Of a stretch of 64,000 bases of DNA, positions 1 to 64,000 are shown in pieces; within the stretch, counting starts at the first letter, position 1; every line of letters begins with the position of its first letter. The position numbers and the translations under genes are program-made. Origin of the DNA: Ectothiorhodospiraceae bacterium (lineage in GTDB: Bacteria; Pseudomonadota; Gammaproteobacteria; Nitrococcales; Aquisalimonadaceae); contig JAFIFU010000004.1 of NCBI GenBank assembly GCA_020831885.1, positions 62,001 to 126,000 on the forward strand. The letters are read 5' to 3'. The notes beneath the pieces are model-generated. The model did no database searches and was not told the origin of the DNA. It saw only the letters and a program-made list of their open reading frames with translations.

Positions 1-820
1 ACAGAATGCGACAACCACGCCGACACCCGCAGCGCTCAAGACGAGAAGCACCGTTTTCAGATATGTCACATTGAAACCGAGGCAGGCGGCGTCGCCTTCT
101 CCGAGCAGCAGCGCATTCAACGGCCTCAACAGGAAGGGCACCGACGCCAGCAACACGAACAGGACGCAGACAGCAACAATGACCTGCGGCCAGCCTGCGC
201 CCGCAAGGCTGCCCAGGGTCCAGATCGTGAAATTGCGTAGCTGATCGTCTGTTGCAACGTAGACCAGCATGCCGATGCCGGCTCCCGCCAGCGCGTTCAC
301 CGCAATCCCGGCAAGGAGAAGATGACTGGCATCCGCGTGGCCGCCGTGGCTGGCAAGCCGGAGTACCAGCAACATCGAGACCATGGCGCCGGCGAAAGCG
401 AGGAGCGGCACGAACCAGACCCCCAGCGTGCCCGCGGCGCCCGGGAACAGCGCGGCACCGAGAATCATTCCGACAGCCGCCGCCAGCGCCGCCCCGGCGG
501 AACTGCCGATGAGCCCGGGATCCGCAAGGGGGTTCCGGAACAGGGTCTGCATCATGGCACCGGCAAGCCCCAGGATGGCACCGGCAATCAGCGCCAGGAT
601 CACGCGGGGAAGCCGTATCTCGGTCAGTACCGCATAATGGAACGGATCGATACCCGATCCGCCACCCACCGCCTGTCTCAGCACATCCACCACATCTCGC
701 AGCGGTATTTCCACCGCACCCTGGCCCAGCGCAGCCAGCGGAACCAGGACAACGGCAACCCCCAGCAGGGCAAGCACGACCCCGTTGGCCGTGCCCACGC
801 TTCGCATGTCCAGGCTCATG
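1..820 (-). CDS. hmuU: Hemin/iron ABC transporter permease (FecCD/HmuU family), C-terminus runs off the left edge
   Basis: Minus-strand translation from ATG at 820: MSLDMRSVGTANGVVLALLGVAVVLVPLAALGQGAVEIPLRDVVDVL...LTEIRLPRVILALIAGAILGLAGAMMQTLFRNPLADPGLIGSSAGAALAA, typical FecCD; directly downstream of hmuT-like gene. Confidence 0.85.
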
Positions 821-1646
821 ACGACACATCATCCAAGGACCGGCGGATCGCACGGATACAGGCAGGGGTACTCAGGCTCATGCCTCCGCTGATGCAATGG
901 CCTTCAACCACCTGCCATCGTTGCTCGCGCGCCGCCGGAGTGTGGCGAATGCCAGGCAGATCGAGTATCACCGGCTGACCATCATCTCGCTTTGCGTCAG
1001 CCAGCATCAGGATCAGTTCCGGAGCGCTTCGCATGATGGCCTCCGGCCCCAGCAGTTGATAACCGGAATGCTCGGTAACATTCACGCCTCCGGCCAGTGA
1101 GATCATTTTCGCCACCGTGGTGTCCTTTCCTGCAACAAGCAACGGACGCCCACCTCCTCCGAGCACGAACATGGCCCTGCGGGGCGCGGGGGGCGGCATC
1201 TCCGAGATGGCGTTCAACTCCTCGACGAACCGTCGGGCCAGCGCTTCGCCCGCCTCGCGCCGCCCCAAGCCCTCTGCGACCTCCACAACGCGCCGGGGAA
1301 CCTCATCCAGCGCCCAGTCACCGGGAAAGGAAACCACAGACACGCCAACGCCTTCCAACTGCCGTAGCATCTCCGGCGAGGCCCGGTCTTCCATGACCCA
1401 CACCGTCGTCGGCCGAAACGAGAGCACGCCCTCGGCTGACGTCTGCCTTGGTCCGCGTAGGCGGGGTAAACCAGCGGCCCCCGGTATATGGTCCACGTAG
1501 CCATGCAGGCCCACCACCTGATCGTCGGCACCAAGCTCGAACACGATCTCGGTCAACTGGTGACCGATGATCACCAGGCGCTCTTCCCCGGCGGACACGG
1601 TGACCGAGCCCATCGCCGCAACGATGAAAAGCCAGAATCGCATCAT
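816..1646 (-). CDS. hmuT: Hemin ABC transporter substrate-binding protein
   Basis: MMRFWLFIVAAMGSVTVSAGEERLVIIGHQLTEIVFELGADDQVVGL...; signal peptide plus periplasmic binding protein pattern; overlaps neighbours by ATGA-type junctions. Confidence 0.85.
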   Translation of the reverse strand: MMRFWLFIVAAMGSVTVSAGEERLVIIGHQLTEIVFELGADDQVVGLHGYVDHIPGAAGLPRLRGPRQTSAEGVLSFRPTTVWVMEDRASPEMLRQLEGVGVSVVSFPGDWALDEVPRRVVEVAEGLGRREAGEALARRFVEELNAISEMPPPAPRRAMFVLGGGGRPLLVAGKDTTVAKMISLAGGVNVTEHSGYQLLGPEAIMRSAPELILMLADAKRDDGQPVILDLPGIRHTPAAREQRWQVVEGHCISGGMSLSTPACIRAIRRSLDDVSS

Positions 1647-2521
1647 GCCTCCCCCATATCCGCGCGAACGGGCCTGAAGCCGACCCAACTGCTGTCGGTC
1701 CCGGAACACACGCCGTCGCCCCAGGCGCCCGACTCGCCCCAGGCAGCGAGCCGCAAGTGCATCTTGAAAGCCGGGTGCTGTACATGCAGCACATGCCGGT
1801 CGTCAGTACGAAGTCGCTTGGGTCGGCAGGTCACGTCCAGCGCCAGGTCCGGACGCCGGAACCGGAAATGGATTGGCACCCGCTGCCCCTGCCATCGCTC
1901 AAGTGCGGCGTCAGGGCGCGGCGCAGGCGTGGAGAGCGGGCCATGAAACCGCGGTCGCGGTTTTTCCCTGCCGTGTGATGCGCCCGTCGGTCGCCATATC
2001 CGCTGCTGATCCCGCGCACGCCAACGTTCGGCAAGCGCCCGGAGCCCGGCTTCATGGCGCTTGTAGAGCACCAGCAACTTGCAGATCCCGTTGCCTTCGG
2101 CGTCGTACAACTGCAAGTGGCGCTCCCGGCCATGCGGACCCATGGGGTCAATCAAGGTATACAGGGAATCCACCGCAGCCATCCGCACCCGGAAACCCAC
2201 CTCAGCAGCAGACAACTCCAGCCAGTCCCCCTTGCACTGGCAGTGCAGATCCTTTGCGATGGCCAACGCCACCCCGGCATGGTGGGGCACGGCAATCAGC
2301 AACTTGCCCAGTCCCGCGGCATCAACAAGAATTTCCCGAACCGGGCCACTCAAGCGGGTAGCGCCATCCCCGCAGCGCGCGGCGACGAGGCTGGCTTCCG
2401 GCACGCCGAGACGGGCAGAGACCTGGGGTTGATGCAGGTGCTCCGCTGAGGCGGCCAGCGTTCTCCAGGCCGCCAGAATTGCATCCGGGTCTGAAAGGGG
2501 AATTGTGGTTTGCGTTCTCAC
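1643..2521 (-). CDS. hmuS: Hemin-degrading factor / heme utilisation protein (HemS/HmuS-like)
   Basis: ORF between TonB receptor and hmuT; motifs GRERHLQLYDAEGNGICKLLVLY; shorter (292 aa) than typical HemS. Confidence 0.7.
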   Translation of the reverse strand: MRTQTTIPLSDPDAILAAWRTLAASAEHLHQPQVSARLGVPEASLVAARCGDGATRLSGPVREILVDAAGLGKLLIAVPHHAGVALAIAKDLHCQCKGDWLELSAAEVGFRVRMAAVDSLYTLIDPMGPHGRERHLQLYDAEGNGICKLLVLYKRHEAGLRALAERWRARDQQRIWRPTGASHGREKPRPRFHGPLSTPAPRPDAALERWQGQRVPIHFRFRRPDLALDVTCRPKRLRTDDRHVLHVQHPAFKMHLRLAAWGESGAWGDGVCSGTDSSWVGFRPVRADMGEA

Positions 2522-2535
2522 GAGCGATTCCTCCG

Positions 2536-4434
2536 TTACCGGGTCCAGCGCATGCCGGCCCAGTAGTAGCGACCACCCGGGTCTGTCGTGATGGAGCGGG
2601 CCGCTGTATCCGGATCCGCGCGGTCAAGCAGGTTGTCGATGCCGGCAAACAGACTCCAGTGCGGCCCGGGGCGCCACTCTCCGAAAAGATCGAGACGGAT
2701 GTAGTTGCTGGAAACCGGCTCGCTGCCCGGACCCTCGGTGTTGTAGAACCCATGCAGCCTCAGCACGCGCAACTCGGTACGCCAATCGGAACCATGGGCG
2801 ACAGTGGCAAAGGAACCGGAATGACGGGTCCTCCCAGTCAGCCGATCGCCGCTGTCACCATCCCGGGCGTCCAGATAGTCGTAACGCGCCTCGACGCTGA
2901 ACCAGGGCGCAAACCGGTGCCGGGCCACCGCTTCAAGTCCGCGAAGGGTGGCGCGGTCGACGTTGCTGTATTGCAGCACGTTCAGTCCGTCACGGACCTC
3001 GCCGGTGGCTTGCGTGGTAATGAGATCGCGAACCCTGCTCTCGAACACGCCCACATCCACAGCGCTGCGGGCGCCCTGCCAACGCACACCGGCGTCCACC
3101 ATCCGTGCTCGCTCCGGCTCCAGATCCTCATTGCCGGTAATCAGTGAAGTTCCGCGCTGGAACGCAGTGAACTGCTCCAGGCCGGAAGGTGCTCTGAAGC
3201 CCGTACCGACGTTGCCACGGACTTGCCAGTCACCTGTCTGCCAGGTCGCACCCAGACGAGGATTCGTTGTGGAACCGAAATCGTTGTAGTGGTCATGTCG
3301 AACCCCCACGATCATGTTCACGGTGCGACTGGCCCGCCATTCCTTCTGCAGCATCAGATAGCGGTTGGTCCTGCGGGCCTCCTCCGTGTTGATGTTGATG
3401 TCAATCTCCTCCCGCAGCGCCCCCGCGCCAAACGTCAGCACATGCGCTTCGACCTGGTGGTGAATCAAGGCGTCAAGCTGATACAGCTTGAAATCGGTGG
3501 TTTCGGTGAGGTCAGGCTGTCGCCGCGAGGATCCGCTGGTGTCGGAGTAGCCCAATGCCAGGCTGTAGTCCGTCTGTGCTCCCAAGGAACCACCGAGACG
3601 GCCACCGACGAAATAGCGCTCTTCCTGTTCCAGCCCCTGATAGGTGCGGCCCGGTACCGGCCCTCTCGGGGCGGAATACCGGGTACCCTCGTCGTCCTGA
3701 TCCTGATACTCCAGATTGAGATCGAGCCAGTGGCCCCGGGGCAGGGCGAATCCGCCGCGATAGCCAAGAGCGAGCAACTGGTGCGCATTCAGGGCGTCCG
3801 CGGGCGTTTCATCGTCCGGCAGGGCCGCCCTGTCCCGATACTCGACGTTTATCCGGTGATCACTGCGCTCGGTCACGGTACCGATGGCGGCTGATGCAAT
3901 CGCGGTATCCCGACCGCCACCATCGGCGACCCCTGCCACACCGCGCACCTCCACCTCGCCGGATCTGGCGGCGCGCCGCGTGATGATATTGACCACACCG
4001 CCCAAGGCATCGGCGCCGTAGAGCGCCGACATGGGCCCGCGAATGATCTCGATACGTTCGATCTCGCTGACCGGGATGTTGGCGATGTTCTGTCCCCCGA
4101 AACGGCTCGCCCGCCGCTGACCATCGACCAGCACCAGCGTCTGATTCGACCCGAACCCGCGCAGCCGGACCGATTCCGAGCTTCCAGTCGAGGAAACCGC
4201 GGTGCCGGTCGCATACCTGAGCACTTCTGCGGCGGAGGCGCCGGGGTAACGTTCGATGACGCTGCGCTCGATCACCTGGACCGGGGCGATGACATCAACA
4301 ATGGGTTGTTCACGTCCTGCAGCGGTGACAACCAATGGGGGGAGTTCGTCCGTGTCTGCATCCGCAGCTCCCAGAAAACCGCACAGCCCCACAGCACACA
4401 GACAGCTTCCTAGTCCGCAACCTCGAGAAGACAT
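2536..4434 (-). CDS. TonB-dependent heme/siderophore outer-membrane receptor
   Basis: Plug domain (RLRGFGSNQTLVLVDGQRRASRFGGQNIANIPVSEIERIEIIRGPMSALYGADALGGVVNIITRR) and terminal beta-strand GGRYYWAGMRWTR; start MSSRGCGLGS at 4434. Confidence 0.9.
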   Translation of the reverse strand: MSSRGCGLGSCLCAVGLCGFLGAADADTDELPPLVVTAAGREQPIVDVIAPVQVIERSVIERYPGASAAEVLRYATGTAVSSTGSSESVRLRGFGSNQTLVLVDGQRRASRFGGQNIANIPVSEIERIEIIRGPMSALYGADALGGVVNIITRRAARSGEVEVRGVAGVADGGGRDTAIASAAIGTVTERSDHRINVEYRDRAALPDDETPADALNAHQLLALGYRGGFALPRGHWLDLNLEYQDQDDEGTRYSAPRGPVPGRTYQGLEQEERYFVGGRLGGSLGAQTDYSLALGYSDTSGSSRRQPDLTETTDFKLYQLDALIHHQVEAHVLTFGAGALREEIDININTEEARRTNRYLMLQKEWRASRTVNMIVGVRHDHYNDFGSTTNPRLGATWQTGDWQVRGNVGTGFRAPSGLEQFTAFQRGTSLITGNEDLEPERARMVDAGVRWQGARSAVDVGVFESRVRDLITTQATGEVRDGLNVLQYSNVDRATLRGLEAVARHRFAPWFSVEARYDYLDARDGDSGDRLTGRTRHSGSFATVAHGSDWRTELRVLRLHGFYNTEGPGSEPVSSNYIRLDLFGEWRPGPHWSLFAGIDNLLDRADPDTAARSITTDPGGRYYWAGMRWTR

Positions 4435-4567
4435 CGTGAATTTCTCCTGACAACAACGCATCGGCACCGCGCTCTTGGCCGACACCGACACACGCCAATG
4501 GCAACCCGCCACGTTCTGCGGCAGAACCGCACGACGCGCCGTGGCTATCGAAAAAACGGATCGCTGA

Positions 4568-4981
4568 TCAGACTGCCTGGAGAATGCCGGGAGGGTCCCT
4601 TGGACGGCCGGGCGGGTAATCGTTGGAGATGGAAGCGGGGATGAATGACCAGACCTCAAACACCGTGTGCGTGGCCGGCGTTCCGATGGCGGGAGCCGGC
4701 GCGGTGACGTTGCCGATCACGGAGACACAGCCGGGGCAGCGCTCGAATGAATCGCTCAACTCACGGGATTCATCTGTGACAACGTGGAAGCCGGTTGTCT
4801 GAATCTGCCCGGCAGATCCGGCGCAGGTCGGGCCGGTCAGGGCGAAAAGGGACTCACTTTGGGGGACGAAAACACAAGGGTAAGCGGGAACCAGCAGCGC
4901 GAGAACGACGAGCACCGATAACCATACCCGCCCTGATGGTCGGAGCGCTCCGGTATCACGCCGTCTTCCGTGAGGACTCAT
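4568..4981 (-). CDS. Small secreted/membrane protein, DUF2946-like
   Basis: MSPHGRRRDTGALRPSGRVWLSVLVVLALLVPAYPCVFVP...; N-terminal TM, upstream of TonB receptor in same orientation. Confidence 0.4.
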   Translation of the reverse strand: MSPHGRRRDTGALRPSGRVWLSVLVVLALLVPAYPCVFVPQSESLFALTGPTCAGSAGQIQTTGFHVVTDESRELSDSFERCPGCVSVIGNVTAPAPAIGTPATHTVFEVWSFIPASISNDYPPGRPRDPPGILQAV

Positions 4982-5373
4982 ATGCCGTAGCGTTACTTTC
5001 CATGGGTATAGCCAAGAGTCCCGGCGGCATCGCGGTCGAAGCCAGTAAGCCTTGACTGATAATGCGTGGGGCCCCAGTCCGGGATGGTGGTGAAACACCT
5101 CCCCACTGCAGGCGGCGGGTCATATGGAAAAAAGCTGGCCGCTCCCACGCCGACAAGCACTGGCCACGGGCCTCACATCTGCTTGGCCGGACTCCCTTTC
5201 GCAACGGTATGCCACATCATGCGGCACTCCGCTTGGCGATTCTGGAACAATATAGCATAACCTGATTTCAGGCCAAGAGTACCCGGCGGGAACACGGGCG
5301 GGCTGGGTTGCCCCCCACGACGGACCGCGACCGGCGGCGCTCCCTGCCGGCGATACCGGACTGAGGCGCCCGG

Positions 5374-5973
5374 TCAGCCAAGCGGCGCCAGCAACTCGGC
5401 GAAGAAACGCGGCAGCAGGCCCGGCTCCAGCCACAGCATGAACAGCACCCCCCAGGCACCGCCCCACAGGTGGGCGCTATGGTTGATGTTGTCGGTGCCC
5501 TGCCGCTGCGCCCAGACCGAGTATCCGATATAGCAGGCGGCGAAGATGATGGCCGGCACCGGGACGAAGAACACGAACAACAACGACCAGGGTTGCAGCA
5601 GGATGTAGGCGAACAGCACTGCCGACACCGCTCCCGAGGCGCCCAGGCTGCGGTAACGGGGATCCCGCCGGTGGCGGAAATGGGTGGGCAGCATGGCGAG
5701 CAGGACGCCCCCCAGGAAAAACAACAGGAAGCCGATGACGCCGATGTGGGGCACCAGCACCCGCTCCATGACCGTGCCGAAAAAGTACAGCGTCACCATG
5801 TTGAACAGCAGATGGGTGCCGTCCGCATGAATGAAGCCATGGCTGAGCAGGCGCCACCATTCGCCGCGGGCTACCGCGGGCGGCCAGTAGATCAGCGCAT
5901 CCAGCAGTCGTGGCTGCTGCCAGGCCACCACGGAGATCACGACAATGGTGGCAATGAGGCCGAGAGTGATCAT
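5374..5973 (-). CDS. Rhomboid family intramembrane serine protease
   Basis: MITLGLIATIVVISVV...GEWWRLLSHGFIHADGTHLLFNMVTLYFFG...LGASGAVSAVLFA (GxSG) ...SAHLWGGAWG. Confidence 0.9.
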   Translation of the reverse strand: MITLGLIATIVVISVVAWQQPRLLDALIYWPPAVARGEWWRLLSHGFIHADGTHLLFNMVTLYFFGTVMERVLVPHIGVIGFLLFFLGGVLLAMLPTHFRHRRDPRYRSLGASGAVSAVLFAYILLQPWSLLFVFFVPVPAIIFAACYIGYSVWAQRQGTDNINHSAHLWGGAWGVLFMLWLEPGLLPRFFAELLAPLG

Positions 5974-6111
5974 TGGGGTTCCCGGTGGTTTTACTTTGGC
6001 TTGCTGCCATCGACAGACGCCGGGGGCAGGCGTTCCCGACACCGCCCCCAGCCGGCCCATACGGTAACACTCCGGGCCGTTCCCGCACTGTGCGGCGCAT
6101 CACCGGAAGCA

Positions 6112-6900
6112 CTACTCCGGCCGGATATGGGCGGTGGCCTCGTCTTCCACGCGCTGCCAGATCTCCACGCCCATGGGGTTTTCCGACTCCTCCAGAATAT
6201 GCCCCACGAGCCCGATGGCCCGGGCCATCACCCCGAAGCCGCGCACGATCTTCCACGGGAAGCCGAATTCACAGCAGATGGCGCCGATGGCGCCGGTGGC
6301 GTTGATCGGCAACTGCTTGCCGGACACCCGTTCCGCCTCGGCCGCGATGCGCAGCATCAGGTCCACATAGGGGCCGGACATGCCGTTCTCGGCCGCGATC
6401 TCGAATAACCGCGGCGTGCGCGGATCCACCGGTTTGTGCAGCGGATGGCCGAGCCCCGGAATGATCTGACCGCGGGCGCGGAAGTCGGCCACCACGTCAG
6501 CGGCCAGGGCATCCAGGTCGGCATCGGCCGCTGGATCGGGCAGCGCCTCGTAGAGCATTTTGGACGCCCCTTCCATACTGCCCACGAACACCGTACCCAG
6601 ACCGCACAGACCCGCCGCCACCGCCGCCTGCAGCGATTCCGGCGCACCGGCGTAGGTAATGCGCGCCGCCAGGGCGGAGGGGGTGATCCCGTGCTCCACC
6701 AGGGTGATGATGATGGCGTTGAACACCCGGGACTGCTCCGGGGTCGGGGTCTGACCGGTGAGCTGCAGATAGGCCAGATCCCCCAGGTTCATGTGTCCCA
6801 GGATCTCGTTGGGCAGATCCTTGCCGCGCACTTCGATGCGGTCCCGGGTGCTCCAGGCGATGTCGGAGCGGATCGGTTTGTTCTGGCGTGGCATGGGCAT
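6112..6900 (-). CDS. Citryl-CoA lyase / citrate synthase-like protein
   Basis: SDIAWSTRDRIEVRGKDLPNEILGHMNLGDLAYLQLTGQTPTPEQSRVFNAIIITLVEHGITPSALAARITYAGAPESLQAAVAAGLCGLGTVFVGSMEGASKML...IPGLGHPLHK. Confidence 0.8.
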   Translation of the reverse strand: MPMPRQNKPIRSDIAWSTRDRIEVRGKDLPNEILGHMNLGDLAYLQLTGQTPTPEQSRVFNAIIITLVEHGITPSALAARITYAGAPESLQAAVAAGLCGLGTVFVGSMEGASKMLYEALPDPAADADLDALAADVVADFRARGQIIPGLGHPLHKPVDPRTPRLFEIAAENGMSGPYVDLMLRIAAEAERVSGKQLPINATGAIGAICCEFGFPWKIVRGFGVMARAIGLVGHILEESENPMGVEIWQRVEDEATAHIRPE

Positions 6901-6924
6901 GTCCCCTGTGTGGCGAATGGCGTC

Positions 6925-7383
6925 CTACTTCCGGATCTCGGCCCCCATCAGAAAGGAACCGCGCCCCGTTGCCAGACGCCGGCCTTCGGCGTCGAACACG
7001 TCGGCCGTGCCCACCGCCACCCTGCGGCCGGTCTTGATCATCTCGCAACGGGTCAGGATACGGCCCAGTCCGGTGGGCCGCAGAAAGCTCACATTCAGGT
7101 CCACGGTCAACGGCCCCACGTCCTGCTGGTAGGCGGCACGCACACCGGTCCCCAGCACCGTGTCGATCAGGACACAGTAAATACCGCCATGGACCATGCC
7201 GTAGGCCTGCAGCAGATTCTCGGTCACCGGCATGGACAGTTCGGCGCGACCGTCATCGGCCACCCACTCCACTTCCAGGCCAAGGTACCGCCGGAAAGGG
7301 TTGCCCTGCGTCCATCGGATTTCGTCCTCGGTGGTCCAGGCCATCTGCGCCTTGTCCTCCTGAATGGGTTGAGCGCCTGCCAC
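6925..7383 (-). CDS. PaaI-family (hotdog) thioesterase
   Basis: NPFRRYLGLEVEWVADDGRAELSMPVTENLLQAYGMVHGGIYCVLIDTVLGTGVRAA; hotdog fold HGG motif. Confidence 0.85.
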   Translation of the reverse strand: MAGAQPIQEDKAQMAWTTEDEIRWTQGNPFRRYLGLEVEWVADDGRAELSMPVTENLLQAYGMVHGGIYCVLIDTVLGTGVRAAYQQDVGPLTVDLNVSFLRPTGLGRILTRCEMIKTGRRVAVGTADVFDAEGRRLATGRGSFLMGAEIRK

Positions 7384-7430
7384 GCAGGCGCGTCCGACAC
7401 GCTCTATCAGCGTGTGCTGGAACTATATTC

Positions 7431-7452
7431 CGTTGACTGTATACGGTCAACG
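7431..7452. promoter_or_regulatory. Near-perfect 22-bp palindrome CGTTGACTGTATACGGTCAACG, candidate GntR operator
   Basis: Inverted repeat CGTTGAC..GTCAACG around GTATAC in the divergent intergenic region between thioesterase/citryl-CoA lyase genes (-) and gntR (+). Confidence 0.65.
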
Positions 7453-7513
7453 ATGTAGATTTCTGATACGCTCGCCAAAGTCGTGAAAAACCCGCACCAG
7501 GAGGGAAAACGGA

Positions 7514-8194
7514 ATGGCGAAAGTGTCCAGTTTCACGCCTGTGCGCCGGCGGTCGGTGGAAGAAGAAGTCTACCAGCGCATGCGCGAAGCGATACTCAAG
7601 GGCGAACTGGAGGGCGGTGAACGGTTGGTCCACGAAGACCTGGCCCGGCGTTTCGGCACCAGCCGCATCCCGGTGCGCGATGCGCTCAAGCGCCTGGTGG
7701 CCGATGGCCTGGTGGACGCTGACGAACGCGGCGTCTGCACCGTGAGCCACTGCGGAATCGAGGATGTGGAGGAAATCTACGCCCTGCGGGTGCTGCTGGA
7801 ATCCCATGCGGTGGCCAAGGCCGTGGAACAGATCAAGGACAACGAGCTGGCCGAGCTGGAGCGGCTGCAGGAGGAACTGGAGGAAGCGGCGGCCCGCGGC
7901 GATGACGAGGAGTACGTGGCGCTCAACCAGCAGTTTCACCGCCAGCTTTACGACATCGCCGACCAGCCGCGACTCAACCGGATGATCCATGGCCTGTGGC
8001 AGGGCATGCCGCCGCTGACGCCCATCGCCATCACCGAGCGGCTGGAGCAGTCCAACGAGGAACACCGCGCCATCATCAATGCCCTGCGCCGGCGCGATGC
8101 CGGGGCCGCGGCCGAGGCCATGAAGCAGCACATCGCGGCTGCCGGCGAGGCATTGAAGGACTACGTCTCCCGCAAGGGCAGGAAACTCAGATAA
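7514..8194 (+). CDS. GntR/FadR-subfamily transcriptional regulator
   Basis: RRSVEEEVYQRMREAILKGELEGGERLVHEDLARRFGTSRIPVRDALKRLVADGLVDADERGVCTVS; FCD domain follows. Confidence 0.93.
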   Translation: MAKVSSFTPVRRRSVEEEVYQRMREAILKGELEGGERLVHEDLARRFGTSRIPVRDALKRLVADGLVDADERGVCTVSHCGIEDVEEIYALRVLLESHAVAKAVEQIKDNELAELERLQEELEEAAARGDDEEYVALNQQFHRQLYDIADQPRLNRMIHGLWQGMPPLTPIAITERLEQSNEEHRAIINALRRRDAGAAAEAMKQHIAAAGEALKDYVSRKGRKLR

Positions 8195-8248
8195 GCCCCC
8201 TGGCACCGGACGGCCGGGCAGGCAGCAGACAAGCGAAGGAGACTCGGC

Positions 8249-9097
8249 GTGCAGACCTGGCTATTCGTCCCCGGCAACCAGCCTCACCGGATCCGCAAGG
8301 CGTTCGGCACCGATGCGGACCGCGTCATCGTGGACTGGGAGGACGCCGTTGCCCCGGAACACAAGGGCACGGCCCGTAACAGCACCGCGGAGGCATTACA
8401 GGCCCTGGGTTCTCCGGAACGCGTCGTGATCCGCATCAACCCGCCGGCCACGGAAGACCATGCCCTGGACCTGGACGCGGTGGCACGGATCCGCCCGGGG
8501 GCGGTCATGGTGGCGAAAACGGAACACCCGGACACCGCCGCGCAGGTTGCCGCGCAGGGTCTGCGTTGCATTCCGCTGATCGAATCCGCGCTGGGCGTGG
8601 AGCAGGCCTTCGCCATTGCCTCGGTGGGCGGCGTGGACGGTGTGGCCTTCGGCTGCGTGGACTACCTGGCGGACATCCACGCCGCCCACAGCCGCGACGC
8701 ACTGCAATTCGCCCGCGGACGGCTGGTGAACGCCGCCCGGGCCGCCGGGCTGGAACATGTGCTGGACGGCCCCGCCATCGACCTGGAGGACCAGACCGCC
8801 CTGGCAGAGGACGCACTGCTGGCCCGGGCCCTGGGCTTCAGCGGCAAACTGGCCATCCACCCGAAACAGATCACCGCGCTGCGGCAGCTCTTCCGCCCCT
8901 CCGACGCGGACGTGGCACGGGCCCGGGAGATCATCCGCGTGTACCGGGAGGGCCTGCGCCAGGGCAAGGGCGCCATTCGCCACGGCGAGCTGATGATCGA
9001 CGGCGCCGTGGCCAAGCAGGCGCAGCGCACGCTGGCCGCCGCCGGGCTTGCCGAACCGGCACAGGACGAAACGACCCATCAGACGGGATGTGAGTGA
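8249..9097 (+). CDS. HpcH/HpaI aldolase / CitE-like CoA lyase (citramalyl-/malyl-CoA lyase family)
   Basis: MQTWLFVPGNQPHRIRKAFGTDADRVIVDWEDAVAPEHKGTAR...GFSGKLAIHPKQI. Confidence 0.88.
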   Translation: MQTWLFVPGNQPHRIRKAFGTDADRVIVDWEDAVAPEHKGTARNSTAEALQALGSPERVVIRINPPATEDHALDLDAVARIRPGAVMVAKTEHPDTAAQVAAQGLRCIPLIESALGVEQAFAIASVGGVDGVAFGCVDYLADIHAAHSRDALQFARGRLVNAARAAGLEHVLDGPAIDLEDQTALAEDALLARALGFSGKLAIHPKQITALRQLFRPSDADVARAREIIRVYREGLRQGKGAIRHGELMIDGAVAKQAQRTLAAAGLAEPAQDETTHQTGCE

Positions 9098-9098
9098 C

Positions 9099-9950
9099 AT
9101 GAGCCAAACCGATGCCCGCCTGCAGGACTGGATCGGCCGCACCCGGGAACTGCACGACACACTGACACCGGTGCCGGCAAAGGCCATGGCCGCCACCCTG
9201 GACCTGATGCCCCTGGAAAAACGCGGGGCACTGCCGCCGCTGTGGCACTGGCTCTATTTCCTGCCCACCGCGCCCACCGCGGAACTGGGGGACGACGGAC
9301 ACCCCGCCAAGGGCGGTTTCCTGCCGCCGGTGCCGCTACCCCGCCGCATGTGGGCCGGCACCCGGGCCCGTTTCCACCAGCCGCTGCATCTGGAGGACCC
9401 GGTGCGCTGCACCTCCCGCATCGCCGACGTGGTGAGCAAGGAGGGCCGCAGCGGCGCACTGGTGATAGTCACCGTGGTGCATGAAATCCACGGCCCCCAG
9501 GGGCTGGCCATCACCGAGGAACAGGACCTGGTGTACCGGGAGGAGCCGAGGCCCGGCGCGAAACCGGTTCCGCCGGTTCCCGCCCCGGCGGAGCCCCAGT
9601 GGTCCCACGGGACAAGCGCCGGCCCCGTGCTCCTGTTCCGGTACTCCGCGCTCACCTTCAACGGTCACCGCATCCATTACGACCACCCCTATGCCACAGA
9701 GGTGGAGGGCTACCCGGGGCTGGTGGTACACGGCCCCCTGGTGCTGACCCTGCTGGTGGAGACGCTGCGCCAGGAGCACCCGGATGCCCGCATCCAGGGC
9801 CTGAGCATGCGCGCCCTGCGGCCGCTGTTCCACAACCGCCCGTTCCGCCTGCAGGGTTGCCTGTCAGAAGACGGCAGCCGGGCCACACTCTGGAGTCTGG
9901 ACGAGCACCACGCCGTGACCATGCAGGTGGATGTCACCCTGGCGCGATAA
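9099..9950 (+). CDS. FAS1-like dehydratase / mesaconyl-C4-CoA (itaconyl-CoA) hydratase-like protein
   Basis: MSQTDARLQDWIGRTRELHDTLTPVPAKAMAATLDL...PLPRRMWAGTRARFHQPLHLEDPV...LFRYSALTFNGHRIHYDHPYATEVEGYPGLVVHGPL. Confidence 0.85.
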   Translation: MSQTDARLQDWIGRTRELHDTLTPVPAKAMAATLDLMPLEKRGALPPLWHWLYFLPTAPTAELGDDGHPAKGGFLPPVPLPRRMWAGTRARFHQPLHLEDPVRCTSRIADVVSKEGRSGALVIVTVVHEIHGPQGLAITEEQDLVYREEPRPGAKPVPPVPAPAEPQWSHGTSAGPVLLFRYSALTFNGHRIHYDHPYATEVEGYPGLVVHGPLVLTLLVETLRQEHPDARIQGLSMRALRPLFHNRPFRLQGCLSEDGSRATLWSLDEHHAVTMQVDVTLAR

Positions 9951-9995
9951 CCCCCACACCGCGCCGGCCACCGGCGGCGCCGACGGAGGATTTGA

Positions 9996-11159
9996 TTGAT
10001 GCAGCCCAAACCCGATCAGTACCAGGAACTGCGCGACGCGCTGCGCGACCTGTGCAAGCAATTCCCGGACGAATACCACCGCCGCGTGGACGAAGGCAGC
10101 GGCTTTCCGGAGGAGTTCATCGACAGCCTGACCGAGGCCGGCTGGCTGGCGGCCATGATCCCGCAGGAGTTCGGCGGCTCGGGCCTGGGCCTGGCGGAAG
10201 CCTCGGTGATCATGGAAGAGATCAACCGCAACGGTGGCAACGCCGGCCACTGCCACGGCCAGATGTACAACATGGGCACGCTCCTGCGGCACGGCTCGGA
10301 TGAACAGAAACGGCAATACCTGCCGAAGATCGCCAGCGGCGAGCTGCGCCTGCAGTCCATGGGCGTGACCGAACCCACCACCGGCACCGACACCACCAAA
10401 ATCAAGACCGTGGCCGTGAAAAAGGGTGACCGTTACGTGGTGAACGGCCAGAAGGTGTGGATCTCCCGCATCCAGCATTCCGACCTGATGATCCTGCTGG
10501 CCCGCACCACCCCGCTGGCCGAGGTGAAGCGCAAGTCCGAGGGCATGTCCATTTTCCTGGTGGATCTGCACCAGGCCATCGGCAACGGCATGACCGTGAA
10601 GCCCATCAAGAACATGGTCAACCATGAGACCAACGAGCTGTTCTTCGATGAACTGGAGATCCCCGAGGAAAACCGGATCGGCGAGGAAGGCAAGGGCTTC
10701 AAGTACATCCTGGACGGGCTCAACGCCGAGCGCACGCTGATTGCCGCCGAATGCATCGGTGACGCCTGGTGGTTCCTGAACAAGGTGGTGGATTACTCCA
10801 GCAACCGCGTGGTGTTCGGCCGGCCCATCGCCCAGAACCAGGGCGTGCAGTTCCCCATCGCGCGCAGCTACGTGAACTCCGAGGCCGCCAACCTCATGCG
10901 CTTCCGCGCCTGTGAGCTGTACGACGCCCACCAGCCCTGCGGCGCCGAGGCCAACATGGCCAAGCTGCTGGCGGCGGATGCCTCCTGGGAGGCGGCCAAC
11001 GTCTGCCTGCAGTACCATGGCGGATTCGGCTTCGCCCACGAGTACGATGTGGAGCGCAAGTTCCGCGAAACCCGCCTCTACCAGGTGGCGCCGATCTCCA
11101 CCAACCTGATTCTCTCCTACGTGGCCGAGCACGTGCTGGGCCTGCCACGGTCCTTCTGA
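9996..11159 (+). CDS. Acyl-CoA dehydrogenase
   Basis: GWLAAMIPQEFGGSGLGLAEASVIMEEI...MGVTEPTTGTDTTKIKT...QYHGGFGFAHEYDVERKFRETRLYQVAPISTNLI. Confidence 0.92.
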   Translation: MMQPKPDQYQELRDALRDLCKQFPDEYHRRVDEGSGFPEEFIDSLTEAGWLAAMIPQEFGGSGLGLAEASVIMEEINRNGGNAGHCHGQMYNMGTLLRHGSDEQKRQYLPKIASGELRLQSMGVTEPTTGTDTTKIKTVAVKKGDRYVVNGQKVWISRIQHSDLMILLARTTPLAEVKRKSEGMSIFLVDLHQAIGNGMTVKPIKNMVNHETNELFFDELEIPEENRIGEEGKGFKYILDGLNAERTLIAAECIGDAWWFLNKVVDYSSNRVVFGRPIAQNQGVQFPIARSYVNSEAANLMRFRACELYDAHQPCGAEANMAKLLAADASWEAANVCLQYHGGFGFAHEYDVERKFRETRLYQVAPISTNLILSYVAEHVLGLPRSF

Positions 11160-11168
11160 GGAGGCGTC

Positions 11169-12347
11169 ATGCGACCACTGGACGGCGTCACCGTCATCAC
11201 CCTGGAACACGCCATTGCAGCCCCGTTCTGCACCCGCCAACTGGCGGATCTCGGCGCCCGGGTGATCAAGATCGAGCGGCCGGGCGTGGGTGATTTCGCC
11301 CGCAACTATGATCAGCGGGTGCGCGGCCTGGCCTCGCACTTCGTCTGGACCAACCGCTCCAAGGAAAGCGTCACCCTGGATGTGAAACACCCCCGGGGCG
11401 GGGACGTGCTCCAGCGCCTGCTGGACCAGGCCGATGTGCTGGTGCAGAACCTGGCGCCGGGGGCCGCCGCGCGCCTGGGCCTGTCCTACGATGCCCTGAA
11501 GGAGAGCCACCCGGGCCTGATCGTGTGCGACATCTCCGGCTACGGCCAGGACGGCCCCTACCGGGACAAGAAGGCCTACGATCTGCTCATCCAGAGCGAA
11601 TCCGGTTTCCTGTCCATCACCGGCACCGAGGACGAACCGTCCAAGGCCGGCTGCTCCATCGCCGACATCTCCGCCGGCATGTACGCATTCAGCAATATCC
11701 TGGCGGCCCTGCTCCAGCGCGGGCAGACCGGCAAGGGCAGCCACATCGAGATCTCCATGCTGGAATCCATGGTGGAGTGGATGGGCTATCCGCTGTATTA
11801 CGCCTTTGACGGCGCCCCGCCGCCGCCGCGCACCGGCGCCGCCCACGCCACCATCTACCCCTACGGCCCCTTCCCCACCGGCGACCAGCGCTCCGTGATG
11901 CTGGGTATCCAGAACGAACGGGAGTGGAAGGCCTTCTGCGAGCGGGTCCTGCAGCGCCCGGAGTTGGCCGGGGACGAACGCTTCGGCTCCAACGCGGCGC
12001 GGGTGGCGAACCGGCACGAGCTGCGTGGCGTCATCTGCCAGGTGTTCTCGGGACTCGGTGCGGAGCAGGTCCTGGAACGGCTCGACGCGGCGCAGATCGC
12101 CAACGCCAATGTGAACACCATTCCGGATGTCTGGAACCACGCCCAGCTCCAGGCGCGCAGCCGCTGGGTGGAGATCGACACCCCGGCAGGCCAGGTACCC
12201 GCCCTGCTGCCGCCGGGCGCCCCCGCCGCCTTCGACGCGCGCATGGACGCCGTGCCGGATCTGGGCCAGCACACGGACACCGTGCTGCGGGAGCTGGGCT
12301 TCGCCGACGACGCAATCCACAGCTTGCACCAGGACGGCGTCGTCTGA
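11169..12347 (+). CDS. CaiB/BaiF (class III) CoA-transferase
   Basis: MRPLDGVTVITLEHAIAAPFCTRQLADLGARVIKIERPGVGDFARNYD...ICDISGYGQDGPYRDKKAYDLLIQSESG. Confidence 0.93.
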   Translation: MRPLDGVTVITLEHAIAAPFCTRQLADLGARVIKIERPGVGDFARNYDQRVRGLASHFVWTNRSKESVTLDVKHPRGGDVLQRLLDQADVLVQNLAPGAAARLGLSYDALKESHPGLIVCDISGYGQDGPYRDKKAYDLLIQSESGFLSITGTEDEPSKAGCSIADISAGMYAFSNILAALLQRGQTGKGSHIEISMLESMVEWMGYPLYYAFDGAPPPPRTGAAHATIYPYGPFPTGDQRSVMLGIQNEREWKAFCERVLQRPELAGDERFGSNAARVANRHELRGVICQVFSGLGAEQVLERLDAAQIANANVNTIPDVWNHAQLQARSRWVEIDTPAGQVPALLPPGAPAAFDARMDAVPDLGQHTDTVLRELGFADDAIHSLHQDGVV

Positions 12348-12373
12348 CGGCGCCCCGGGGGAGGAGATCCAAC

Positions 12374-13732
12374 ATGAGCGAACACCCGAGCAGGGATCTG
12401 GCCCGCTTTGCGGCGGAACTGACCTTGGAGCAGATCCCCGGTCCGGTGCTGGACCGGGCGGAGGATCTGTTCCTGGACTGGCTGGGCTCCGCCCTGGCCG
12501 GCAAGGGCGCCCGCCCGGTGGAGATCATCGAGCGCTACGCCCGGACCATGGGGCCGGCCGGGGGCGAAGCGGAGGTGTTGATCAGCCGCCGCCGCACCTC
12601 GCCGCTGTTCGCCGCCCTGGTCAACGGCGCCGCCTCCCATTTCGCGGAACAGGACGATGTACACAACGGCTCGGTGTTCCATCCCGCCGCCGTGGTGTTC
12701 CCGCCGGCGCTGGCCGTGGCCCAGACCCTGGGCCGCAGCGGCGACGAGCTGCTGGTGGCCGCGGTGGCGGGTTACGAGGCCGGCATCCGTGTCGGTGAGT
12801 TCCTGGGCCGCTCCCATTACCGGGTGTTCCACACCACGGGCACCGCGGGCACCGTGGCGGCCGCCGTGGCCGTGGGCCGGCTGCTGAACCTCACCCCGGA
12901 GCAGATGCTGCACGCCGTGGGTTCCGCCGGCACCCAGGCCGCCGGGCTCTGGGAATTCCTGCGGGACGGCGCCGATTCCAAGCAACTGCATACCGGCAAG
13001 GCGGCGGCGGACGGCCTCACCGCCGCCTACCTGGCCCAGGACGGTTTCACCGGCGCAAGCCACATTCTGGAGGGCCCCCAGGGCATGGCCGCGGGCATGT
13101 CCTCCGATGCGGATCCGGCACGGCTCACCGACCGCCTGGGCAGCCGCTGGGCCACGGCGGAGACCTCATTCAAGTTCCACGCCTCCTGCCGGCATACCCA
13201 TCCGGCGGCGGATGCGCTGCTGAAGCTGGTGGAGGAGCACGATCTGAGCCCGGATGACATCACCCGGGTCACCGCCCACGTCCACCAGGCCGCCATCGAC
13301 GTGCTGGGGCCGGTGGTGGTGCCCACCACGGTGCACCAGGGCAAATTCTCCATGGGCACCACACTGGGCCTGATCGCCGTTCACCGCCGCGCCGGCGTAC
13401 AGGAATTCGAGCAGCACTTCCTGGCACCGGAGACCGCCGCTTTCCGCGACAAGGTGCGCATGGAGCTGGACGAGGAAGTGGATTCCGCCTACCCGCAGCG
13501 CTGGATCGGCAAGGTCAGCCTGGTGACCACGGACGGCCGCAGACTCCAGGCCCGGGTGGACGAGCCCAAGGGCGACCCCGGCAACACCCTGAGCCGGCCG
13601 GAACTGGAGGACAAGGCTCGGCGCCTGGCCGCCTTCAGCGGCGGCGCGACCCCGGAGGAAATGCAGACGCTGATCGACACGGTATGGGGTCTGCGCGGGC
13701 TGAAACCGGTATCCGGGCTGCTGACGAACTGA
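12374..13732 (+). CDS. MmgE/PrpD family protein
   Basis: FAAELTLEQIPGPVLDRAEDLFLDWLGSALAG...HFAEQDDVHNGSVFHPAAVVFPPALAVAQ...FKFHASCRHTHPAADALL. Confidence 0.92.
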   Translation: MSEHPSRDLARFAAELTLEQIPGPVLDRAEDLFLDWLGSALAGKGARPVEIIERYARTMGPAGGEAEVLISRRRTSPLFAALVNGAASHFAEQDDVHNGSVFHPAAVVFPPALAVAQTLGRSGDELLVAAVAGYEAGIRVGEFLGRSHYRVFHTTGTAGTVAAAVAVGRLLNLTPEQMLHAVGSAGTQAAGLWEFLRDGADSKQLHTGKAAADGLTAAYLAQDGFTGASHILEGPQGMAAGMSSDADPARLTDRLGSRWATAETSFKFHASCRHTHPAADALLKLVEEHDLSPDDITRVTAHVHQAAIDVLGPVVVPTTVHQGKFSMGTTLGLIAVHRRAGVQEFEQHFLAPETAAFRDKVRMELDEEVDSAYPQRWIGKVSLVTTDGRRLQARVDEPKGDPGNTLSRPELEDKARRLAAFSGGATPEEMQTLIDTVWGLRGLKPVSGLLTN

Positions 13733-13745
13733 CACAGGCACGTTA

Positions 13746-14687
13746 ATGACAACAGAGGTTCAACGCATGAGCAACCAGCGGATGATGGAGGGCAAGGTGG
13801 TGATCGTGACCGGCGCCGGCGGCGGCATCGGACGCGACATCGCCCTGCAGATGGCCGGGAACGGCGCCCGCGTGGTGGTCAACGATATCGGCGCCAGCCT
13901 GTCCGGAGAAGGCGAGGATGTGGGCCCGGCACAGAAAGTGGTGGACGAGATCAAGGCGGCGGGCGGCGAGGCCGTGGCCAATACCGACAGCGTGGCCGAG
14001 GCGCCCAATGCCCGGAAAATCGTGGAAGCCGCGCTGGATCACTTCGGCCGCATCGATGCCGTGGTGAACAACGCCGGCATCCTGCGGGACCGCTTCTTCC
14101 ACAAGATGAGCGAACCGGAGTGGGATGCCGTGGTGAAAGTGCATCTGTACGGCAGTTACTACGTCAGCCGTGCCGCCGCGCCCCATTTCAAGGACCAGGG
14201 CTCCGGCGCCTTCGTGCACATGACCTCCACCTCCGGCCTGATCGGCAACTTCGGCCAAGCCAACTACTCCGCCGCCAAGCTGGGGTTGGTGGCCCTGTCC
14301 AAGTCCATCGCCCTGGACATGCAGCGCTTCGGTGTGCGCTCCAACTGCATCGCGCCCTTTGCCTGGAGCCGGATGATCAGTTCCATCCCCACCACCACCC
14401 CGGAGGAAGAGGCCCGGGTGAAGAAACTGCAGCAGATGACGCCGGCCAAGGTGGCGCCCATGGCCGTGTACCTGGCCAGCGACCGGGCGGCGGATGTGAA
14501 CGCGCAGATCTTCGCCGTGCGCAACAACGAGATCTTCCTGGTGAGCCAGCCGCGGCCCGTGCGCTCCGTCCACCGGGGCGAAGGCTGGACCCCGGAAAGC
14601 ATCGCCGAACACGCCATGCCGGCCCTCAAGGGGAGCTTCCACGAACTGGAGCGCTCCGGTGACGTGTTCACCTGGGATCCCATCTGA
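13746..14687 (+). CDS. SDR family oxidoreductase (3-hydroxyacyl-CoA dehydrogenase-like)
   Basis: MEGKVVIVTGAGGGIGRDIALQMAGNGARVVVNDIGASLSGEGEDVGPAQKVVDEI...NNAGILRDRFFHKMSEPEWDAVVKVHLYG. Confidence 0.93.
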   Translation: MTTEVQRMSNQRMMEGKVVIVTGAGGGIGRDIALQMAGNGARVVVNDIGASLSGEGEDVGPAQKVVDEIKAAGGEAVANTDSVAEAPNARKIVEAALDHFGRIDAVVNNAGILRDRFFHKMSEPEWDAVVKVHLYGSYYVSRAAAPHFKDQGSGAFVHMTSTSGLIGNFGQANYSAAKLGLVALSKSIALDMQRFGVRSNCIAPFAWSRMISSIPTTTPEEEARVKKLQQMTPAKVAPMAVYLASDRAADVNAQIFAVRNNEIFLVSQPRPVRSVHRGEGWTPESIAEHAMPALKGSFHELERSGDVFTWDPI

Positions 14688-14706
14688 GCCCTTGCGCCCG
14701 GAACCC

Positions 14707-14732
14707 TGCCGCGGGGCCGCCGCCCCGCGGCA
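14707..14732. terminator. Bidirectional hairpin between convergent genes
   Basis: TGCCGCGGGG-CCGCCG-CCCCGCGGCA, 10-bp perfect arms between SDR end (14687) and AraC end (14733). Confidence 0.6.
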
Positions 14733-15761
14733 TCACCCAGGCCCGGCGGATTCCAGCACCGTCTGCCGGTACTCTCCCGGGGCCAGGCCGGTCCACTTCT
14801 TGAACGCCCGGTGGAAGGTGCTGGGCTCGGAGAACCCGGTACGGTTCGCGATCTCCATCAGTGACAGATCCGGCCGCGCCAGCAGATCCACCGCCGCATC
14901 CCGCCGCACCTCGTCCTTGATCGTCTGGTAGCCTTCCCCCTCTTCCCGCAACCGGCGGCGCAGGGTCTGGGGCGTCATGCGCAAATCCTCCGCCACCTCC
15001 TCCAGGGACGGCAGCCGGCCGGCAAGATGGCGGCGCAGATAGCGCCGGATACGCTCGGTGATCCTGCCCTCGTCCCGGTACTTCACCAGCAGATTGGTGG
15101 GCGCGCGGCGCAGGAATCGCGCCAGGCTCTCCCGATCCTGCCGCACCGGGTGGTACAGCCACACGGCGTCGAAGCTCAGACCGGTGTGGGGAGCGCCATA
15201 CTCCACCGGTGCCTGGAACAGGCGGGAGGTCTCCGTGTACTCGGACGGCTCCGGCGCGCTGATCCGTACCCGGTTCACCGGCAACCGGCGCTCCACCAGC
15301 CAGCTCGCCAGACCGAAGGTGAAAAACAGCGCGGTCCGCTTGGCATAGTCACGCCGCGGGTTGATCGGCCGGCGGTCCAGCAGGCGGACATGCGCCGTAT
15401 CCCCCTGATGCACCAGCCGCATGACGAAGTCATCCAGCAACAGATGATAAAAGTGAAAACCGGTGCGGAGCGCCTCCCCCAGGGTCTGGCTGCGCACCAT
15501 CAGTTCCGTGCCCAGGGCGAAGGAGCCCAGGGGCAGCGGCCGCTGGCACAGGCCCCAGAGCTCGTCCCGGGTCACCCGCCGCAGCACCCGGACGAGCCGG
15601 GCGTACTGATGATGGGACACCCGGGAACGGCCCGAGTCCAGCAAGCCCGGCGAAATGCCCGCGCGGCGCAGCAACGGCTCCGGTGCATGCCCCTGGTGGA
15701 CAGCTCCCTGGAGAATGCTGCGGACCTGCACGATGGGAATGGTATGGCTTGCGGTTGTCAC
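14733..15761 (-). CDS. AraC family transcriptional regulator (with N-terminal arabinose-binding-like domain)
   Basis: C-terminal HTH: SLEEVAEDLRMTPQTLRRRLREEGEGYQTIKDEVRRDAAVDLLARPDLSLMEIANRTGFSEPSTFHRAFKKWTGLAPGEYR. Confidence 0.92.
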   Translation of the reverse strand: MTTASHTIPIVQVRSILQGAVHQGHAPEPLLRRAGISPGLLDSGRSRVSHHQYARLVRVLRRVTRDELWGLCQRPLPLGSFALGTELMVRSQTLGEALRTGFHFYHLLLDDFVMRLVHQGDTAHVRLLDRRPINPRRDYAKRTALFFTFGLASWLVERRLPVNRVRISAPEPSEYTETSRLFQAPVEYGAPHTGLSFDAVWLYHPVRQDRESLARFLRRAPTNLLVKYRDEGRITERIRRYLRRHLAGRLPSLEEVAEDLRMTPQTLRRRLREEGEGYQTIKDEVRRDAAVDLLARPDLSLMEIANRTGFSEPSTFHRAFKKWTGLAPGEYRQTVLESAGPG

Positions 15762-15885
15762 GGGATCGGCTGCGGCACCAGGTCCACCACGGAAACCCCC
15801 ATGATAACGCGTTCACGCCCGCAGCCGGAGACGCCGTGCACTACGCTCTTGGAAAGCGCTGAAGTATGCACGCAGGAGGCAGGCC

Positions 15886-18800
15886 GTGATCATCAATTCC
15901 CAGGACACCCCGACCCCGCTCCGTCAGACGCTTCGCAAGGCCTACCATATGGACGAGGCCGAACTGATGCAGCAACTCGCCGCAGCGGCGGAAACCGAGG
16001 AGGAACAGCGCAAACGCATCGAGCGGCGGGCCACCGGGCTGGTAAAGGCGGTGCGAAAGCAACGGGTCTCCCAGGGCGGGGTGGATGCCCTGCTGCACGA
16101 GTACGATCTCTCCAGCAAGGAGGGCATCGTGCTCATGTGCCTGGCGGAGGCGCTGATGCGGGTGCCGGACGCGGAGACCGCGGACCGCCTGATCGCCGAC
16201 AAGATCGCCAGTGGCGACTGGGAATCCCACCTGGGTCACAGCAGCTCGCCGTTCGTGAATGCGTCCACCTGGGGGCTGATGCTCACCGGCCGCGTGGTGC
16301 GCTTCAAGGAGCGCAGCGGCCGGGATCTCGGCGACCTCATGCGGCGCATGGTCCAGCGCAGCGGCGGACCGGTGATCCGCCAGGCGGCCCGGCAGGCCAT
16401 GCGCATCATGGGCCGGCAGTTCGTCATGGGGCGCACCATCGGGGAGGCGCTGAAACGGGCCCGGGAGGACGAGAAGGCCGGTTTCACCCACTCCTTCGAC
16501 ATGCTGGGGGAAGCCGCCCGCACCATGGCGGATGCGGACCGCTACCTGAACGCCTACCGCCAGGCCATCCGCGCCATCGGCAAGGCCAGCGGCGACAGGA
16601 GTGTTCACGCCTCGCCCGGCATCTCGGTGAAACTCTCGGCCCTGCATCCGCGCTACGAATTCGCCCAGCGGGAACGCATGTTGCCCGTGGTCACGGAGCG
16701 GCTCACCGCACTGGCGGTGGAGGCCCGGGAAGCGGGGATCTCCCTGTGCGTGGACGCGGAAGAGGCGGATCGCCTGGATGTGTCGCTGGACATCATCGAG
16801 GCCGTGTCCGCAGACCCGAAACTGAAGGGCTGGAACGGGTTCGGGCTGGCGATCCAGGCCTACCAGAAACGCTGCCATGGGTTGATCGACTGGCTGGTGG
16901 ACATAGCCCGGCGCCATGAACGGCGCCTGATGGTGCGCCTGGTGAAGGGCGCCTACTGGGACTCCGAGATCAAGCACGCCCAGGAAGCCGGCCATGCCGA
17001 CTACCCGGTGTTCACCCGCAAGCTGAATACCGACATCGCCTACCTGGCCTGCGCACGCAAGCTGCTGGAGGCCCAGGACTGCATCTACCCCCAGTTCGCC
17101 ACCCACAACGCCCATTCCGTGGCCTGGGTGCTGGAAATGGCCCGGGGCCGGGAGTTCGAGTTCCAGCGACTGCACGGCATGGGGGAGGCACTGTACGCCG
17201 ATCTGGTGCGGCAGGACGGCATACCCTGCCGTATCTACGCCCCGGTGGGCAGCCACGAGGAACTGCTGCCCTATCTGGTGCGGCGTCTGCTGGAGAACGG
17301 CGCCAACAGCTCCTTCGTCAACCGCATCCAGGACGAGAAGCTGCCCATCAGCGAAATGGTGGCGGATCCGGTGGAGCAGTTCCGCACCCTGGGAAAGGCC
17401 ATCCGCCACCCGCGCATCCCCCTGCCCGCTGACCTCTACGGCAGCGCCAGGCGCAACTCCCGGGGGGTGGACCTGACCGACGTGCCCACACTGGAGGAGC
17501 TGCGTGACGGCATGGTCCGGAGCGCGGAACGGGGTTGGAGCGCGGCGCCGCTGGTGAACGGCGAAGCCCTGGACGGTGATGCCCGTCCGGTTACGGACCC
17601 CGCCAAGCGGGAGCGCCAGGTGGGCACGGCCGTCTGGGCCACGCCGCCACAGGCCGCTCAGGCGGTGGAAGCGGCCGCGGGGGCGGCGGAGCGCTGGGCG
17701 GCAAGCCCGGTGGAGGACCGCGCCCGCTGCCTGGAGCGGATGGCCGCGCTCATGGAGCGGAACATGGCGGAACTGATGGCCCTGTGCGTGCGGGAGGCGG
17801 GCAAGGGGCTGGCGGATGCGGTGGCGGAAGTGCGGGAGGCCGTGGACTTCTGCCGCTACTATGCCCTGCGTGCCCGTGCCGATTTCTCCGAACCGGAAAC
17901 CCTGCCCGGCCCCACCGGTGAGAAGAACCAGATACGGCTGGCCGGGCGCGGCGCCTTCGTCTGCATCAGCCCCTGGAATTTCCCGCTGGCCATCTTCTGC
18001 GGCCAGGTGACGGCAGCCCTGGCGGCCGGGAACACCGTGCTGGCGAAACCCGCCGAACAGACCACCCTGATCGGGCATCGGGCGGTGCAGTTGCTGCACC
18101 AGGCGGGAATCCCGGAGGATGTGCTGCACCTGGTGCCCGGTGACGGCCAGGTGGGCGCCGCGCTGGTGGCGGACGAACGCATTGCCGGCGTCGCCTTCAC
18201 CGGCTCCGTGGACACGGCCCGGCACATCAACCAGACCCTGGCGCAACGCAGCGGACCGATCATTCCCCTGATTGCCGAGACGGGCGGCCAGAACGCCATG
18301 ATCGCGGACTCCACCGCTCTGCCGGAGCAATTGGTGGTGGACGTGATCGCCTCCGCCTTCCAGAGCGCCGGGCAGCGGTGCTCCGCCCTGCGGGTGCTGT
18401 ATCTGCAGGAAGAGATGGCGGATCACTTCCTTGCCATGCTGGCCGGCGCCATGGACGAACTGGTGGTGGATGATCCCGCCTGGCTGTCCACGGACATCGG
18501 CCCGGTGATCGACGAAGAAGCCCGCGGGATACTCCTTGACCATATCGCGCATATGCGCGGTGAGGCGAAGCACATGATCGCCGAGGCCAGTCTGGGCCCG
18601 GATAGCGACAAGGGCACCTTCGTCGCCCCCATCGCCTTCGAGATCGACAGCATCCGGCAGCTGGAGCGGGAGGTGTTCGGCCCGGTGCTGCACGTGGTCC
18701 GTTACCGGGCGGACGAACTGGAACGGGTGCTGGACGATATCAACGCCGCCGGCTACGGCCTGACCCTGGGTGTACATACCCGCATCGACGCCACGGCAGA

Positions 18801-19044
18801 ACACATCGCCCACCGGGTGCGGGTGGGCAACTGTTATGTGAACCGGAACCAGATCGGCGCGGTGGTGGGGGTACAGCCGTTTGGCGGCGAGGGCCTGTCC
18901 GGCACCGGCCCGAAGGCGGGCGGGCCCCGTTACCTGCACCGATTCGCCACGGAGCGGGTGCTCACCATCAACACCACGGCGGCGGGCGGTAACGCCTCCT
19001 TGTTCGCCATGGGCGACGATGAGGCGGATGAGCCGGGCCGATGA
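15886..19044 (+). CDS. putA: Bifunctional proline dehydrogenase / L-glutamate gamma-semialdehyde dehydrogenase (no N-terminal RHH repressor domain)
   Basis: PRODH signatures VKGAYWDSEIKHAQ, TRKLNTDIAYLACARKLLEA; ALDH signatures CISPWNFPLAIFCGQVTAALAAGNTVLAKPAEQT, QSAGQRCSALRVLY. Confidence 0.95.
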   Translation: MIINSQDTPTPLRQTLRKAYHMDEAELMQQLAAAAETEEEQRKRIERRATGLVKAVRKQRVSQGGVDALLHEYDLSSKEGIVLMCLAEALMRVPDAETADRLIADKIASGDWESHLGHSSSPFVNASTWGLMLTGRVVRFKERSGRDLGDLMRRMVQRSGGPVIRQAARQAMRIMGRQFVMGRTIGEALKRAREDEKAGFTHSFDMLGEAARTMADADRYLNAYRQAIRAIGKASGDRSVHASPGISVKLSALHPRYEFAQRERMLPVVTERLTALAVEAREAGISLCVDAEEADRLDVSLDIIEAVSADPKLKGWNGFGLAIQAYQKRCHGLIDWLVDIARRHERRLMVRLVKGAYWDSEIKHAQEAGHADYPVFTRKLNTDIAYLACARKLLEAQDCIYPQFATHNAHSVAWVLEMARGREFEFQRLHGMGEALYADLVRQDGIPCRIYAPVGSHEELLPYLVRRLLENGANSSFVNRIQDEKLPISEMVADPVEQFRTLGKAIRHPRIPLPADLYGSARRNSRGVDLTDVPTLEELRDGMVRSAERGWSAAPLVNGEALDGDARPVTDPAKRERQVGTAVWATPPQAAQAVEAAAGAAERWAASPVEDRARCLERMAALMERNMAELMALCVREAGKGLADAVAEVREAVDFCRYYALRARADFSEPETLPGPTGEKNQIRLAGRGAFVCISPWNFPLAIFCGQVTAALAAGNTVLAKPAEQTTLIGHRAVQLLHQAGIPEDVLHLVPGDGQVGAALVADERIAGVAFTGSVDTARHINQTLAQRSGPIIPLIAETGGQNAMIADSTALPEQLVVDVIASAFQSAGQRCSALRVLYLQEEMADHFLAMLAGAMDELVVDDPAWLSTDIGPVIDEEARGILLDHIAHMRGEAKHMIAEASLGPDSDKGTFVAPIAFEIDSIRQLEREVFGPVLHVVRYRADELERVLDDINAAGYGLTLGVHTRIDATAEHIAHRVRVGNCYVNRNQIGAVVGVQPFGGEGLSGTGPKAGGPRYLHRFATERVLTINTTAAGGNASLFAMGDDEADEPGR

Positions 19045-19085
19045 GGCGGGCTGATGGCGCGGATCGGAAATCCCCGGGGGCTTAT

Positions 19086-19194
19086 GTCGGTGATCCGCCC
19101 TTCGGGCGGCCACCGACCTACGCTTCCTGCGCGGAAAGGCGCACGATCCGTGGTTTGCGTAGGTCGGAAGCCTTGCGGAGCAAGGATCTCCGAC
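19086..19194. repeat. Pair of facing REP-like palindromes (GTCGGTG..CACCGACCTACG / CGTAGGTCGG..CCGAC)
   Basis: Stem-loop 19086-19117 GTCGGTGATCCGCCCTTCGGGCGGCCACCGAC and stem-loop 19163-19194 GTCGGAAGCCTTGCGGAGCAAGGATCTCCGAC, in inverted orientation between convergent putA and putP. Confidence 0.6.
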
Positions 19195-19211
19195 AACCCT
19201 CCGTTGCCCCC

Positions 19212-20672
19212 TCAGGCCCGGCGGGAGGCTTCGAACTGGCGGCTGGCCTCCTCCGAGGGGCTGCCATCGATCACGCTGACCAGCACGATGGCGATGGTGG
19301 CGAGAATGAAACCGGGCAGAATCTCATAGACATCGAACACCCCGCCGGAGAGCCGGTTCCACACCAACACGGTCACCGCCCCCACCACCATGCCGGCCAG
19401 AGCCCCGTTGCGGGTCATCCGGGACCAGTACAGCGAGAGAATGATCACCGGACCGAAGGCCGCGCCGAAGCCACCCCAGGCGTAGGCCACAAGCTCCAGC
19501 ACCCCGGCTTCCGGATTCAGCGCCAACAGCAGCGCCACCACCGAGACGACGATCACCGCCCCACGGCTGATCCAGACCATCTCCGCATCGGAGGCGTCGG
19601 AACGGATGAAGCCCTTGTAGAAATCGTTGGTCAGGGCACTGGCGGAGACGATCAACTGGGAGTCGATGGTGCTCATGATGGCCGCCAGGATGGCCGCCAT
19701 CAGGATACCCGCCACCCAGGGATTGAACAGCGCCCGGATCAGTTCGATGAGCACCGTCTCGCTCTCCTCGATGGGCGCGTCGGCGAAATAGGCGATGCCC
19801 AGATAGCCGGTGGCCACGGCACCGACCAGCGCCAGGATCATCCAGCTCATGCCGATCAGCGTCGCCCTGGGCACGTCCCGCTCGGAGCGGATAGCCATGA
19901 ACCGGGCCAGGATGTGGGGCTGACCGAAGTAGCCCAACCCCCAGGCCAGCAGGGAGATCATGCCAAGGAAGGTCATCCCCTGCAGCACCGTGGTGTAGGC
20001 GGGATCCAGGGCCCGGACCTCGGTCTGCACGTCGCCCCAGCCGCCCACCAGCACCACCACGAACATGGGCACCACCAACAGGGTCAGGAACATGAGGATG
20101 CCCTGGACGAAATCGGTCCAGCTCACCGCCAGGAAACCGCCCAGGAAGGTGTAGGAGATGATCACCACAGCCCCCACCAGCAGCGCGGTCTGGTATTCCA
20201 TTCCGAAGGAGCTCTGGAACAGAAGCCCGCCGCCCACCAGGCCGGCCGAGATATACAGGGTGAAAAAGATCAGGATCACCACGGCGGAGATCACCCGCAG
20301 CATGCGGCTGGTGTCCCCGAAACGGTTCTCCAGGAAATCCGGAATGGTGAGGGAATCCTTGGCCCGTTCGGTGAAGCGCCGCAGCCGGCCGGCCACGAAC
20401 ACCCAGTTGAGGAAAGCCCCCGCCACCAGGCCGACGCCGATCCATAACTCACCCAGGCCGGCGGCGTACACGGCACCGGGCAGGCCCAGCAGCAGCCAGC
20501 CACTCATATCCGATGCGCCGGCGCTCAGGGCGGCGACGCCCGGCCCCAGGCGCCGACCGCCCAGCACGTAGTCGGACAGATCGCTGGTCATCCTGTACGC
20601 TGCAAAACCGACCAGCAACATCAGCACCAGGTAGGCACCGAATGTCAGGAGTGTGGGAATCGGCATGTCCAT
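19212..20672 (-). CDS. putP: Sodium/proline symporter
   Basis: MDMPIPTLLTFGAYLVLMLLVGFAAYRMTSDLSDYVLGGRRLGPGVAALSAGASDMSGWLLLGLPGAVYAAGL. Confidence 0.93.
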   Translation of the reverse strand: MDMPIPTLLTFGAYLVLMLLVGFAAYRMTSDLSDYVLGGRRLGPGVAALSAGASDMSGWLLLGLPGAVYAAGLGELWIGVGLVAGAFLNWVFVAGRLRRFTERAKDSLTIPDFLENRFGDTSRMLRVISAVVILIFFTLYISAGLVGGGLLFQSSFGMEYQTALLVGAVVIISYTFLGGFLAVSWTDFVQGILMFLTLLVVPMFVVVLVGGWGDVQTEVRALDPAYTTVLQGMTFLGMISLLAWGLGYFGQPHILARFMAIRSERDVPRATLIGMSWMILALVGAVATGYLGIAYFADAPIEESETVLIELIRALFNPWVAGILMAAILAAIMSTIDSQLIVSASALTNDFYKGFIRSDASDAEMVWISRGAVIVVSVVALLLALNPEAGVLELVAYAWGGFGAAFGPVIILSLYWSRMTRNGALAGMVVGAVTVLVWNRLSGGVFDVYEILPGFILATIAIVLVSVIDGSPSEEASRQFEASRRA

Positions 20673-20744
20673 AATGGCTCCCCTTTCTTCGTTCTTGGTG
20701 GCAGGGTCCGCTCCCGGACCCCATCCGGAAAAGCGTAGCAGGCG

Positions 20745-21626
20745 GTGGGCAAGACGCTGATGCACCGGGACCGCACCGCCATCCTGTTCGGGCTCGGGGC
20801 CGTGGGCCTGTGGTCCACCGTGGCCACGGCCTTCAAGCTGGCCCTGGAGCAACTCTCGCCACTGGAGCTGATCTGGCTGGCGGCGCTGGTTTCCTGGCTG
20901 TTCATGGGCGCCTTGACGGCGGCCCGCGGCGAACTGCTGCCCGCGCTGCGCCGGGGCTGGCGCACCGCCCTCTGGGCGGGCCTGCTGAATCCCGTGGCCT
21001 ATTATCTGGTGCTGTTCGCCGCCTATGACCGGCTGCCCGGCCAGGAGGCCATGGCGCTGAACTACACCTGGGCGCTGACCATGGCCTTTCTCGCCGTGCC
21101 CATCCTGGGGCACCGGCTCACACTGCGGGACCTGGCGGCGGGTCTGATCGCCTACGCGGGAGTCTGGACCATCGCCACCCGGGGGGCGGTGTGGAACGTC
21201 CAGTTCGCCGACGGCACCGGCGTGGCCCTGGCACTGGGCTCCACCCTGCTCTGGGCCCTGTACTGGCTGCTGGTGGCCCGGGACCCGCGCCCGCCGGTGG
21301 TGGCCCAGTGGCAGAATTTCACCGTGGCCGTGCCCGTGCTGACGGTGCTGATCCTGCTGGGCCCCGGATTCCAGTGGCACGGCTGGGGCAGCCTGGGCGC
21401 CGGGGTCTACGTGGGGCTGTTCGAGATGGGGCTGGCCTTTGTGCTGTGGCAGCAGGCCATGCTGCGCACCTCCCGGACGGCGCGGGTGTCCAACCTGATC
21501 TTCCTGTCGCCGCCGGTCTCGCTGATGCTGCTCTACCTGATCGCCGGCGAGCCGATTCTGCCCTCAACCCTGGTGGGCCTGGTGCTGATCCTGGGCGGGC
21601 TGGCGCTGCAACAGGCGCGGAAGTAA
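20745..21626 (+). CDS. EamA/DMT family transporter
   Basis: MHRDRTAILFGLGAVGLWSTVATAFKLALEQLSPLELIWLAALVSWLFMG; ten hydrophobic segments. Confidence 0.88.
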   Translation: MGKTLMHRDRTAILFGLGAVGLWSTVATAFKLALEQLSPLELIWLAALVSWLFMGALTAARGELLPALRRGWRTALWAGLLNPVAYYLVLFAAYDRLPGQEAMALNYTWALTMAFLAVPILGHRLTLRDLAAGLIAYAGVWTIATRGAVWNVQFADGTGVALALGSTLLWALYWLLVARDPRPPVVAQWQNFTVAVPVLTVLILLGPGFQWHGWGSLGAGVYVGLFEMGLAFVLWQQAMLRTSRTARVSNLIFLSPPVSLMLLYLIAGEPILPSTLVGLVLILGGLALQQARK

Positions 21627-21690
21627 CGGACAGACACACCGATCCATGACAGCATGACGGCCCTGGGACAAGCAACAGGATCGGAATTAC

Positions 21691-22365
21691 ATGAGCCTAC
21701 TGTTCATCGTTCGACACGGGCAAGCCGCCTTCGGCGAGGCCGACTATGACCGCCTCTCCGAGCTGGGCCGGCAGCAATCCCGCTGGCTGGGCCAGTATTT
21801 TCTGGACCGGGGCGTGCGCTTCAGCCGGGCGGTTGCCGGGGAGTTGTCCCGACAGCAGGACACCGCCCGGGAAATCCTGGAAACCATGGGCCAGACGGAC
21901 CTGCCGCTGGTCACCCACGGCGGCCTGAACGAGTATGACGGCGAATCCGTCTACGCCGCCTACACCGGCAACCAGGATCAGCACCTTCACCAGCAGGCGG
22001 ACTACAAGGATTACTGGCGCACGTTTCGACGCGCCTACGAAACCTGGATTGACGGCGGGCTGCCGGACGCGGTGGAAAGCTGGGATCAGTTCAACCGGCG
22101 GATTCAGGAGGCGCTGGCGGCGGCCCTGGAAGGGGCCGGTCGGGAGGATACGGTACTGGTCACCACCTCCGGCGGCGTGATGGGTTCAACCATGACCCAG
22201 GTGCTGGGAACGTCCGGCCACGCAGCCATTGACCTGAATTTCCAGATCCGCAACACGGCGATCTGCGAGTTCATCGCCACGCGAAGGGGACCGCGGCTGA
22301 TCAGCTACAACGCCATCCCCCATCTGGAAACGGCGGATCGCCGCCACGCCATCACCCACGTGTGA
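21691..22365 (+). CDS. Histidine phosphatase family (phosphoglycerate mutase-like) protein
   Basis: MSLLFIVRHGQAAFGEADYDRLSELGRQQSRWLG; RHG motif. Confidence 0.9.
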   Translation: MSLLFIVRHGQAAFGEADYDRLSELGRQQSRWLGQYFLDRGVRFSRAVAGELSRQQDTAREILETMGQTDLPLVTHGGLNEYDGESVYAAYTGNQDQHLHQQADYKDYWRTFRRAYETWIDGGLPDAVESWDQFNRRIQEALAAALEGAGREDTVLVTTSGGVMGSTMTQVLGTSGHAAIDLNFQIRNTAICEFIATRRGPRLISYNAIPHLETADRRHAITHV

Positions 22366-22373
22366 GAATCGGG

Positions 22374-22410
22374 AAAGCCGGCCTCCGGATCATTCGAAGG
22401 CCGGCTTTTC
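22374..22410 (+). terminator. Rho-independent-type terminator
   Basis: AAAGCCGGCCT...AGGCCGGCTTTTC directly after histidine phosphatase stop. Confidence 0.75.
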
Positions 22411-22590
22411 ATCACTCCCGGTGATTACCAGCGTTCCATAATGACGGGCAGCTCGTGCGCCTGCAGGACGTCCAGCGGGTATTCCATCCAGCCTCTGAAC
22501 GTCGTCCCAGGTCAAGCCGCCATAGGCCAACAGTGCCGCGATGCCATTATTCAGGGTGGGCGACACCATGCGGCGGCGGTTCCGGGCCGG

Positions 22591-24150
22591 TCAGCCCACC
22601 TGCCGGTTCCGGTCCTTCCAGTAGGGTTCCCGCAGCTTGAATTTCAGCAGCTTGCCGGCGCCGGACATGGGCAGTTCATCCCGCAACTCCATGCTCCGGG
22701 GGCACTTGAAGCCGGCGATGAGACTGCGGCAATGGGCCACCAGAGCGTCCTGATCCAGGGTCTCCCCCGGCTTGAGCACGATCACCGCGTGGACCCGCTC
22801 GCCCCATTTCTCGTCGGGCACACCGATCACGGCGCACTGGGACACCTGGGGAAGCTGCAGGATGGCGTCCTCCACCTCGGCGGAGTACACGTTCTCGCCG
22901 CCGGTGACGATCATGTCCTTTATCCGGTCCACAACGAACAGGAAGCCGTCCTGGTCGATGTAGCCGGCATCGCCCGTATGCATCCAGCCGTTGCGCAGGG
23001 CCTCCGCGGTCTGCCCGGGCTGGTTCCAGTACCCCTTCATCACCATGGGGCCCCGGGCGACGATCTCCCCCACCTTTCCCGGCGGCAGCGGCACATCGTT
23101 ACCGTCCACCACCCGCACCTCCGCCAGCGGCACGGGCACACCGGCGGACATTAGCTTGCCGGCGGCCCGGCCTTCGGCGGTGTGATAATGGGGCGTGAGC
23201 ACGGTGATGGTGGGCGAGAGTTCGGTCATGCCGTAGGCCTGGGCAAAACGCACCCCGGGCAGTTCCCCCAGCGCCCGTTCCAGCAGCGCCGTATCCATGG
23301 GCGAGGCGCCATAACGCAGCATCCGCAGGCTGGAGAGATCCCGCTTACTGAAATCCGGATGATCCAGCAGCATGCGCAGCATGGTGGGCACGAGGAAGGT
23401 TTCCGCCACGCGGTGACGCTCGATGGTTTCCAGCACCGCTCCCGGCTCGAAGGACGGCAGCAGCACGTGCGTCCCCAGGCGCAAGGAGAACTGGAGGATG
23501 TGGCCCAGGCCGGCCACGTGGAACGGCGGCGCCGCGTGCAGGCCCGGCACCGCCAATTCATCCCGGGGCACCATCAGCAGGCTGCCGAGGATGTTGCTCA
23601 GCAGGTTGATGTGGCTGAGCATCACCCCCTTGGGCTTGCCGGTGGTGCCGCCGGTGTAGAGCAGCACGGCCAGGTCATCGCCGCCGCAACGGGCATCGTC
23701 CGCCGGCGCCGCCTCCGCCAACAGCGTCTCGTAGGCCAGCGTCCCCGGCGGCGCTTCGCACTCCCCCACGTACACGATGGTCTGCAGGGCCTTTGCGTGC
23801 TTGCGCAGCGCGTCGATCATAGGCCGGAAGGCGTCATCCACGAACAGCACCCGGGCGTCGCAATCGTCCAGCGCATAGGCGATTTCCAGGGCGCTCCAGC
23901 GGACGTTCAGCGGCGCGATCACCGCACCGCCCCACAGGACGCCGTAGAGATACTCCAGGTAGCGGTCGGAGTTCATGCCCAGCATGGCCACCCGGTCGCC
24001 TTTCGCCACACCAAGCTGCTGCAACGCCCCCGCCAGACGGGAAACCCGGGTGACCAGTTGTCGCCAGCTCTGCTGCCGCTTGCCGAACACGGTGGCGACC
24101 TTGTCCGGGCATTGGTCCAGGCTTTTGTGCAAGGGCTGGGTGAGTTGCAT
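22591..24150 (-). CDS. AMP-binding long-chain-fatty-acid--CoA ligase
   Basis: LLYTGGTTGKPKGVMLSHINLLSN; MHTGDAGYIDQDGFLFVVDRIKDMIVTGGENVYSAEVEDAI. Confidence 0.93.
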   Translation of the reverse strand: MQLTQPLHKSLDQCPDKVATVFGKRQQSWRQLVTRVSRLAGALQQLGVAKGDRVAMLGMNSDRYLEYLYGVLWGGAVIAPLNVRWSALEIAYALDDCDARVLFVDDAFRPMIDALRKHAKALQTIVYVGECEAPPGTLAYETLLAEAAPADDARCGGDDLAVLLYTGGTTGKPKGVMLSHINLLSNILGSLLMVPRDELAVPGLHAAPPFHVAGLGHILQFSLRLGTHVLLPSFEPGAVLETIERHRVAETFLVPTMLRMLLDHPDFSKRDLSSLRMLRYGASPMDTALLERALGELPGVRFAQAYGMTELSPTITVLTPHYHTAEGRAAGKLMSAGVPVPLAEVRVVDGNDVPLPPGKVGEIVARGPMVMKGYWNQPGQTAEALRNGWMHTGDAGYIDQDGFLFVVDRIKDMIVTGGENVYSAEVEDAILQLPQVSQCAVIGVPDEKWGERVHAVIVLKPGETLDQDALVAHCRSLIAGFKCPRSMELRDELPMSGAGKLLKFKLREPYWKDRNRQVG

Positions 24151-24421
24151 CGGTTCTCCTCGCGTCGTGTCCGGCGGCGATCCCGCGCACCTGCATTCGT
24201 GATGCCTCAGTTCCGGGCACGGCGGCATCGTCTGAAAAGACGATTTCGTATCACCCCGGACGGCGTAGGCTTAATCTTATGGCGTCAGAATACAACAAAC
24301 TTGCTTGACGCTTGCAACATCTTTTGCGTAAGTTTTTGCTGGACCTGGCCCGGGCCGGTTGAACAAGGCCCCGCCGGCAGCGCACCCGCCACCCCATGAC
24401 CCGACCACAGGATCCGAGATC

Positions 24422-25186
24422 ATGAGCGACGAAGTCATTTTCACCAAAGAAGACGGCATCGCCTTCATCACCATCAACCGGCCCAAGGCCCGGAATGCCG
24501 TCAACCGCGCCGTGGCGGAGCAGATCGCCGCCGCCATCGATACGCTGGAATCCGATGACACGCTGCGCGTGGGCATCCTCACCGGTGCCGGCGGCACCTT
24601 CTGCGCCGGCATGGACCTGAAGGCCTTCGTCCAGGGTGAAGTGCCCGTGGTGGAAGGCCGCGGCTTCGCCGGGCTCACCGAGAACCCGCCGCGCAAACCG
24701 CTGATCGCCGCCGTGGAAGGTTACGCCCTGGCCGGGGGCTACGAGCTGGCCCTGGCCTGCGATCTGATCGTGGCCGGCGAAGGCGCCAAGTTCGGCCTGC
24801 CGGAAGTGAAGCGCGGGCTGTGCGCCGCGGCCGGCGGCCTGCTGCGCCTGCCCCGCCAGCTCCCCTACCGAATTGCGCTGGAACTGGCACTGACCGGGGA
24901 CATGTTCCCGGCGGAGCGGGCCATGCACTTCGGGCTGATCAACCGCCTGGTGGCCGACGGCCAGGCCATGGACACCGCCACCGAGCTGGCCCGCGCCATC
25001 GTCGCCAACGCCCCCCTGGCCGTGGCCGCCAGCAAGGCCGTGGTGCGCGGCTCGCAGGACTGGTCCACCACGGAGATGTTCCAGCGCCAGCGGGAGTTGA
25101 CCGACCCCATCCGGGACTCGGAGGATGCCCGTGAGGGCGCAACGGCCTTCGCCGAAAAGCGCGCCCCGGTCTGGCGCGGCAAGTAG
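24422..25186 (+). CDS. Crotonase/enoyl-CoA hydratase family protein
   Basis: MSDEVIFTKEDGIAFITINRPKARNAVNRAVAEQI...GAGGTFCAGMDLKAF. Confidence 0.92.
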   Translation: MSDEVIFTKEDGIAFITINRPKARNAVNRAVAEQIAAAIDTLESDDTLRVGILTGAGGTFCAGMDLKAFVQGEVPVVEGRGFAGLTENPPRKPLIAAVEGYALAGGYELALACDLIVAGEGAKFGLPEVKRGLCAAAGGLLRLPRQLPYRIALELALTGDMFPAERAMHFGLINRLVADGQAMDTATELARAIVANAPLAVAASKAVVRGSQDWSTTEMFQRQRELTDPIRDSEDAREGATAFAEKRAPVWRGK

Positions 25187-25288
25187 TCCGCACCCCCACC
25201 CGCCGGGCCGGCCCACGGCCCTCACGCCGCCCCCCCCCCCCGGGCCGCCCCCCCGCCCGGCCCCGGAGCAATACGAGGCACACGCCCG

Positions 25289-26350
25289 GTGAGCGATACC
25301 ACGACCATTCTGCACGACACGGCCAACCGGCTGTTCGCCGACACCGTTTCCGCCAGCGAACTGGCCCGGGCCGCCGAAGGTGCGTGGCTGCCAGCACAGT
25401 GGCAGCAACTGGAAGAACTGGGGCTCACCACGGCCCTGGTGCCGGAGGACGCCGGCGGCGCCGGGCTGGAACCAGCGGACGCCCTGGGACTGGTGCGCCT
25501 GGCCGGCTACCACGGCCTGCCTCTGCCGCTGGCGGAAACCCTGCTGGCGGGCTGGTTGCTGGCCCACGCCGGCCTTCCCGTTCTGGAGGGCCCGCTGACC
25601 ATAGCCCCCGCGCGAACGGACAATGAGCTGCGACTGGAGCGCACCGGCAACGGCTGGCGGCTGCGGGGCGAGCTGGACCGCGTTCCCTGGGCACGTCATG
25701 CCGCCGCCATCGCGGCGCTGGCGGATCACGATGGACAGCCCCTGGTGTGCCTGCTCACCCCGGACGGCTACACCCTGGACCAGGCCGTGAATCTGGCCGG
25801 AGAACCCCGGGACACGGTTCAGGTGAACTGCGCTCTGCAGAACGCCCATGTGGCGCCGGCGCCGGAGGGTTTCGGGCCGCAGCAGCTCCAGGCCGCCGGG
25901 GCTGCCCTGCGCGCCCTGGCCATGGCCGGGGCCATCGACCGGGTGCTCACCATGAGCGTGAACTACGCCAATGAACGCAAACAGTTCGGCCGCCCCATCG
26001 GCAAGTTCCAGGCGGTGCAGCAGAACCTGGCGGTGCTGGCCTCCCAGGCCGCTGCCGCCGGCGCCGCCTCGGACATCGCGGCGGAAGCCTTCGGCGCGGC
26101 GCCGGATCTGCTGGCCATCGCCGTGGCCAAGGTGCGCACCGGGGAAGCCGCCGGCAGCGCCGCCGGCATCGCCCACCAGGTCCACGGCGCCATCGGTTTC
26201 ACCGAGGAACACAGCCTGCATTTCTTCACCAAACGGCTTTGGTCCTGGCGGGACGAGTTCGGCCGCGAGGCGGAATGGAACCGCCTGGTGGGCCAGCAGG
26301 CCGCCGACGCGGGCGCGGACGGCCTCTGGCCGCTGATCGCGTCAGTCTGA
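25289..26350 (+). CDS. Acyl-CoA dehydrogenase (short, FadE28-like second subunit)
   Basis: LVPEDAGGAGLEPADALGLVRLAGYHGLPLPLAETLLA...YANERKQFGRPIGKFQAVQQNLA...AHQVHGAIGFTEEHSLHFFTKRLWSWRDEFG; GTG start. Confidence 0.9.
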   Translation: MSDTTTILHDTANRLFADTVSASELARAAEGAWLPAQWQQLEELGLTTALVPEDAGGAGLEPADALGLVRLAGYHGLPLPLAETLLAGWLLAHAGLPVLEGPLTIAPARTDNELRLERTGNGWRLRGELDRVPWARHAAAIAALADHDGQPLVCLLTPDGYTLDQAVNLAGEPRDTVQVNCALQNAHVAPAPEGFGPQQLQAAGAALRALAMAGAIDRVLTMSVNYANERKQFGRPIGKFQAVQQNLAVLASQAAAAGAASDIAAEAFGAAPDLLAIAVAKVRTGEAAGSAAGIAHQVHGAIGFTEEHSLHFFTKRLWSWRDEFGREAEWNRLVGQQAADAGADGLWPLIASV

Positions 26351-26372
26351 ACCCGCTTTCGAGGTGCATGAG

Positions 26373-27521
26373 ATGCTTTCCATCCCCTTCCCCAAACCGC
26401 CCACCTCGGATGCGGCGGAGGCGCTGCGCCACGAGGTGCGGGCCTTCCTCCGGGAAACCCTGGCCGATCGCCCCCCGGCGGAGCGTGCCCTGTCCTGGAC
26501 CGGCTACGATGCGGACTTCTCCCGCGCCCTGGCCCGCAAGGGCTGGATTGCCATGACCTGGCCGAAGGAGTACGGCGAGCACGAACGCTCCGCGCTGGAA
26601 CGCTACGTGGTGCTGGAGGAACTGCTGGCCGCCGGCGCGCCGGTGAGCGCCCACTGGATTGCCGACCGCCAGAGCGGCCCGCTGCTGCTGCGCTACGGCA
26701 CCGAGGAACAGCGCCGGGAAATCCTGCCCCGCATCGCCGCCGGTGAATGCTATTTCTGCATCGGCATGAGCGAACCGGATTCCGGCTCCGACCTGGCCGG
26801 CGCCCGTACCCGGGCCACGCCGGTGGAGGGCGGCTTCCGCGTCAACGGCACCAAGCTGTGGACCACCAACGGCCATCGGGCCCATTACATGATCCTGTTC
26901 TGCCGCACCGGCGGGAACACGGAGGACCGCCACGGCGGCACCAGCCAGTTGCTGGTGGACCTCTCCTCCCCCGGCATCACCATCCGCCCCATCCGGGACA
27001 TGAGCGGACTGGAGGATTTCAACGAAATCGTGTTCCAGGACGTGTTCGTGCCGGAGAGCGCGGTGATTGGCGAGTTGGGCAAGGGCTGGGACCAGGTCAT
27101 GGGCGAACTGGCCTACGAGCGCAGCGGCCCGGACCGCTGGCTGTCCTCCTTCGCCCTGCTGGCGGAACTGAACCGTCACCTGGGCAGCAGGCCGTCGGAG
27201 CGGGCGCAGGAACTGCTGGGCCGCATCACCGCACACCTGGTGGTGCTGCGCCGCCTGTCCCGCTCCGTGGCCGGCATGCTGGAACGGGGCGAGAACCCGG
27301 CCCTGCAGGCCTCCCTGGTGAAGGACCTGGGCACCGGCGTGGAACAGGAGATTCCCGAGATCGTGCGCCAACTCGTGGACATCGAGGCCGCCCCGGGCAG
27401 CGGCGATCAGCTCTCCGCCGTGCTTGCACATACCCTGATGTATGCGCCAGCCTTTTCCCTGCGCGGTGGAACCCGCGAGATTCTGCGCGGCATCATCGCC
27501 CGGGGCCTGGGCCTGCGCTAG
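26373..27521 (+). CDS. Acyl-CoA dehydrogenase
   Basis: AMTWPKEYGEHERSALERYVVLEELLAAGAPVSAHWIADRQSGPLLLRYGTEEQRREILPRIAAGECYFCIGMSEPDSGSDLA. Confidence 0.92.
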   Translation: MLSIPFPKPPTSDAAEALRHEVRAFLRETLADRPPAERALSWTGYDADFSRALARKGWIAMTWPKEYGEHERSALERYVVLEELLAAGAPVSAHWIADRQSGPLLLRYGTEEQRREILPRIAAGECYFCIGMSEPDSGSDLAGARTRATPVEGGFRVNGTKLWTTNGHRAHYMILFCRTGGNTEDRHGGTSQLLVDLSSPGITIRPIRDMSGLEDFNEIVFQDVFVPESAVIGELGKGWDQVMGELAYERSGPDRWLSSFALLAELNRHLGSRPSERAQELLGRITAHLVVLRRLSRSVAGMLERGENPALQASLVKDLGTGVEQEIPEIVRQLVDIEAAPGSGDQLSAVLAHTLMYAPAFSLRGGTREILRGIIARGLGLR

Positions 27522-27562
27522 CAGCCCGCCCCGCACAACCGATTCACTGGAGGAGAACACAC

Positions 27563-28366
27563 GTGAGCGACCTGGTACTGACCGAACGGGATGCCGACGG
27601 CATCGTTGTCGTGACCCTGAACCGCCCGGACCTGCGCAACCCCATCTCCGACCTGGACATGGTGGACGCGCTGGAAAACACCATGCGCACGCTGGACGCG
27701 GACCCGAAGGTGCGCGTGGCCATTCTCACCGGCGCCGGCTCCGCCTTCTCCTCCGGCGGCAACCTGAAGAAGATGCACCCCGGCGAAGGACTGGTGGACC
27801 AACTGCCGGCCCGCACCCGCGGCAACTACAAGCGCGGCATCCAGCGCCTGCCCCTGGTGTTCGATCAACTGGAAATCCCCGTCATCGCGGCGGTGAACGG
27901 CCCGGCCGTGGGCGCCGGCTGCGACCTCACCTGCATGTGCGACCTGCGCATCGCCAGCGAAAAGGCGCGGTTCGCCGAGAGCTTCGTCAAGCTGGGCATC
28001 ATCCCCGGCGACGGCGGCGCCTGGCTGCTGCAGCGCATCGTGGGCTTCTCCAAGGCTTGCGAGATGTCCTTCACCGGCGACCCCATCGATGCCCAGGAAG
28101 CGCTGCAGTTCGGCCTTGTTTCCAAGGTGGTGCCCCACGGGCAACTGCTGGACGAGGCCAAGGCCCTGGCCCGGCGCATTGCCGTCAACCCGCCCCACGC
28201 CGTGCGCATGACCAAACGGCTGCTGCGGGAAGGCCGGCACATGAAGATCGACAGCCTGCTGGAACTCTCCGCCTCCATGCAGGCCCTGGCCCACGCCACC
28301 AGCGATTACGACGAGGCGGTATCCGCCTTCACGGAGAAGCGCAAACCGGAGTTCAAGGGCGAGTAG
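27563..28366 (+). CDS. Crotonase/enoyl-CoA hydratase family protein
   Basis: MSDLVLTERDADGIVVVTLNRPDLRNPISDLDMVDALENTM...GAGSAFSSGGNLKKMHPGEG. Confidence 0.92.
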   Translation: MSDLVLTERDADGIVVVTLNRPDLRNPISDLDMVDALENTMRTLDADPKVRVAILTGAGSAFSSGGNLKKMHPGEGLVDQLPARTRGNYKRGIQRLPLVFDQLEIPVIAAVNGPAVGAGCDLTCMCDLRIASEKARFAESFVKLGIIPGDGGAWLLQRIVGFSKACEMSFTGDPIDAQEALQFGLVSKVVPHGQLLDEAKALARRIAVNPPHAVRMTKRLLREGRHMKIDSLLELSASMQALAHATSDYDEAVSAFTEKRKPEFKGE

Positions 28367-28496
28367 ACCGGTCTCGGCCCGGGCCGGCAGTGCGTGTTGG
28401 ACACGGGCCGCTGTACCGTTACACTGGACAGACGAGGGAACAGCCCGACACCCTCCGGGTAGCGGGCTCCATTTGGACAATGGGGCGGGGACACCA

Positions 28497-28826
28497 ATGA
28501 CCCAGGCATTGAACCTAAACCACTTCGGCGATGCCGACGAGGACCCGCGCTTGCTCATGAGCCTGATCGGGGGCGTCGCCGCCGTCATGCTGCTCATCGG
28601 CACGCTCCACCTGCAGGAAACCCACGGCGGCCTGCAGGCGGGTTCCCAAAGCCCCATCTTCGAACGCGTCATGGAATGGCGCCCCCAGGGCCCGCCCCCG
28701 GCCTTCGACGCGGACCAGCTCACCCCGGAAGAAGTGGAGCAGCCCGCTGTGGTGGCCTCCAGCGGCGGCGGTGGCGAGGCAAGCGGTCGCGACAGCGGCA
28801 ACCTGCGGGCACGCCCGGAACGTTAA
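28497..28826 (+). CDS. Small hypothetical protein with one predicted transmembrane segment
   Basis: MTQALNLNHFGDADEDPRLLMSLIGGVAAVMLLIGTLHLQETHGG... Confidence 0.45.
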   Translation: MTQALNLNHFGDADEDPRLLMSLIGGVAAVMLLIGTLHLQETHGGLQAGSQSPIFERVMEWRPQGPPPAFDADQLTPEEVEQPAVVASSGGGGEASGRDSGNLRARPER

Positions 28827-29021
28827 CCCCCCGAGGGCGGACCGGAATCCGGCCCCTCCGGATCGGCTGTCCGTCTGCGGCTTCCCTGTTTGCCCGGCCT
28901 GCCGGCCCCGCCGGACGACCGGATAATGCAGTGTGAGCCGCGGGAGATCCCGGGCACACCCGGGAACCCGCCACCGGTGCGGCGTGGTTTCGCTGATTGA
29001 AAATGACGGAATAAGCCCCCT

Positions 29022-29984
29022 ATGAGACTACCGCCCCAGATTGCCGACCGCCTGCGCCTGCCGCTGATCGCGGCGCCCATGTTCCGCGTTTCCGGCCCGG
29101 AGCTGGTGATTGCCGCCTGCCGCAAGGGCGTGATCGGCGCCTTCCCCACAGCCAACTGCCGCAGTCTGGAGGAATACGACCGCTGGCTCACACAGATCCG
29201 TTCCGCGCTCAGCCCGACAAACGCGCCGTTCTGCCCCAACCTGATCATGCGCCGCCAGAACCTGATGGAGGAACTGGACTGCCTGATCCGACACCGGGTG
29301 GAGATGGTGATCACCAGCGTGGGCTCGCCGGAGCCGGTGATCGGGCCCCTGCACGAGATCGGCTGCCTGGTATTCGCCGACGTGGCCAGCCTGCGCCACG
29401 CGGAAAAGGCCATCGCCGCCGGTGCCGACGGCCTGATCCTGCTCACCGCCGGCGCCGGCGGCCAGACCGGCTGGGCCAACGGCTTCGCCTTCGCCCGGGC
29501 GGTGCGGGCCATGTTCGACGGCCCCATCGTGCTCGCCGGCGGCATCTCCGACGGCCAGGCCCTGTGGGCGGCACAGGCCCTGGGCTGTGACCTGGGCTAT
29601 ATGGGCACCCGTTTCATCGCCACCCAGGAAAGCATGGCCGTGGATGGGTACAAAACCATGCTGGTGGAGAGTCACCTGGACGACATCATGCTGAGCACCG
29701 CCTTCACCGGCCTGGAGACCAACTCCCTGCGTCCCTCCGTGATCGCCGCCGGCCTGGACCCGAACAACCTGCCCACGGACATGAGCGAGGAGCGGGCCGC
29801 CGCCATGTACGGAGGCGGCAGCGAACGCCCCGGCCCCAAACGCTGGGCGGACATCTGGAGCGCCGGGCACTCCGTCTCCGGGGTGACCGGCATCCCCACC
29901 GTGGCCGAGCTGATAACTAAAATCGAACAGGAGTACCGCCAGGCCCAGGCGGAGACGGCCGCGTTGTCAAAAAAGCCTTGCTAA
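29022..29984 (+). CDS. NAD(P)H-dependent flavin oxidoreductase / nitronate monooxygenase family
   Basis: RLPLIAAPMFRVSGPELVIAACRKGVIGAFPTANCRSLEEYDRWL...GADGLILLTAGAGGQTGWANGFAFARAVRAMFDGPIVLAGGISDG. Confidence 0.92.
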   Translation: MRLPPQIADRLRLPLIAAPMFRVSGPELVIAACRKGVIGAFPTANCRSLEEYDRWLTQIRSALSPTNAPFCPNLIMRRQNLMEELDCLIRHRVEMVITSVGSPEPVIGPLHEIGCLVFADVASLRHAEKAIAAGADGLILLTAGAGGQTGWANGFAFARAVRAMFDGPIVLAGGISDGQALWAAQALGCDLGYMGTRFIATQESMAVDGYKTMLVESHLDDIMLSTAFTGLETNSLRPSVIAAGLDPNNLPTDMSEERAAAMYGGGSERPGPKRWADIWSAGHSVSGVTGIPTVAELITKIEQEYRQAQAETAALSKKPC

Positions 29985-30466
29985 GCTACGGAAGCCCACG
30001 GCCCGTGCGGCCCCTGCCCGGGTGAGCCAGCGCAGGCCGGGGTGATCATGGCGGGCAGACCATGGCCAACACGGTCCGGCTCGTCCGGTGGCCCGCATCC
30101 GAGCCGAAACAGCAGTGGCCACAACGCCGCCCCGCCGTGGCCGCCCCGCGCCTGGGAGTGGTGGTCCGGGCGGGGACTGCCAGCGCTATGGGTGAAGAGG
30201 ATATTACCGGGGAGTGTGGTGCGGAAGCAAAGACGGATTGATCATACGGCCAATTGGAGACTTCACCCCACGAAAGCTGTGGAACCGCTAGCGGCAAATC
30301 CTTCCGCTGAAGCGTGAGCATGTCCCTCACGTAAGCTCCGCGTTTTCCCGTCCCCGTGCTGCCGGTGATTAGTGCCGTTGACCACTACTTTCCGTATTCC
30401 AATTGTATTTTTTGTGCAACGCAGGACGCGCCACGGGGTGTATCCATATCGACCCACAGCATTTAG

Positions 30467-30763
30467 CTTCCGGAGGATTTAGAACGCAAGTTCACGGAAG
30501 TAGCTCGCCTTTCCAACAAGGAACGGTCGGAGTTGGTGCTTGAGGCTGTCCAGGAGTACATGCAGCGCCGCGAGCAGGAGCGCTTCATGCGTGGCATGGC
30601 GACAGAGTTGCAAGAATTGCAGAAGTGGCTCGGTGACAAGCACGCGCGGCAAGCGTCCCGCGAGCGGTCGGCCGATCCCCCGGATGACGACCTGGACGGG
30701 ATAATTCCGTGCCGTAACAGACGCCGGAGCGGAACAGGAACAACGGTGGTGGAAGCGACCTAG
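30467..30763 (+). pseudogene. 5'-truncated ribbon-helix-helix (CopG-like) antitoxin/regulator remnant
   Basis: Open frame after stop at 30464: LPEDLERKFTEVARLSNKERSELVLEAVQEYMQRREQERFMRGMATELQELQKWLGDKH; RHH-like pattern but no ATG/RBS upstream. Confidence 0.4.
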
Positions 30764-30851
30764 CTTGGTGAAGTTCGAATGACCTCCAAGATCACCCTTT
30801 TCTCGTCATCGCTCTGATCTATCTCCCCGAGTTCACTCTATTGCAGTGGCA

Positions 30852-33258
30852 GTTATAATCAGTGCCCCCGCATGGGGGCGACGGTATGACGAACTCCGCG
30901 AACTCGGCTTAATGAAGCTTCAATCCGCGCCCCCGCGTGGGGGGCGACCCGACTTCGCCTGTTTCAACGTCGATGACATCGGTTTCAATCCGCGCCCCCG
31001 CGGGGGGGGCGACGTCCGGACCGTGGCCGCGCGTGCGAGCCACATCGTAGTTTCAATCCGCGCCCCCGCGTGGGGGGCGACCTGCAGCTCCTCGTTCTGG
31101 ATTGACCAGCGGAGGCTGTTTCAATCCGCGCCCCCGCGTGGGGGGCGACCGCTCACACTTGCGCCGGTCGGCATAGGGGACGAGGTTTCAATCCGCGCCC
31201 CCGCGTGGGGGGCGACCTCGCGGAACCCGTGGACGGCGTTCTCAACCCGGCGGTTTCAATCCGCGCCCCCGCGTGGGGGGCGACTCGCTCAATCGGGACA
31301 ACGTGAGCGTGACGAGCGGTTTCAATCCGCGCCCCCGCGTGGGGGGCGACCCTGTAGGAGATAAGCCCCATCCACATAGATAACGGTTTCAATCCGCGCC
31401 CCCGCGTGGGGGGCGACCCCGGAAGCCGGAGCCGTTCGCATGATTCGCCTGTTTCAATCCGCGCCCCCGCGTGGGGGGCGACCCGGCAGTCGCCGGCTGG
31501 CGATTGGCGGCCGCAGTTTCAATCCGCGCCCCCGCGTGGGGGGCGACCTGTCCACGCGCGTTTGCGCCAGATCCTTCCAGGTTTCAATCCGCGCCCCCGC
31601 GTGGGGGGCGACACGGCGACCTGCCGGCCAGCCTGTTCCTGGAAATGTTTCAATCCGCGCCCCCGCGTGGGGGGCGACCACGGGACCCTCGGGGCGTGGT
31701 GCAGGCGCTGCTGTTTCAATCCGCGCCCCCGCGTGGGGGGCGACCTGGAGCAGTTCGCCGGTCTGCACATGCACAGGGTTTCAATCCGCGCCCCCGCGTG
31801 GGGGGCGACCCTGGAGCAGTTCGCCGGTCTGCACATGCACAGGGTTTCAATCCGCGCCCCCGCGTGGGGGGCGACCTCGGACATCGGTCTGCAGCTTCGC
31901 CCCGGCGAGTTTCAATCCGCGCCCCCGCGTGGGGGGCGACCCGTGCGAGCGAACAGCCCATGCTTCAGGCTGTTGTTTCAATCCGCGCCCCCGCGTGGGG
32001 GGCGACTCCTGCCTATGCCGCTGAGCTGGAGCGAGAAGAAGTTTCAATCCGCGCCCCCGCGTGGGGGGCGACTACCGCTACCGCTGGGAGACACGCGCAT
32101 GGGGATGTTTCAATCCGCGCCCCCGCGTGGGGGGCGACGCAGGATGTCCCAGGCTTCCGCGCCCATCTCGTGCGTTTCAATCCGCGCCCCCGCGTGGGGG
32201 GCGACGCGCCGGCCGATGGGGATGCAGTACTACGCCCGGGTTTCAATCCGCGCCCCCGCGTGGGGGGCGACGCCGCACGATTTGGCAGGGAGAGCACGAC
32301 CGCAGGTTTCAATCCGCGCCCCCGCGTGGGGGGCGACATGACTGCGAGTTCATCTTCCAGCGCCACGTGATGTTTCAATCCGCGCCCCCGCGTGGGGGGC
32401 GACCAGGGGTTCTCGGGCGGCCAGGCGCTGGTGCTGGTTTCAATCCGCGCCCCCGCGTGGGGGGCGACGAGGAGATTGCTCTGGCCGCCGCTCGGGCCCA
32501 GGTTTCAATCCGCGCCCCCGCGTGGGGGGCGACCTCCTCAGCGGACGGGCTGCACTCCCGGTCCGAGTTTCAATCCGCGCCCCCGCGTGGGGGGCGACGC
32601 GAAACGACCCTACCCGCTACCGTTGCCCGGGTGTTTCAATCCGCGCCCCCGCGTGGGGGGCGACGGCGGGACTACGACTTCCGGGCGATCACCAATCTGT
32701 TTCAATCCGCGCCCCCGCGTGGGGGGCGACGGCGTTGATGATCCTTGAGACGTTGACGGACGACGTTTCAATCCGCGCCCCCGCGTGGGGGGCGACCGGG
32801 TACGGGCGGTGGCATTGCCAGTCCGCTGGAGGTTTCAATCCGCGCCCCCGCGTGGGGGGCGACCTCGCAGACTCGGAGCGTTGAGTACACTATTACCGGT
32901 TTCAATCCGCGCCCCCGCGTGGGGGGCGACCACCGTGCACAGCAGTGCCGATGGCGGCGTCCTGGTTTCAATCCGCGCCCCCGCGTGGGGGGCGACCCAA
33001 GGATCACACCCACAAGGGCACCGCCCACAAGTTTCAATCCGCGCCCCCGCGTGGGGGGCGACGCGCATCGGTGAGCTGGTGATACCGCGGCTCGCGTTTC
33101 AATCCGCGCCCCCGCGTGGGGGGCGACCCAGGCGGTGATCGTGCTCAGCATGATTGCGGAGTTTCAATCCGCGCCCCCGCGTGGGGGGCGACAACCGACA
33201 TTGACGTAGACGAGGACTCTGACATGGTTTCAATCCGCGCCCCCGCGTGGGGGGCGAC
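30852..33258 (-). CRISPR. Type I-C CRISPR array: 37 repeats (32 nt, + strand GTTTCAATCCGCGCCCCCGCGTGGGGGGCGAC), 36 spacers of 33-36 nt; transcribed on minus strand (repeat GTCGCCCCCCACGCGGGGGCGCGGATTGAAAC)
   Basis: Manual count of repeat starts 30852(degenerate), 30917, 30982, 31050 ... 33161, 33227; leader-distal repeats degenerate; adjacent to cas2. Confidence 0.98.
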
Positions 33259-33440
33259 TGTCATCTCGTACCATCAGGTTTCCAATAAGAAAAGTAGTCA
33301 CTTTGCGCGAAGCAACGTACCACCTTCATCGGCGAGCCGACTTTGCATGAGAAAAAGTTACCAAATTATTAAAGAACTCAACTCGTTAGTTACTTTCGCG
33401 AACCCACCAGAAACTGAGTGTTCACTTCAGGTTCGCACGC
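33259..33440 (-). promoter_or_regulatory. CRISPR leader (AT-rich)
   Basis: AT-rich 182-nt interval between last perfect repeat and cas2 stop, in an otherwise GC-rich region; located at the non-degenerate end of the array. Confidence 0.8.
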
Positions 33441-33731
33441 TCAAAACAGTAGTGGACCACTCAGATCCAGCACTGGTTTGGCTCCCACGTGTTCGACACG
33501 CCGCTTCCAGTTCGAGCCAAGAAAATAGAATCGAAGACTGTCCAACTCTGGATCAATGATGCCGCAAAGCCGTTCTCGAAGCTGAACCCAACGGGCCGGA
33601 TCCACTTCGACTTCGAAGACGGAATACTGAACACGCTGCCCGTAGTCCAAACAGGCTTTTCCAACGCGCCGTAACCTGCGTTGTCCGGCTGGATCCTCGG
33701 TGCTGACGTCATAGGTAACGAGTACCATCAT
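33441..33731 (-). CDS. cas2: CRISPR-associated endonuclease Cas2
   Basis: MMVLVTYDVSTEDPAGQRRLRRVGKACLDYGQRVQYSVFEVEVDPARW. Confidence 0.97.
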   Translation of the reverse strand: MMVLVTYDVSTEDPAGQRRLRRVGKACLDYGQRVQYSVFEVEVDPARWVQLRERLCGIIDPELDSLRFYFLGSNWKRRVEHVGAKPVLDLSGPLLF

Positions 33732-33746
33732 CGCTACTCTCCCGGA

Positions 33747-34790
33747 TCACTTCCAAAGGAACGGGGGATAACCATCGAGATCCCCGCGCAAATGACGTGA
33801 AAGCAGCCTGGCCTGAAGCTGTGGGAGTAGCCCGACAGTTGTACGTTCATCCAGAAACGGGTGGCGAACCTCGTCCTGCTTCCTCTCCTGATAGGTCTTG
33901 ATCACACGTTTTCTCGCGCCCTCTTTCAGGGTCACGGCGCCGCCGTCCATGGCGTGGAAGTCCTTTTCCTTAATCTGACCGCGATTAATCAGTGACAACA
34001 CCATGCGATCGGCCAGCACCGGACGGAATTCCTCGACGAGGTCAAGGGCGAGACTGGGGCGCCCGGGACGAATTCGATGCAGAAAGCCGACCGCGGGATC
34101 GAGCCCAACTGTTTCCAGCGCGGACCGGCAATCGTGTGTCAGGAGCGTATACAGAAACGACAGCAGCGCATTGATACCATCAAGTGGCGGGCGACGGTTG
34201 CGGCCGGTGAATCGAAGCATTTGCTCACCATTTCGGCGGAGCAAGTGCGCGAAGACACCAAAGTACGTATTTGCAGCTTCTCCTTCTAGGCCACGCAGCC
34301 GCTCGTTATTCGACTCGGTCGCGACGCGCCGGAGCACATTTGTCAGGCTCTTCTCAGCGTCGCGAAGGCGGTTTTCACCACTACGGGCCATGGTTTGCGC
34401 GTGATCGCGCAGGGCGCGCCGCAGCACCGCTCGCTGATTGTGCACCTTTCCGGCGACCACACTTCGCACTATGGAAGTACATGTTTCCGAATTCTCGCTT
34501 CGGCGATACTGCTCCATACGTAAGACGACGTTGCCGGATACCGGCCCCTCAACACGGGCCAGAAACCGCCCATTTCGATCCAGAAAGCAGACCGTAACGC
34601 CTTCTTGGCTGCAATAACCCAACAATTGCGGCGAAAGTAGCGCCCGTCCGATACAAACCACCCCACCAACCATGTGGATGGGAACACGCCCGGATTCCTT
34701 TCCGTCGACGTCCATGACGATGTTGGCACCGTCTTTGTGTAACCAGGCACCTTCGGTGGTGACATAGAGTGTGTTGAGATGACGGCGCAT
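33747..34790 (-). CDS. cas1: Type I-C CRISPR-associated endonuclease Cas1
   Basis: MRRHLNTLYVTTEGAWLHKDGANIVMDVDGKESGRVPIHMVGGVVCIGRALLSPQLLGYCSQEGVTVCFLDRNGRFLARVEGP...NALLSFLYTLLTHDCRSALETVGLDPAVGFLH. Confidence 0.97.
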   Translation of the reverse strand: MRRHLNTLYVTTEGAWLHKDGANIVMDVDGKESGRVPIHMVGGVVCIGRALLSPQLLGYCSQEGVTVCFLDRNGRFLARVEGPVSGNVVLRMEQYRRSENSETCTSIVRSVVAGKVHNQRAVLRRALRDHAQTMARSGENRLRDAEKSLTNVLRRVATESNNERLRGLEGEAANTYFGVFAHLLRRNGEQMLRFTGRNRRPPLDGINALLSFLYTLLTHDCRSALETVGLDPAVGFLHRIRPGRPSLALDLVEEFRPVLADRMVLSLINRGQIKEKDFHAMDGGAVTLKEGARKRVIKTYQERKQDEVRHPFLDERTTVGLLPQLQARLLSRHLRGDLDGYPPFLWK

Positions 34791-34797
34791 TCCGCAC

Positions 34798-35421
34798 CTA
34801 CTCCAATGTCCGTTTCAGCCAGCTTTGGACTCTAGTCTTGCGACTCAGGCGCTTGGGTTGACAAATTTCCGCCAACGAGCAGCTGCCACAAAGCTTTGTC
34901 GAATAATGCGGTGGGGGTGTGCGGCAGTTCAGAATCATGGCTCGCGCGGCCAAGGCAGTATGTTCTGTAAGCGCCCGCAGCTCGTCATCGAAGGCGACAG
35001 AGGTTCGACGGCGTCGCTGATCGTAGTAAAGCGCACCGGAGGGAATATCGACCTGGAACATCTCTTCGAGGCACAAGGCTTGAGCGCAGAGCTGCACTTC
35101 GTCCGCCCGATGTCCCTTTGGTTTCCCCCGTTTGTACTCAACCGGCGTAATTCTCCGTGACGCGTTGCGATCATCCAGTTCCAACAGATCAGCCACACCT
35201 ATGAGCCCGAGACGCTCGGAAGTGAGCGGCAATGAAGTCACGTAACGCACGCCGTCGCGACGCCGTTGGGCCTCTGTGTCCACGCGACCATGAACCACCC
35301 CCCCTTCCGCCGTTAGCCGGTTCTCTGCCCACTGCCGCTCCACATGGATCAGCGCACACTGACGGGGGCAGTAGAGATAGTGCTGGAGGGCGGACAAGGG
35401 AATATGATCTGTCTCCTCCAT
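34798..35421 (-). CDS. cas4: CRISPR-associated protein Cas4
   Basis: MEETDHIPLSALQHYLYCPRQCALIHVERQWAEN...PVEYKRGKPKGHRADEVQLCAQALCLEEMF...CGSCSLAEIC (Fe-S cysteines). Confidence 0.96.
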   Translation of the reverse strand: MEETDHIPLSALQHYLYCPRQCALIHVERQWAENRLTAEGGVVHGRVDTEAQRRRDGVRYVTSLPLTSERLGLIGVADLLELDDRNASRRITPVEYKRGKPKGHRADEVQLCAQALCLEEMFQVDIPSGALYYDQRRRRTSVAFDDELRALTEHTALAARAMILNCRTPPPHYSTKLCGSCSLAEICQPKRLSRKTRVQSWLKRTLE

Positions 35422-35440
35422 CACCCTACTCCTGTCCCAA

Positions 35441-36307
35441 TTACAGTCGCTCCTCAACTGCAACACCGTCCGGAAGCCCGTCTCGAAGGACCTGCACATG
35501 ATAGTCGTGAAAGCTCCTGGCGGGTCCGCTGTCATCGCCAGAGCGTTCGACCACAACACGATCGAACAGCGTATGGGCAGGAGCATTCCCCATCGGGTTA
35601 TCGTGTCGAAAAGTGATCAGCTTTCGAGCCGCCATCTCGCCCCGGGCCGCGGAACGGTCATGCTCGAACATGTTTATCAGCGCCCGCCACAGCAACTCCA
35701 AATCATCTTCCGAAAATCCAGTGCGCTCGCCAAGTTTCGCGGAGATGAAACCATGTGCGCGGTACAGTCCGTAGGGCACCAGATGCTTCCGGCCCATGGT
35801 TCGCTCTTTCTCCAAATCCCGCTCATTGGTAACCGCCATACGGGTGATAGAGACTTCGAGCGGCACGATGGGCTCGATAGAGCTGGCAAAGGCCAATTGA
35901 ACTGGCCCTCGCACCTGGCCACAGTTCACTTCCGTAGTCATCACAGCGCCGAAGGCACGGACGTCAAAGAAGTTTCTACACATCCATGCAGTTAGCTCTT
36001 GCGCCTGGGCTTGGTCTCTGGGCAACTTCTTTGATACCGGCTCAATATCCAGCGCCTCATACGCTTTACTGTGTTGCTCGTTGAGTACTGATCGCTCCTG
36101 CATGTAGATAGCGTATCCAGGCTCGCCCCCCTTCTCCAAGGTTACGTAATTCCGGAGCTTGCGCTTCAGACACACGTCGGTCACCAAGCCTTGGTTAGTT
36201 TCCGGGTCAAGACGCGGAAGGTTTCCGGCGTCCGGATCGCCGTTCGGGTTGCCGTTGGTAACGTCGAAAAGGTAGACAAACTCGTAGCGATTGGCTATGG
36301 CATGCAT
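35441..36307 (-). CDS. cas7c: Type I-C CRISPR-associated protein Cas7/Csd2
   Basis: [50 protein letters not shown]. Confidence 0.97.
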
Positions 36308-36310
36308 TGC

Positions 36311-36712
36311 TTATTCTCCTTCGTGTTTCTTGTCCGGGGCGCCTTTCTCACATTTTCGGGTGAAACGTGCCTGCGTTTGATGGTAATAGCCGATGGAAAA
36401 CTGCCCTTGATCTTCGATGCGCAGGCTGCGCGGAAACGCCGTACTCAGGCCGTCCATAATCTCTCCGATCTCACGCTCCAGCGTGACCGCCAGACCGGGC
36501 TTATCCTTGCGCAATCTGCCCAGATGGTGCTGCGTGTTCCGGAGTAGAACTGGAAAAATGGCCGCCGGCGTAGCCGATGCAGCTCCGTAATAGCGATCCC
36601 TGATCGTCGCATTCACTTGGTCGCCAAGCGCGCTGCGCTGGACGTTCTCCAGCACAGCGAACAGGCGCCCCAGTCGATACCCCGGGGCAACGGATTCCGG
36701 ATCCAGACTCAT
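36311..36712 (-). CDS. cas11c: Candidate Cas11c small subunit translated from an internal start inside cas8c
   Basis: In-frame ATG at 36712 preceded on minus strand by AGGGAGGTGACC (perfect SD GGAGGTGA); product [65 protein letters not shown]..., 133 aa. Confidence 0.75.
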
Positions 36713-38104
36713 GGTCACCTCCCTATTAATTCCCTTGACGCCCAGACGCCGGTCGCGCGCCAGGACAGCTTTGCAGAGCGCGACGCGAACGCCAGAAATG
36801 TCTCCGTCCGCGCGCATACGCATGACGACATTCGCAAGTAGGGGACGCGGATAACGTCCGCCCGTTAAAATCGCCCGGGTTAATTCACCGGCGAGCTGAG
36901 GCGGAATTTTCTTCGCCTTGTCGTTAACCTCTCGGCTGGGTGCAGTGGCATAAAGCAATCGCCAAACAGCGGGCTCCGTCTTCCACGGTCTCGGTTCCAT
37001 GGCGAGATCCTGGTAATGCTCGGCCAAGCGTCGGGTAAAATACTCTAGACTTCCAGTCTGCCAAAACCGGATTGAGAGCCTTGACGCATTGGGGGCGAGA
37101 CCGAGCACGAAGATCCGGGTGCCTTCTACTAGATCAGCATTAATCTCGCGCAGCGGTTGGCCTTTAGCGACCGCCTCCAGCACCCCCCTTAGTTTGGCGG
37201 CTTCCTGCATGTCGTCAGCAGGGGGGGCCAGCAAATCGGCGAACACACGCTCCGCTTCCGATTCCTGTTGGTGCGTTTCCGCCTGCGCCCAGAAAACGAC
37301 CGTCGCATCACCGATCTGGATGCGTTGCCGGTTGTGCTCGCCACGCCGAAGGAGGTAGTTTAGGGCGGTTGTGTAGGCAAACGCGACCTGTTCGGCAACG
37401 GGTGCATTCTCACCCTGCTTTTTCCCGTAGGAATCGAATGCGTCAAGATTGAAGGACACGATTGACGCGCCGGCGGTCTGTGCGCCGTCTACCCCCTTGA
37501 TGGAAGGGTGAAGCCGAGCAATCGGAGCCCGCTCACCGGTCACCAGGCACGTCGCATCCGCACCTGTCTCACCACCGATCATACGCGCCCGGAGTACCCG
37601 CGCTGCGGGTCGCTCGTGCAAGTAGCGTTCCTCACCGTCTAGGCGGAAGACCAAATTCGCATCAAGCATATCGTCATTGACTATTGGCGGCCCGAAGTCC
37701 TCGGGCGACCACCGCTCAAGAAAAGCGAGCAGGGCCAGCAAGCCAGCGTCCGTTTCACCCGCCAGCCATTGCCGGTGCAAGTCCTTGAAGGCTTGATGCT
37801 CTTTAGTCGCTCGCTGCTTTGCTTTTTCCTCCGGCTTCCCGGTAACACCAAGTACGTAACTGGTCTTGTCCCAAAACAAGCAAGCAGCAATATTGACGGA
37901 ACGTTTGGGCCGTTGGGGAACCGGGAGACTCTTCGGGACAAGCCTCTTCCCCGACAACTCGCGGATGTCCTGTACATCAATCAATCGCCCGTCCGGAGCC
38001 AGAATGAGCGCGAAACTGATCTTCTCCTCGCTGAAACCGAAGGGCGGGACCTCTCGGCGTTCCGCCAATCGATGATAGTAGTCGAGAAGCGCGGAGAGCA
38101 TCAT
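36311..38104 (-). CDS. cas8c: Type I-C CRISPR-associated protein Cas8c/Csd1
   Basis: [86 protein letters not shown]. Confidence 0.96.
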
Positions 38105-38775
38105 GCCTTGACCTCCTCCCCATGAAACGGCGGGACTTGAATGACTCCGTCCCGCATTCGGGCGCGGAAGAACCGGGGGTCCATGCTGTTGCCTAAATCG
38201 ATGTCGTGGAGCATCCAACCCAAATCCCGCTCGCCAACCAGTGAGGCATGTGGTTCAGGCTGAGGCTCGTCCCCCTCCAAGAGGCGAAAGCTGGCGGGAA
38301 ACTCCCGGACTCCGAGGTATGGTGCGTGAAAGCACTGCCCTCTTCGGGCACGACGATTGAAGATGTCCAAGTGTTTTCCATCCGTCTCACCTTCATCCGC
38401 GTCCTTCACCAAGTCGAAATGCGCCTCGATGAGGTAGGCGACATCCCGAAGGATTGTTGCGGCACGCTGCTGGCGATCTTCGTCGACGTAAGTGGCGAGG
38501 ACATCGGCTCGACCTGCCTTCATGGATTTCCGGATATTGGTGGCTGAGATTTTGCTGCTGATCTCATTGCGCCGGATGGATTCAAATCGAATGGGCTTTA
38601 GGACGCGAATTCGATCTATTGTCCATCTAATTGCGGGTTTCCAGTGGATTGCCTCAAGAATTCCGCGGGCCGCGGAAGGCGTTATCACGTCGTAGGAGAC
38701 GCGCTCCACCTTCATCTCTGGCCGGGTGAAGCAAGCGCGCTCACCCCAAACGAGAAGTCGCACTCCGTAAGCCAT
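38101..38775 (-). CDS. cas5c: Type I-C CRISPR-associated protein Cas5
   Basis: [71 protein letters not shown]. Confidence 0.97.
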
Positions 38776-38813
38776 GGTACTCCCCCAATCGTAATTCCCA
38801 CCCGTCCGCACGC

Positions 38814-41051
38814 CTACCACAGCAAGCGCTCGGCCCTCATGAAATCTGGGTCATCCCAATGCAGGCCGAAACGATCGTCATACAGGTCCGGGTTGACCAA
38901 GCACATGAATTGCTCGCCGAACTGTTGGGACGCAACTGGCTGAATGGCATCTGCATTGCGCAGCCGTTGATAGGCACGTTGTGGGACCTGGACGGTGTAG
39001 GGCTGCAAGCGCCGCGCAATACCTCCACACGACTCAGCAAACTCCAAGTCACGTAACGCTGCTTGCACCACCTTATCCCCCTTCAACGGAATGATCACGG
39101 GGTACTGCGAACTCTCGATCATCCGGAATTCGGTTGCCAGAGTTTCAAAAGGAATGCCTTCCAAACGCCCCTCCTCGACGCGTCCCAGCAGGTCATAGGC
39201 ATCCAACTCATTGGAGCCCTTTCTCCAGTAAAGCAGTCGGAAATACCGTTGAATGGCGGCAAGCGACATCGGATCGTCGGGATGCTGCCGGAGCACCTCT
39301 CGCGCCGCTTCGGCAAACTGACGAAGCTCAGGCGGCGGTGCCCAATCGGCGTTGTCGACGGCGAATATCAGTACCTTGCTGCATTCCGGCGGCCGACGTC
39401 CTTCCCGGTTGCAGCGGCCAGCGGCCTGCGCGATCGAATCCAAGCCAGCCTCGGCACGCAAGACGATAGGGAAGTCCACATCTACCCCGGCCTCTATTAG
39501 CGACGTTGCCACCAGTCTGCACGGCTCACCAGCCGCCAATCTCTGCCGTACACGCGCTAGTACCTGGCTACGGTGCTTGGCGCACATGAGGGTCGTCAAA
39601 TGACACGCACCCGGCGCTTCGGCGATCGCTTCATATAGCGAACGTGCATGCCGTCGGTTATTCACGATGCATAGCACTTGCCCGTGCTCCATCAGATAGC
39701 GTGCAAGCGCATCGTCGTCCAGCCTCCCGACATGGCACACATCGACCCGTTTCAACACCCTGTTCAACCGCTCAGGGCATGGCGCCAACTCACGCACGTC
39801 TTCCAAACCATCGACGAAATGTGGCGCCTCCAAAGCCGGCTGCGTCGCGGTGCACAACACAATACTGTTACCGTAGTTCCTGGCCAATTCCTCAATCACG
39901 GCGACGCTTGGCCGCAGCACCTTGAGTGGGAAAGTCTGCGCCTCATCCAGAATCACAACGCTGCGGGCGATGTTATGTAGCTTTCGACAGCGGGAGGGAC
40001 GATCGGCAAATAAGCTCTCGAAGAACTGCACGGCCGTCGTCACGACAACGGGCGCATCCCAATTCTCCATCGCCAATTTTAGTTTCTCTCGAGACTGGGG
40101 GCTCTTCATCCTGTCATCGAAAAACGCGCTGTGATGTTCAAGCACCGCGTGATCTCCCAGATCTCCGAATGCACGACGAAAAACCGCGGCATTTTGCTCC
40201 ACAACGCTCGTGAACGGTATGACGTAGATGATCCGCCGTAAATCGTGTGCCAAAGCATGGTCCAGAGCAAACGCTAGCGACGCGAGCGTTTTACCGCCCC
40301 CGGTCGGGACGGTGAGCGAGAATAATCCCGGCATTTTTGATGCCTTGCCACGCACCACGCGCAGTATTTCCCCACGTTCTCGATTCACAGCAGTATCGGC
40401 TGGAAGTTGTTTAAGGAAGGTGTCGAGGCGCACCCTCAAGTCAGTCAGGTTGGGTGAAGGGAGGTTGCGAGGCAGCTTACGACTCAGAACCTCTGCAAAG
40501 TAACTCTCGGTGTCAATGAAGTCCGCATCGACAAGACACGAAAACACCATTCGTGCAAGAAACGCGAGTTGAAACTGACCGCGCTTCGTATGGGGTCGGA
40601 AATCAGCTGGCGGAGTCAAAGGGCCCTTGGGCAGCTTAATCTCCCGACGCCATTCGGGATGCAACTCCGGCAGCTCGCGGTTCAAGCGTTCCGCCAGCGC
40701 CGTGCGTACTTCAGTCTGACGGCCATTAGCCAAGCCTGCATGATGTCCGGCGATACCATAAGCCAGTAGATGCCCGACCGGACCGTACCGCTCACAAGCG
40801 ATGCGCGCCCCCCACGTCGAATGGTCCACCTTGGCCACAGCACCGCGCAGTCGACTCTGGAACTCCGCGGAATATTTGCCAATGTCGTGCAGCAAACCCG
40901 CCGCATAGGCCAACTCCTGACCTGAAAAGGGTGCAGCGTAGTCCGCCGCTCGACGGGCCGTGTTGTAGAGGTGATCAGCCAACCCATGCCAACATGATGC
41001 ATCGGAATCCGCCAGCGAGTGTGCGTAGAACCCGCCCTGTCGCTCAGTCAT
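38814..41051 (-). CDS. cas3: CRISPR-associated helicase-nuclease Cas3 (HD + SF2 helicase)
   Basis: [11 protein letters not shown] motif, [53 protein letters not shown]; start [12 protein letters not shown] at 41051 (or MSGEM at 41063). Confidence 0.95.
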
Positions 41052-41052
41052 C

Positions 41053-41550
41053 TCACCACTCATCAGCGGAAAAGCCGGTCCCAAGTAAAGCTCTGCTTAA
41101 AACGGATCTCACTTCCCCGCTCACCTCATCATACTCCAAGATTTCGACGTCCGACGGGACCAGGTGCCCGAAGTTTCGCGCATAATAGGCAGCAAGAGTC
41201 TCACCCCGTTTCTCGCTGAAATCGCGCAGCACAAATAGCACCTTGCGGAATTGAGGCAGCGCCAGATGAAAGTAATACATAGCCTCATTCCAGGCGGTGA
41301 TTTTTGCACTTGGCACGTTGCCACCAGTAGTCCACCGATGTGACTTGCACTGGACCAAAACCTCCGGCTGATCGGAACCAGGGTCAAACTGCCTGCTCTT
41401 CTTCTCAGCAGCCACCCCGACAGACACTGAGTAATTACTGCTCAGAGAAATGCTTTTTCGACGGAAATCCTCCTTTTCCACGACCTCAAAATCTCGCCCA
41501 ACATGAGCATTAGATATAGATCCGATTCTCTGAAATTTTTTTACTTTCAT
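41053..41550 (-). CDS. PD-(D/E)XK-like nuclease/hypothetical protein translationally adjacent to cas3
   Basis: GRDFEVVEKEDFRRKSISLS...SRQFDPGSDQPEVLVQCKSHRWTTGGNVPSAKITAWNEAMYYFHLALPQFRKVLFVLRDFSEKRGETLAAYYARNFGHLVPSDVEILEYDE; D-(x)n-(Q)xK core pattern. Confidence 0.6.
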   Translation of the reverse strand: MKVKKFQRIGSISNAHVGRDFEVVEKEDFRRKSISLSSNYSVSVGVAAEKKSRQFDPGSDQPEVLVQCKSHRWTTGGNVPSAKITAWNEAMYYFHLALPQFRKVLFVLRDFSEKRGETLAAYYARNFGHLVPSDVEILEYDEVSGEVRSVLSRALLGTGFSADEW

Positions 41551-41662
41551 ATCGCTCTAACACTCGACTTTAGAGCCGCGAAAAGCAGGGAAAACAACAA
41601 TCGAGTAAGTCATCTAAATTCACATTGTTCGCGGCGTCCCACCATCCGGCTGGCGCAAACCC

Positions 41663-42029
41663 TTATATCGCCGCATCAGATCGGTCATACGATGCGTCCT
41701 CGCCAGCATAGAAAAGTGCATTTGGCGGGTTGATCGACCAATCAAGGAGGCGTGTCGGTAGCCCGTGGTGCTGTGCGTGAAATAGCTTTTCAGCGCAACT
41801 AAATTTTCTCAGATCGAAGCAAGGGATGGAATAATTCTCGAAGTCTTCAATCAGATACTCTTCAATATGTGCAATCGCGTCATATCCGTCTTTCGTAATT
41901 TCTGCGTAACGGCTCATTCCTGGCAAGAGCGGCCATTCCGAGACTGCTTGCCCTCGAAACATCTCAACACCTTGGGCGTCTTCGTTTCCCCATTCGAGCA
42001 AATCGATTATCTTTCTAATTTGTTTCATA
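41663..42029 (-). pseudogene. FRG-domain protein, truncated
   Basis: MKQIRKIIDLLEWGNEDAQGVEMFRGQAVSEWPLLPGMSRY...AEKLFHAQHHGLPTRLLDWSINPPNALFYAGEDASYDRSDAAI*; FRGQ..WPLLPG and HHGLPTRLLDW motifs, terminates right after the core. Confidence 0.6.
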
Positions 42030-42596
42030 TCTCGATTTCGTTTAACAGCTGTACTGGACAGAATCTGTATAACACGCCTCCTCCCATGTCCTGTTGCCCG
42101 GTCGTTCCGGGCTGATTCCACTTCCGGCTTGCCCGTATGGAAAAACTCTTGTGGCGCGTACTCGGGCGGGATTGGCGGTGCTAGGGAAGCGAGTCGTGAT
42201 GGTGGAGTAAGGGCATGGCGGCGGCCGGTGACGGCGGGTGCCATGCAGACTCTGTGTAGCGCCGATAGAGCGGCGAAGCATGCTGCACCGGGTTGGGTTC
42301 CCTGAAGGTGTTCCGCTTGTGCTTATTGACCGGAAACCGGTGGGCCGCAACATGTCCACGCTCCCTGTATCTCTTCGGACTGCGCCGATTGATTATTCTT
42401 TTATCTCTGAGAAGGTTAGCGGTGCCGGGCAAATTGCGCAAACTGGCTTACCCCTGCTCTTTTCTGACCGGGAACCGATCCGTCAAGGTGGATCCAGCGC
42501 AAGGGGCCGGGTGCCTTGCATCCCAGCCGATTCAGGCCCTCCCCAACAGCGGCCGGAACCGCCGCGCGGGGCGATGAACTCCCCGGGGGGCGTTGG

Positions 42597-43787
42597 TTAC
42601 ACCACGCCCTGCTCCCGCAGTGCGGCGATGTCCGTTTCCGAATAGCCCAGTTCCTGCAGGATGGTATTGGTATGTTCACCCAGTGTGGGGGCGCGGCGGT
42701 GGACGCCGGCGCGGAGGGAGGAGAAGCGCACGGGGGTGTCGCTGACGAAGGCGCCCTTGCCGTCGGGCAGGCCGGGGTAGTCCACCGCCTGGAGGAAACC
42801 CATGGCCTGGATGTGGGCGTCGTCCAGGGCCTGTTGCGGGGCGTACACCTGCCCGGCGGGGATGCGCGCCTCGTCCAGGGCGGTGAGCGCTTCTTCGGTG
42901 GTGCGTTCGGCGCACCAGGCGGCCATCAGCTCGCTGAGCTCCTCGCCGTTGTCGCCCCGGGCCTGGTCGCTGACGAAGCGGGGGTCGTCCAGCAGGGCTT
43001 CCTGACCCAGCAGCCGGCACCAGCGGCGGAACAGGGGTTCGCCCACACAGTGCACGAGAATCCAGCCGTCGCGGGTGGCGAAAGTGTCCGCCGGGCCGGC
43101 GCCCTGGCTGCGGTTCCAGGTGCTGACCCGGTCGGGCTTGATGGCGGCCTGCTCGATGAGGTTGGCGGCCATGAAGGTCAGTGCCGTGCCCAGCAGCGAG
43201 CCTTCCACGTGCTGGCCCTCTCCGGTCTTGTCCCGGTGCATGAGCGCGGCGAGGGTGCCGATGGCGCTGGACAGGGCGGTGCCGAAGTCGGCGAAGTTGG
43301 TGATGGTTTTGGTGGGGCGCCCGGGCGGGCCGGAGAGGTACATGGCGCCGGAGAGCGCCTGGGCCACGCCGTCGAAGCCCACCCGGTCGCTGGCGGGGCC
43401 GCCGGTGCCGAAGGCGGTGACCGTGGTCAGGATGATGTCGGGCCGCACCGCCTTCAGGCTTTCGTAGTCCAGCCCCATGGCCGTGAGGCCGGAGGGGGGC
43501 AGGTTGGCCACCACCACGTCGGCGGTGGCCACCAGTTTACGCACGATCTCCCGGCCCTCGTCCTTCATGGGGTTGAGGGTCATGCCCAGCTTGTTGCGGT
43601 TCATCTGCATGTAGCTGGCGCCGTCCTGCTGCGGCGTGATGGGCATGACGTAGCGGTCTTCGCTGCCGCTGATCTTCTCGATGCGGATCACCTCCGCGCC
43701 CAGGTCGGCCAGTACGGCGGCACACCAGGGGCCGGCGATATAGCGGCCGAAATCCAGTACCCGAACACCTTCCAGCACTGCGGTCAT
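42597..43787 (-). CDS. CaiB/BaiF CoA-transferase
   Basis: [49 protein letters not shown]. Confidence 0.94.
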   Translation of the reverse strand: MTAVLEGVRVLDFGRYIAGPWCAAVLADLGAEVIRIEKISGSEDRYVMPITPQQDGASYMQMNRNKLGMTLNPMKDEGREIVRKLVATADVVVANLPPSGLTAMGLDYESLKAVRPDIILTTVTAFGTGGPASDRVGFDGVAQALSGAMYLSGPPGRPTKTITNFADFGTALSSAIGTLAALMHRDKTGEGQHVEGSLLGTALTFMAANLIEQAAIKPDRVSTWNRSQGAGPADTFATRDGWILVHCVGEPLFRRWCRLLGQEALLDDPRFVSDQARGDNGEELSELMAAWCAERTTEEALTALDEARIPAGQVYAPQQALDDAHIQAMGFLQAVDYPGLPDGKGAFVSDTPVRFSSLRAGVHRRAPTLGEHTNTILQELGYSETDIAALREQGVV

Positions 43788-43788
43788 G

Positions 43789-45348
43789 TCATGCTTCCTC
43801 ACGCTGTTGCGCCTGCTCGCGGTAGCGATCCTTGAGCAGCCGCCGGGGCAGTTTGCCGTTGTCCAGTCGCGGCAGATCTTCCAGGAAATCCACGGTGCGC
43901 GGGCACTTGACGTTGGACAGGTGCTCGCGGCAGAAGGCGATCAGCGCCTGCTCCAGTGCGGCGTCCGGCGCGTGGCCCGGGTGCAGGCGGACGCAGGCCT
44001 TCACTTCCTCGCCGAATTCGGCGTTGGGTACGCCGATCACGGCGCAGTCCGCCACGGCGTCGTGGCGCAACAGCGCGTCCTCGATCTCCTGGGGATAGAT
44101 GTTCACCCCGCCGGAGATGATGAGATCGGTGCGGCGATCGCTGAGGAACAGAAAACCGTCCTCGTCCACGTATCCCAGGTCGCCGTAGGTGGCCATGTCC
44201 TCGGTCAGGTACACGCTGCGGGTTTTCTCCGGCTCGTTGTAGTACTCGAAGCGCGGACCGCCGGAGAAGTAAATCAGCCCCACCTCCCCGGGCGGCAGCT
44301 CGCGGCCGTCCTCGTCCAGGATGTGCAGCTTGCCCAAGGTGGCCCGCCCCACGGAGCCGGGCTTTCGCAGCCAGTCCTCGGAGTTGATGATGGTGATGCC
44401 CACCCCTTCCGAGCCCGCGTAGTATTCCCAGATGATGGGCCCCCACCAGTCGATCATACGCTGCTTCACATGCACCGGGCACGGTGCGGCGGCATGGATG
44501 GCCACTTTCAGGCTGGAGGTGTCGTAGCGCTTACGCTCGTCCTCGGGCAGATCCAGCATGCGGATAAACATGGTGGGCACCCACTGGCTGTGGGTGACGC
44601 GGTACTGCTGGATGGCGTTCAGGGCGTCATGGGGGTCGAAGCGCCCGAGCACGATCACGGTGCCCCCCGCCTCCACCACGCGCATGCTGTAGCGCAGCGG
44701 CGCGGCGTGGTAGAGGGGCGCCGGCGACAGGTAGACGGCGTTCTCGTCGAAGCCGAAACCGCTGCGCCAGTTGGCCACTTCGGCATCGGGCTTGTCGCGT
44801 TCCTCAATGGGGATCAGCGGCTTGGAGACCCCCTTGGGCAGGCCCGTGGTGCCGGAGGAGTACAGCAGGTCCCGCCCGGCGGGGCGCTCCGGCAGGTCCT
44901 GCCGGTGGGGGGCGGCATCCACCGCCTGGCGATAATCGGGATACGGCAGGCGGCCCGCGCCATTCAGGGAATAGCAGGCGATGGCCTGCTGGCCGGTGAG
45001 CGCCAATGCCGCCTGGGCGGTTTCCGCATACTGCCCACTGACGATGAACAGGCGGCATTCGCTGTTCTCCAGGATGTAGGCCACCTCCCGGGGTTTGAGG
45101 TGGGTGCTGATCACGGTGAAGTAGACACCGGCACGCACCGCCCCCCAGGCGATCTCGAACAGCGTCGGGTGGTTCTCCATCAGCAGGGCGATGTGATCCC
45201 CCGGCTGGAGTCCCTGGTCGATCAGCCACCAGGCGGCCTGGAGGGAGCGCTGATGCAGTTCACCAAAGGTGACGGTTTCCCCCGTCTGCGGAAACTCGTA
45301 CGCCGTTTTCCGCGGGAACCTCCCGGCCCAGGCCTGGATCTGGGGCAT
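43789..45348 (-). CDS. AMP-binding acyl-CoA synthetase
   Basis: LLYSSGTTGLPKGVSKPLIP; YGDLGYVDEDGFLFLSDRRTDLIISGGVNIYPQEIEDALL. Confidence 0.93.
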   Translation of the reverse strand: MPQIQAWAGRFPRKTAYEFPQTGETVTFGELHQRSLQAAWWLIDQGLQPGDHIALLMENHPTLFEIAWGAVRAGVYFTVISTHLKPREVAYILENSECRLFIVSGQYAETAQAALALTGQQAIACYSLNGAGRLPYPDYRQAVDAAPHRQDLPERPAGRDLLYSSGTTGLPKGVSKPLIPIEERDKPDAEVANWRSGFGFDENAVYLSPAPLYHAAPLRYSMRVVEAGGTVIVLGRFDPHDALNAIQQYRVTHSQWVPTMFIRMLDLPEDERKRYDTSSLKVAIHAAAPCPVHVKQRMIDWWGPIIWEYYAGSEGVGITIINSEDWLRKPGSVGRATLGKLHILDEDGRELPPGEVGLIYFSGGPRFEYYNEPEKTRSVYLTEDMATYGDLGYVDEDGFLFLSDRRTDLIISGGVNIYPQEIEDALLRHDAVADCAVIGVPNAEFGEEVKACVRLHPGHAPDAALEQALIAFCREHLSNVKCPRTVDFLEDLPRLDNGKLPRRLLKDRYREQAQQREEA

Positions 45349-45421
45349 GCCGTTCTCCTCCATTACTCGGACTACCGGAGCCGCACCCGGACGCACCGCA
45401 GTGCCGGGCCGCGCCCTTTCG

Positions 45422-46645
45422 TCAGATGACGTCGGCCTTGGCCAGCCGATCGAGTTCTTCCCCGTCCAGGCCCAGCAGCCCGGACAGCACCTCCCGGGTG
45501 TGCTGCCCCAGGGTGGGCGGCGCCTGGCGGTATTCCACCGGTGTTTCGGACAGCCGGATGGGGCTGGCGACCTGGGGGATCTCGCCGGCCAGCGGATGAG
45601 GCATGCTGAGCTGCATGCCCCGCGCCTGGATGTGCGGATCCTGAAACACCTGATCAATGTTGTTGATGGGGCCGCAGGGCACGCCGGCCTGCTCCAGCAG
45701 GCTGATCCACTCGACCGTTGTGCGCATGACCGTGGCCTGGCGCAGCATGGGGATCAACTCACCCCGGTTGCGCACCCGTTCCGCGTTGGTGGCGTAACGG
45801 GAATCGGCGGCCCATTCCGGCCGGTCCAGCACCTGGCAGAGCCGCGCGAACTGGCTGTCGTTGCCCACGGCCAGGATCATGTTGCCGTCCGCGGTGGGGA
45901 AATCCTGGTACGGGACCACGTTGGGGTGGGCGTTGCCCAGGCGCTGCGGCACCTGGCCGGTGGTGAGGTAGTTCATGGCCTGGCTTGCGAGGCAGGCCAC
46001 CTGCACGTCCAGCAGCGCCAGGTCGATGTGCTGGCCCACGCCGGTCTGGTCGCGATGGGACAGGGCCGCCAGCACCGAGGTGGCGGCGTACATGCCGGTG
46101 AGGATGTCCGCCAGGGCCACGCCCACCTTCATGGGGCCGCCGCCGGGTTCGCCGTCCGGGTGGCCGGTAATGCTCATCAGGCCGCCCATGCCCTGGATGA
46201 GGAAGTCGTACCCGGCCCGGGCGGCATACGGTCCGGTCTGGCCGAAGCCGGTGATGGAGCAGTAGATCAGGCGCGGATTGACCTTGGACAGGCTTTCGTA
46301 ATCCAGCCCGTACTGGCGCAGACCGCCCAGCTTGAAGTTCTCCAGCAGGATATCCGACTGCGCCGCCAGTTCCCGCACCATCCGCTGCCCCTCGGGCCGG
46401 GTGAAATCGATGGTGACGGATTTCTTGTTGCGGTTGGTGCAGGCGTAGTAGGAGGATTCGCTGGTGTTCCCGCCCCGGGCGTCCTGCACGTAGGGCGGGC
46501 CCCAGGTGCGGGTGTCGTCTCCGCGGCCGGGGCGCTCCACCTTGACCACTTCGGCGCCGAGATCCGCCAGGATCTGGGATGCCCACGGCCCGGCCAGGAT
46601 ACGGGAGAGATCCAGCACCCGGACATGGGACAGGGCTCCGCTCAT
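45422..46645 (-). CDS. CaiB/BaiF CoA-transferase
   Basis: [52 protein letters not shown]. Confidence 0.94.
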
Positions 46646-47775
46646 CCCAGCACCCCTTGCGCGCGCAGGGCCTCCAGTTCGTCGGCGCTGTAGCCGAGCC
46701 CGGAGAACACGTCCCCGGTGTCCGCCCCGGGTTTGACCGGCGTTCGGGGCGCATCCGGCGCGGTGCGGCTGAAACGCGGGGCCGGCGCGGGCTGGAGCAC
46801 TCCATCCACCTCCACAAAGCTCTGCCGCTCCCGGTTGTGCGGGTGCTGCGGGGCTTCGGTCATGGACAGCACCGGCGCGAAGCAGACATCGCTGCCTTCC
46901 ATCAGCTCGCACCATTCGTCCCGGGTCTTCTGGCGGAAGATCTCCGTCAGGCGCTCCTTGGCCTTCGGCCACTGGGCCGGGTCCAGTTGATCGCCCAGTT
47001 CCTCCGCGCGCAGCCCGGTCTTCTCCATCAGCAACTGGTAGAACTGCGGCTCGATGGAGCCGATGGAGACATACTTGCCGTCACGGGTTTCATAGGTGTC
47101 GTAGAAGTGGGCGGCGCCGTCCAGCATGTTGCTGCCCCGCTCATCCTTCCAGCCTCCGGAGGAGAGGAAGGAATACATCATGGTCATGAGCACGGCGGAG
47201 CCCTCCACCATGGAGGTGTCCACCACTTGCCCCTGGCCGGAGCGCTGGGCCTCGAACAGGGCGCACATCACGCCGAAGGCCAGAAACATGCCGCCACCGC
47301 CGAAGTCCCCCACCAGGTTGAGCGGCGGGACGGGGCGCTCCCCCTTGCGGCCGATGGCGTGCAGGGCGCCGGAGAGGGCGATGTAATTGATGTCGTGGCC
47401 GGCGGCTGGGGCCAGAGGCCCGGTCTGGCCCCAGCCGGTCATGCGGCCATAGACCAGCTTCGGGTTCCGCGCCTGGACGTGTTCCGGGCCGATGCCCAGG
47501 CGTTCCGCCACGCCGGGCCGGAAGCCTTCGATCAGCGCATCGGCGCTCTCGCACAGCTTGAGGAGCAGTTCCACACCCTTGGGGCTCTTGAGATCCAGGG
47601 CCACGGAACGCTTGCCCCGCTCGCTGATCTGCTCGGTTCCGGCCACCGTGCCGCTTTTACGCACCCGGGTGACGGAAATCACCTCGGCGCCCATGTCCGC
47701 GAACAGCATGCCGCAGAACGGAGCCGGGCCCAGCCCCTGGATTTCGATGATCCTCACGCCTTTCAACGGTCCCAT
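46642..47775 (-). CDS. CaiB/BaiF CoA-transferase (alpha-methylacyl-CoA racemase-like)
   Basis: [42 protein letters not shown]...[34 protein letters not shown]. Confidence 0.93.
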
Positions 47776-47890
47776 TTAGCTCTCCTCGCTTCCGGCACAT
47801 CCCCGGCGGGTGCGCCACGCTCTGTCAGTGTTTGGTCAGGTAGACGGTATACCACGCCGGGCGCACCGGCGTCAGGCCGAAAGGCCCGCT

Positions 47891-47936
47891 TGCCGGAGAA
47901 CACCGGCTTCCGAAGCCGGTGACCGTTCCGGCAGCA
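47891..47936 (-). terminator. Nested hairpin between acyl-CoA dehydrogenase start-distal gene boundary and CaiB gene
   Basis: TGCCGGAGAACACCGGCTTCCGAAGCCGGTGACCGTTCCGGCA; inner arms CACCGGCTTC/GAAGCCGGTG. Confidence 0.4.
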
Positions 47937-47948
47937 CGGTGGGCCGGC

Positions 47949-49097
47949 TCACATGATGGTACGCGCCACCAGTTCCTTCATGATCTCGTTGGAACCGCCA
48001 TAGATCTTGCCCACCCGGGCGTTGGCGTACATGCGGGCGATGGGGTAGTCCAGCACGTATCCGTAACCGCCGTGGAGCTGCAGGCACTCGTCGATGATTT
48101 CGCAGTTTTTCTGGGTGGTCCACCACTTGGCCATGGCGGCGGTGGCGGGATCCAGTTCACCGGCCAGCAGCTTGACCATGCACTGGTCCACGAACGTGGT
48201 GGCGATGGTCGCCTCGGTCCTGCATTCCGCCAGCTTGAACCGTGTGTTCTGCATTTCCGACAGGGATTTGCCGAACACCTGGCGGTTCTTCACGTACTCG
48301 GCGGTGAGGTCCACGGCCTTGTGCATGCTGGCCTGGGCGGACAGGGCGATGATCATCCGCTCCTGCCCCAACTGCTGCATGAGCTGGTAGAACCCCTTGC
48401 CCTCCTCCATGCCCAGGAGGTTGTCCGCCGGCACGCGCACATCGTCGAAGAACAGCTCGGCGGTGTCCTGTGCCTTCTGGCCGATCTTCTTCAGAATACG
48501 GCCGCGGCGGAAGCCGTCCGCCTTGTCGGTCTCCACCATGATCAGCGACACCCCGCGGGAACCGGCGTTGGGGTCGGTCTTGGTGATCACGCAGATCAGG
48601 TTGGCGTGGTAACCGTTGGTGATGAAGGTCTTGGAGCCGTTGATCACGTACGCGTCGCCGTCGCGTACGGCCCGGGTCTTCACGCTCTTGAGGTCGGAGC
48701 CCGCACCCGGCTCGGACATGGCGATGGCCGCCACGATCTCGCCGGTGGCCATGCGCGGCAGCCAGCGCTGCTTCTGCTCCTCGGTGCCGTAGGCCAGGAT
48801 GTAGTGGGCCACGATGCCGCTGTGCACACCGATTCCGAAGTTGACCAGGGCGCGGGTCATCTCGATGTTCAGCACCGCCTCATGGGCGAAGTTGCCGCCG
48901 CCACCGCCGTATTCCTCGGGGATGCTGGCGAGGAGCATGCCCATCTCGCCGGCCTTGTTCCACAGTTCCCGGTCGATGTAGCCCTGCTCGTCGAACCGCT
49001 CCTGGTGCGGCACGAACTCCCGCTCGAAGAACTTGCGTGCCGAGTCCGCCAACATCTGCAGTTCGTCGTTCATCCACGGTGATGTGTAGTTCTCCAC
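47949..49097 (-). CDS. Acyl-CoA dehydrogenase
   Basis: LASIPEEYGGGGGNFAHEAVLNIEMTRALVNFGIGVHSGIVAHYILAYGTEEQKQRWLPRMATGEIVAAIAMSEPGAGSDLKSVKTRA. Confidence 0.94.
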   Translation of the reverse strand: MENYTSPWMNDELQMLADSARKFFEREFVPHQERFDEQGYIDRELWNKAGEMGMLLASIPEEYGGGGGNFAHEAVLNIEMTRALVNFGIGVHSGIVAHYILAYGTEEQKQRWLPRMATGEIVAAIAMSEPGAGSDLKSVKTRAVRDGDAYVINGSKTFITNGYHANLICVITKTDPNAGSRGVSLIMVETDKADGFRRGRILKKIGQKAQDTAELFFDDVRVPADNLLGMEEGKGFYQLMQQLGQERMIIALSAQASMHKAVDLTAEYVKNRQVFGKSLSEMQNTRFKLAECRTEATIATTFVDQCMVKLLAGELDPATAAMAKWWTTQKNCEIIDECLQLHGGYGYVLDYPIARMYANARVGKIYGGSNEIMKELVARTIM

Positions 49098-49289
49098 AGC
49101 GTCTGCCCCTTATGCCTGAAAGGTTTTACGTGCACCGTGCCGGGGAAGCGACGCTTCCCGGGCAGCGGGCAGTCCGCCTTCGAGTCTGCAGAATGCCCTG
49201 CGACGGGAACAATGGCCGCTACGCTCAAATACGTTGGCCGAACAGTTCACCGGCCGGCGTGCGTCTATCGGGAGCCGCCCGGCGACTGT

Positions 49290-50855
49290 TCAGTCGCCGC
49301 GGATACGGCCCTCCGCGGCCCACCGGCGCAGGGTCTTCTTGTCCAGCTTTCCGTAGGTGGTGAGGGGCATGGCGTCCAGGAAGAACACGTTCTTGGGCCG
49401 CTTGTAGGCGGAGAGCCGGTCGCGGCATGCCTCCATCACTCCCCGGGCGGTGAGTTCCGCACCCGCCTCCGGGACGACGCAGGCGGTGACCGCCTCGCCC
49501 CAGTCCGCATCCGGCAAGCCCACCACCGCCGCCTGGCTGACCCCGGGAAGGGACTGGACGACGCTCTCCACCTCGACCGAGTACACGTTCATTCCGCCGG
49601 AGATGATCATGTCCTTCTTGCGATCCAGCAGATACACGTAGCCGTCGGCGTCCTGCTTTCCGATGTCCCCCGTGTGCAGCCAGCCGCCCACCAGGGTTTC
49701 CGCCGTCTTCTCCGGCAGGCCGTGGTAGCCCAGCATGGTGTAGGGCGCACGCACGGCGATTTCCCCGCTCTCGCCGGTTGGCACCGGCCGGCCGTTGTCG
49801 TCCACGATGCGCACCTCGGCCATGATCGCGGGCTGGCCGCAGCTCTTCAGACGGTGGACCAGATGCTCGTCCAGCCGGTGATCCTCCCGGCGCAGGCGGG
49901 TGATGAAGTTGGGCACCTCCGACTGGCCGTACAACTGCATGAACACCGGCCCGAACACGGAAAGCCCCTGGGTCAGACGCTCCACGGTGATGGGGGCGGC
50001 GCCGTACATGATGGTGCGCAGGGAGGACAGATTCCGGGAGCTGTCGCCGATCCAGTCCAGCACGCGGTAGATCATGGTGGGCACGAGAAAGGTGAAGGTG
50101 ACGCCGTCCTCCTCGATCCGCCGCACCACGGTTTCCGGGTCGAAGCGCCGCTCGATGAAGTGGGTGGCCCCCTTGATCAGGCCGGCCATCATCAGCGCGC
50201 CGGCACTGTGTGGCAGCGGCGAGGACAGCAGCAGGCGCTCATCGTCCTGCAGCCCGATTTCCATGACGTGGGCGTACATGTTGAGCGTGGCGCTGCGCTG
50301 GGAATGCATCACGCCCTTGGGCATTCCGGTGGTGCCCCCCGTGTAGGTGACCCGCGCCAGATCATCCGGGCTCACATCCACCTGGGGCACGCCGTCCTGA
50401 CCGGTGGCCAGGAACGCCTGCCAGGGAATCACCCCCTCCGGGCAGGCGTCCGCATCGGCCAGACCGACGATGGTGGTCAGTTCCGGCCAGTGCCCGCGGT
50501 TCCGCTGCACCAGGTCGAAAAAACTGGGCCCCACCACGGCCAGCCGGGCGCCGGAGTCGGCGACGATGTAGCGGATCTCGTCCTCGCCCAGCATGTCGTT
50601 CAACGGCACCTTGGCGGCGCCGCTCTGGACGATGGCCTGATCCGCCACCGCGAACTCGGTGCAGTTGGACATCATCAAGGCCACCCGGGTGTTGGGCACC
50701 ACACCGGCGGCAATCATGGCGTGGGCGACCCGGCAGCTCTGTCGGAACAGCTCCGCATAGCTCAGCTCCCGGCCCTCGAACACGACTGCCGTGCGCTCGC
50801 CGTGGCGCCGCATTGCACTGGTAAACAGGGATTTCAGAGTCAACTGGCTATCCAT
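49290..50855 (-). CDS. AMP-binding acyl-CoA synthetase
   Basis: MDSQLTLKSLFTSAMRRHGERTAVVFEGRELSYAELFRQS; VTYTGGTTGMPKGVMHSQR; LHTGDIGKQDADGYVYLLDRKKDMIISGGMNVYSVEVESVV. Confidence 0.93.
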   Translation of the reverse strand: MDSQLTLKSLFTSAMRRHGERTAVVFEGRELSYAELFRQSCRVAHAMIAAGVVPNTRVALMMSNCTEFAVADQAIVQSGAAKVPLNDMLGEDEIRYIVADSGARLAVVGPSFFDLVQRNRGHWPELTTIVGLADADACPEGVIPWQAFLATGQDGVPQVDVSPDDLARVTYTGGTTGMPKGVMHSQRSATLNMYAHVMEIGLQDDERLLLSSPLPHSAGALMMAGLIKGATHFIERRFDPETVVRRIEEDGVTFTFLVPTMIYRVLDWIGDSSRNLSSLRTIMYGAAPITVERLTQGLSVFGPVFMQLYGQSEVPNFITRLRREDHRLDEHLVHRLKSCGQPAIMAEVRIVDDNGRPVPTGESGEIAVRAPYTMLGYHGLPEKTAETLVGGWLHTGDIGKQDADGYVYLLDRKKDMIISGGMNVYSVEVESVVQSLPGVSQAAVVGLPDADWGEAVTACVVPEAGAELTARGVMEACRDRLSAYKRPKNVFFLDAMPLTTYGKLDKKTLRRWAAEGRIRGD

Positions 50856-51059
50856 GGGACACTCCGGGTCAGTTCGCCATTTCCGGCAGGAACAGAACAA
50901 TGGCCGGGAACAGGCAGAGCAGGACCACCACCCGGATCTCGGCGACGAGCAATTCAGCCATATAGAACAATACTTGCTGGCTGTCGACAACTTCCAGTAA
51001 CCGAAGAGCGCGCTCTCCACCGCGCAATCGGGCGCCGGACACACGGCTCTGACGCGCGA

Positions 51060-52709
51060 CTACAACCAGAGCAGGGCGGCAAGGGCCAGGAGCAGACACA
51101 TGACCACGCGACCCACGGCAGGCCAGCCGTGCAGGCGCCGTTCCTGCACCACCAGCCGCCGCAGCATCCGCCAGCGCTGGACACCCCGGACCGGATGGAA
51201 CGGTTGAGCCGGCAGGGCCACGGCGGCGGCTCGTTCCCCCGATCCGGGGAAATGTCGCCTCAGGGACGCCAGAACCACCGCCAGCAGTCCGCCCAGAACC
51301 AGCGGCCAAAGGGCATTGAGGATCGGCCCCGGGGTCAGTCCGCCGGCGCCGTTTCCGGCGGCCCCCGCCTGCCACCAGGGCAGCAGCATGGCGAGCAGAA
51401 CCAGGGACAGGTAGGGACCGTACCAGTGGACTCGCTCACCGGACACCGGCCCGTTGCCGGCGGGAGCCGCACGCACACACCACAGGAACCGCCACATCAG
51501 CATTGCCGTTGCGGCGCTGCTGAGTGACAGCGCCGGCGCCAGCCAGCCCGGGTTCCAGGCACCTTCCGCCGCCTGGATGACGGCGGTCTTGACCAGGAAT
51601 CCGCCGGTGAACGGCGCCGATGCCAGAGCCAGCGCCGGGAGCCAGAGTGCCAGCCAGACCCGCCGCCGCCAGGGGCCGGAAAACCGGGCCATCAGGCCGG
51701 TTCCCAGGAACAGCGCGGCCTTGGCCAGCCCGTGATGGACGATCAGGATCACCAGCGCCGGCCAGAAGGACACAACGCTTCCGCCGGCCCCGGCCGCGAG
51801 CCCCACCACCACAACCGCCAGCCCCATCTGGCTGACGCTGGACCAGGCCAGCATGGCCTTGGGGGAACCACTCGCCACACCCATCACCGCGCCGTAGAAG
51901 GCGCCGGCGAAGCCAAGCACCGCCAGGGCTTCGGCCGCCGGCGCAAACGCCCCGGCGCCGGGTTCCTGCAGGCGCCACACCCCGAGCAAACCGGCCTTGA
52001 TCATGGCCCCGCTGAGAACCGCGCTGGCCGGCACCGGCGCCACCGGGTGCGCCTTCGGCAACCAGGTGTGCAGCCCGAATGCCCCCAGCTTGATGCCGAA
52101 ACCCAGCCCCAGCAGCACCAGCATGAGGGGATGTGCGCTCCCGGCAATCCCATGGAAGCCCAGGGCCGTGTCGGGCCCGGCAAGGACCGCTGCCCAGGCA
52201 ACCGCCGTGATCAGCCCCAGTTCCGCCAGCATGACCATCACCAGGTACAGCCAGCCCGCGGCCAGCGCCCGGGGGCTGCGCTCATGCACCACCAGGCCCC
52301 AGGCGGCGAAGCTCATGAGCGCCAGACCGGCATAGAAACTCAGCAGATCCAGCGACAGGATCAGCAGCAGATTGCCGCCCAGCGCCGCCAGCCACAACGC
52401 GCAGAACGCGGTTTGCCGCTCCGACACCGCCCCGGGGCCGGCGGCATACCAGCCCGCCAGCAGCCAGACCAGCGCCGTGGGCAACAGGAACCCGCGGGCC
52501 GCCGTATCCATGCCGATGATGAGCCCCGGTGAGAAGGCGGCAATCTCCAGCACGACGCCCTGCCCCGGGACCAGTGCCAGGAGCAGGGCCGGGACGGTTG
52601 CCAGGGGAAGCATCAGGCCCGGGAACGGCTTTTTCCGCAGCCAGGGCAACAGCACCAGCGCGGCCCAGGGCGCCAGCAAGGCGGCAACCAGCAGCCAGCC
52701 GGCGTTCAT
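51060..52709 (-). CDS. Proton-conducting membrane transporter (MrpD/NuoL/HyfB-like), second large antiporter subunit
   Basis: LPKAHPVAPVPASAVLSGAMIKAGLLGVWRL; multi-TM protein in Mrp operon. Confidence 0.85.
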   Translation of the reverse strand: MNAGWLLVAALLAPWAALVLLPWLRKKPFPGLMLPLATVPALLLALVPGQGVVLEIAAFSPGLIIGMDTAARGFLLPTALVWLLAGWYAAGPGAVSERQTAFCALWLAALGGNLLLILSLDLLSFYAGLALMSFAAWGLVVHERSPRALAAGWLYLVMVMLAELGLITAVAWAAVLAGPDTALGFHGIAGSAHPLMLVLLGLGFGIKLGAFGLHTWLPKAHPVAPVPASAVLSGAMIKAGLLGVWRLQEPGAGAFAPAAEALAVLGFAGAFYGAVMGVASGSPKAMLAWSSVSQMGLAVVVVGLAAGAGGSVVSFWPALVILIVHHGLAKAALFLGTGLMARFSGPWRRRVWLALWLPALALASAPFTGGFLVKTAVIQAAEGAWNPGWLAPALSLSSAATAMLMWRFLWCVRAAPAGNGPVSGERVHWYGPYLSLVLLAMLLPWWQAGAAGNGAGGLTPGPILNALWPLVLGGLLAVVLASLRRHFPGSGERAAAVALPAQPFHPVRGVQRWRMLRRLVVQERRLHGWPAVGRVVMCLLLALAALLWL

Positions 52710-54145
52710 GCCGGCCCTCCGGTCATGGCATCCCCGGACAGCAGGTGTTCCAGCACCGGCGCCGCCAGCCCCAGGCCCAGGGCCAGCAGGGCCAGCACGA
52801 ACGCCGGCAGCGCCCCGGGCAGCCCCCCTCCCCCGGCCGGCGGCACCGGAGCCGCCGGCCGTATCACCACGGACAGCATCCGGAACACGTACACCGCCGT
52901 GAGCAGGGTACCCAGCAGGATGGCCGCCACCCAGACCCAGCCGCCGGCGGCCAGCGCCCCCTGCAGCATCCACCACTTGCCCAGAAAACCGCCGGAGGGC
53001 GGCAGACCGATGAGACTGGCACCGGCGAGCACCAGCGCCAACCAGGGCAGCACCACCCCCGCACCCATGCCGCCCAGGGCATCCAGCCGGTCATGCCCGT
53101 GGGCCCGGGCGATACTGCCGGCGGCGAGAAACAGGCCGGCTTTCGCCAGCCCGTGGGCCAGCACCAGCACCACGGCGCCCCGCCAGGCGGATTCCGCCCC
53201 GGCCCCCACGGCCAGGGGGATGACCAGGAGCCCGAAACCCAACTGGGACACGGTGGAATAGGCGATCAGCATCTTCAGGCGGCGCTGCACCAGGGCAAGC
53301 AGTCCGCCCCAGAGCATGGCCCCTGTCCCGATGAGGCCGAACAGCCAATCCGGCCCGGGGCCCTGGAGACCGGCAAAGGGCCCGAACCACAGGCGGACCA
53401 GCAGGTACCAGGCGGCGGCCACCACCAGGGCGGACAGGGCGGCACTGACCACCGTGGGCGCCCTGCCGTGGGCGGAAGGCAGCCAGAAATGCAGTGGAAA
53501 CACGGCCGCCTTGAGCAGGAGGCCGAGGCAGATCAGTCCGGCCCCCAGGGCCGAGGGCAGATCCGGTTCCAGCGCTCCGGCGATCAATCCCAGATCCAGC
53601 GCGCCGTAGCGGCCATAGAGCAGCGCTACCCCCATCAGGTACACGGTGGAACCCAGCAGCGAGGCCAGCAGGTAACGCCAGGCCGCGGGCAGCGCACCAC
53701 CTCCCGCCATGGCAATCAGCGCCACTGCGGCCAGCGCCAGCACTTCCAGCGCCACGTACAGGTTGAACAGATCCGCCCCCAGGAAAAGCGCGTTCAACGC
53801 CCCCCAGAGGAACAGCCACAGCGGCCAGAAGAACGGCTGATCCAGGCCCTCAACGGCCCGATGGGCCGCACCTGCGCTGCCCACGATGGCAGTCAGCAGC
53901 AGGAGGCTTGCGCTCAGGCCGTCCACCTGCCAGCCGATACCCAGGGGCGGCGCCCACCCACCCAGATCCTGACTCCATCCGCCCCCCACCATGACGGCAT
54001 AGGCAACACCGGACGCCGCACCCAGCATGCCGGCCGCACATGCCGCCGTGACAGCCGTGGCAGCCCGTGGATACACGAAGGTCAGGATGGCCCCCAGCAG
54101 GGGCAGACCCACCAGCAGGACGACAAGCGATTCCGGCTGGATCAC
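52706..54145 (-). CDS. mrpD: Na+/H+ antiporter subunit D-like (MnhD/MrpD)
   Basis: LHFWLPSAHGRAPTVVSAALSALVVAAAWYLLVRLWFGPFAG; YSTVSQLGFGLLV. Confidence 0.85.
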   Translation of the reverse strand: MIQPESLVVLLVGLPLLGAILTFVYPRAATAVTAACAAGMLGAASGVAYAVMVGGGWSQDLGGWAPPLGIGWQVDGLSASLLLLTAIVGSAGAAHRAVEGLDQPFFWPLWLFLWGALNALFLGADLFNLYVALEVLALAAVALIAMAGGGALPAAWRYLLASLLGSTVYLMGVALLYGRYGALDLGLIAGALEPDLPSALGAGLICLGLLLKAAVFPLHFWLPSAHGRAPTVVSAALSALVVAAAWYLLVRLWFGPFAGLQGPGPDWLFGLIGTGAMLWGGLLALVQRRLKMLIAYSTVSQLGFGLLVIPLAVGAGAESAWRGAVVLVLAHGLAKAGLFLAAGSIARAHGHDRLDALGGMGAGVVLPWLALVLAGASLIGLPPSGGFLGKWWMLQGALAAGGWVWVAAILLGTLLTAVYVFRMLSVVIRPAAPVPPAGGGGLPGALPAFVLALLALGLGLAAPVLEHLLSGDAMTGGPA

Positions 54146-54435
54146 CGGCTCTCCTTCCCCGCCGGGGCGGCATTGTTACCCCTGGGGCGGGACAGGCGGA
54201 CCAGCAGCGCCAGGGCCACGGCGGTGGTGCTGACGCTGACCACGATGCCGGTGAGCACGATGGCGTGGGGCACGGAGTCCAGCGGTTCCGCCTGCCGGGC
54301 CAGGGCGACCAGAAACAGGAAAACCGCCGCGGAAAGCACGTTCAAGGAGAGGATCTTGCGCAGCAGATGCCGCGCGACAAACAACCCGTGCAGGCCGATG
54401 ACGAACAGCACACCTGCCAGCACCAGGTAGATCAT
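54142..54435 (-). CDS. mrpC: Na+/H+ antiporter subunit C (NuoK-like)
   Basis: MIYLVLAGVLFVIGLHGLFVARHLLRKILSLNVLSAAVFLFLVALARQ...DSVPHAIVLTGIVVSVSTTAVALALLVRL. Confidence 0.88.
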   Translation of the reverse strand: MIYLVLAGVLFVIGLHGLFVARHLLRKILSLNVLSAAVFLFLVALARQAEPLDSVPHAIVLTGIVVSVSTTAVALALLVRLSRPRGNNAAPAGKESR

Positions 54436-55376
54436 CGCCGCGCCGCCTCCGGGCCCCAGTGGTCAGGCGGCTGTCCGGCCAGGTACAGCGCTACCAGCGA
54501 CATGGCGATGGACAGCCCCGCCGCCAGTTCCAGCACGAGCACGATCAGGCCGGCCAGCCCGGGCGGGTAGGCAAAAAACGGCTGCCCCAGCGCCATCACG
54601 CCCCAGGCCACTGCGAGCATGGTGGCGAAACCCAGGGACAACAGAATGCGCCAGGGACCCCGGACGCCGCCGGTGAGCCAGGGCTGGGCACCGGCCAGAA
54701 TGGACAGAATGCCACCTGCACCCACCACCGCGCCTGCCGGAAACGCACCTCCGGGCGCGTGGCTTCCCCGCCAGAGCAGGTAGGCGCTCACCAGCACGAA
54801 CATGGGAAACAGGACCCGCCCCAGAGCCGTCAGCGCCGGCGACCGTACCGCAGGGGCGCTGGGCATGGGCATGCGGCCGAGGGACCAGATGGCGATGGTC
54901 GCCAGCAACAGCACCCCGATCTCCAGCAGGGTATCGAAAGCGCGGATGTTGAGCAGCACAGCGGTGACGGGGTTGGCAACGCCGGAATCCGGCAGCACCC
55001 GCCGCACATCGTCCCCCAGCCCCGGCGTGGGCAGCGCCCAGGCGGCCAGGGTGAGCAGTCCCAGCAGGGCTGCGCCCGCCGGGATCCAGAAGTAGAGGTC
55101 CGGCCGTTCCTGCCAGGGCGTCCCCGCCTCGTGGGTGACCGCCAGCCGGCCCAGCGCGGACAGCAGAAGCGCCCCGGTGGCGCCGGCACCGATGGCGGCC
55201 TCCGCCAGCGCGATATCCGGCGCTTCCAGCCGGACCCAGGCCAGCGCCATGAGCAGCCCGAACACGATGAAGCTGATCACGGAGCGGAACAGCCCCGGCG
55301 TGTGCGTGGCCTGCCAGGCCAGCCAGATCAGGGCCCCGGCCAGCAACGCATCGAACACCAGCACCACGCCGCCCAC
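54432..55376 (-). CDS. mrpB: Fused MrpA C-terminal (DUF4040) + MrpB antiporter subunit
   Basis: N-terminal ALIWLAWQATHTPGLFRSVISFIVFGLLMALAWVRLEAPDIALAEAAIGAGATGALLLSALG (DUF4040) and C-terminal LFPMFVLVSAYLLWRGSHAPGGAFPAGAVVGAGGIL (MnhB). Confidence 0.85.
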   Translation of the reverse strand: MGGVVLVFDALLAGALIWLAWQATHTPGLFRSVISFIVFGLLMALAWVRLEAPDIALAEAAIGAGATGALLLSALGRLAVTHEAGTPWQERPDLYFWIPAGAALLGLLTLAAWALPTPGLGDDVRRVLPDSGVANPVTAVLLNIRAFDTLLEIGVLLLATIAIWSLGRMPMPSAPAVRSPALTALGRVLFPMFVLVSAYLLWRGSHAPGGAFPAGAVVGAGGILSILAGAQPWLTGGVRGPWRILLSLGFATMLAVAWGVMALGQPFFAYPPGLAGLIVLVLELAAGLSIAMSLVALYLAGQPPDHWGPEAARR

Positions 55377-55675
55377 TACAACCCCCAGGGTTTCATGCCC
55401 CGGGCCAGCGCCGTGCGGCCGATCAGTCCGGCGCCCGTCGCCGAGGCAATGAGCATCAACACCCAGATGAGAAAGAGCTTCAGCCCGATGGCCAGGCTGC
55501 CGGAAAGAATTGCCAGGCCGAGGCAGACCAGCCCGAGCCCCACGTTATCCGTCTTCGCCAGCGCGTGGAGCCGCGTGTACGCGTCCGGAAAGCGCAGCAG
55601 GCCCAGGGTGCCCAGGAAGAAGAACGGCATGCCCAGCAGCACGCACAGCAGGCCTATGGCATTGGCGAGACTCAT
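55376..55675 (-). CDS. mrpG: Na+/H+ antiporter subunit G
   Basis: MSLANAIGLLCVLLGMPFFFLGTLGLLRFPDAYTRLHALAKTDNVGLGLVCLGLAIL. Confidence 0.92.
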   Translation of the reverse strand: MSLANAIGLLCVLLGMPFFFLGTLGLLRFPDAYTRLHALAKTDNVGLGLVCLGLAILSGSLAIGLKLFLIWVLMLIASATGAGLIGRTALARGMKPWGL

Positions 55676-55971
55676 GGCTCCCTGTCCCCTCCGGTCCCGT
55701 CCCCGTCACGGATTTCCAGCTCCGACCAGGCGCGGCCGACAAAGGTCACCACCGCAAGGGCGGCGAGCAGGGCAAGCACCAGCGCCACGTCCAGCAGGGC
55801 GGGGGCGTCCAGGATGAACGCCAGCAACAGCAGGATCACCACCGCCGAGGTGGAGAACATCTCCGCCGCCAGCATGCGGTCGGCGGCCGACGGCCCCCGC
55901 AGCACGCGGGCCAGGCCCACGACGATATTGGCAAGCAGGAGCAGCACCAGGATGGACAGGAACTCAGTCAC
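55672..55971 (-). CDS. mrpF: Na+/H+ antiporter subunit F
   Basis: MTEFLSILVLLLLANIVVGLARVLRGPSAADRMLAAEMFSTSAVVILLLLAFILDAPALLDVALVLALLAALAVVTFVG. Confidence 0.9.
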   Translation of the reverse strand: MTEFLSILVLLLLANIVVGLARVLRGPSAADRMLAAEMFSTSAVVILLLLAFILDAPALLDVALVLALLAALAVVTFVGRAWSELEIRDGDGTGGDREP

Positions 55972-56464
55972 GGGGCTCTCCCTCCAGCAGCTCGCCCACC
56001 AGATGCTCCAGATGTGCCAGCCCGACCAGCGTCCGCTCGGCGTTGCCGATCACGTGCACGGTCATGGCGGTGTCGGTGATGCGCACGCACAGGGTGCCGG
56101 GCATGAGATTGATCAGGTTGGCCAGAAAGACCCGCGACGACCGTGATTCCAGTTGCCAGGGGTAATCCAGCAGCGCGGGGGATAGGGGCCGGCTCGGCTG
56201 CAGGGCGCGCCAGCCCACGTCCAGAGCGCCGCGCAGTGACCACAGGACGAACACCCCGGCGAAGCGCAACAGCACACGCGGTGCCGGGCGCAGGCGCCCG
56301 TTGGCGGGAAACGGGTTCAGCAATGCGGCCATGAACACCGCCGGCAGGCCCCAGCCCCAGGATGCGGCGTCGCCGCCGGCCAGAATCCACCAGACCAGCG
56401 CATAGAGCGACAGCCGGGCCAACAGGCCCTTGCCTGCCGCCTGTCGACGGATGGTCGCCCCGAT
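55964..56464 (-). CDS. mrpE: Na+/H+ antiporter subunit E (start codon uncertain)
   Basis: LLNPFPANGRLRPAPRVLLRFAGVFVLWSLRGALDVGWRALQPSRPLSPALLDYPWQLESRSSRVFLANLINLMPGTLCVRITDTAMTVHVI; overlaps mrpF. Confidence 0.8.
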   Translation of the reverse strand: MGATIRRQAAGKGLLARLSLYALVWWILAGGDAASWGWGLPAVFMAALLNPFPANGRLRPAPRVLLRFAGVFVLWSLRGALDVGWRALQPSRPLSPALLDYPWQLESRSSRVFLANLINLMPGTLCVRITDTAMTVHVIGNAERTLVGLAHLEHLVGELLEGEPRD

Positions 56465-56565
56465 ACCGATGTCACCTCCCCCCTGACCTGTGCTGATGGC
56501 CCACCAACCACCGGGCGTCCCCTTCGGGACCGCGCATACCCCGGGCGGGCGCGGGGCACACAGGA

Positions 56566-57201
56566 CTATGCCGGGCGCTGCAACAAGGTCTGAAACCATT
56601 GCTGATAGGCGCGGAAAAGGCGGTCCAGATCCAGGGCGGCGGGGTTCACCTGCCACTGGTAGGCGGTACCGTAGACCACGGAACAGAATGTGGCCGCGAA
56701 CAGTTCCGCGTCTACCCCGGGGTCAATATCACCGGCGGCGATGCCTTCCTTGACCCAGCGCTGGACGTCCCGCCGCTGGGCGGAATGATGTTCACGCAGT
56801 TTCGCGGTGACTTCCGAGGCCTGGCCGATGGACTCGTACCAGAGAATGAGCATGGCGCGGTACTGGTCCGGCGCATTGACCAGGAAGTTGCGGAAGGCCT
56901 CGGTGGCCGCCAGCAATGCCGGAAGCCCCCGTTTGTCTCCCACGGCGCGGGTGAGTTGGGCCACCCAATGGCGGCGTCCGGCGGTCAGGATCTCACGGAA
57001 CAGACCCTCCTTCGACCCGAAGCGGTAGCTGGCGAGCCCGCGACTGTAGCCGGCCAACTCGCCCACATCCTTCAGCGTGGTTTTCTGGGGCCCCCGCTCG
57101 ATGAGCAGCTTGATACCCGCTTCCAGCATGCGCTGGCTGGATTCCTCCGACCGCTCGGCCTGGGTCCGTCTCCTGCGTACCGCGGCACCCTGTACTCCCA
57201 T
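56566..57201 (-). CDS. TetR/AcrR family transcriptional regulator
   Basis: RSEESSQRMLEAGIKLLIERGPQKTTLKDVGELAGYSRGLASYRFGSKEGLFREIL. Confidence 0.93.
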   Translation of the reverse strand: MGVQGAAVRRRRTQAERSEESSQRMLEAGIKLLIERGPQKTTLKDVGELAGYSRGLASYRFGSKEGLFREILTAGRRHWVAQLTRAVGDKRGLPALLAATEAFRNFLVNAPDQYRAMLILWYESIGQASEVTAKLREHHSAQRRDVQRWVKEGIAAGDIDPGVDAELFAATFCSVVYGTAYQWQVNPAALDLDRLFRAYQQWFQTLLQRPA

Positions 57202-57304
57202 GACCTCTCCCCTCTCCGCATGGGACACACGGTCGCCATGCGTTCCTGTAGAGCGCTTTCCAGGTTTTCATCATGTGTTCCCAAGCACCTGGGACCTGGT
57301 CAGG

Positions 57305-57346
57305 CCAGACAAGAACTTGCTTTAGACAAGCAAAATTCTTGTCTGG
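57305..57346. promoter_or_regulatory. Nested palindrome upstream of tetR, candidate operator
   Basis: CCAGACAAGAA-C-TTGCTT-TAGAC-AAGCAA-AA-TTCTTGTCTGG; outer 11-bp and inner 6-bp arms; three AGACAAG boxes. Confidence 0.65.
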
Positions 57347-57372
57347 ACGTTACTGAATCTACCACAGAAGAG

Positions 57373-57400
57373 CGAGACGGTGCCATTTGGCACCGTCTCG
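57373..57400 (-). terminator. Perfect 12-bp stem hairpin downstream of enoyl-CoA hydratase operon
   Basis: CGAGACGGTGCC-ATTT-GGCACCGTCTCG; terminator-like though no strong T tract. Confidence 0.5.
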
Positions 57401-57475
57401 TCAAGGAAACACTGTTCTATTCGCAGGGCGCTCTGCGGAGCCATTCGAGCAGGCTGGCAAGGCGCTCGCGCGCTG

Positions 57476-58261
57476 TCAGGCATCCGGCCAGTTGTACAGC
57501 GGCGGCTGCTTGGCAACGAACCGTTCCACCGCTTCCTTGTGGCTGGGACTGGTAAACGCCACCGTCTGCCCCGCCGCCTCGATCTCCAGCATGGTCTGCA
57601 GATCATTCAGGGTGGAGCTGTTCAAGCCGCGTTTCGCCAGGCTCACGGCGGTGGGCGAGGCGTTCAGCAGACTCTCCGCCAGCGTCCGGGTGCGCTGCTC
57701 AAGCTGCTCCCGCTCATGCACTTCCAGCACGATGCCGAGGTCACGCGCCTCCTCGGCCCCCACGGCCCTCGCCGAGAACACCAGTTCCTTCGCCCGTTGC
57801 AGCCCGACGACCCTGGGAAGCGTGTACATGGCGGCGCAATCCGGAATGAGACCGATCTTGATGAAGGCCATGCTGAACCGCGCCTGCGGGGTGGCCAGCA
57901 CGAAATCGGCGGCCAGCGCCATACCGAAACCGGCCCCGTAGGCAACTCCGTCCACGGCGGCGATCACCGGCTTGTCCAGGTTGATCAGTTCGGTCACCCA
58001 GACATGGATTCGTTTCATCCGCGCCCGGCGCGCGGGAATGTCGCCGGCGTGCTGGAGCATGCCCTTGATATCGCCGCCGGAGCAGAAATCACCTCCGGCC
58101 CCTCGCAGCACCAGCACCCGGATGTCGGCGTCGTCCCTGACCCGTGTGATGACTTCGGTGATCTCTTGGGACATGGCCTCATTGAGGGCGTTCTTGCTTT
58201 CCGGCCGGTTCAGGGTCAGCCAGGCTATGCCGTTTTCCACTGTGAAATCGATTGCTTCCAT
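57476..58261 (-). CDS. Crotonase/enoyl-CoA hydratase family protein
   Basis: MEAIDFTVENGIAWLTLNRPESKNALNEAMSQEITEVITRVRDDADIRVLVLRGAGGDFCSGGDIKGM. Confidence 0.93.
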   Translation of the reverse strand: MEAIDFTVENGIAWLTLNRPESKNALNEAMSQEITEVITRVRDDADIRVLVLRGAGGDFCSGGDIKGMLQHAGDIPARRARMKRIHVWVTELINLDKPVIAAVDGVAYGAGFGMALAADFVLATPQARFSMAFIKIGLIPDCAAMYTLPRVVGLQRAKELVFSARAVGAEEARDLGIVLEVHEREQLEQRTRTLAESLLNASPTAVSLAKRGLNSSTLNDLQTMLEIEAAGQTVAFTSPSHKEAVERFVAKQPPLYNWPDA

Positions 58262-58315
58262 TGGATTCCTCGTTTCAAGATTCGCCGTTGGCTTTCTGGG
58301 ACGCGCGCCCGCCGT

Positions 58316-59599
58316 TCAGGCACGCCGTTTGTTCGGGCCGGCATAACCGAACAGGAAGGCGGCGACTTTCCGCATCTGGATCTCCTCCGCCCCCTCGGTG
58401 ATGCGGTAACGCCGGTGATGCCGGTAGATGTGCTCGAAGGGCTTGTGCCGGGAATAGCCCAGACCACCGTGCACCTGCATGGCCCGGTCGGCGGCCTCGC
58501 AGCAGAGCCGGTTCGCCCAGTAGTTGCACATGGCCACCTTGTCCGAGAGCTGCCTGGCGATCTCGGGCTTGGGCAACTGGTCCATCTGCCAGGCGGTCTT
58601 GCGGATCAGCAGCCGCAGCATTTCCACCTGGGTTGCCAGTTCCACCAGCGGGAACTGGATCGCCTGGTTGCGGGCCAGTTCCTGCCCGAAGGGTTTGCGC
58701 TCCCGGGCGTAGGCGACACTCTCGCGGATGCAGAAGTCCGCCGCCCCAAGGCTGGAGGCGGCCTGACGGATGCGGTTCTCGTGGACAAAGTGCTGGGCGA
58801 CCATGAGCCCGTCATCCACCTCCCCCAGCACCGCGGACTCCGGCACCCAGACGTCGGTGAAACTCACCCGGGGGTGATCGGTGGGCATGTTGAAGGTCCA
58901 CAGGTACTCCTCGATCACCACGCCTTCGGCATCCGCCGGCACCATGAACGTGGTGATGCCCTTGGCGTCCCCGTCCTTGCCACTGGTGCGGGCGAACAGG
59001 GCGCAATGGGTGGCGGTGTGCATCCCGGTGGTCCACATTTTCTCGCCGTTGATCAACCAGCCCGGCCGGCCGTCCCGGGTCTGGCGCTTGCCGACGGTTT
59101 CCATGAAGGTCGCATCGGAGCCGTGTCCGGGTTCAGTCAGGCCGAAGGTGACCCGACGCGTGCCGTTAAGCACACCCGGGATGAACTCCTCACGCTGTTC
59201 CTGGGTGCCGAAATCCCGGAACACCAGCACCAACGGCAGGTTGGCCACGATGGAGTGCTCGGTCTGCAGATCGTTATGCAAGCCCAGCCCCTTGGCCGCC
59301 AGATGCTCCCGGATCACCGCCATCCACAGGTGTGAGCCGTTGCTGCCTCCGAACTCCTCCGGCAGGGAGAAGCGATAGTGGCCAGCCTCGTCGGCCACTT
59401 GCTTGGCCTGCCCCATCAGCGCTTCCCACTCGGGCCGCGGCAGGCCGCCGTTGTCGAAGTCGGTACGGGCCCACTCGCGCCGATGGTCGAAGAAGCGGAT
59501 GTTGTCATCCGCCTGCTCCAGGGGCTTGATTTTCTGCTGGATGAAGGCATCCAGCTCGTCCAGATAGGCGGTCAGCTCCGCCGGCACCGTGAAATCCAT
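58316..59599 (-). CDS. Acyl-CoA dehydrogenase (LvaC/ACAD11-like family member)
   Basis: YLDELDAFIQQKIKPLEQADDNIRFFDHRREWARTDFDNGGLPRPEWEALMGQAKQVADEAGHYRFSLPEEFGGSNGSHLWMAVIREHLA. Confidence 0.93.
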   Translation of the reverse strand: MDFTVPAELTAYLDELDAFIQQKIKPLEQADDNIRFFDHRREWARTDFDNGGLPRPEWEALMGQAKQVADEAGHYRFSLPEEFGGSNGSHLWMAVIREHLAAKGLGLHNDLQTEHSIVANLPLVLVFRDFGTQEQREEFIPGVLNGTRRVTFGLTEPGHGSDATFMETVGKRQTRDGRPGWLINGEKMWTTGMHTATHCALFARTSGKDGDAKGITTFMVPADAEGVVIEEYLWTFNMPTDHPRVSFTDVWVPESAVLGEVDDGLMVAQHFVHENRIRQAASSLGAADFCIRESVAYARERKPFGQELARNQAIQFPLVELATQVEMLRLLIRKTAWQMDQLPKPEIARQLSDKVAMCNYWANRLCCEAADRAMQVHGGLGYSRHKPFEHIYRHHRRYRITEGAEEIQMRKVAAFLFGYAGPNKRRA

Positions 59600-59602
59600 G
59601 AT

Positions 59603-60010
59603 TCAGTCTCCTCGTATCGCATCCCAGGCCCGCAGACCTTCCGCGTAGCCGGAATATTTCGGTTGATCCACAGCCAGTTGGTGCAGGCTGAGTTCCCAGA
59701 GAAAATCCATCACCACCGTATCGGTCTCGTTCAGCCGCCCTTCCGCCAGGGCGTCACAGAGGCGCTCATACAGCACTTCCGCGCCGGGCGAATCGCCCTC
59801 CCCGGCCAGCCCGGGAAGGGCCAGCAGGCGTTCCCGCTCCTGAGCGGGAAAAGCGCGCAACTGCTCCACCTCCCGGCGCACGATGTCCAGGGCATTGGCC
59901 GCCACCCGCGCATGGAAGGCCCGTGCGCCATCCACATTGGGCATGATCTCGCTGCGCAGGAACGCCGTGACCACCTCTAGCAACTGCGTGATATCGGGGT
60001 GCTGTTGCAT
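59603..60010 (-). CDS. DUF6285-type small protein (LvaB-like candidate)
   Basis: DITQLLEVVTAFLRSEIMPNVDGARAFHARVAANALDIVRREVEQL...LHQLAVDQPKYSGY; sits between kinase-like and acyl-CoA dehydrogenase genes. Confidence 0.65.
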   Translation of the reverse strand: MQQHPDITQLLEVVTAFLRSEIMPNVDGARAFHARVAANALDIVRREVEQLRAFPAQERERLLALPGLAGEGDSPGAEVLYERLCDALAEGRLNETDTVVMDFLWELSLHQLAVDQPKYSGYAEGLRAWDAIRGD

Positions 60011-60016
60011 GGCTTG

Positions 60017-61015
60017 CTAGCTCCGCAGGCGTGGATCGATGAGCATAAGCAGGTCGATCTCGGTTTCCGATGAGCGCCGCCCGATAGCCGCCCGCTCCAC
60101 CGTGGGATCCTCACCGCTGATGAAAGCCTCCGCCATCCTCTGGCAGATCAGGCCCCATCGCAGTGTACCGAACACTTCCCAGAACGCGGTGGCCTCCCGG
60201 TCCACGGTCAGCCCCTGGCTCTCGTAGCCGGCGTACAGCTCCTCCCGGGTTCCGAAGCCCCCCACCGGCAGATGGCTGCGACCGAAACGCCAGGAGTTGA
60301 CGCACAGCCAGCCCAGATCCTCCATGGGGTCCCCCAGGTGCACCAGTTCCCAGTCCAGCACGGCACGCAGGCCATCCGGGCCGATCATGAGGTTGCCGTT
60401 GCGGAAATCCCCATGCACCAGCGCCGGAGGCGCACTGCGCCGGGGCACCCGGTGCCGGAGCCAGCGGAAGGCCAGTTCGAACACCGGGCGGCGCATCCCG
60501 CGCCGACGGTACGCGGCCTCTTCCAGCTCCAGCTCCTCCTGCGCGGAGGTGCTGCGCAGAAACCCCAGTTCCCCGGTGGGCGCCCGATGGATACGCGCGA
60601 GTACCTCGCCACACTGCCGGGCCAGGCCTGCGCGTGCTTCGGCGAAATCCTCCCGCTGGAAGATCTTTTTCGGCAGGGTCTCCCCTTCCACGCACTCCAT
60701 GATGTAACCGCGCCCGAGCCCGTCCTCCGCTTCCAGCACGTGGTACACCCGGGGCACCGGCACACCCAGCGGTTCCACGAAGCGCAACAGCCGGGCTTCC
60801 GTTTCAATGCCGCTCTCCGTATCCCCGGCCCGCTTGCGCATGCCTTCGAGACGGAGGATCAAGGGCCGCTGGCCGGCCGGGCCCGTGGCCACGAACCGCC
60901 AGGTCTGCTGGCTTGCCCCGCCGGTCAGGCGCCGGAGGTCGCTGACGTCCGAACCCAATCCCAGGCGCGGGATACATGCCCGCAGTCCGGCGACGATGTC
61001 ATCCACTGCGTTCAT
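60017..61015 (-). CDS. Phosphotransferase (APH/ACAD10-11 kinase-like family)
   Basis: RLTGGASQQTWRFVATGPAGQRPLILRLE...LVHGDFRNGNLMIGPDGLRAVLDWELVHLGDPMEDLGWLCVNSWRFG. Confidence 0.92.
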   Translation of the reverse strand: MNAVDDIVAGLRACIPRLGLGSDVSDLRRLTGGASQQTWRFVATGPAGQRPLILRLEGMRKRAGDTESGIETEARLLRFVEPLGVPVPRVYHVLEAEDGLGRGYIMECVEGETLPKKIFQREDFAEARAGLARQCGEVLARIHRAPTGELGFLRSTSAQEELELEEAAYRRRGMRRPVFELAFRWLRHRVPRRSAPPALVHGDFRNGNLMIGPDGLRAVLDWELVHLGDPMEDLGWLCVNSWRFGRSHLPVGGFGTREELYAGYESQGLTVDREATAFWEVFGTLRWGLICQRMAEAFISGEDPTVERAAIGRRSSETEIDLLMLIDPRLRS

Positions 61016-62708
61016 TCGGATTCCTGGCTTCCGCGCGGGCCTGCTCCTGCAACTGCCGCCACAGGATCTTTCCCGTGGCGGACTTGGGCAGGGATTCCAC
61101 GAAGCGGATCTGGCGGGGGACCTTGTAGGCCGCCATGTGCTCCCGGCACCAGCGGATGATGTCGTCCTCCCCCACCTGGCTCTCCCGCCCCGGTTTCACC
61201 ACCACCACCGCCCGGACGGTCTCGCCACGCCTGGCGTCCGGCGCAGCGACCACGCAGGCCTCATGGATGTCGGGGTGGGCGTACATGATGCTCTCGATCT
61301 CGGCGGGCCAGACCTTGTAGCCGGAGACGTTCACCATACGCTTCAGGCGGTCCACCATGAAGTAGTAGCCTTCCTCGTCCACATAGCAAAGATCACCGGT
61401 GCGCAGATACCGGCGGCCATCAAGCCGGATGAAGGTCTCCCGGCTGGCTTCCGGTTTCTCCCAGTATCCCAGGGCAACCTGGGGCCCGGACAGGATCAGT
61501 TCCCCAACCTGGCCCTGGGGGAGTTCCTGCAGCGTATCCGGATCGACGATGCGGGCATCGACAGCGAAGGAGGCCATTCCCAGGCACTGGCGCTTCCCCC
61601 GATGAATCGGGTTTCCGAGAATGAACGCCGCGGTCTCGGTAAGACCATAAGCCTCGTTGTATGCAATGCCGAATTCGTCCTGCAACCTGCGGGCCACGGC
61701 TTCCGGCATGGCCGCCCCACCGCCGCCGAGAAAACACAGGCTGGACAGATCATGCCCGGGCAGCGTCGGGTTGGCGAAAAAGTCCACGATCATGGCCGGT
61801 GGCGCCGCCCAGGTCGTGACCCGGAAACGCTCCATCAGCAACAGCGCCGCCTCCCGGTCCCAGCGCTGCATGAGCACCACCGTGGCGCCGGTGTACATGG
61901 GGCCGTGCATCCCGCCTTGCATGCCCAGGAAATGAAACATGGGAGCCACCGCCAGATGTACATCCACCGCGCAATTGCCTCGCCAGGCCTGGGACGCGGC
62001 CACGGCACTGAGCACCGTGCGGTGGGAATGCATGCAGCCCTTGGGCTGCCCGGTGGTGCCGGAGGTGTAACCGATCACCGCGAGATCATCCGGGCCCGGC
62101 TTGTCTCCCGCCGGCTGCCGGGGAGCGGTCATCACATCCCCCCAGTGGGCGACGCCCGCATCGCCCACCGCAGGGGCGGGAGCGTTGATACCCTCGGGCA
62201 GGGGGATGTCGCAGTCATCGGGGAGGCAGTCGCTGTAGGCAAGCAGGGTGGCCCGCCGGAGTACGCCGGAGCGGAGCAGCGCCCGCAGCGCCGGGTAGAG
62301 TTCCTGCGCCAGCACCGCCACCGCGGCACCACTATCCCGCAGGAAGTACTCCAGTTCCGAGCTCACACTCATGGGGCTGACGGGCACCACCACGGCACGA
62401 ATCCGCAGAATGGCGTAATAGGCAACCACGAATTGCGGGCAGTTCTGCGCATACAGCAGGACCCGGTCCCCGGGCTGTACTCCGCAATCCTGTTCCAGAT
62501 GAGCGGCGAACCGGTCCACCTGCTCATGCAGATCCCGGAACGTGATGCACGCGCCGTAGAAGACGATGGCCGGCTTGCCCGGGTAGCGCCCGGCGGCAAC
62601 CTCCAGATTGAAATACAGGCTGGATTCCGGGAAGTGAAGCTGCCGCGGCAAATGCCGGGGCCAGTGATCCTGACAGCTCACTCCCACCATGGAACTCCCC
62701 TGGAGCAC
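60999..62708 (-). CDS. AMP-binding acyl-CoA synthetase
   Basis: AVIGYTSGTTGQPKGCMHSHRTVLSAVAASQAWRGN; YLRTGDLCYVDEEGYYFMVDRLKRMVNVSGYKVWPAEIESIMY. Confidence 0.93.
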   Translation of the reverse strand: MLQGSSMVGVSCQDHWPRHLPRQLHFPESSLYFNLEVAAGRYPGKPAIVFYGACITFRDLHEQVDRFAAHLEQDCGVQPGDRVLLYAQNCPQFVVAYYAILRIRAVVVPVSPMSVSSELEYFLRDSGAAVAVLAQELYPALRALLRSGVLRRATLLAYSDCLPDDCDIPLPEGINAPAPAVGDAGVAHWGDVMTAPRQPAGDKPGPDDLAVIGYTSGTTGQPKGCMHSHRTVLSAVAASQAWRGNCAVDVHLAVAPMFHFLGMQGGMHGPMYTGATVVLMQRWDREAALLLMERFRVTTWAAPPAMIVDFFANPTLPGHDLSSLCFLGGGGAAMPEAVARRLQDEFGIAYNEAYGLTETAAFILGNPIHRGKRQCLGMASFAVDARIVDPDTLQELPQGQVGELILSGPQVALGYWEKPEASRETFIRLDGRRYLRTGDLCYVDEEGYYFMVDRLKRMVNVSGYKVWPAEIESIMYAHPDIHEACVVAAPDARRGETVRAVVVVKPGRESQVGEDDIIRWCREHMAAYKVPRQIRFVESLPKSATGKILWRQLQEQARAEARNPNERSG

Positions 62709-62883
62709 CGCATTCAGGTGCCTCTCCTATGCTGTGATCCGCCGCGGGCGCAGCGGGAAACGTTGAAATATCCGGGCTAGTCTGGGTGGTCGCCGCGAGA
62801 GGGAACAATGACCTTTCGCGACAAACCCATTGGCCGGAATGTCCATCCGGCCTCGCGGCGCCCGGGAAGCGCTGATCGATTCC

Positions 62884-64000
62884 CTAGGCGTTGTATTCCC
62901 GGATCTTCAGCTTCCCGAGTTGCGACAGGTGTACCGCGTCCGGGCCGTCGGCGATGCGCAGGTAGCGGTTGATGGTGAAGAAATGCGCGATGGGCGTGTC
63001 GTCGCTGACCCCCATGCCACCGTGAGCCTGGATGGCGCGATCAGCCACCGTCTGCGCCATCTGCGGGGCCACGATCTTGATCGCCGCGATCAGATCCCGG
63101 GCTTCCTTGTTACCCAGCTTGTCCATGCGGTCCGCGGCCTTCAGGGTCAGCAGTCGGGCCTGCTCGATCTCGCACCAGGAACGGGCGATGTCCTGACGGA
63201 TGGCGCTCTGGTCGGACAGCTTCCTGCCGAACGCCACCCGGTTCTCCACCCGCCGCGCCATGATCTCCAGGGCGCGCTGGGCCTGACCGATGGAACGCAT
63301 GCAATGATGGATGCGGCCCGGGCCAAGGCGCCCCTGGGCGATCTCGAAACCGCGCCCTTCGCCGAGGATCAGGTTCTCCCTGGGCACGCGCACATCATCC
63401 AGCCGGACCACGGCCTCGCCCCCCGGCGAGTTCAGGCTGCCGAACACGGTCTGGTTGCGCTCGATGACCAGGCCCGGCGCGTCCCTGGGGATGATGATGG
63501 TGGAATGCTGCTGGTGTCGCGGGTTGTCCGGATTGCTCCTGCCCATCAGCAGCAGCACCTTGCAGCGGGGGTCCATGACGCCGGAAATCCACCACTTGCG
63601 GCCGTTGATGACGTACGCGTCCCCGTCCGCGCGGATTTCCGTGGCGATGTTGGTGGCATCACTGGAAGCGACGGCGGGCTCGGTCATCAGGTAGGCCGAG
63701 CGGATCTCCCCCGCCAGCAGCGGCTGAAGCCATTGTTCCTGCTGCGGCGGGCTGCCGAACTTCGCCAGCACTTCCATGTTGCCGGTATCGGGAGCGCTGC
63801 AGTTGAAGACCTCGGGCGACCAGGGCACGCGCCCCATCAACTCCGCCAGCGGGGCGTATTCCAGATTGGTCAGCCCGGGGCTGAAGTCACCGTACTCCTC
63901 CGGCAGGAACAGGTTCCACAGCCCCTCCGCCCTGGCCTTCGCCTTCAGGGCGTCGAGCCCGGGCCAGTGCTTCCACTGGTTTGCCGGATCGTTCACCCAG
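62884..64000 (-). CDS. Acyl-CoA dehydrogenase, N-terminus beyond window edge
   Basis: [95 protein letters not shown] at 63996 is probably internal. Confidence 0.93.

Follow-up and report, generated by a model that had tools for sequence, protein, structure and literature searches.

A PD-(D/E)XK-fold protein encoded beside a type I-C cas3 gene, a rare family member and probably not a CRISPR component

A gene for a nuclease-like protein that directly precedes cas3 raises the question of whether it takes part in CRISPR interference or is a neighbor by chance. The gene lies in a stretch of 64,000 nucleotides from an Ectothiorhodospiraceae bacterium, referred to here as the window. The original prediction described it as a PD-(D/E)XK-like nuclease gene abutting cas3 and as a candidate accessory component of the type I-C operon.

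The locus and the junction with cas3

The window carries the full canonical I-C set, cas3-cas5c-cas8c-cas7c-cas4-cas1c-cas2, on one strand, with the operon's own cas4 at 34798-35586 and the array beyond cas2. Within the array, two neighboring near-identical spacers (CTGGAGCAGTTCGCCGGTCTGCACATGCACAGG) at 31735-31866 represent a duplicated spacer-repeat unit. The features discussed below are:

41053..41550, minus strand: 165-residue orphan protein of predicted PD-(D/E)XK fold with E22, D56, Q67 and K69 (ORF, relatives, column counts, AlphaFold, Foldseek)
38814..41051, minus strand: cas3 of type I-C, Cas3c (PADLOC Cas3c, E=1.8e-223; N-terminus comparison with homologs)
33441..38820, minus strand: cas5c, cas8c, cas7c, cas4, cas1c and cas2 (NCBIfam matches above cut-off)
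~30914..33259, no strand assigned: CRISPR array with 36 copies of a repeat of ~32 nt (repeat search)
41663..42244, minus strand: remnant of an FRG-domain gene, PADLOC PDC-S15 (Pfam PF08867, E=2e-16; PADLOC; frame inspection)

According to the ORF listing of the window, the gene at 41053-41550 on the minus strand begins with ATG and encodes 165 residues, exactly as had been claimed. The predicted junction is equally accurate: the stop codon (TGA, 41055-41053) is separated by a single G from the cas3 ATG at 41051, and the minus strand reads ...GAT GAG TGG TGA G ATG ACT GAG.... The alternative cas3 ATG at 41063, which would overlap the end of the ORF, is also present in the minus-strand sequence. 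Because close Cas3 homologs have their N-terminus about 4 residues ahead of the YYAHS motif, and the two candidate starts lie 7 (41051) and 11 (41063) residues ahead of FYAHS, we favor 41051 as the likely translation start. The tight TGA-G-ATG arrangement is what one would naturally expect at a polycistronic junction if the two genes were co-transcribed; as judged from the sequence, read-through transcription from the ORF into cas3, together with translational coupling, is possible. A scan for the sigma-70 consensus placed a single minus-strand promoter-like site upstream of the ORF, at 42035-42006, and none between 42006 and the cas3 start, although the frequency of such sites is near chance (2 found vs. 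0.9 expected) and the scan is therefore weak.

Family, fold and active site

In a stringent scan of 84,980 genomes (one genome per species), relatives of the 165-residue protein are encoded at about 106 places, and for this reason the ORF is more than a chance reading frame. The scan used exact conserved peptide patterns, which miss distant members. The best 80 of the 106 relatives were retained for alignment; they are ~45-66% identical over the best segment and span Pseudomonadota, Bacillota, Chloroflexota, Rubrobacteraceae, Planctomycetes, an archaeal bin and others. The distribution is patchy: counting the window genome each time, the family occurs in 1 of 54 genomes of the order, in 3 of the 369 sampled from the class and in 2 of the 399 sampled from the phylum. 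The protein has no match among the Pfam, NCBIfam or PADLOC models, and neither a single-sequence search nor a profile search found a sequence relative in the PDB. With the PD-(D/E)XK superfamily the family shares the common core topology, the glutamate of motif I, the aspartate of motif II and the ExK of motif III, and the nearest Pfam lead there is Mrr_cat (PF04471). Profile searches gave weak Mrr_cat matches in only 2 of 71 members (best E=0.002), the window protein itself had none at E<=1, the Pfam gathering cut-off was not reached, and most members lack a fused recognition domain. A phage or viral origin was considered and rejected, given that no match turned up among phages or in either of two scans of viral contigs and that the one PHROG match is confined to its N-terminal 31 residues.

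AlphaFold, supplied with the window protein and 69 relatives, returned a model with a mean pLDDT of 87.9 and values >90 over residues 21-150, in which a helix (14-31), three strands (37-46, 49-60 and 63-69), a second helix (81-96) and a fourth strand (102-108) form the core. This order of elements is the restriction-endonuclease-like topology (PMC1913061). Foldseek matches to the PDB are weak (best E=4.5e-3, TM 0.42; TM-scores overall ~0.2-0.5), and the better ones, namely Cdn1, SSO0001 (Cas4), EXO5, CdiA-CT, SfsA and AF2093, mostly have the restriction-endonuclease fold; viral matches include restriction and MmcB-like proteins. On the strength of the model, these matches and the conserved residues described next, the earlier guess of a PD-(D/E)XK fold is borne out.

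The protein contains the motif GRDFE...FDPGS...VLVQCKSH. Across 82 sequences, E22, D56, E67 and K69, the standard PD-(D/E)XK set, are invariant wherever the column is covered, with the exception of the window copy at position 67, and C68, W73, P80, A82 and K83 are likewise invariant where covered. The D...(D/E)xK motif is thus present at the level of the family, and the predicted replacement of its glutamate by glutamine is confirmed as a peculiarity of the window copy, which alone has Q67 (codon CAG); every other member carries E there. This copy departs from the family at six further columns in which at least 85% of members agree (A25E, G33S, H53R, L57P, V86A and P98L), and its total of 7 such deviations is the second highest among the 82 sequences. 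Its terminal branch in the tree (0.36) was compared with those of its nearest sisters (0.18 and 0.22) and with the family median (0.31); as it is not extreme, a strong decay signal was rejected. Together with the intact ORF, this only moderately long branch means that the window copy may still be selected for something. In BtgZI, a type IIC restriction enzyme, glutamine likewise takes the place of the glutamate in a variant PD-(D/E)XK motif (PMC4081073), so loss of activity at Q67 is possible rather than certain, and the window copy may be either a still-active variant or a case of early decay. The likeness to BtgZI noted here is in the motif residue; BtgZI differs in being fused to a methyltransferase.

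Genomic settings of the relatives and of cas3

If the protein served the I-C system, its relatives might be expected near cas genes. All ORFs of 84 related loci were compared with the seven Cas proteins of the window, which itself acted as the positive control. With flanks of up to ~10 kb per side where the contig allows (1.5 kb only in two loci), a cas gene was found beside a relative in none of the 84, although draft contigs can hide adjacency. Of 50 relative-bearing genomes, 44 are without cas8c (present in 6) and 35 are without cas1. Where Cas1 is encoded (15 genomes), comparison of coordinates places it on a different contig from the relative in 14 cases; in the other genome the distance is 268 kb. 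The reverse survey started from 30 class-sample genomes in which Cas3 matched strongly, the window genome among them, and took in flanks of up to 1.5 kb; the genes upstream of cas3 vary between loci, and a relative of the 165-residue ORF is found upstream of none of the other 29. Nor did any of the papers listed in a literature search deal specifically with I-C accessory genes upstream of cas3. The homologs have a scattered distribution and are not enriched around cas loci, an outcome that the original prediction had named as refuting it; the proposed accessory role is therefore not supported by the sequence comparisons, whereas the fold and the adjacency to cas3 stand. The protein probably has no function in the I-C effector and would at most share the cas3 transcript.

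What does surround the relatives is varied. In 50 of 78 there is no same-strand gene within 30 bp, so most stand alone. A PADLOC search of 135 immediate neighbors gave 264 entries, and the 25 of them that were listed include type IV and type I restriction enzymes, PDC candidates, DolB, ZorD, AriAB and others, each neighbor family in 1-3 loci, with no Cas family among them. Such settings suggest that the gene is mobile and self-sufficient; a tendency of the family toward defense islands is plausible, judged by raw neighbor counts with no background set. The best reading of the family is of rare, mobile, single-gene nuclease-fold proteins. A different setting recurs in four loci of Nitrosomonadales and their relatives (L064, L066, L070 and L072), in which the gene is preceded by a member of one shared family (ClpA/B-like AAA in L070) and followed by a tRNA-synt_1c gene (GluQ-RS-like). 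This conserved chromosomal arrangement suggests a host role there.

Origin of the gene and competing explanations

The ORF occupies a stretch of low GC content (47-53% at 41000-42000; the cas genes have 55-62%, and the chromosome past 42500 has 64-71%). The next ORF upstream, at 41663-42244, shows FRG homology from about residue 65, covering positions 32-159 of a 276-position profile, and frame inspection shows that this gene is broken by an early stop. No convincing flanking repeats of an insertion were found within 40800-43000. The simplest account is that the low-GC stretch and the broken FRG gene represent a worn, horizontally acquired island adjoining the cas operon. FRG as a linked partner of the family was rejected, as no FRG relative occurs in any related locus; the genome has a second, separate FRG gene of 273 residues at another site (C8:179-484, locus L119).

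We consider it very likely that the 165-residue protein is a rare, mobile, single-gene member of the PD-(D/E)XK fold that was brought beside cas3 by recombination and is not a part of the I-C system, its adjacency to cas3 being most likely a matter of chance. The gene would have arrived on the low-GC island together with the FRG-domain gene, since broken, and recombination would then have placed it directly upstream of cas3. The relatives are most likely stand-alone metal-dependent DNA nucleases, in which E22, D56 and E67 are predicted to bind the metal and K69 to aid hydrolysis; their neighbors suggest a role in restriction or DNA processing. The window copy, with its glutamine, would either retain cleavage or be on the way to losing activity. 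Its stop one base ahead of the cas3 ATG may couple translation, and a transcript would be the most that it shares with cas3. One sub-case, differing solely in whether the window copy still works, is a pseudogene in the making, that is, a catalytically dead, decaying and functionless remnant of the island that is tolerated upstream of cas3. The sole loss of E67 among 82 sequences, the high number of deviations at conserved columns and the broken state of the adjoining FRG gene are consistent with this sub-case, but the frame is intact across 165 codons, the fold is confidently predicted, the branch is not extreme and BtgZI offers a precedent for glutamine; we regard it as possible, if somewhat doubtful.

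Far less probable is an ancillary I-C component, either a nuclease or a non-catalytic DNA-binding relative, co-expressed with cas3 and aiding interference. Adjacency on the same strand across one base and a restriction-endonuclease fold in the AlphaFold model agree with such a role, and the lowest Foldseek E-value belongs to the CRISPR ancillary nuclease Cdn1. Yet the surveys of related loci, relative-bearing genomes and other cas3 loci all argue against it, canonical I-C operons function without this protein, and the Cdn1 match reflects a generic nuclease fold. Can2, Card1 and Cdn1 are proteins of ~400 residues with a cyclic-oligoadenylate-sensing domain and a type III association; the window protein shares their nuclease fold but lies beside a type I-C locus and has no extra domain, its 165 residues forming just the nuclease core in the AlphaFold model, with no CARF domain and too little length for one. 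Cas4 (SSO0001, Foldseek E=7e-3) also has the superfamily fold, but no cysteine cluster is seen in the window protein and the operon has a separate cas4. A locus-specific regulator, whether an inactive DNA-binding nuclease fold or an ORF translated mainly for coupling to cas3, would fit the junction and the empty promoter scan between 42006 and the cas3 start; with no precedent among the relatives and given the weakness of that scan, it is extremely unlikely. We give just as little credence to a captured nuclease-fold protein that, after its catalytic Glu changed to Gln, was recruited by the I-C system in this lineage as a regulatory or DNA-binding partner coupled to cas3. The preferred reading of a mobile gene beside cas3 corrects a tempting case of guilt by adjacency: a defense-like gene that touches cas3 is not by that alone a CRISPR component.

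As a CRISPR finding the locus is ordinary; its modest interest lies in a nuclease-fold family that has no name yet and includes one active-site variant. This family is compact, highly conserved and spread over many phyla, has no model in Pfam, NCBIfam or PADLOC, and is a candidate single-gene defense or DNA-processing enzyme. Some of its members are extended. A Pseudidiomarina relative (L025:9794-10456) has an apparent N-terminal zinc-finger extension with cysteine pairs, and two Rubrobacteraceae relatives (L014:416-1371 and L021:8967-9907) have a C-terminal extension and overlap the gene that follows, which belongs to one family in both loci (ParE-like toxin in L014); they resemble a fusion of the nuclease fold with an antitoxin. 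In Escherichia coli, 409 of 5426 complete genomes contain an unannotated fragment of a relative (e.g., L123:4001-4221), about half the gene at ~72% DNA identity, which in strain 884 lies close to ORF6N and ImmA/IrrE genes.
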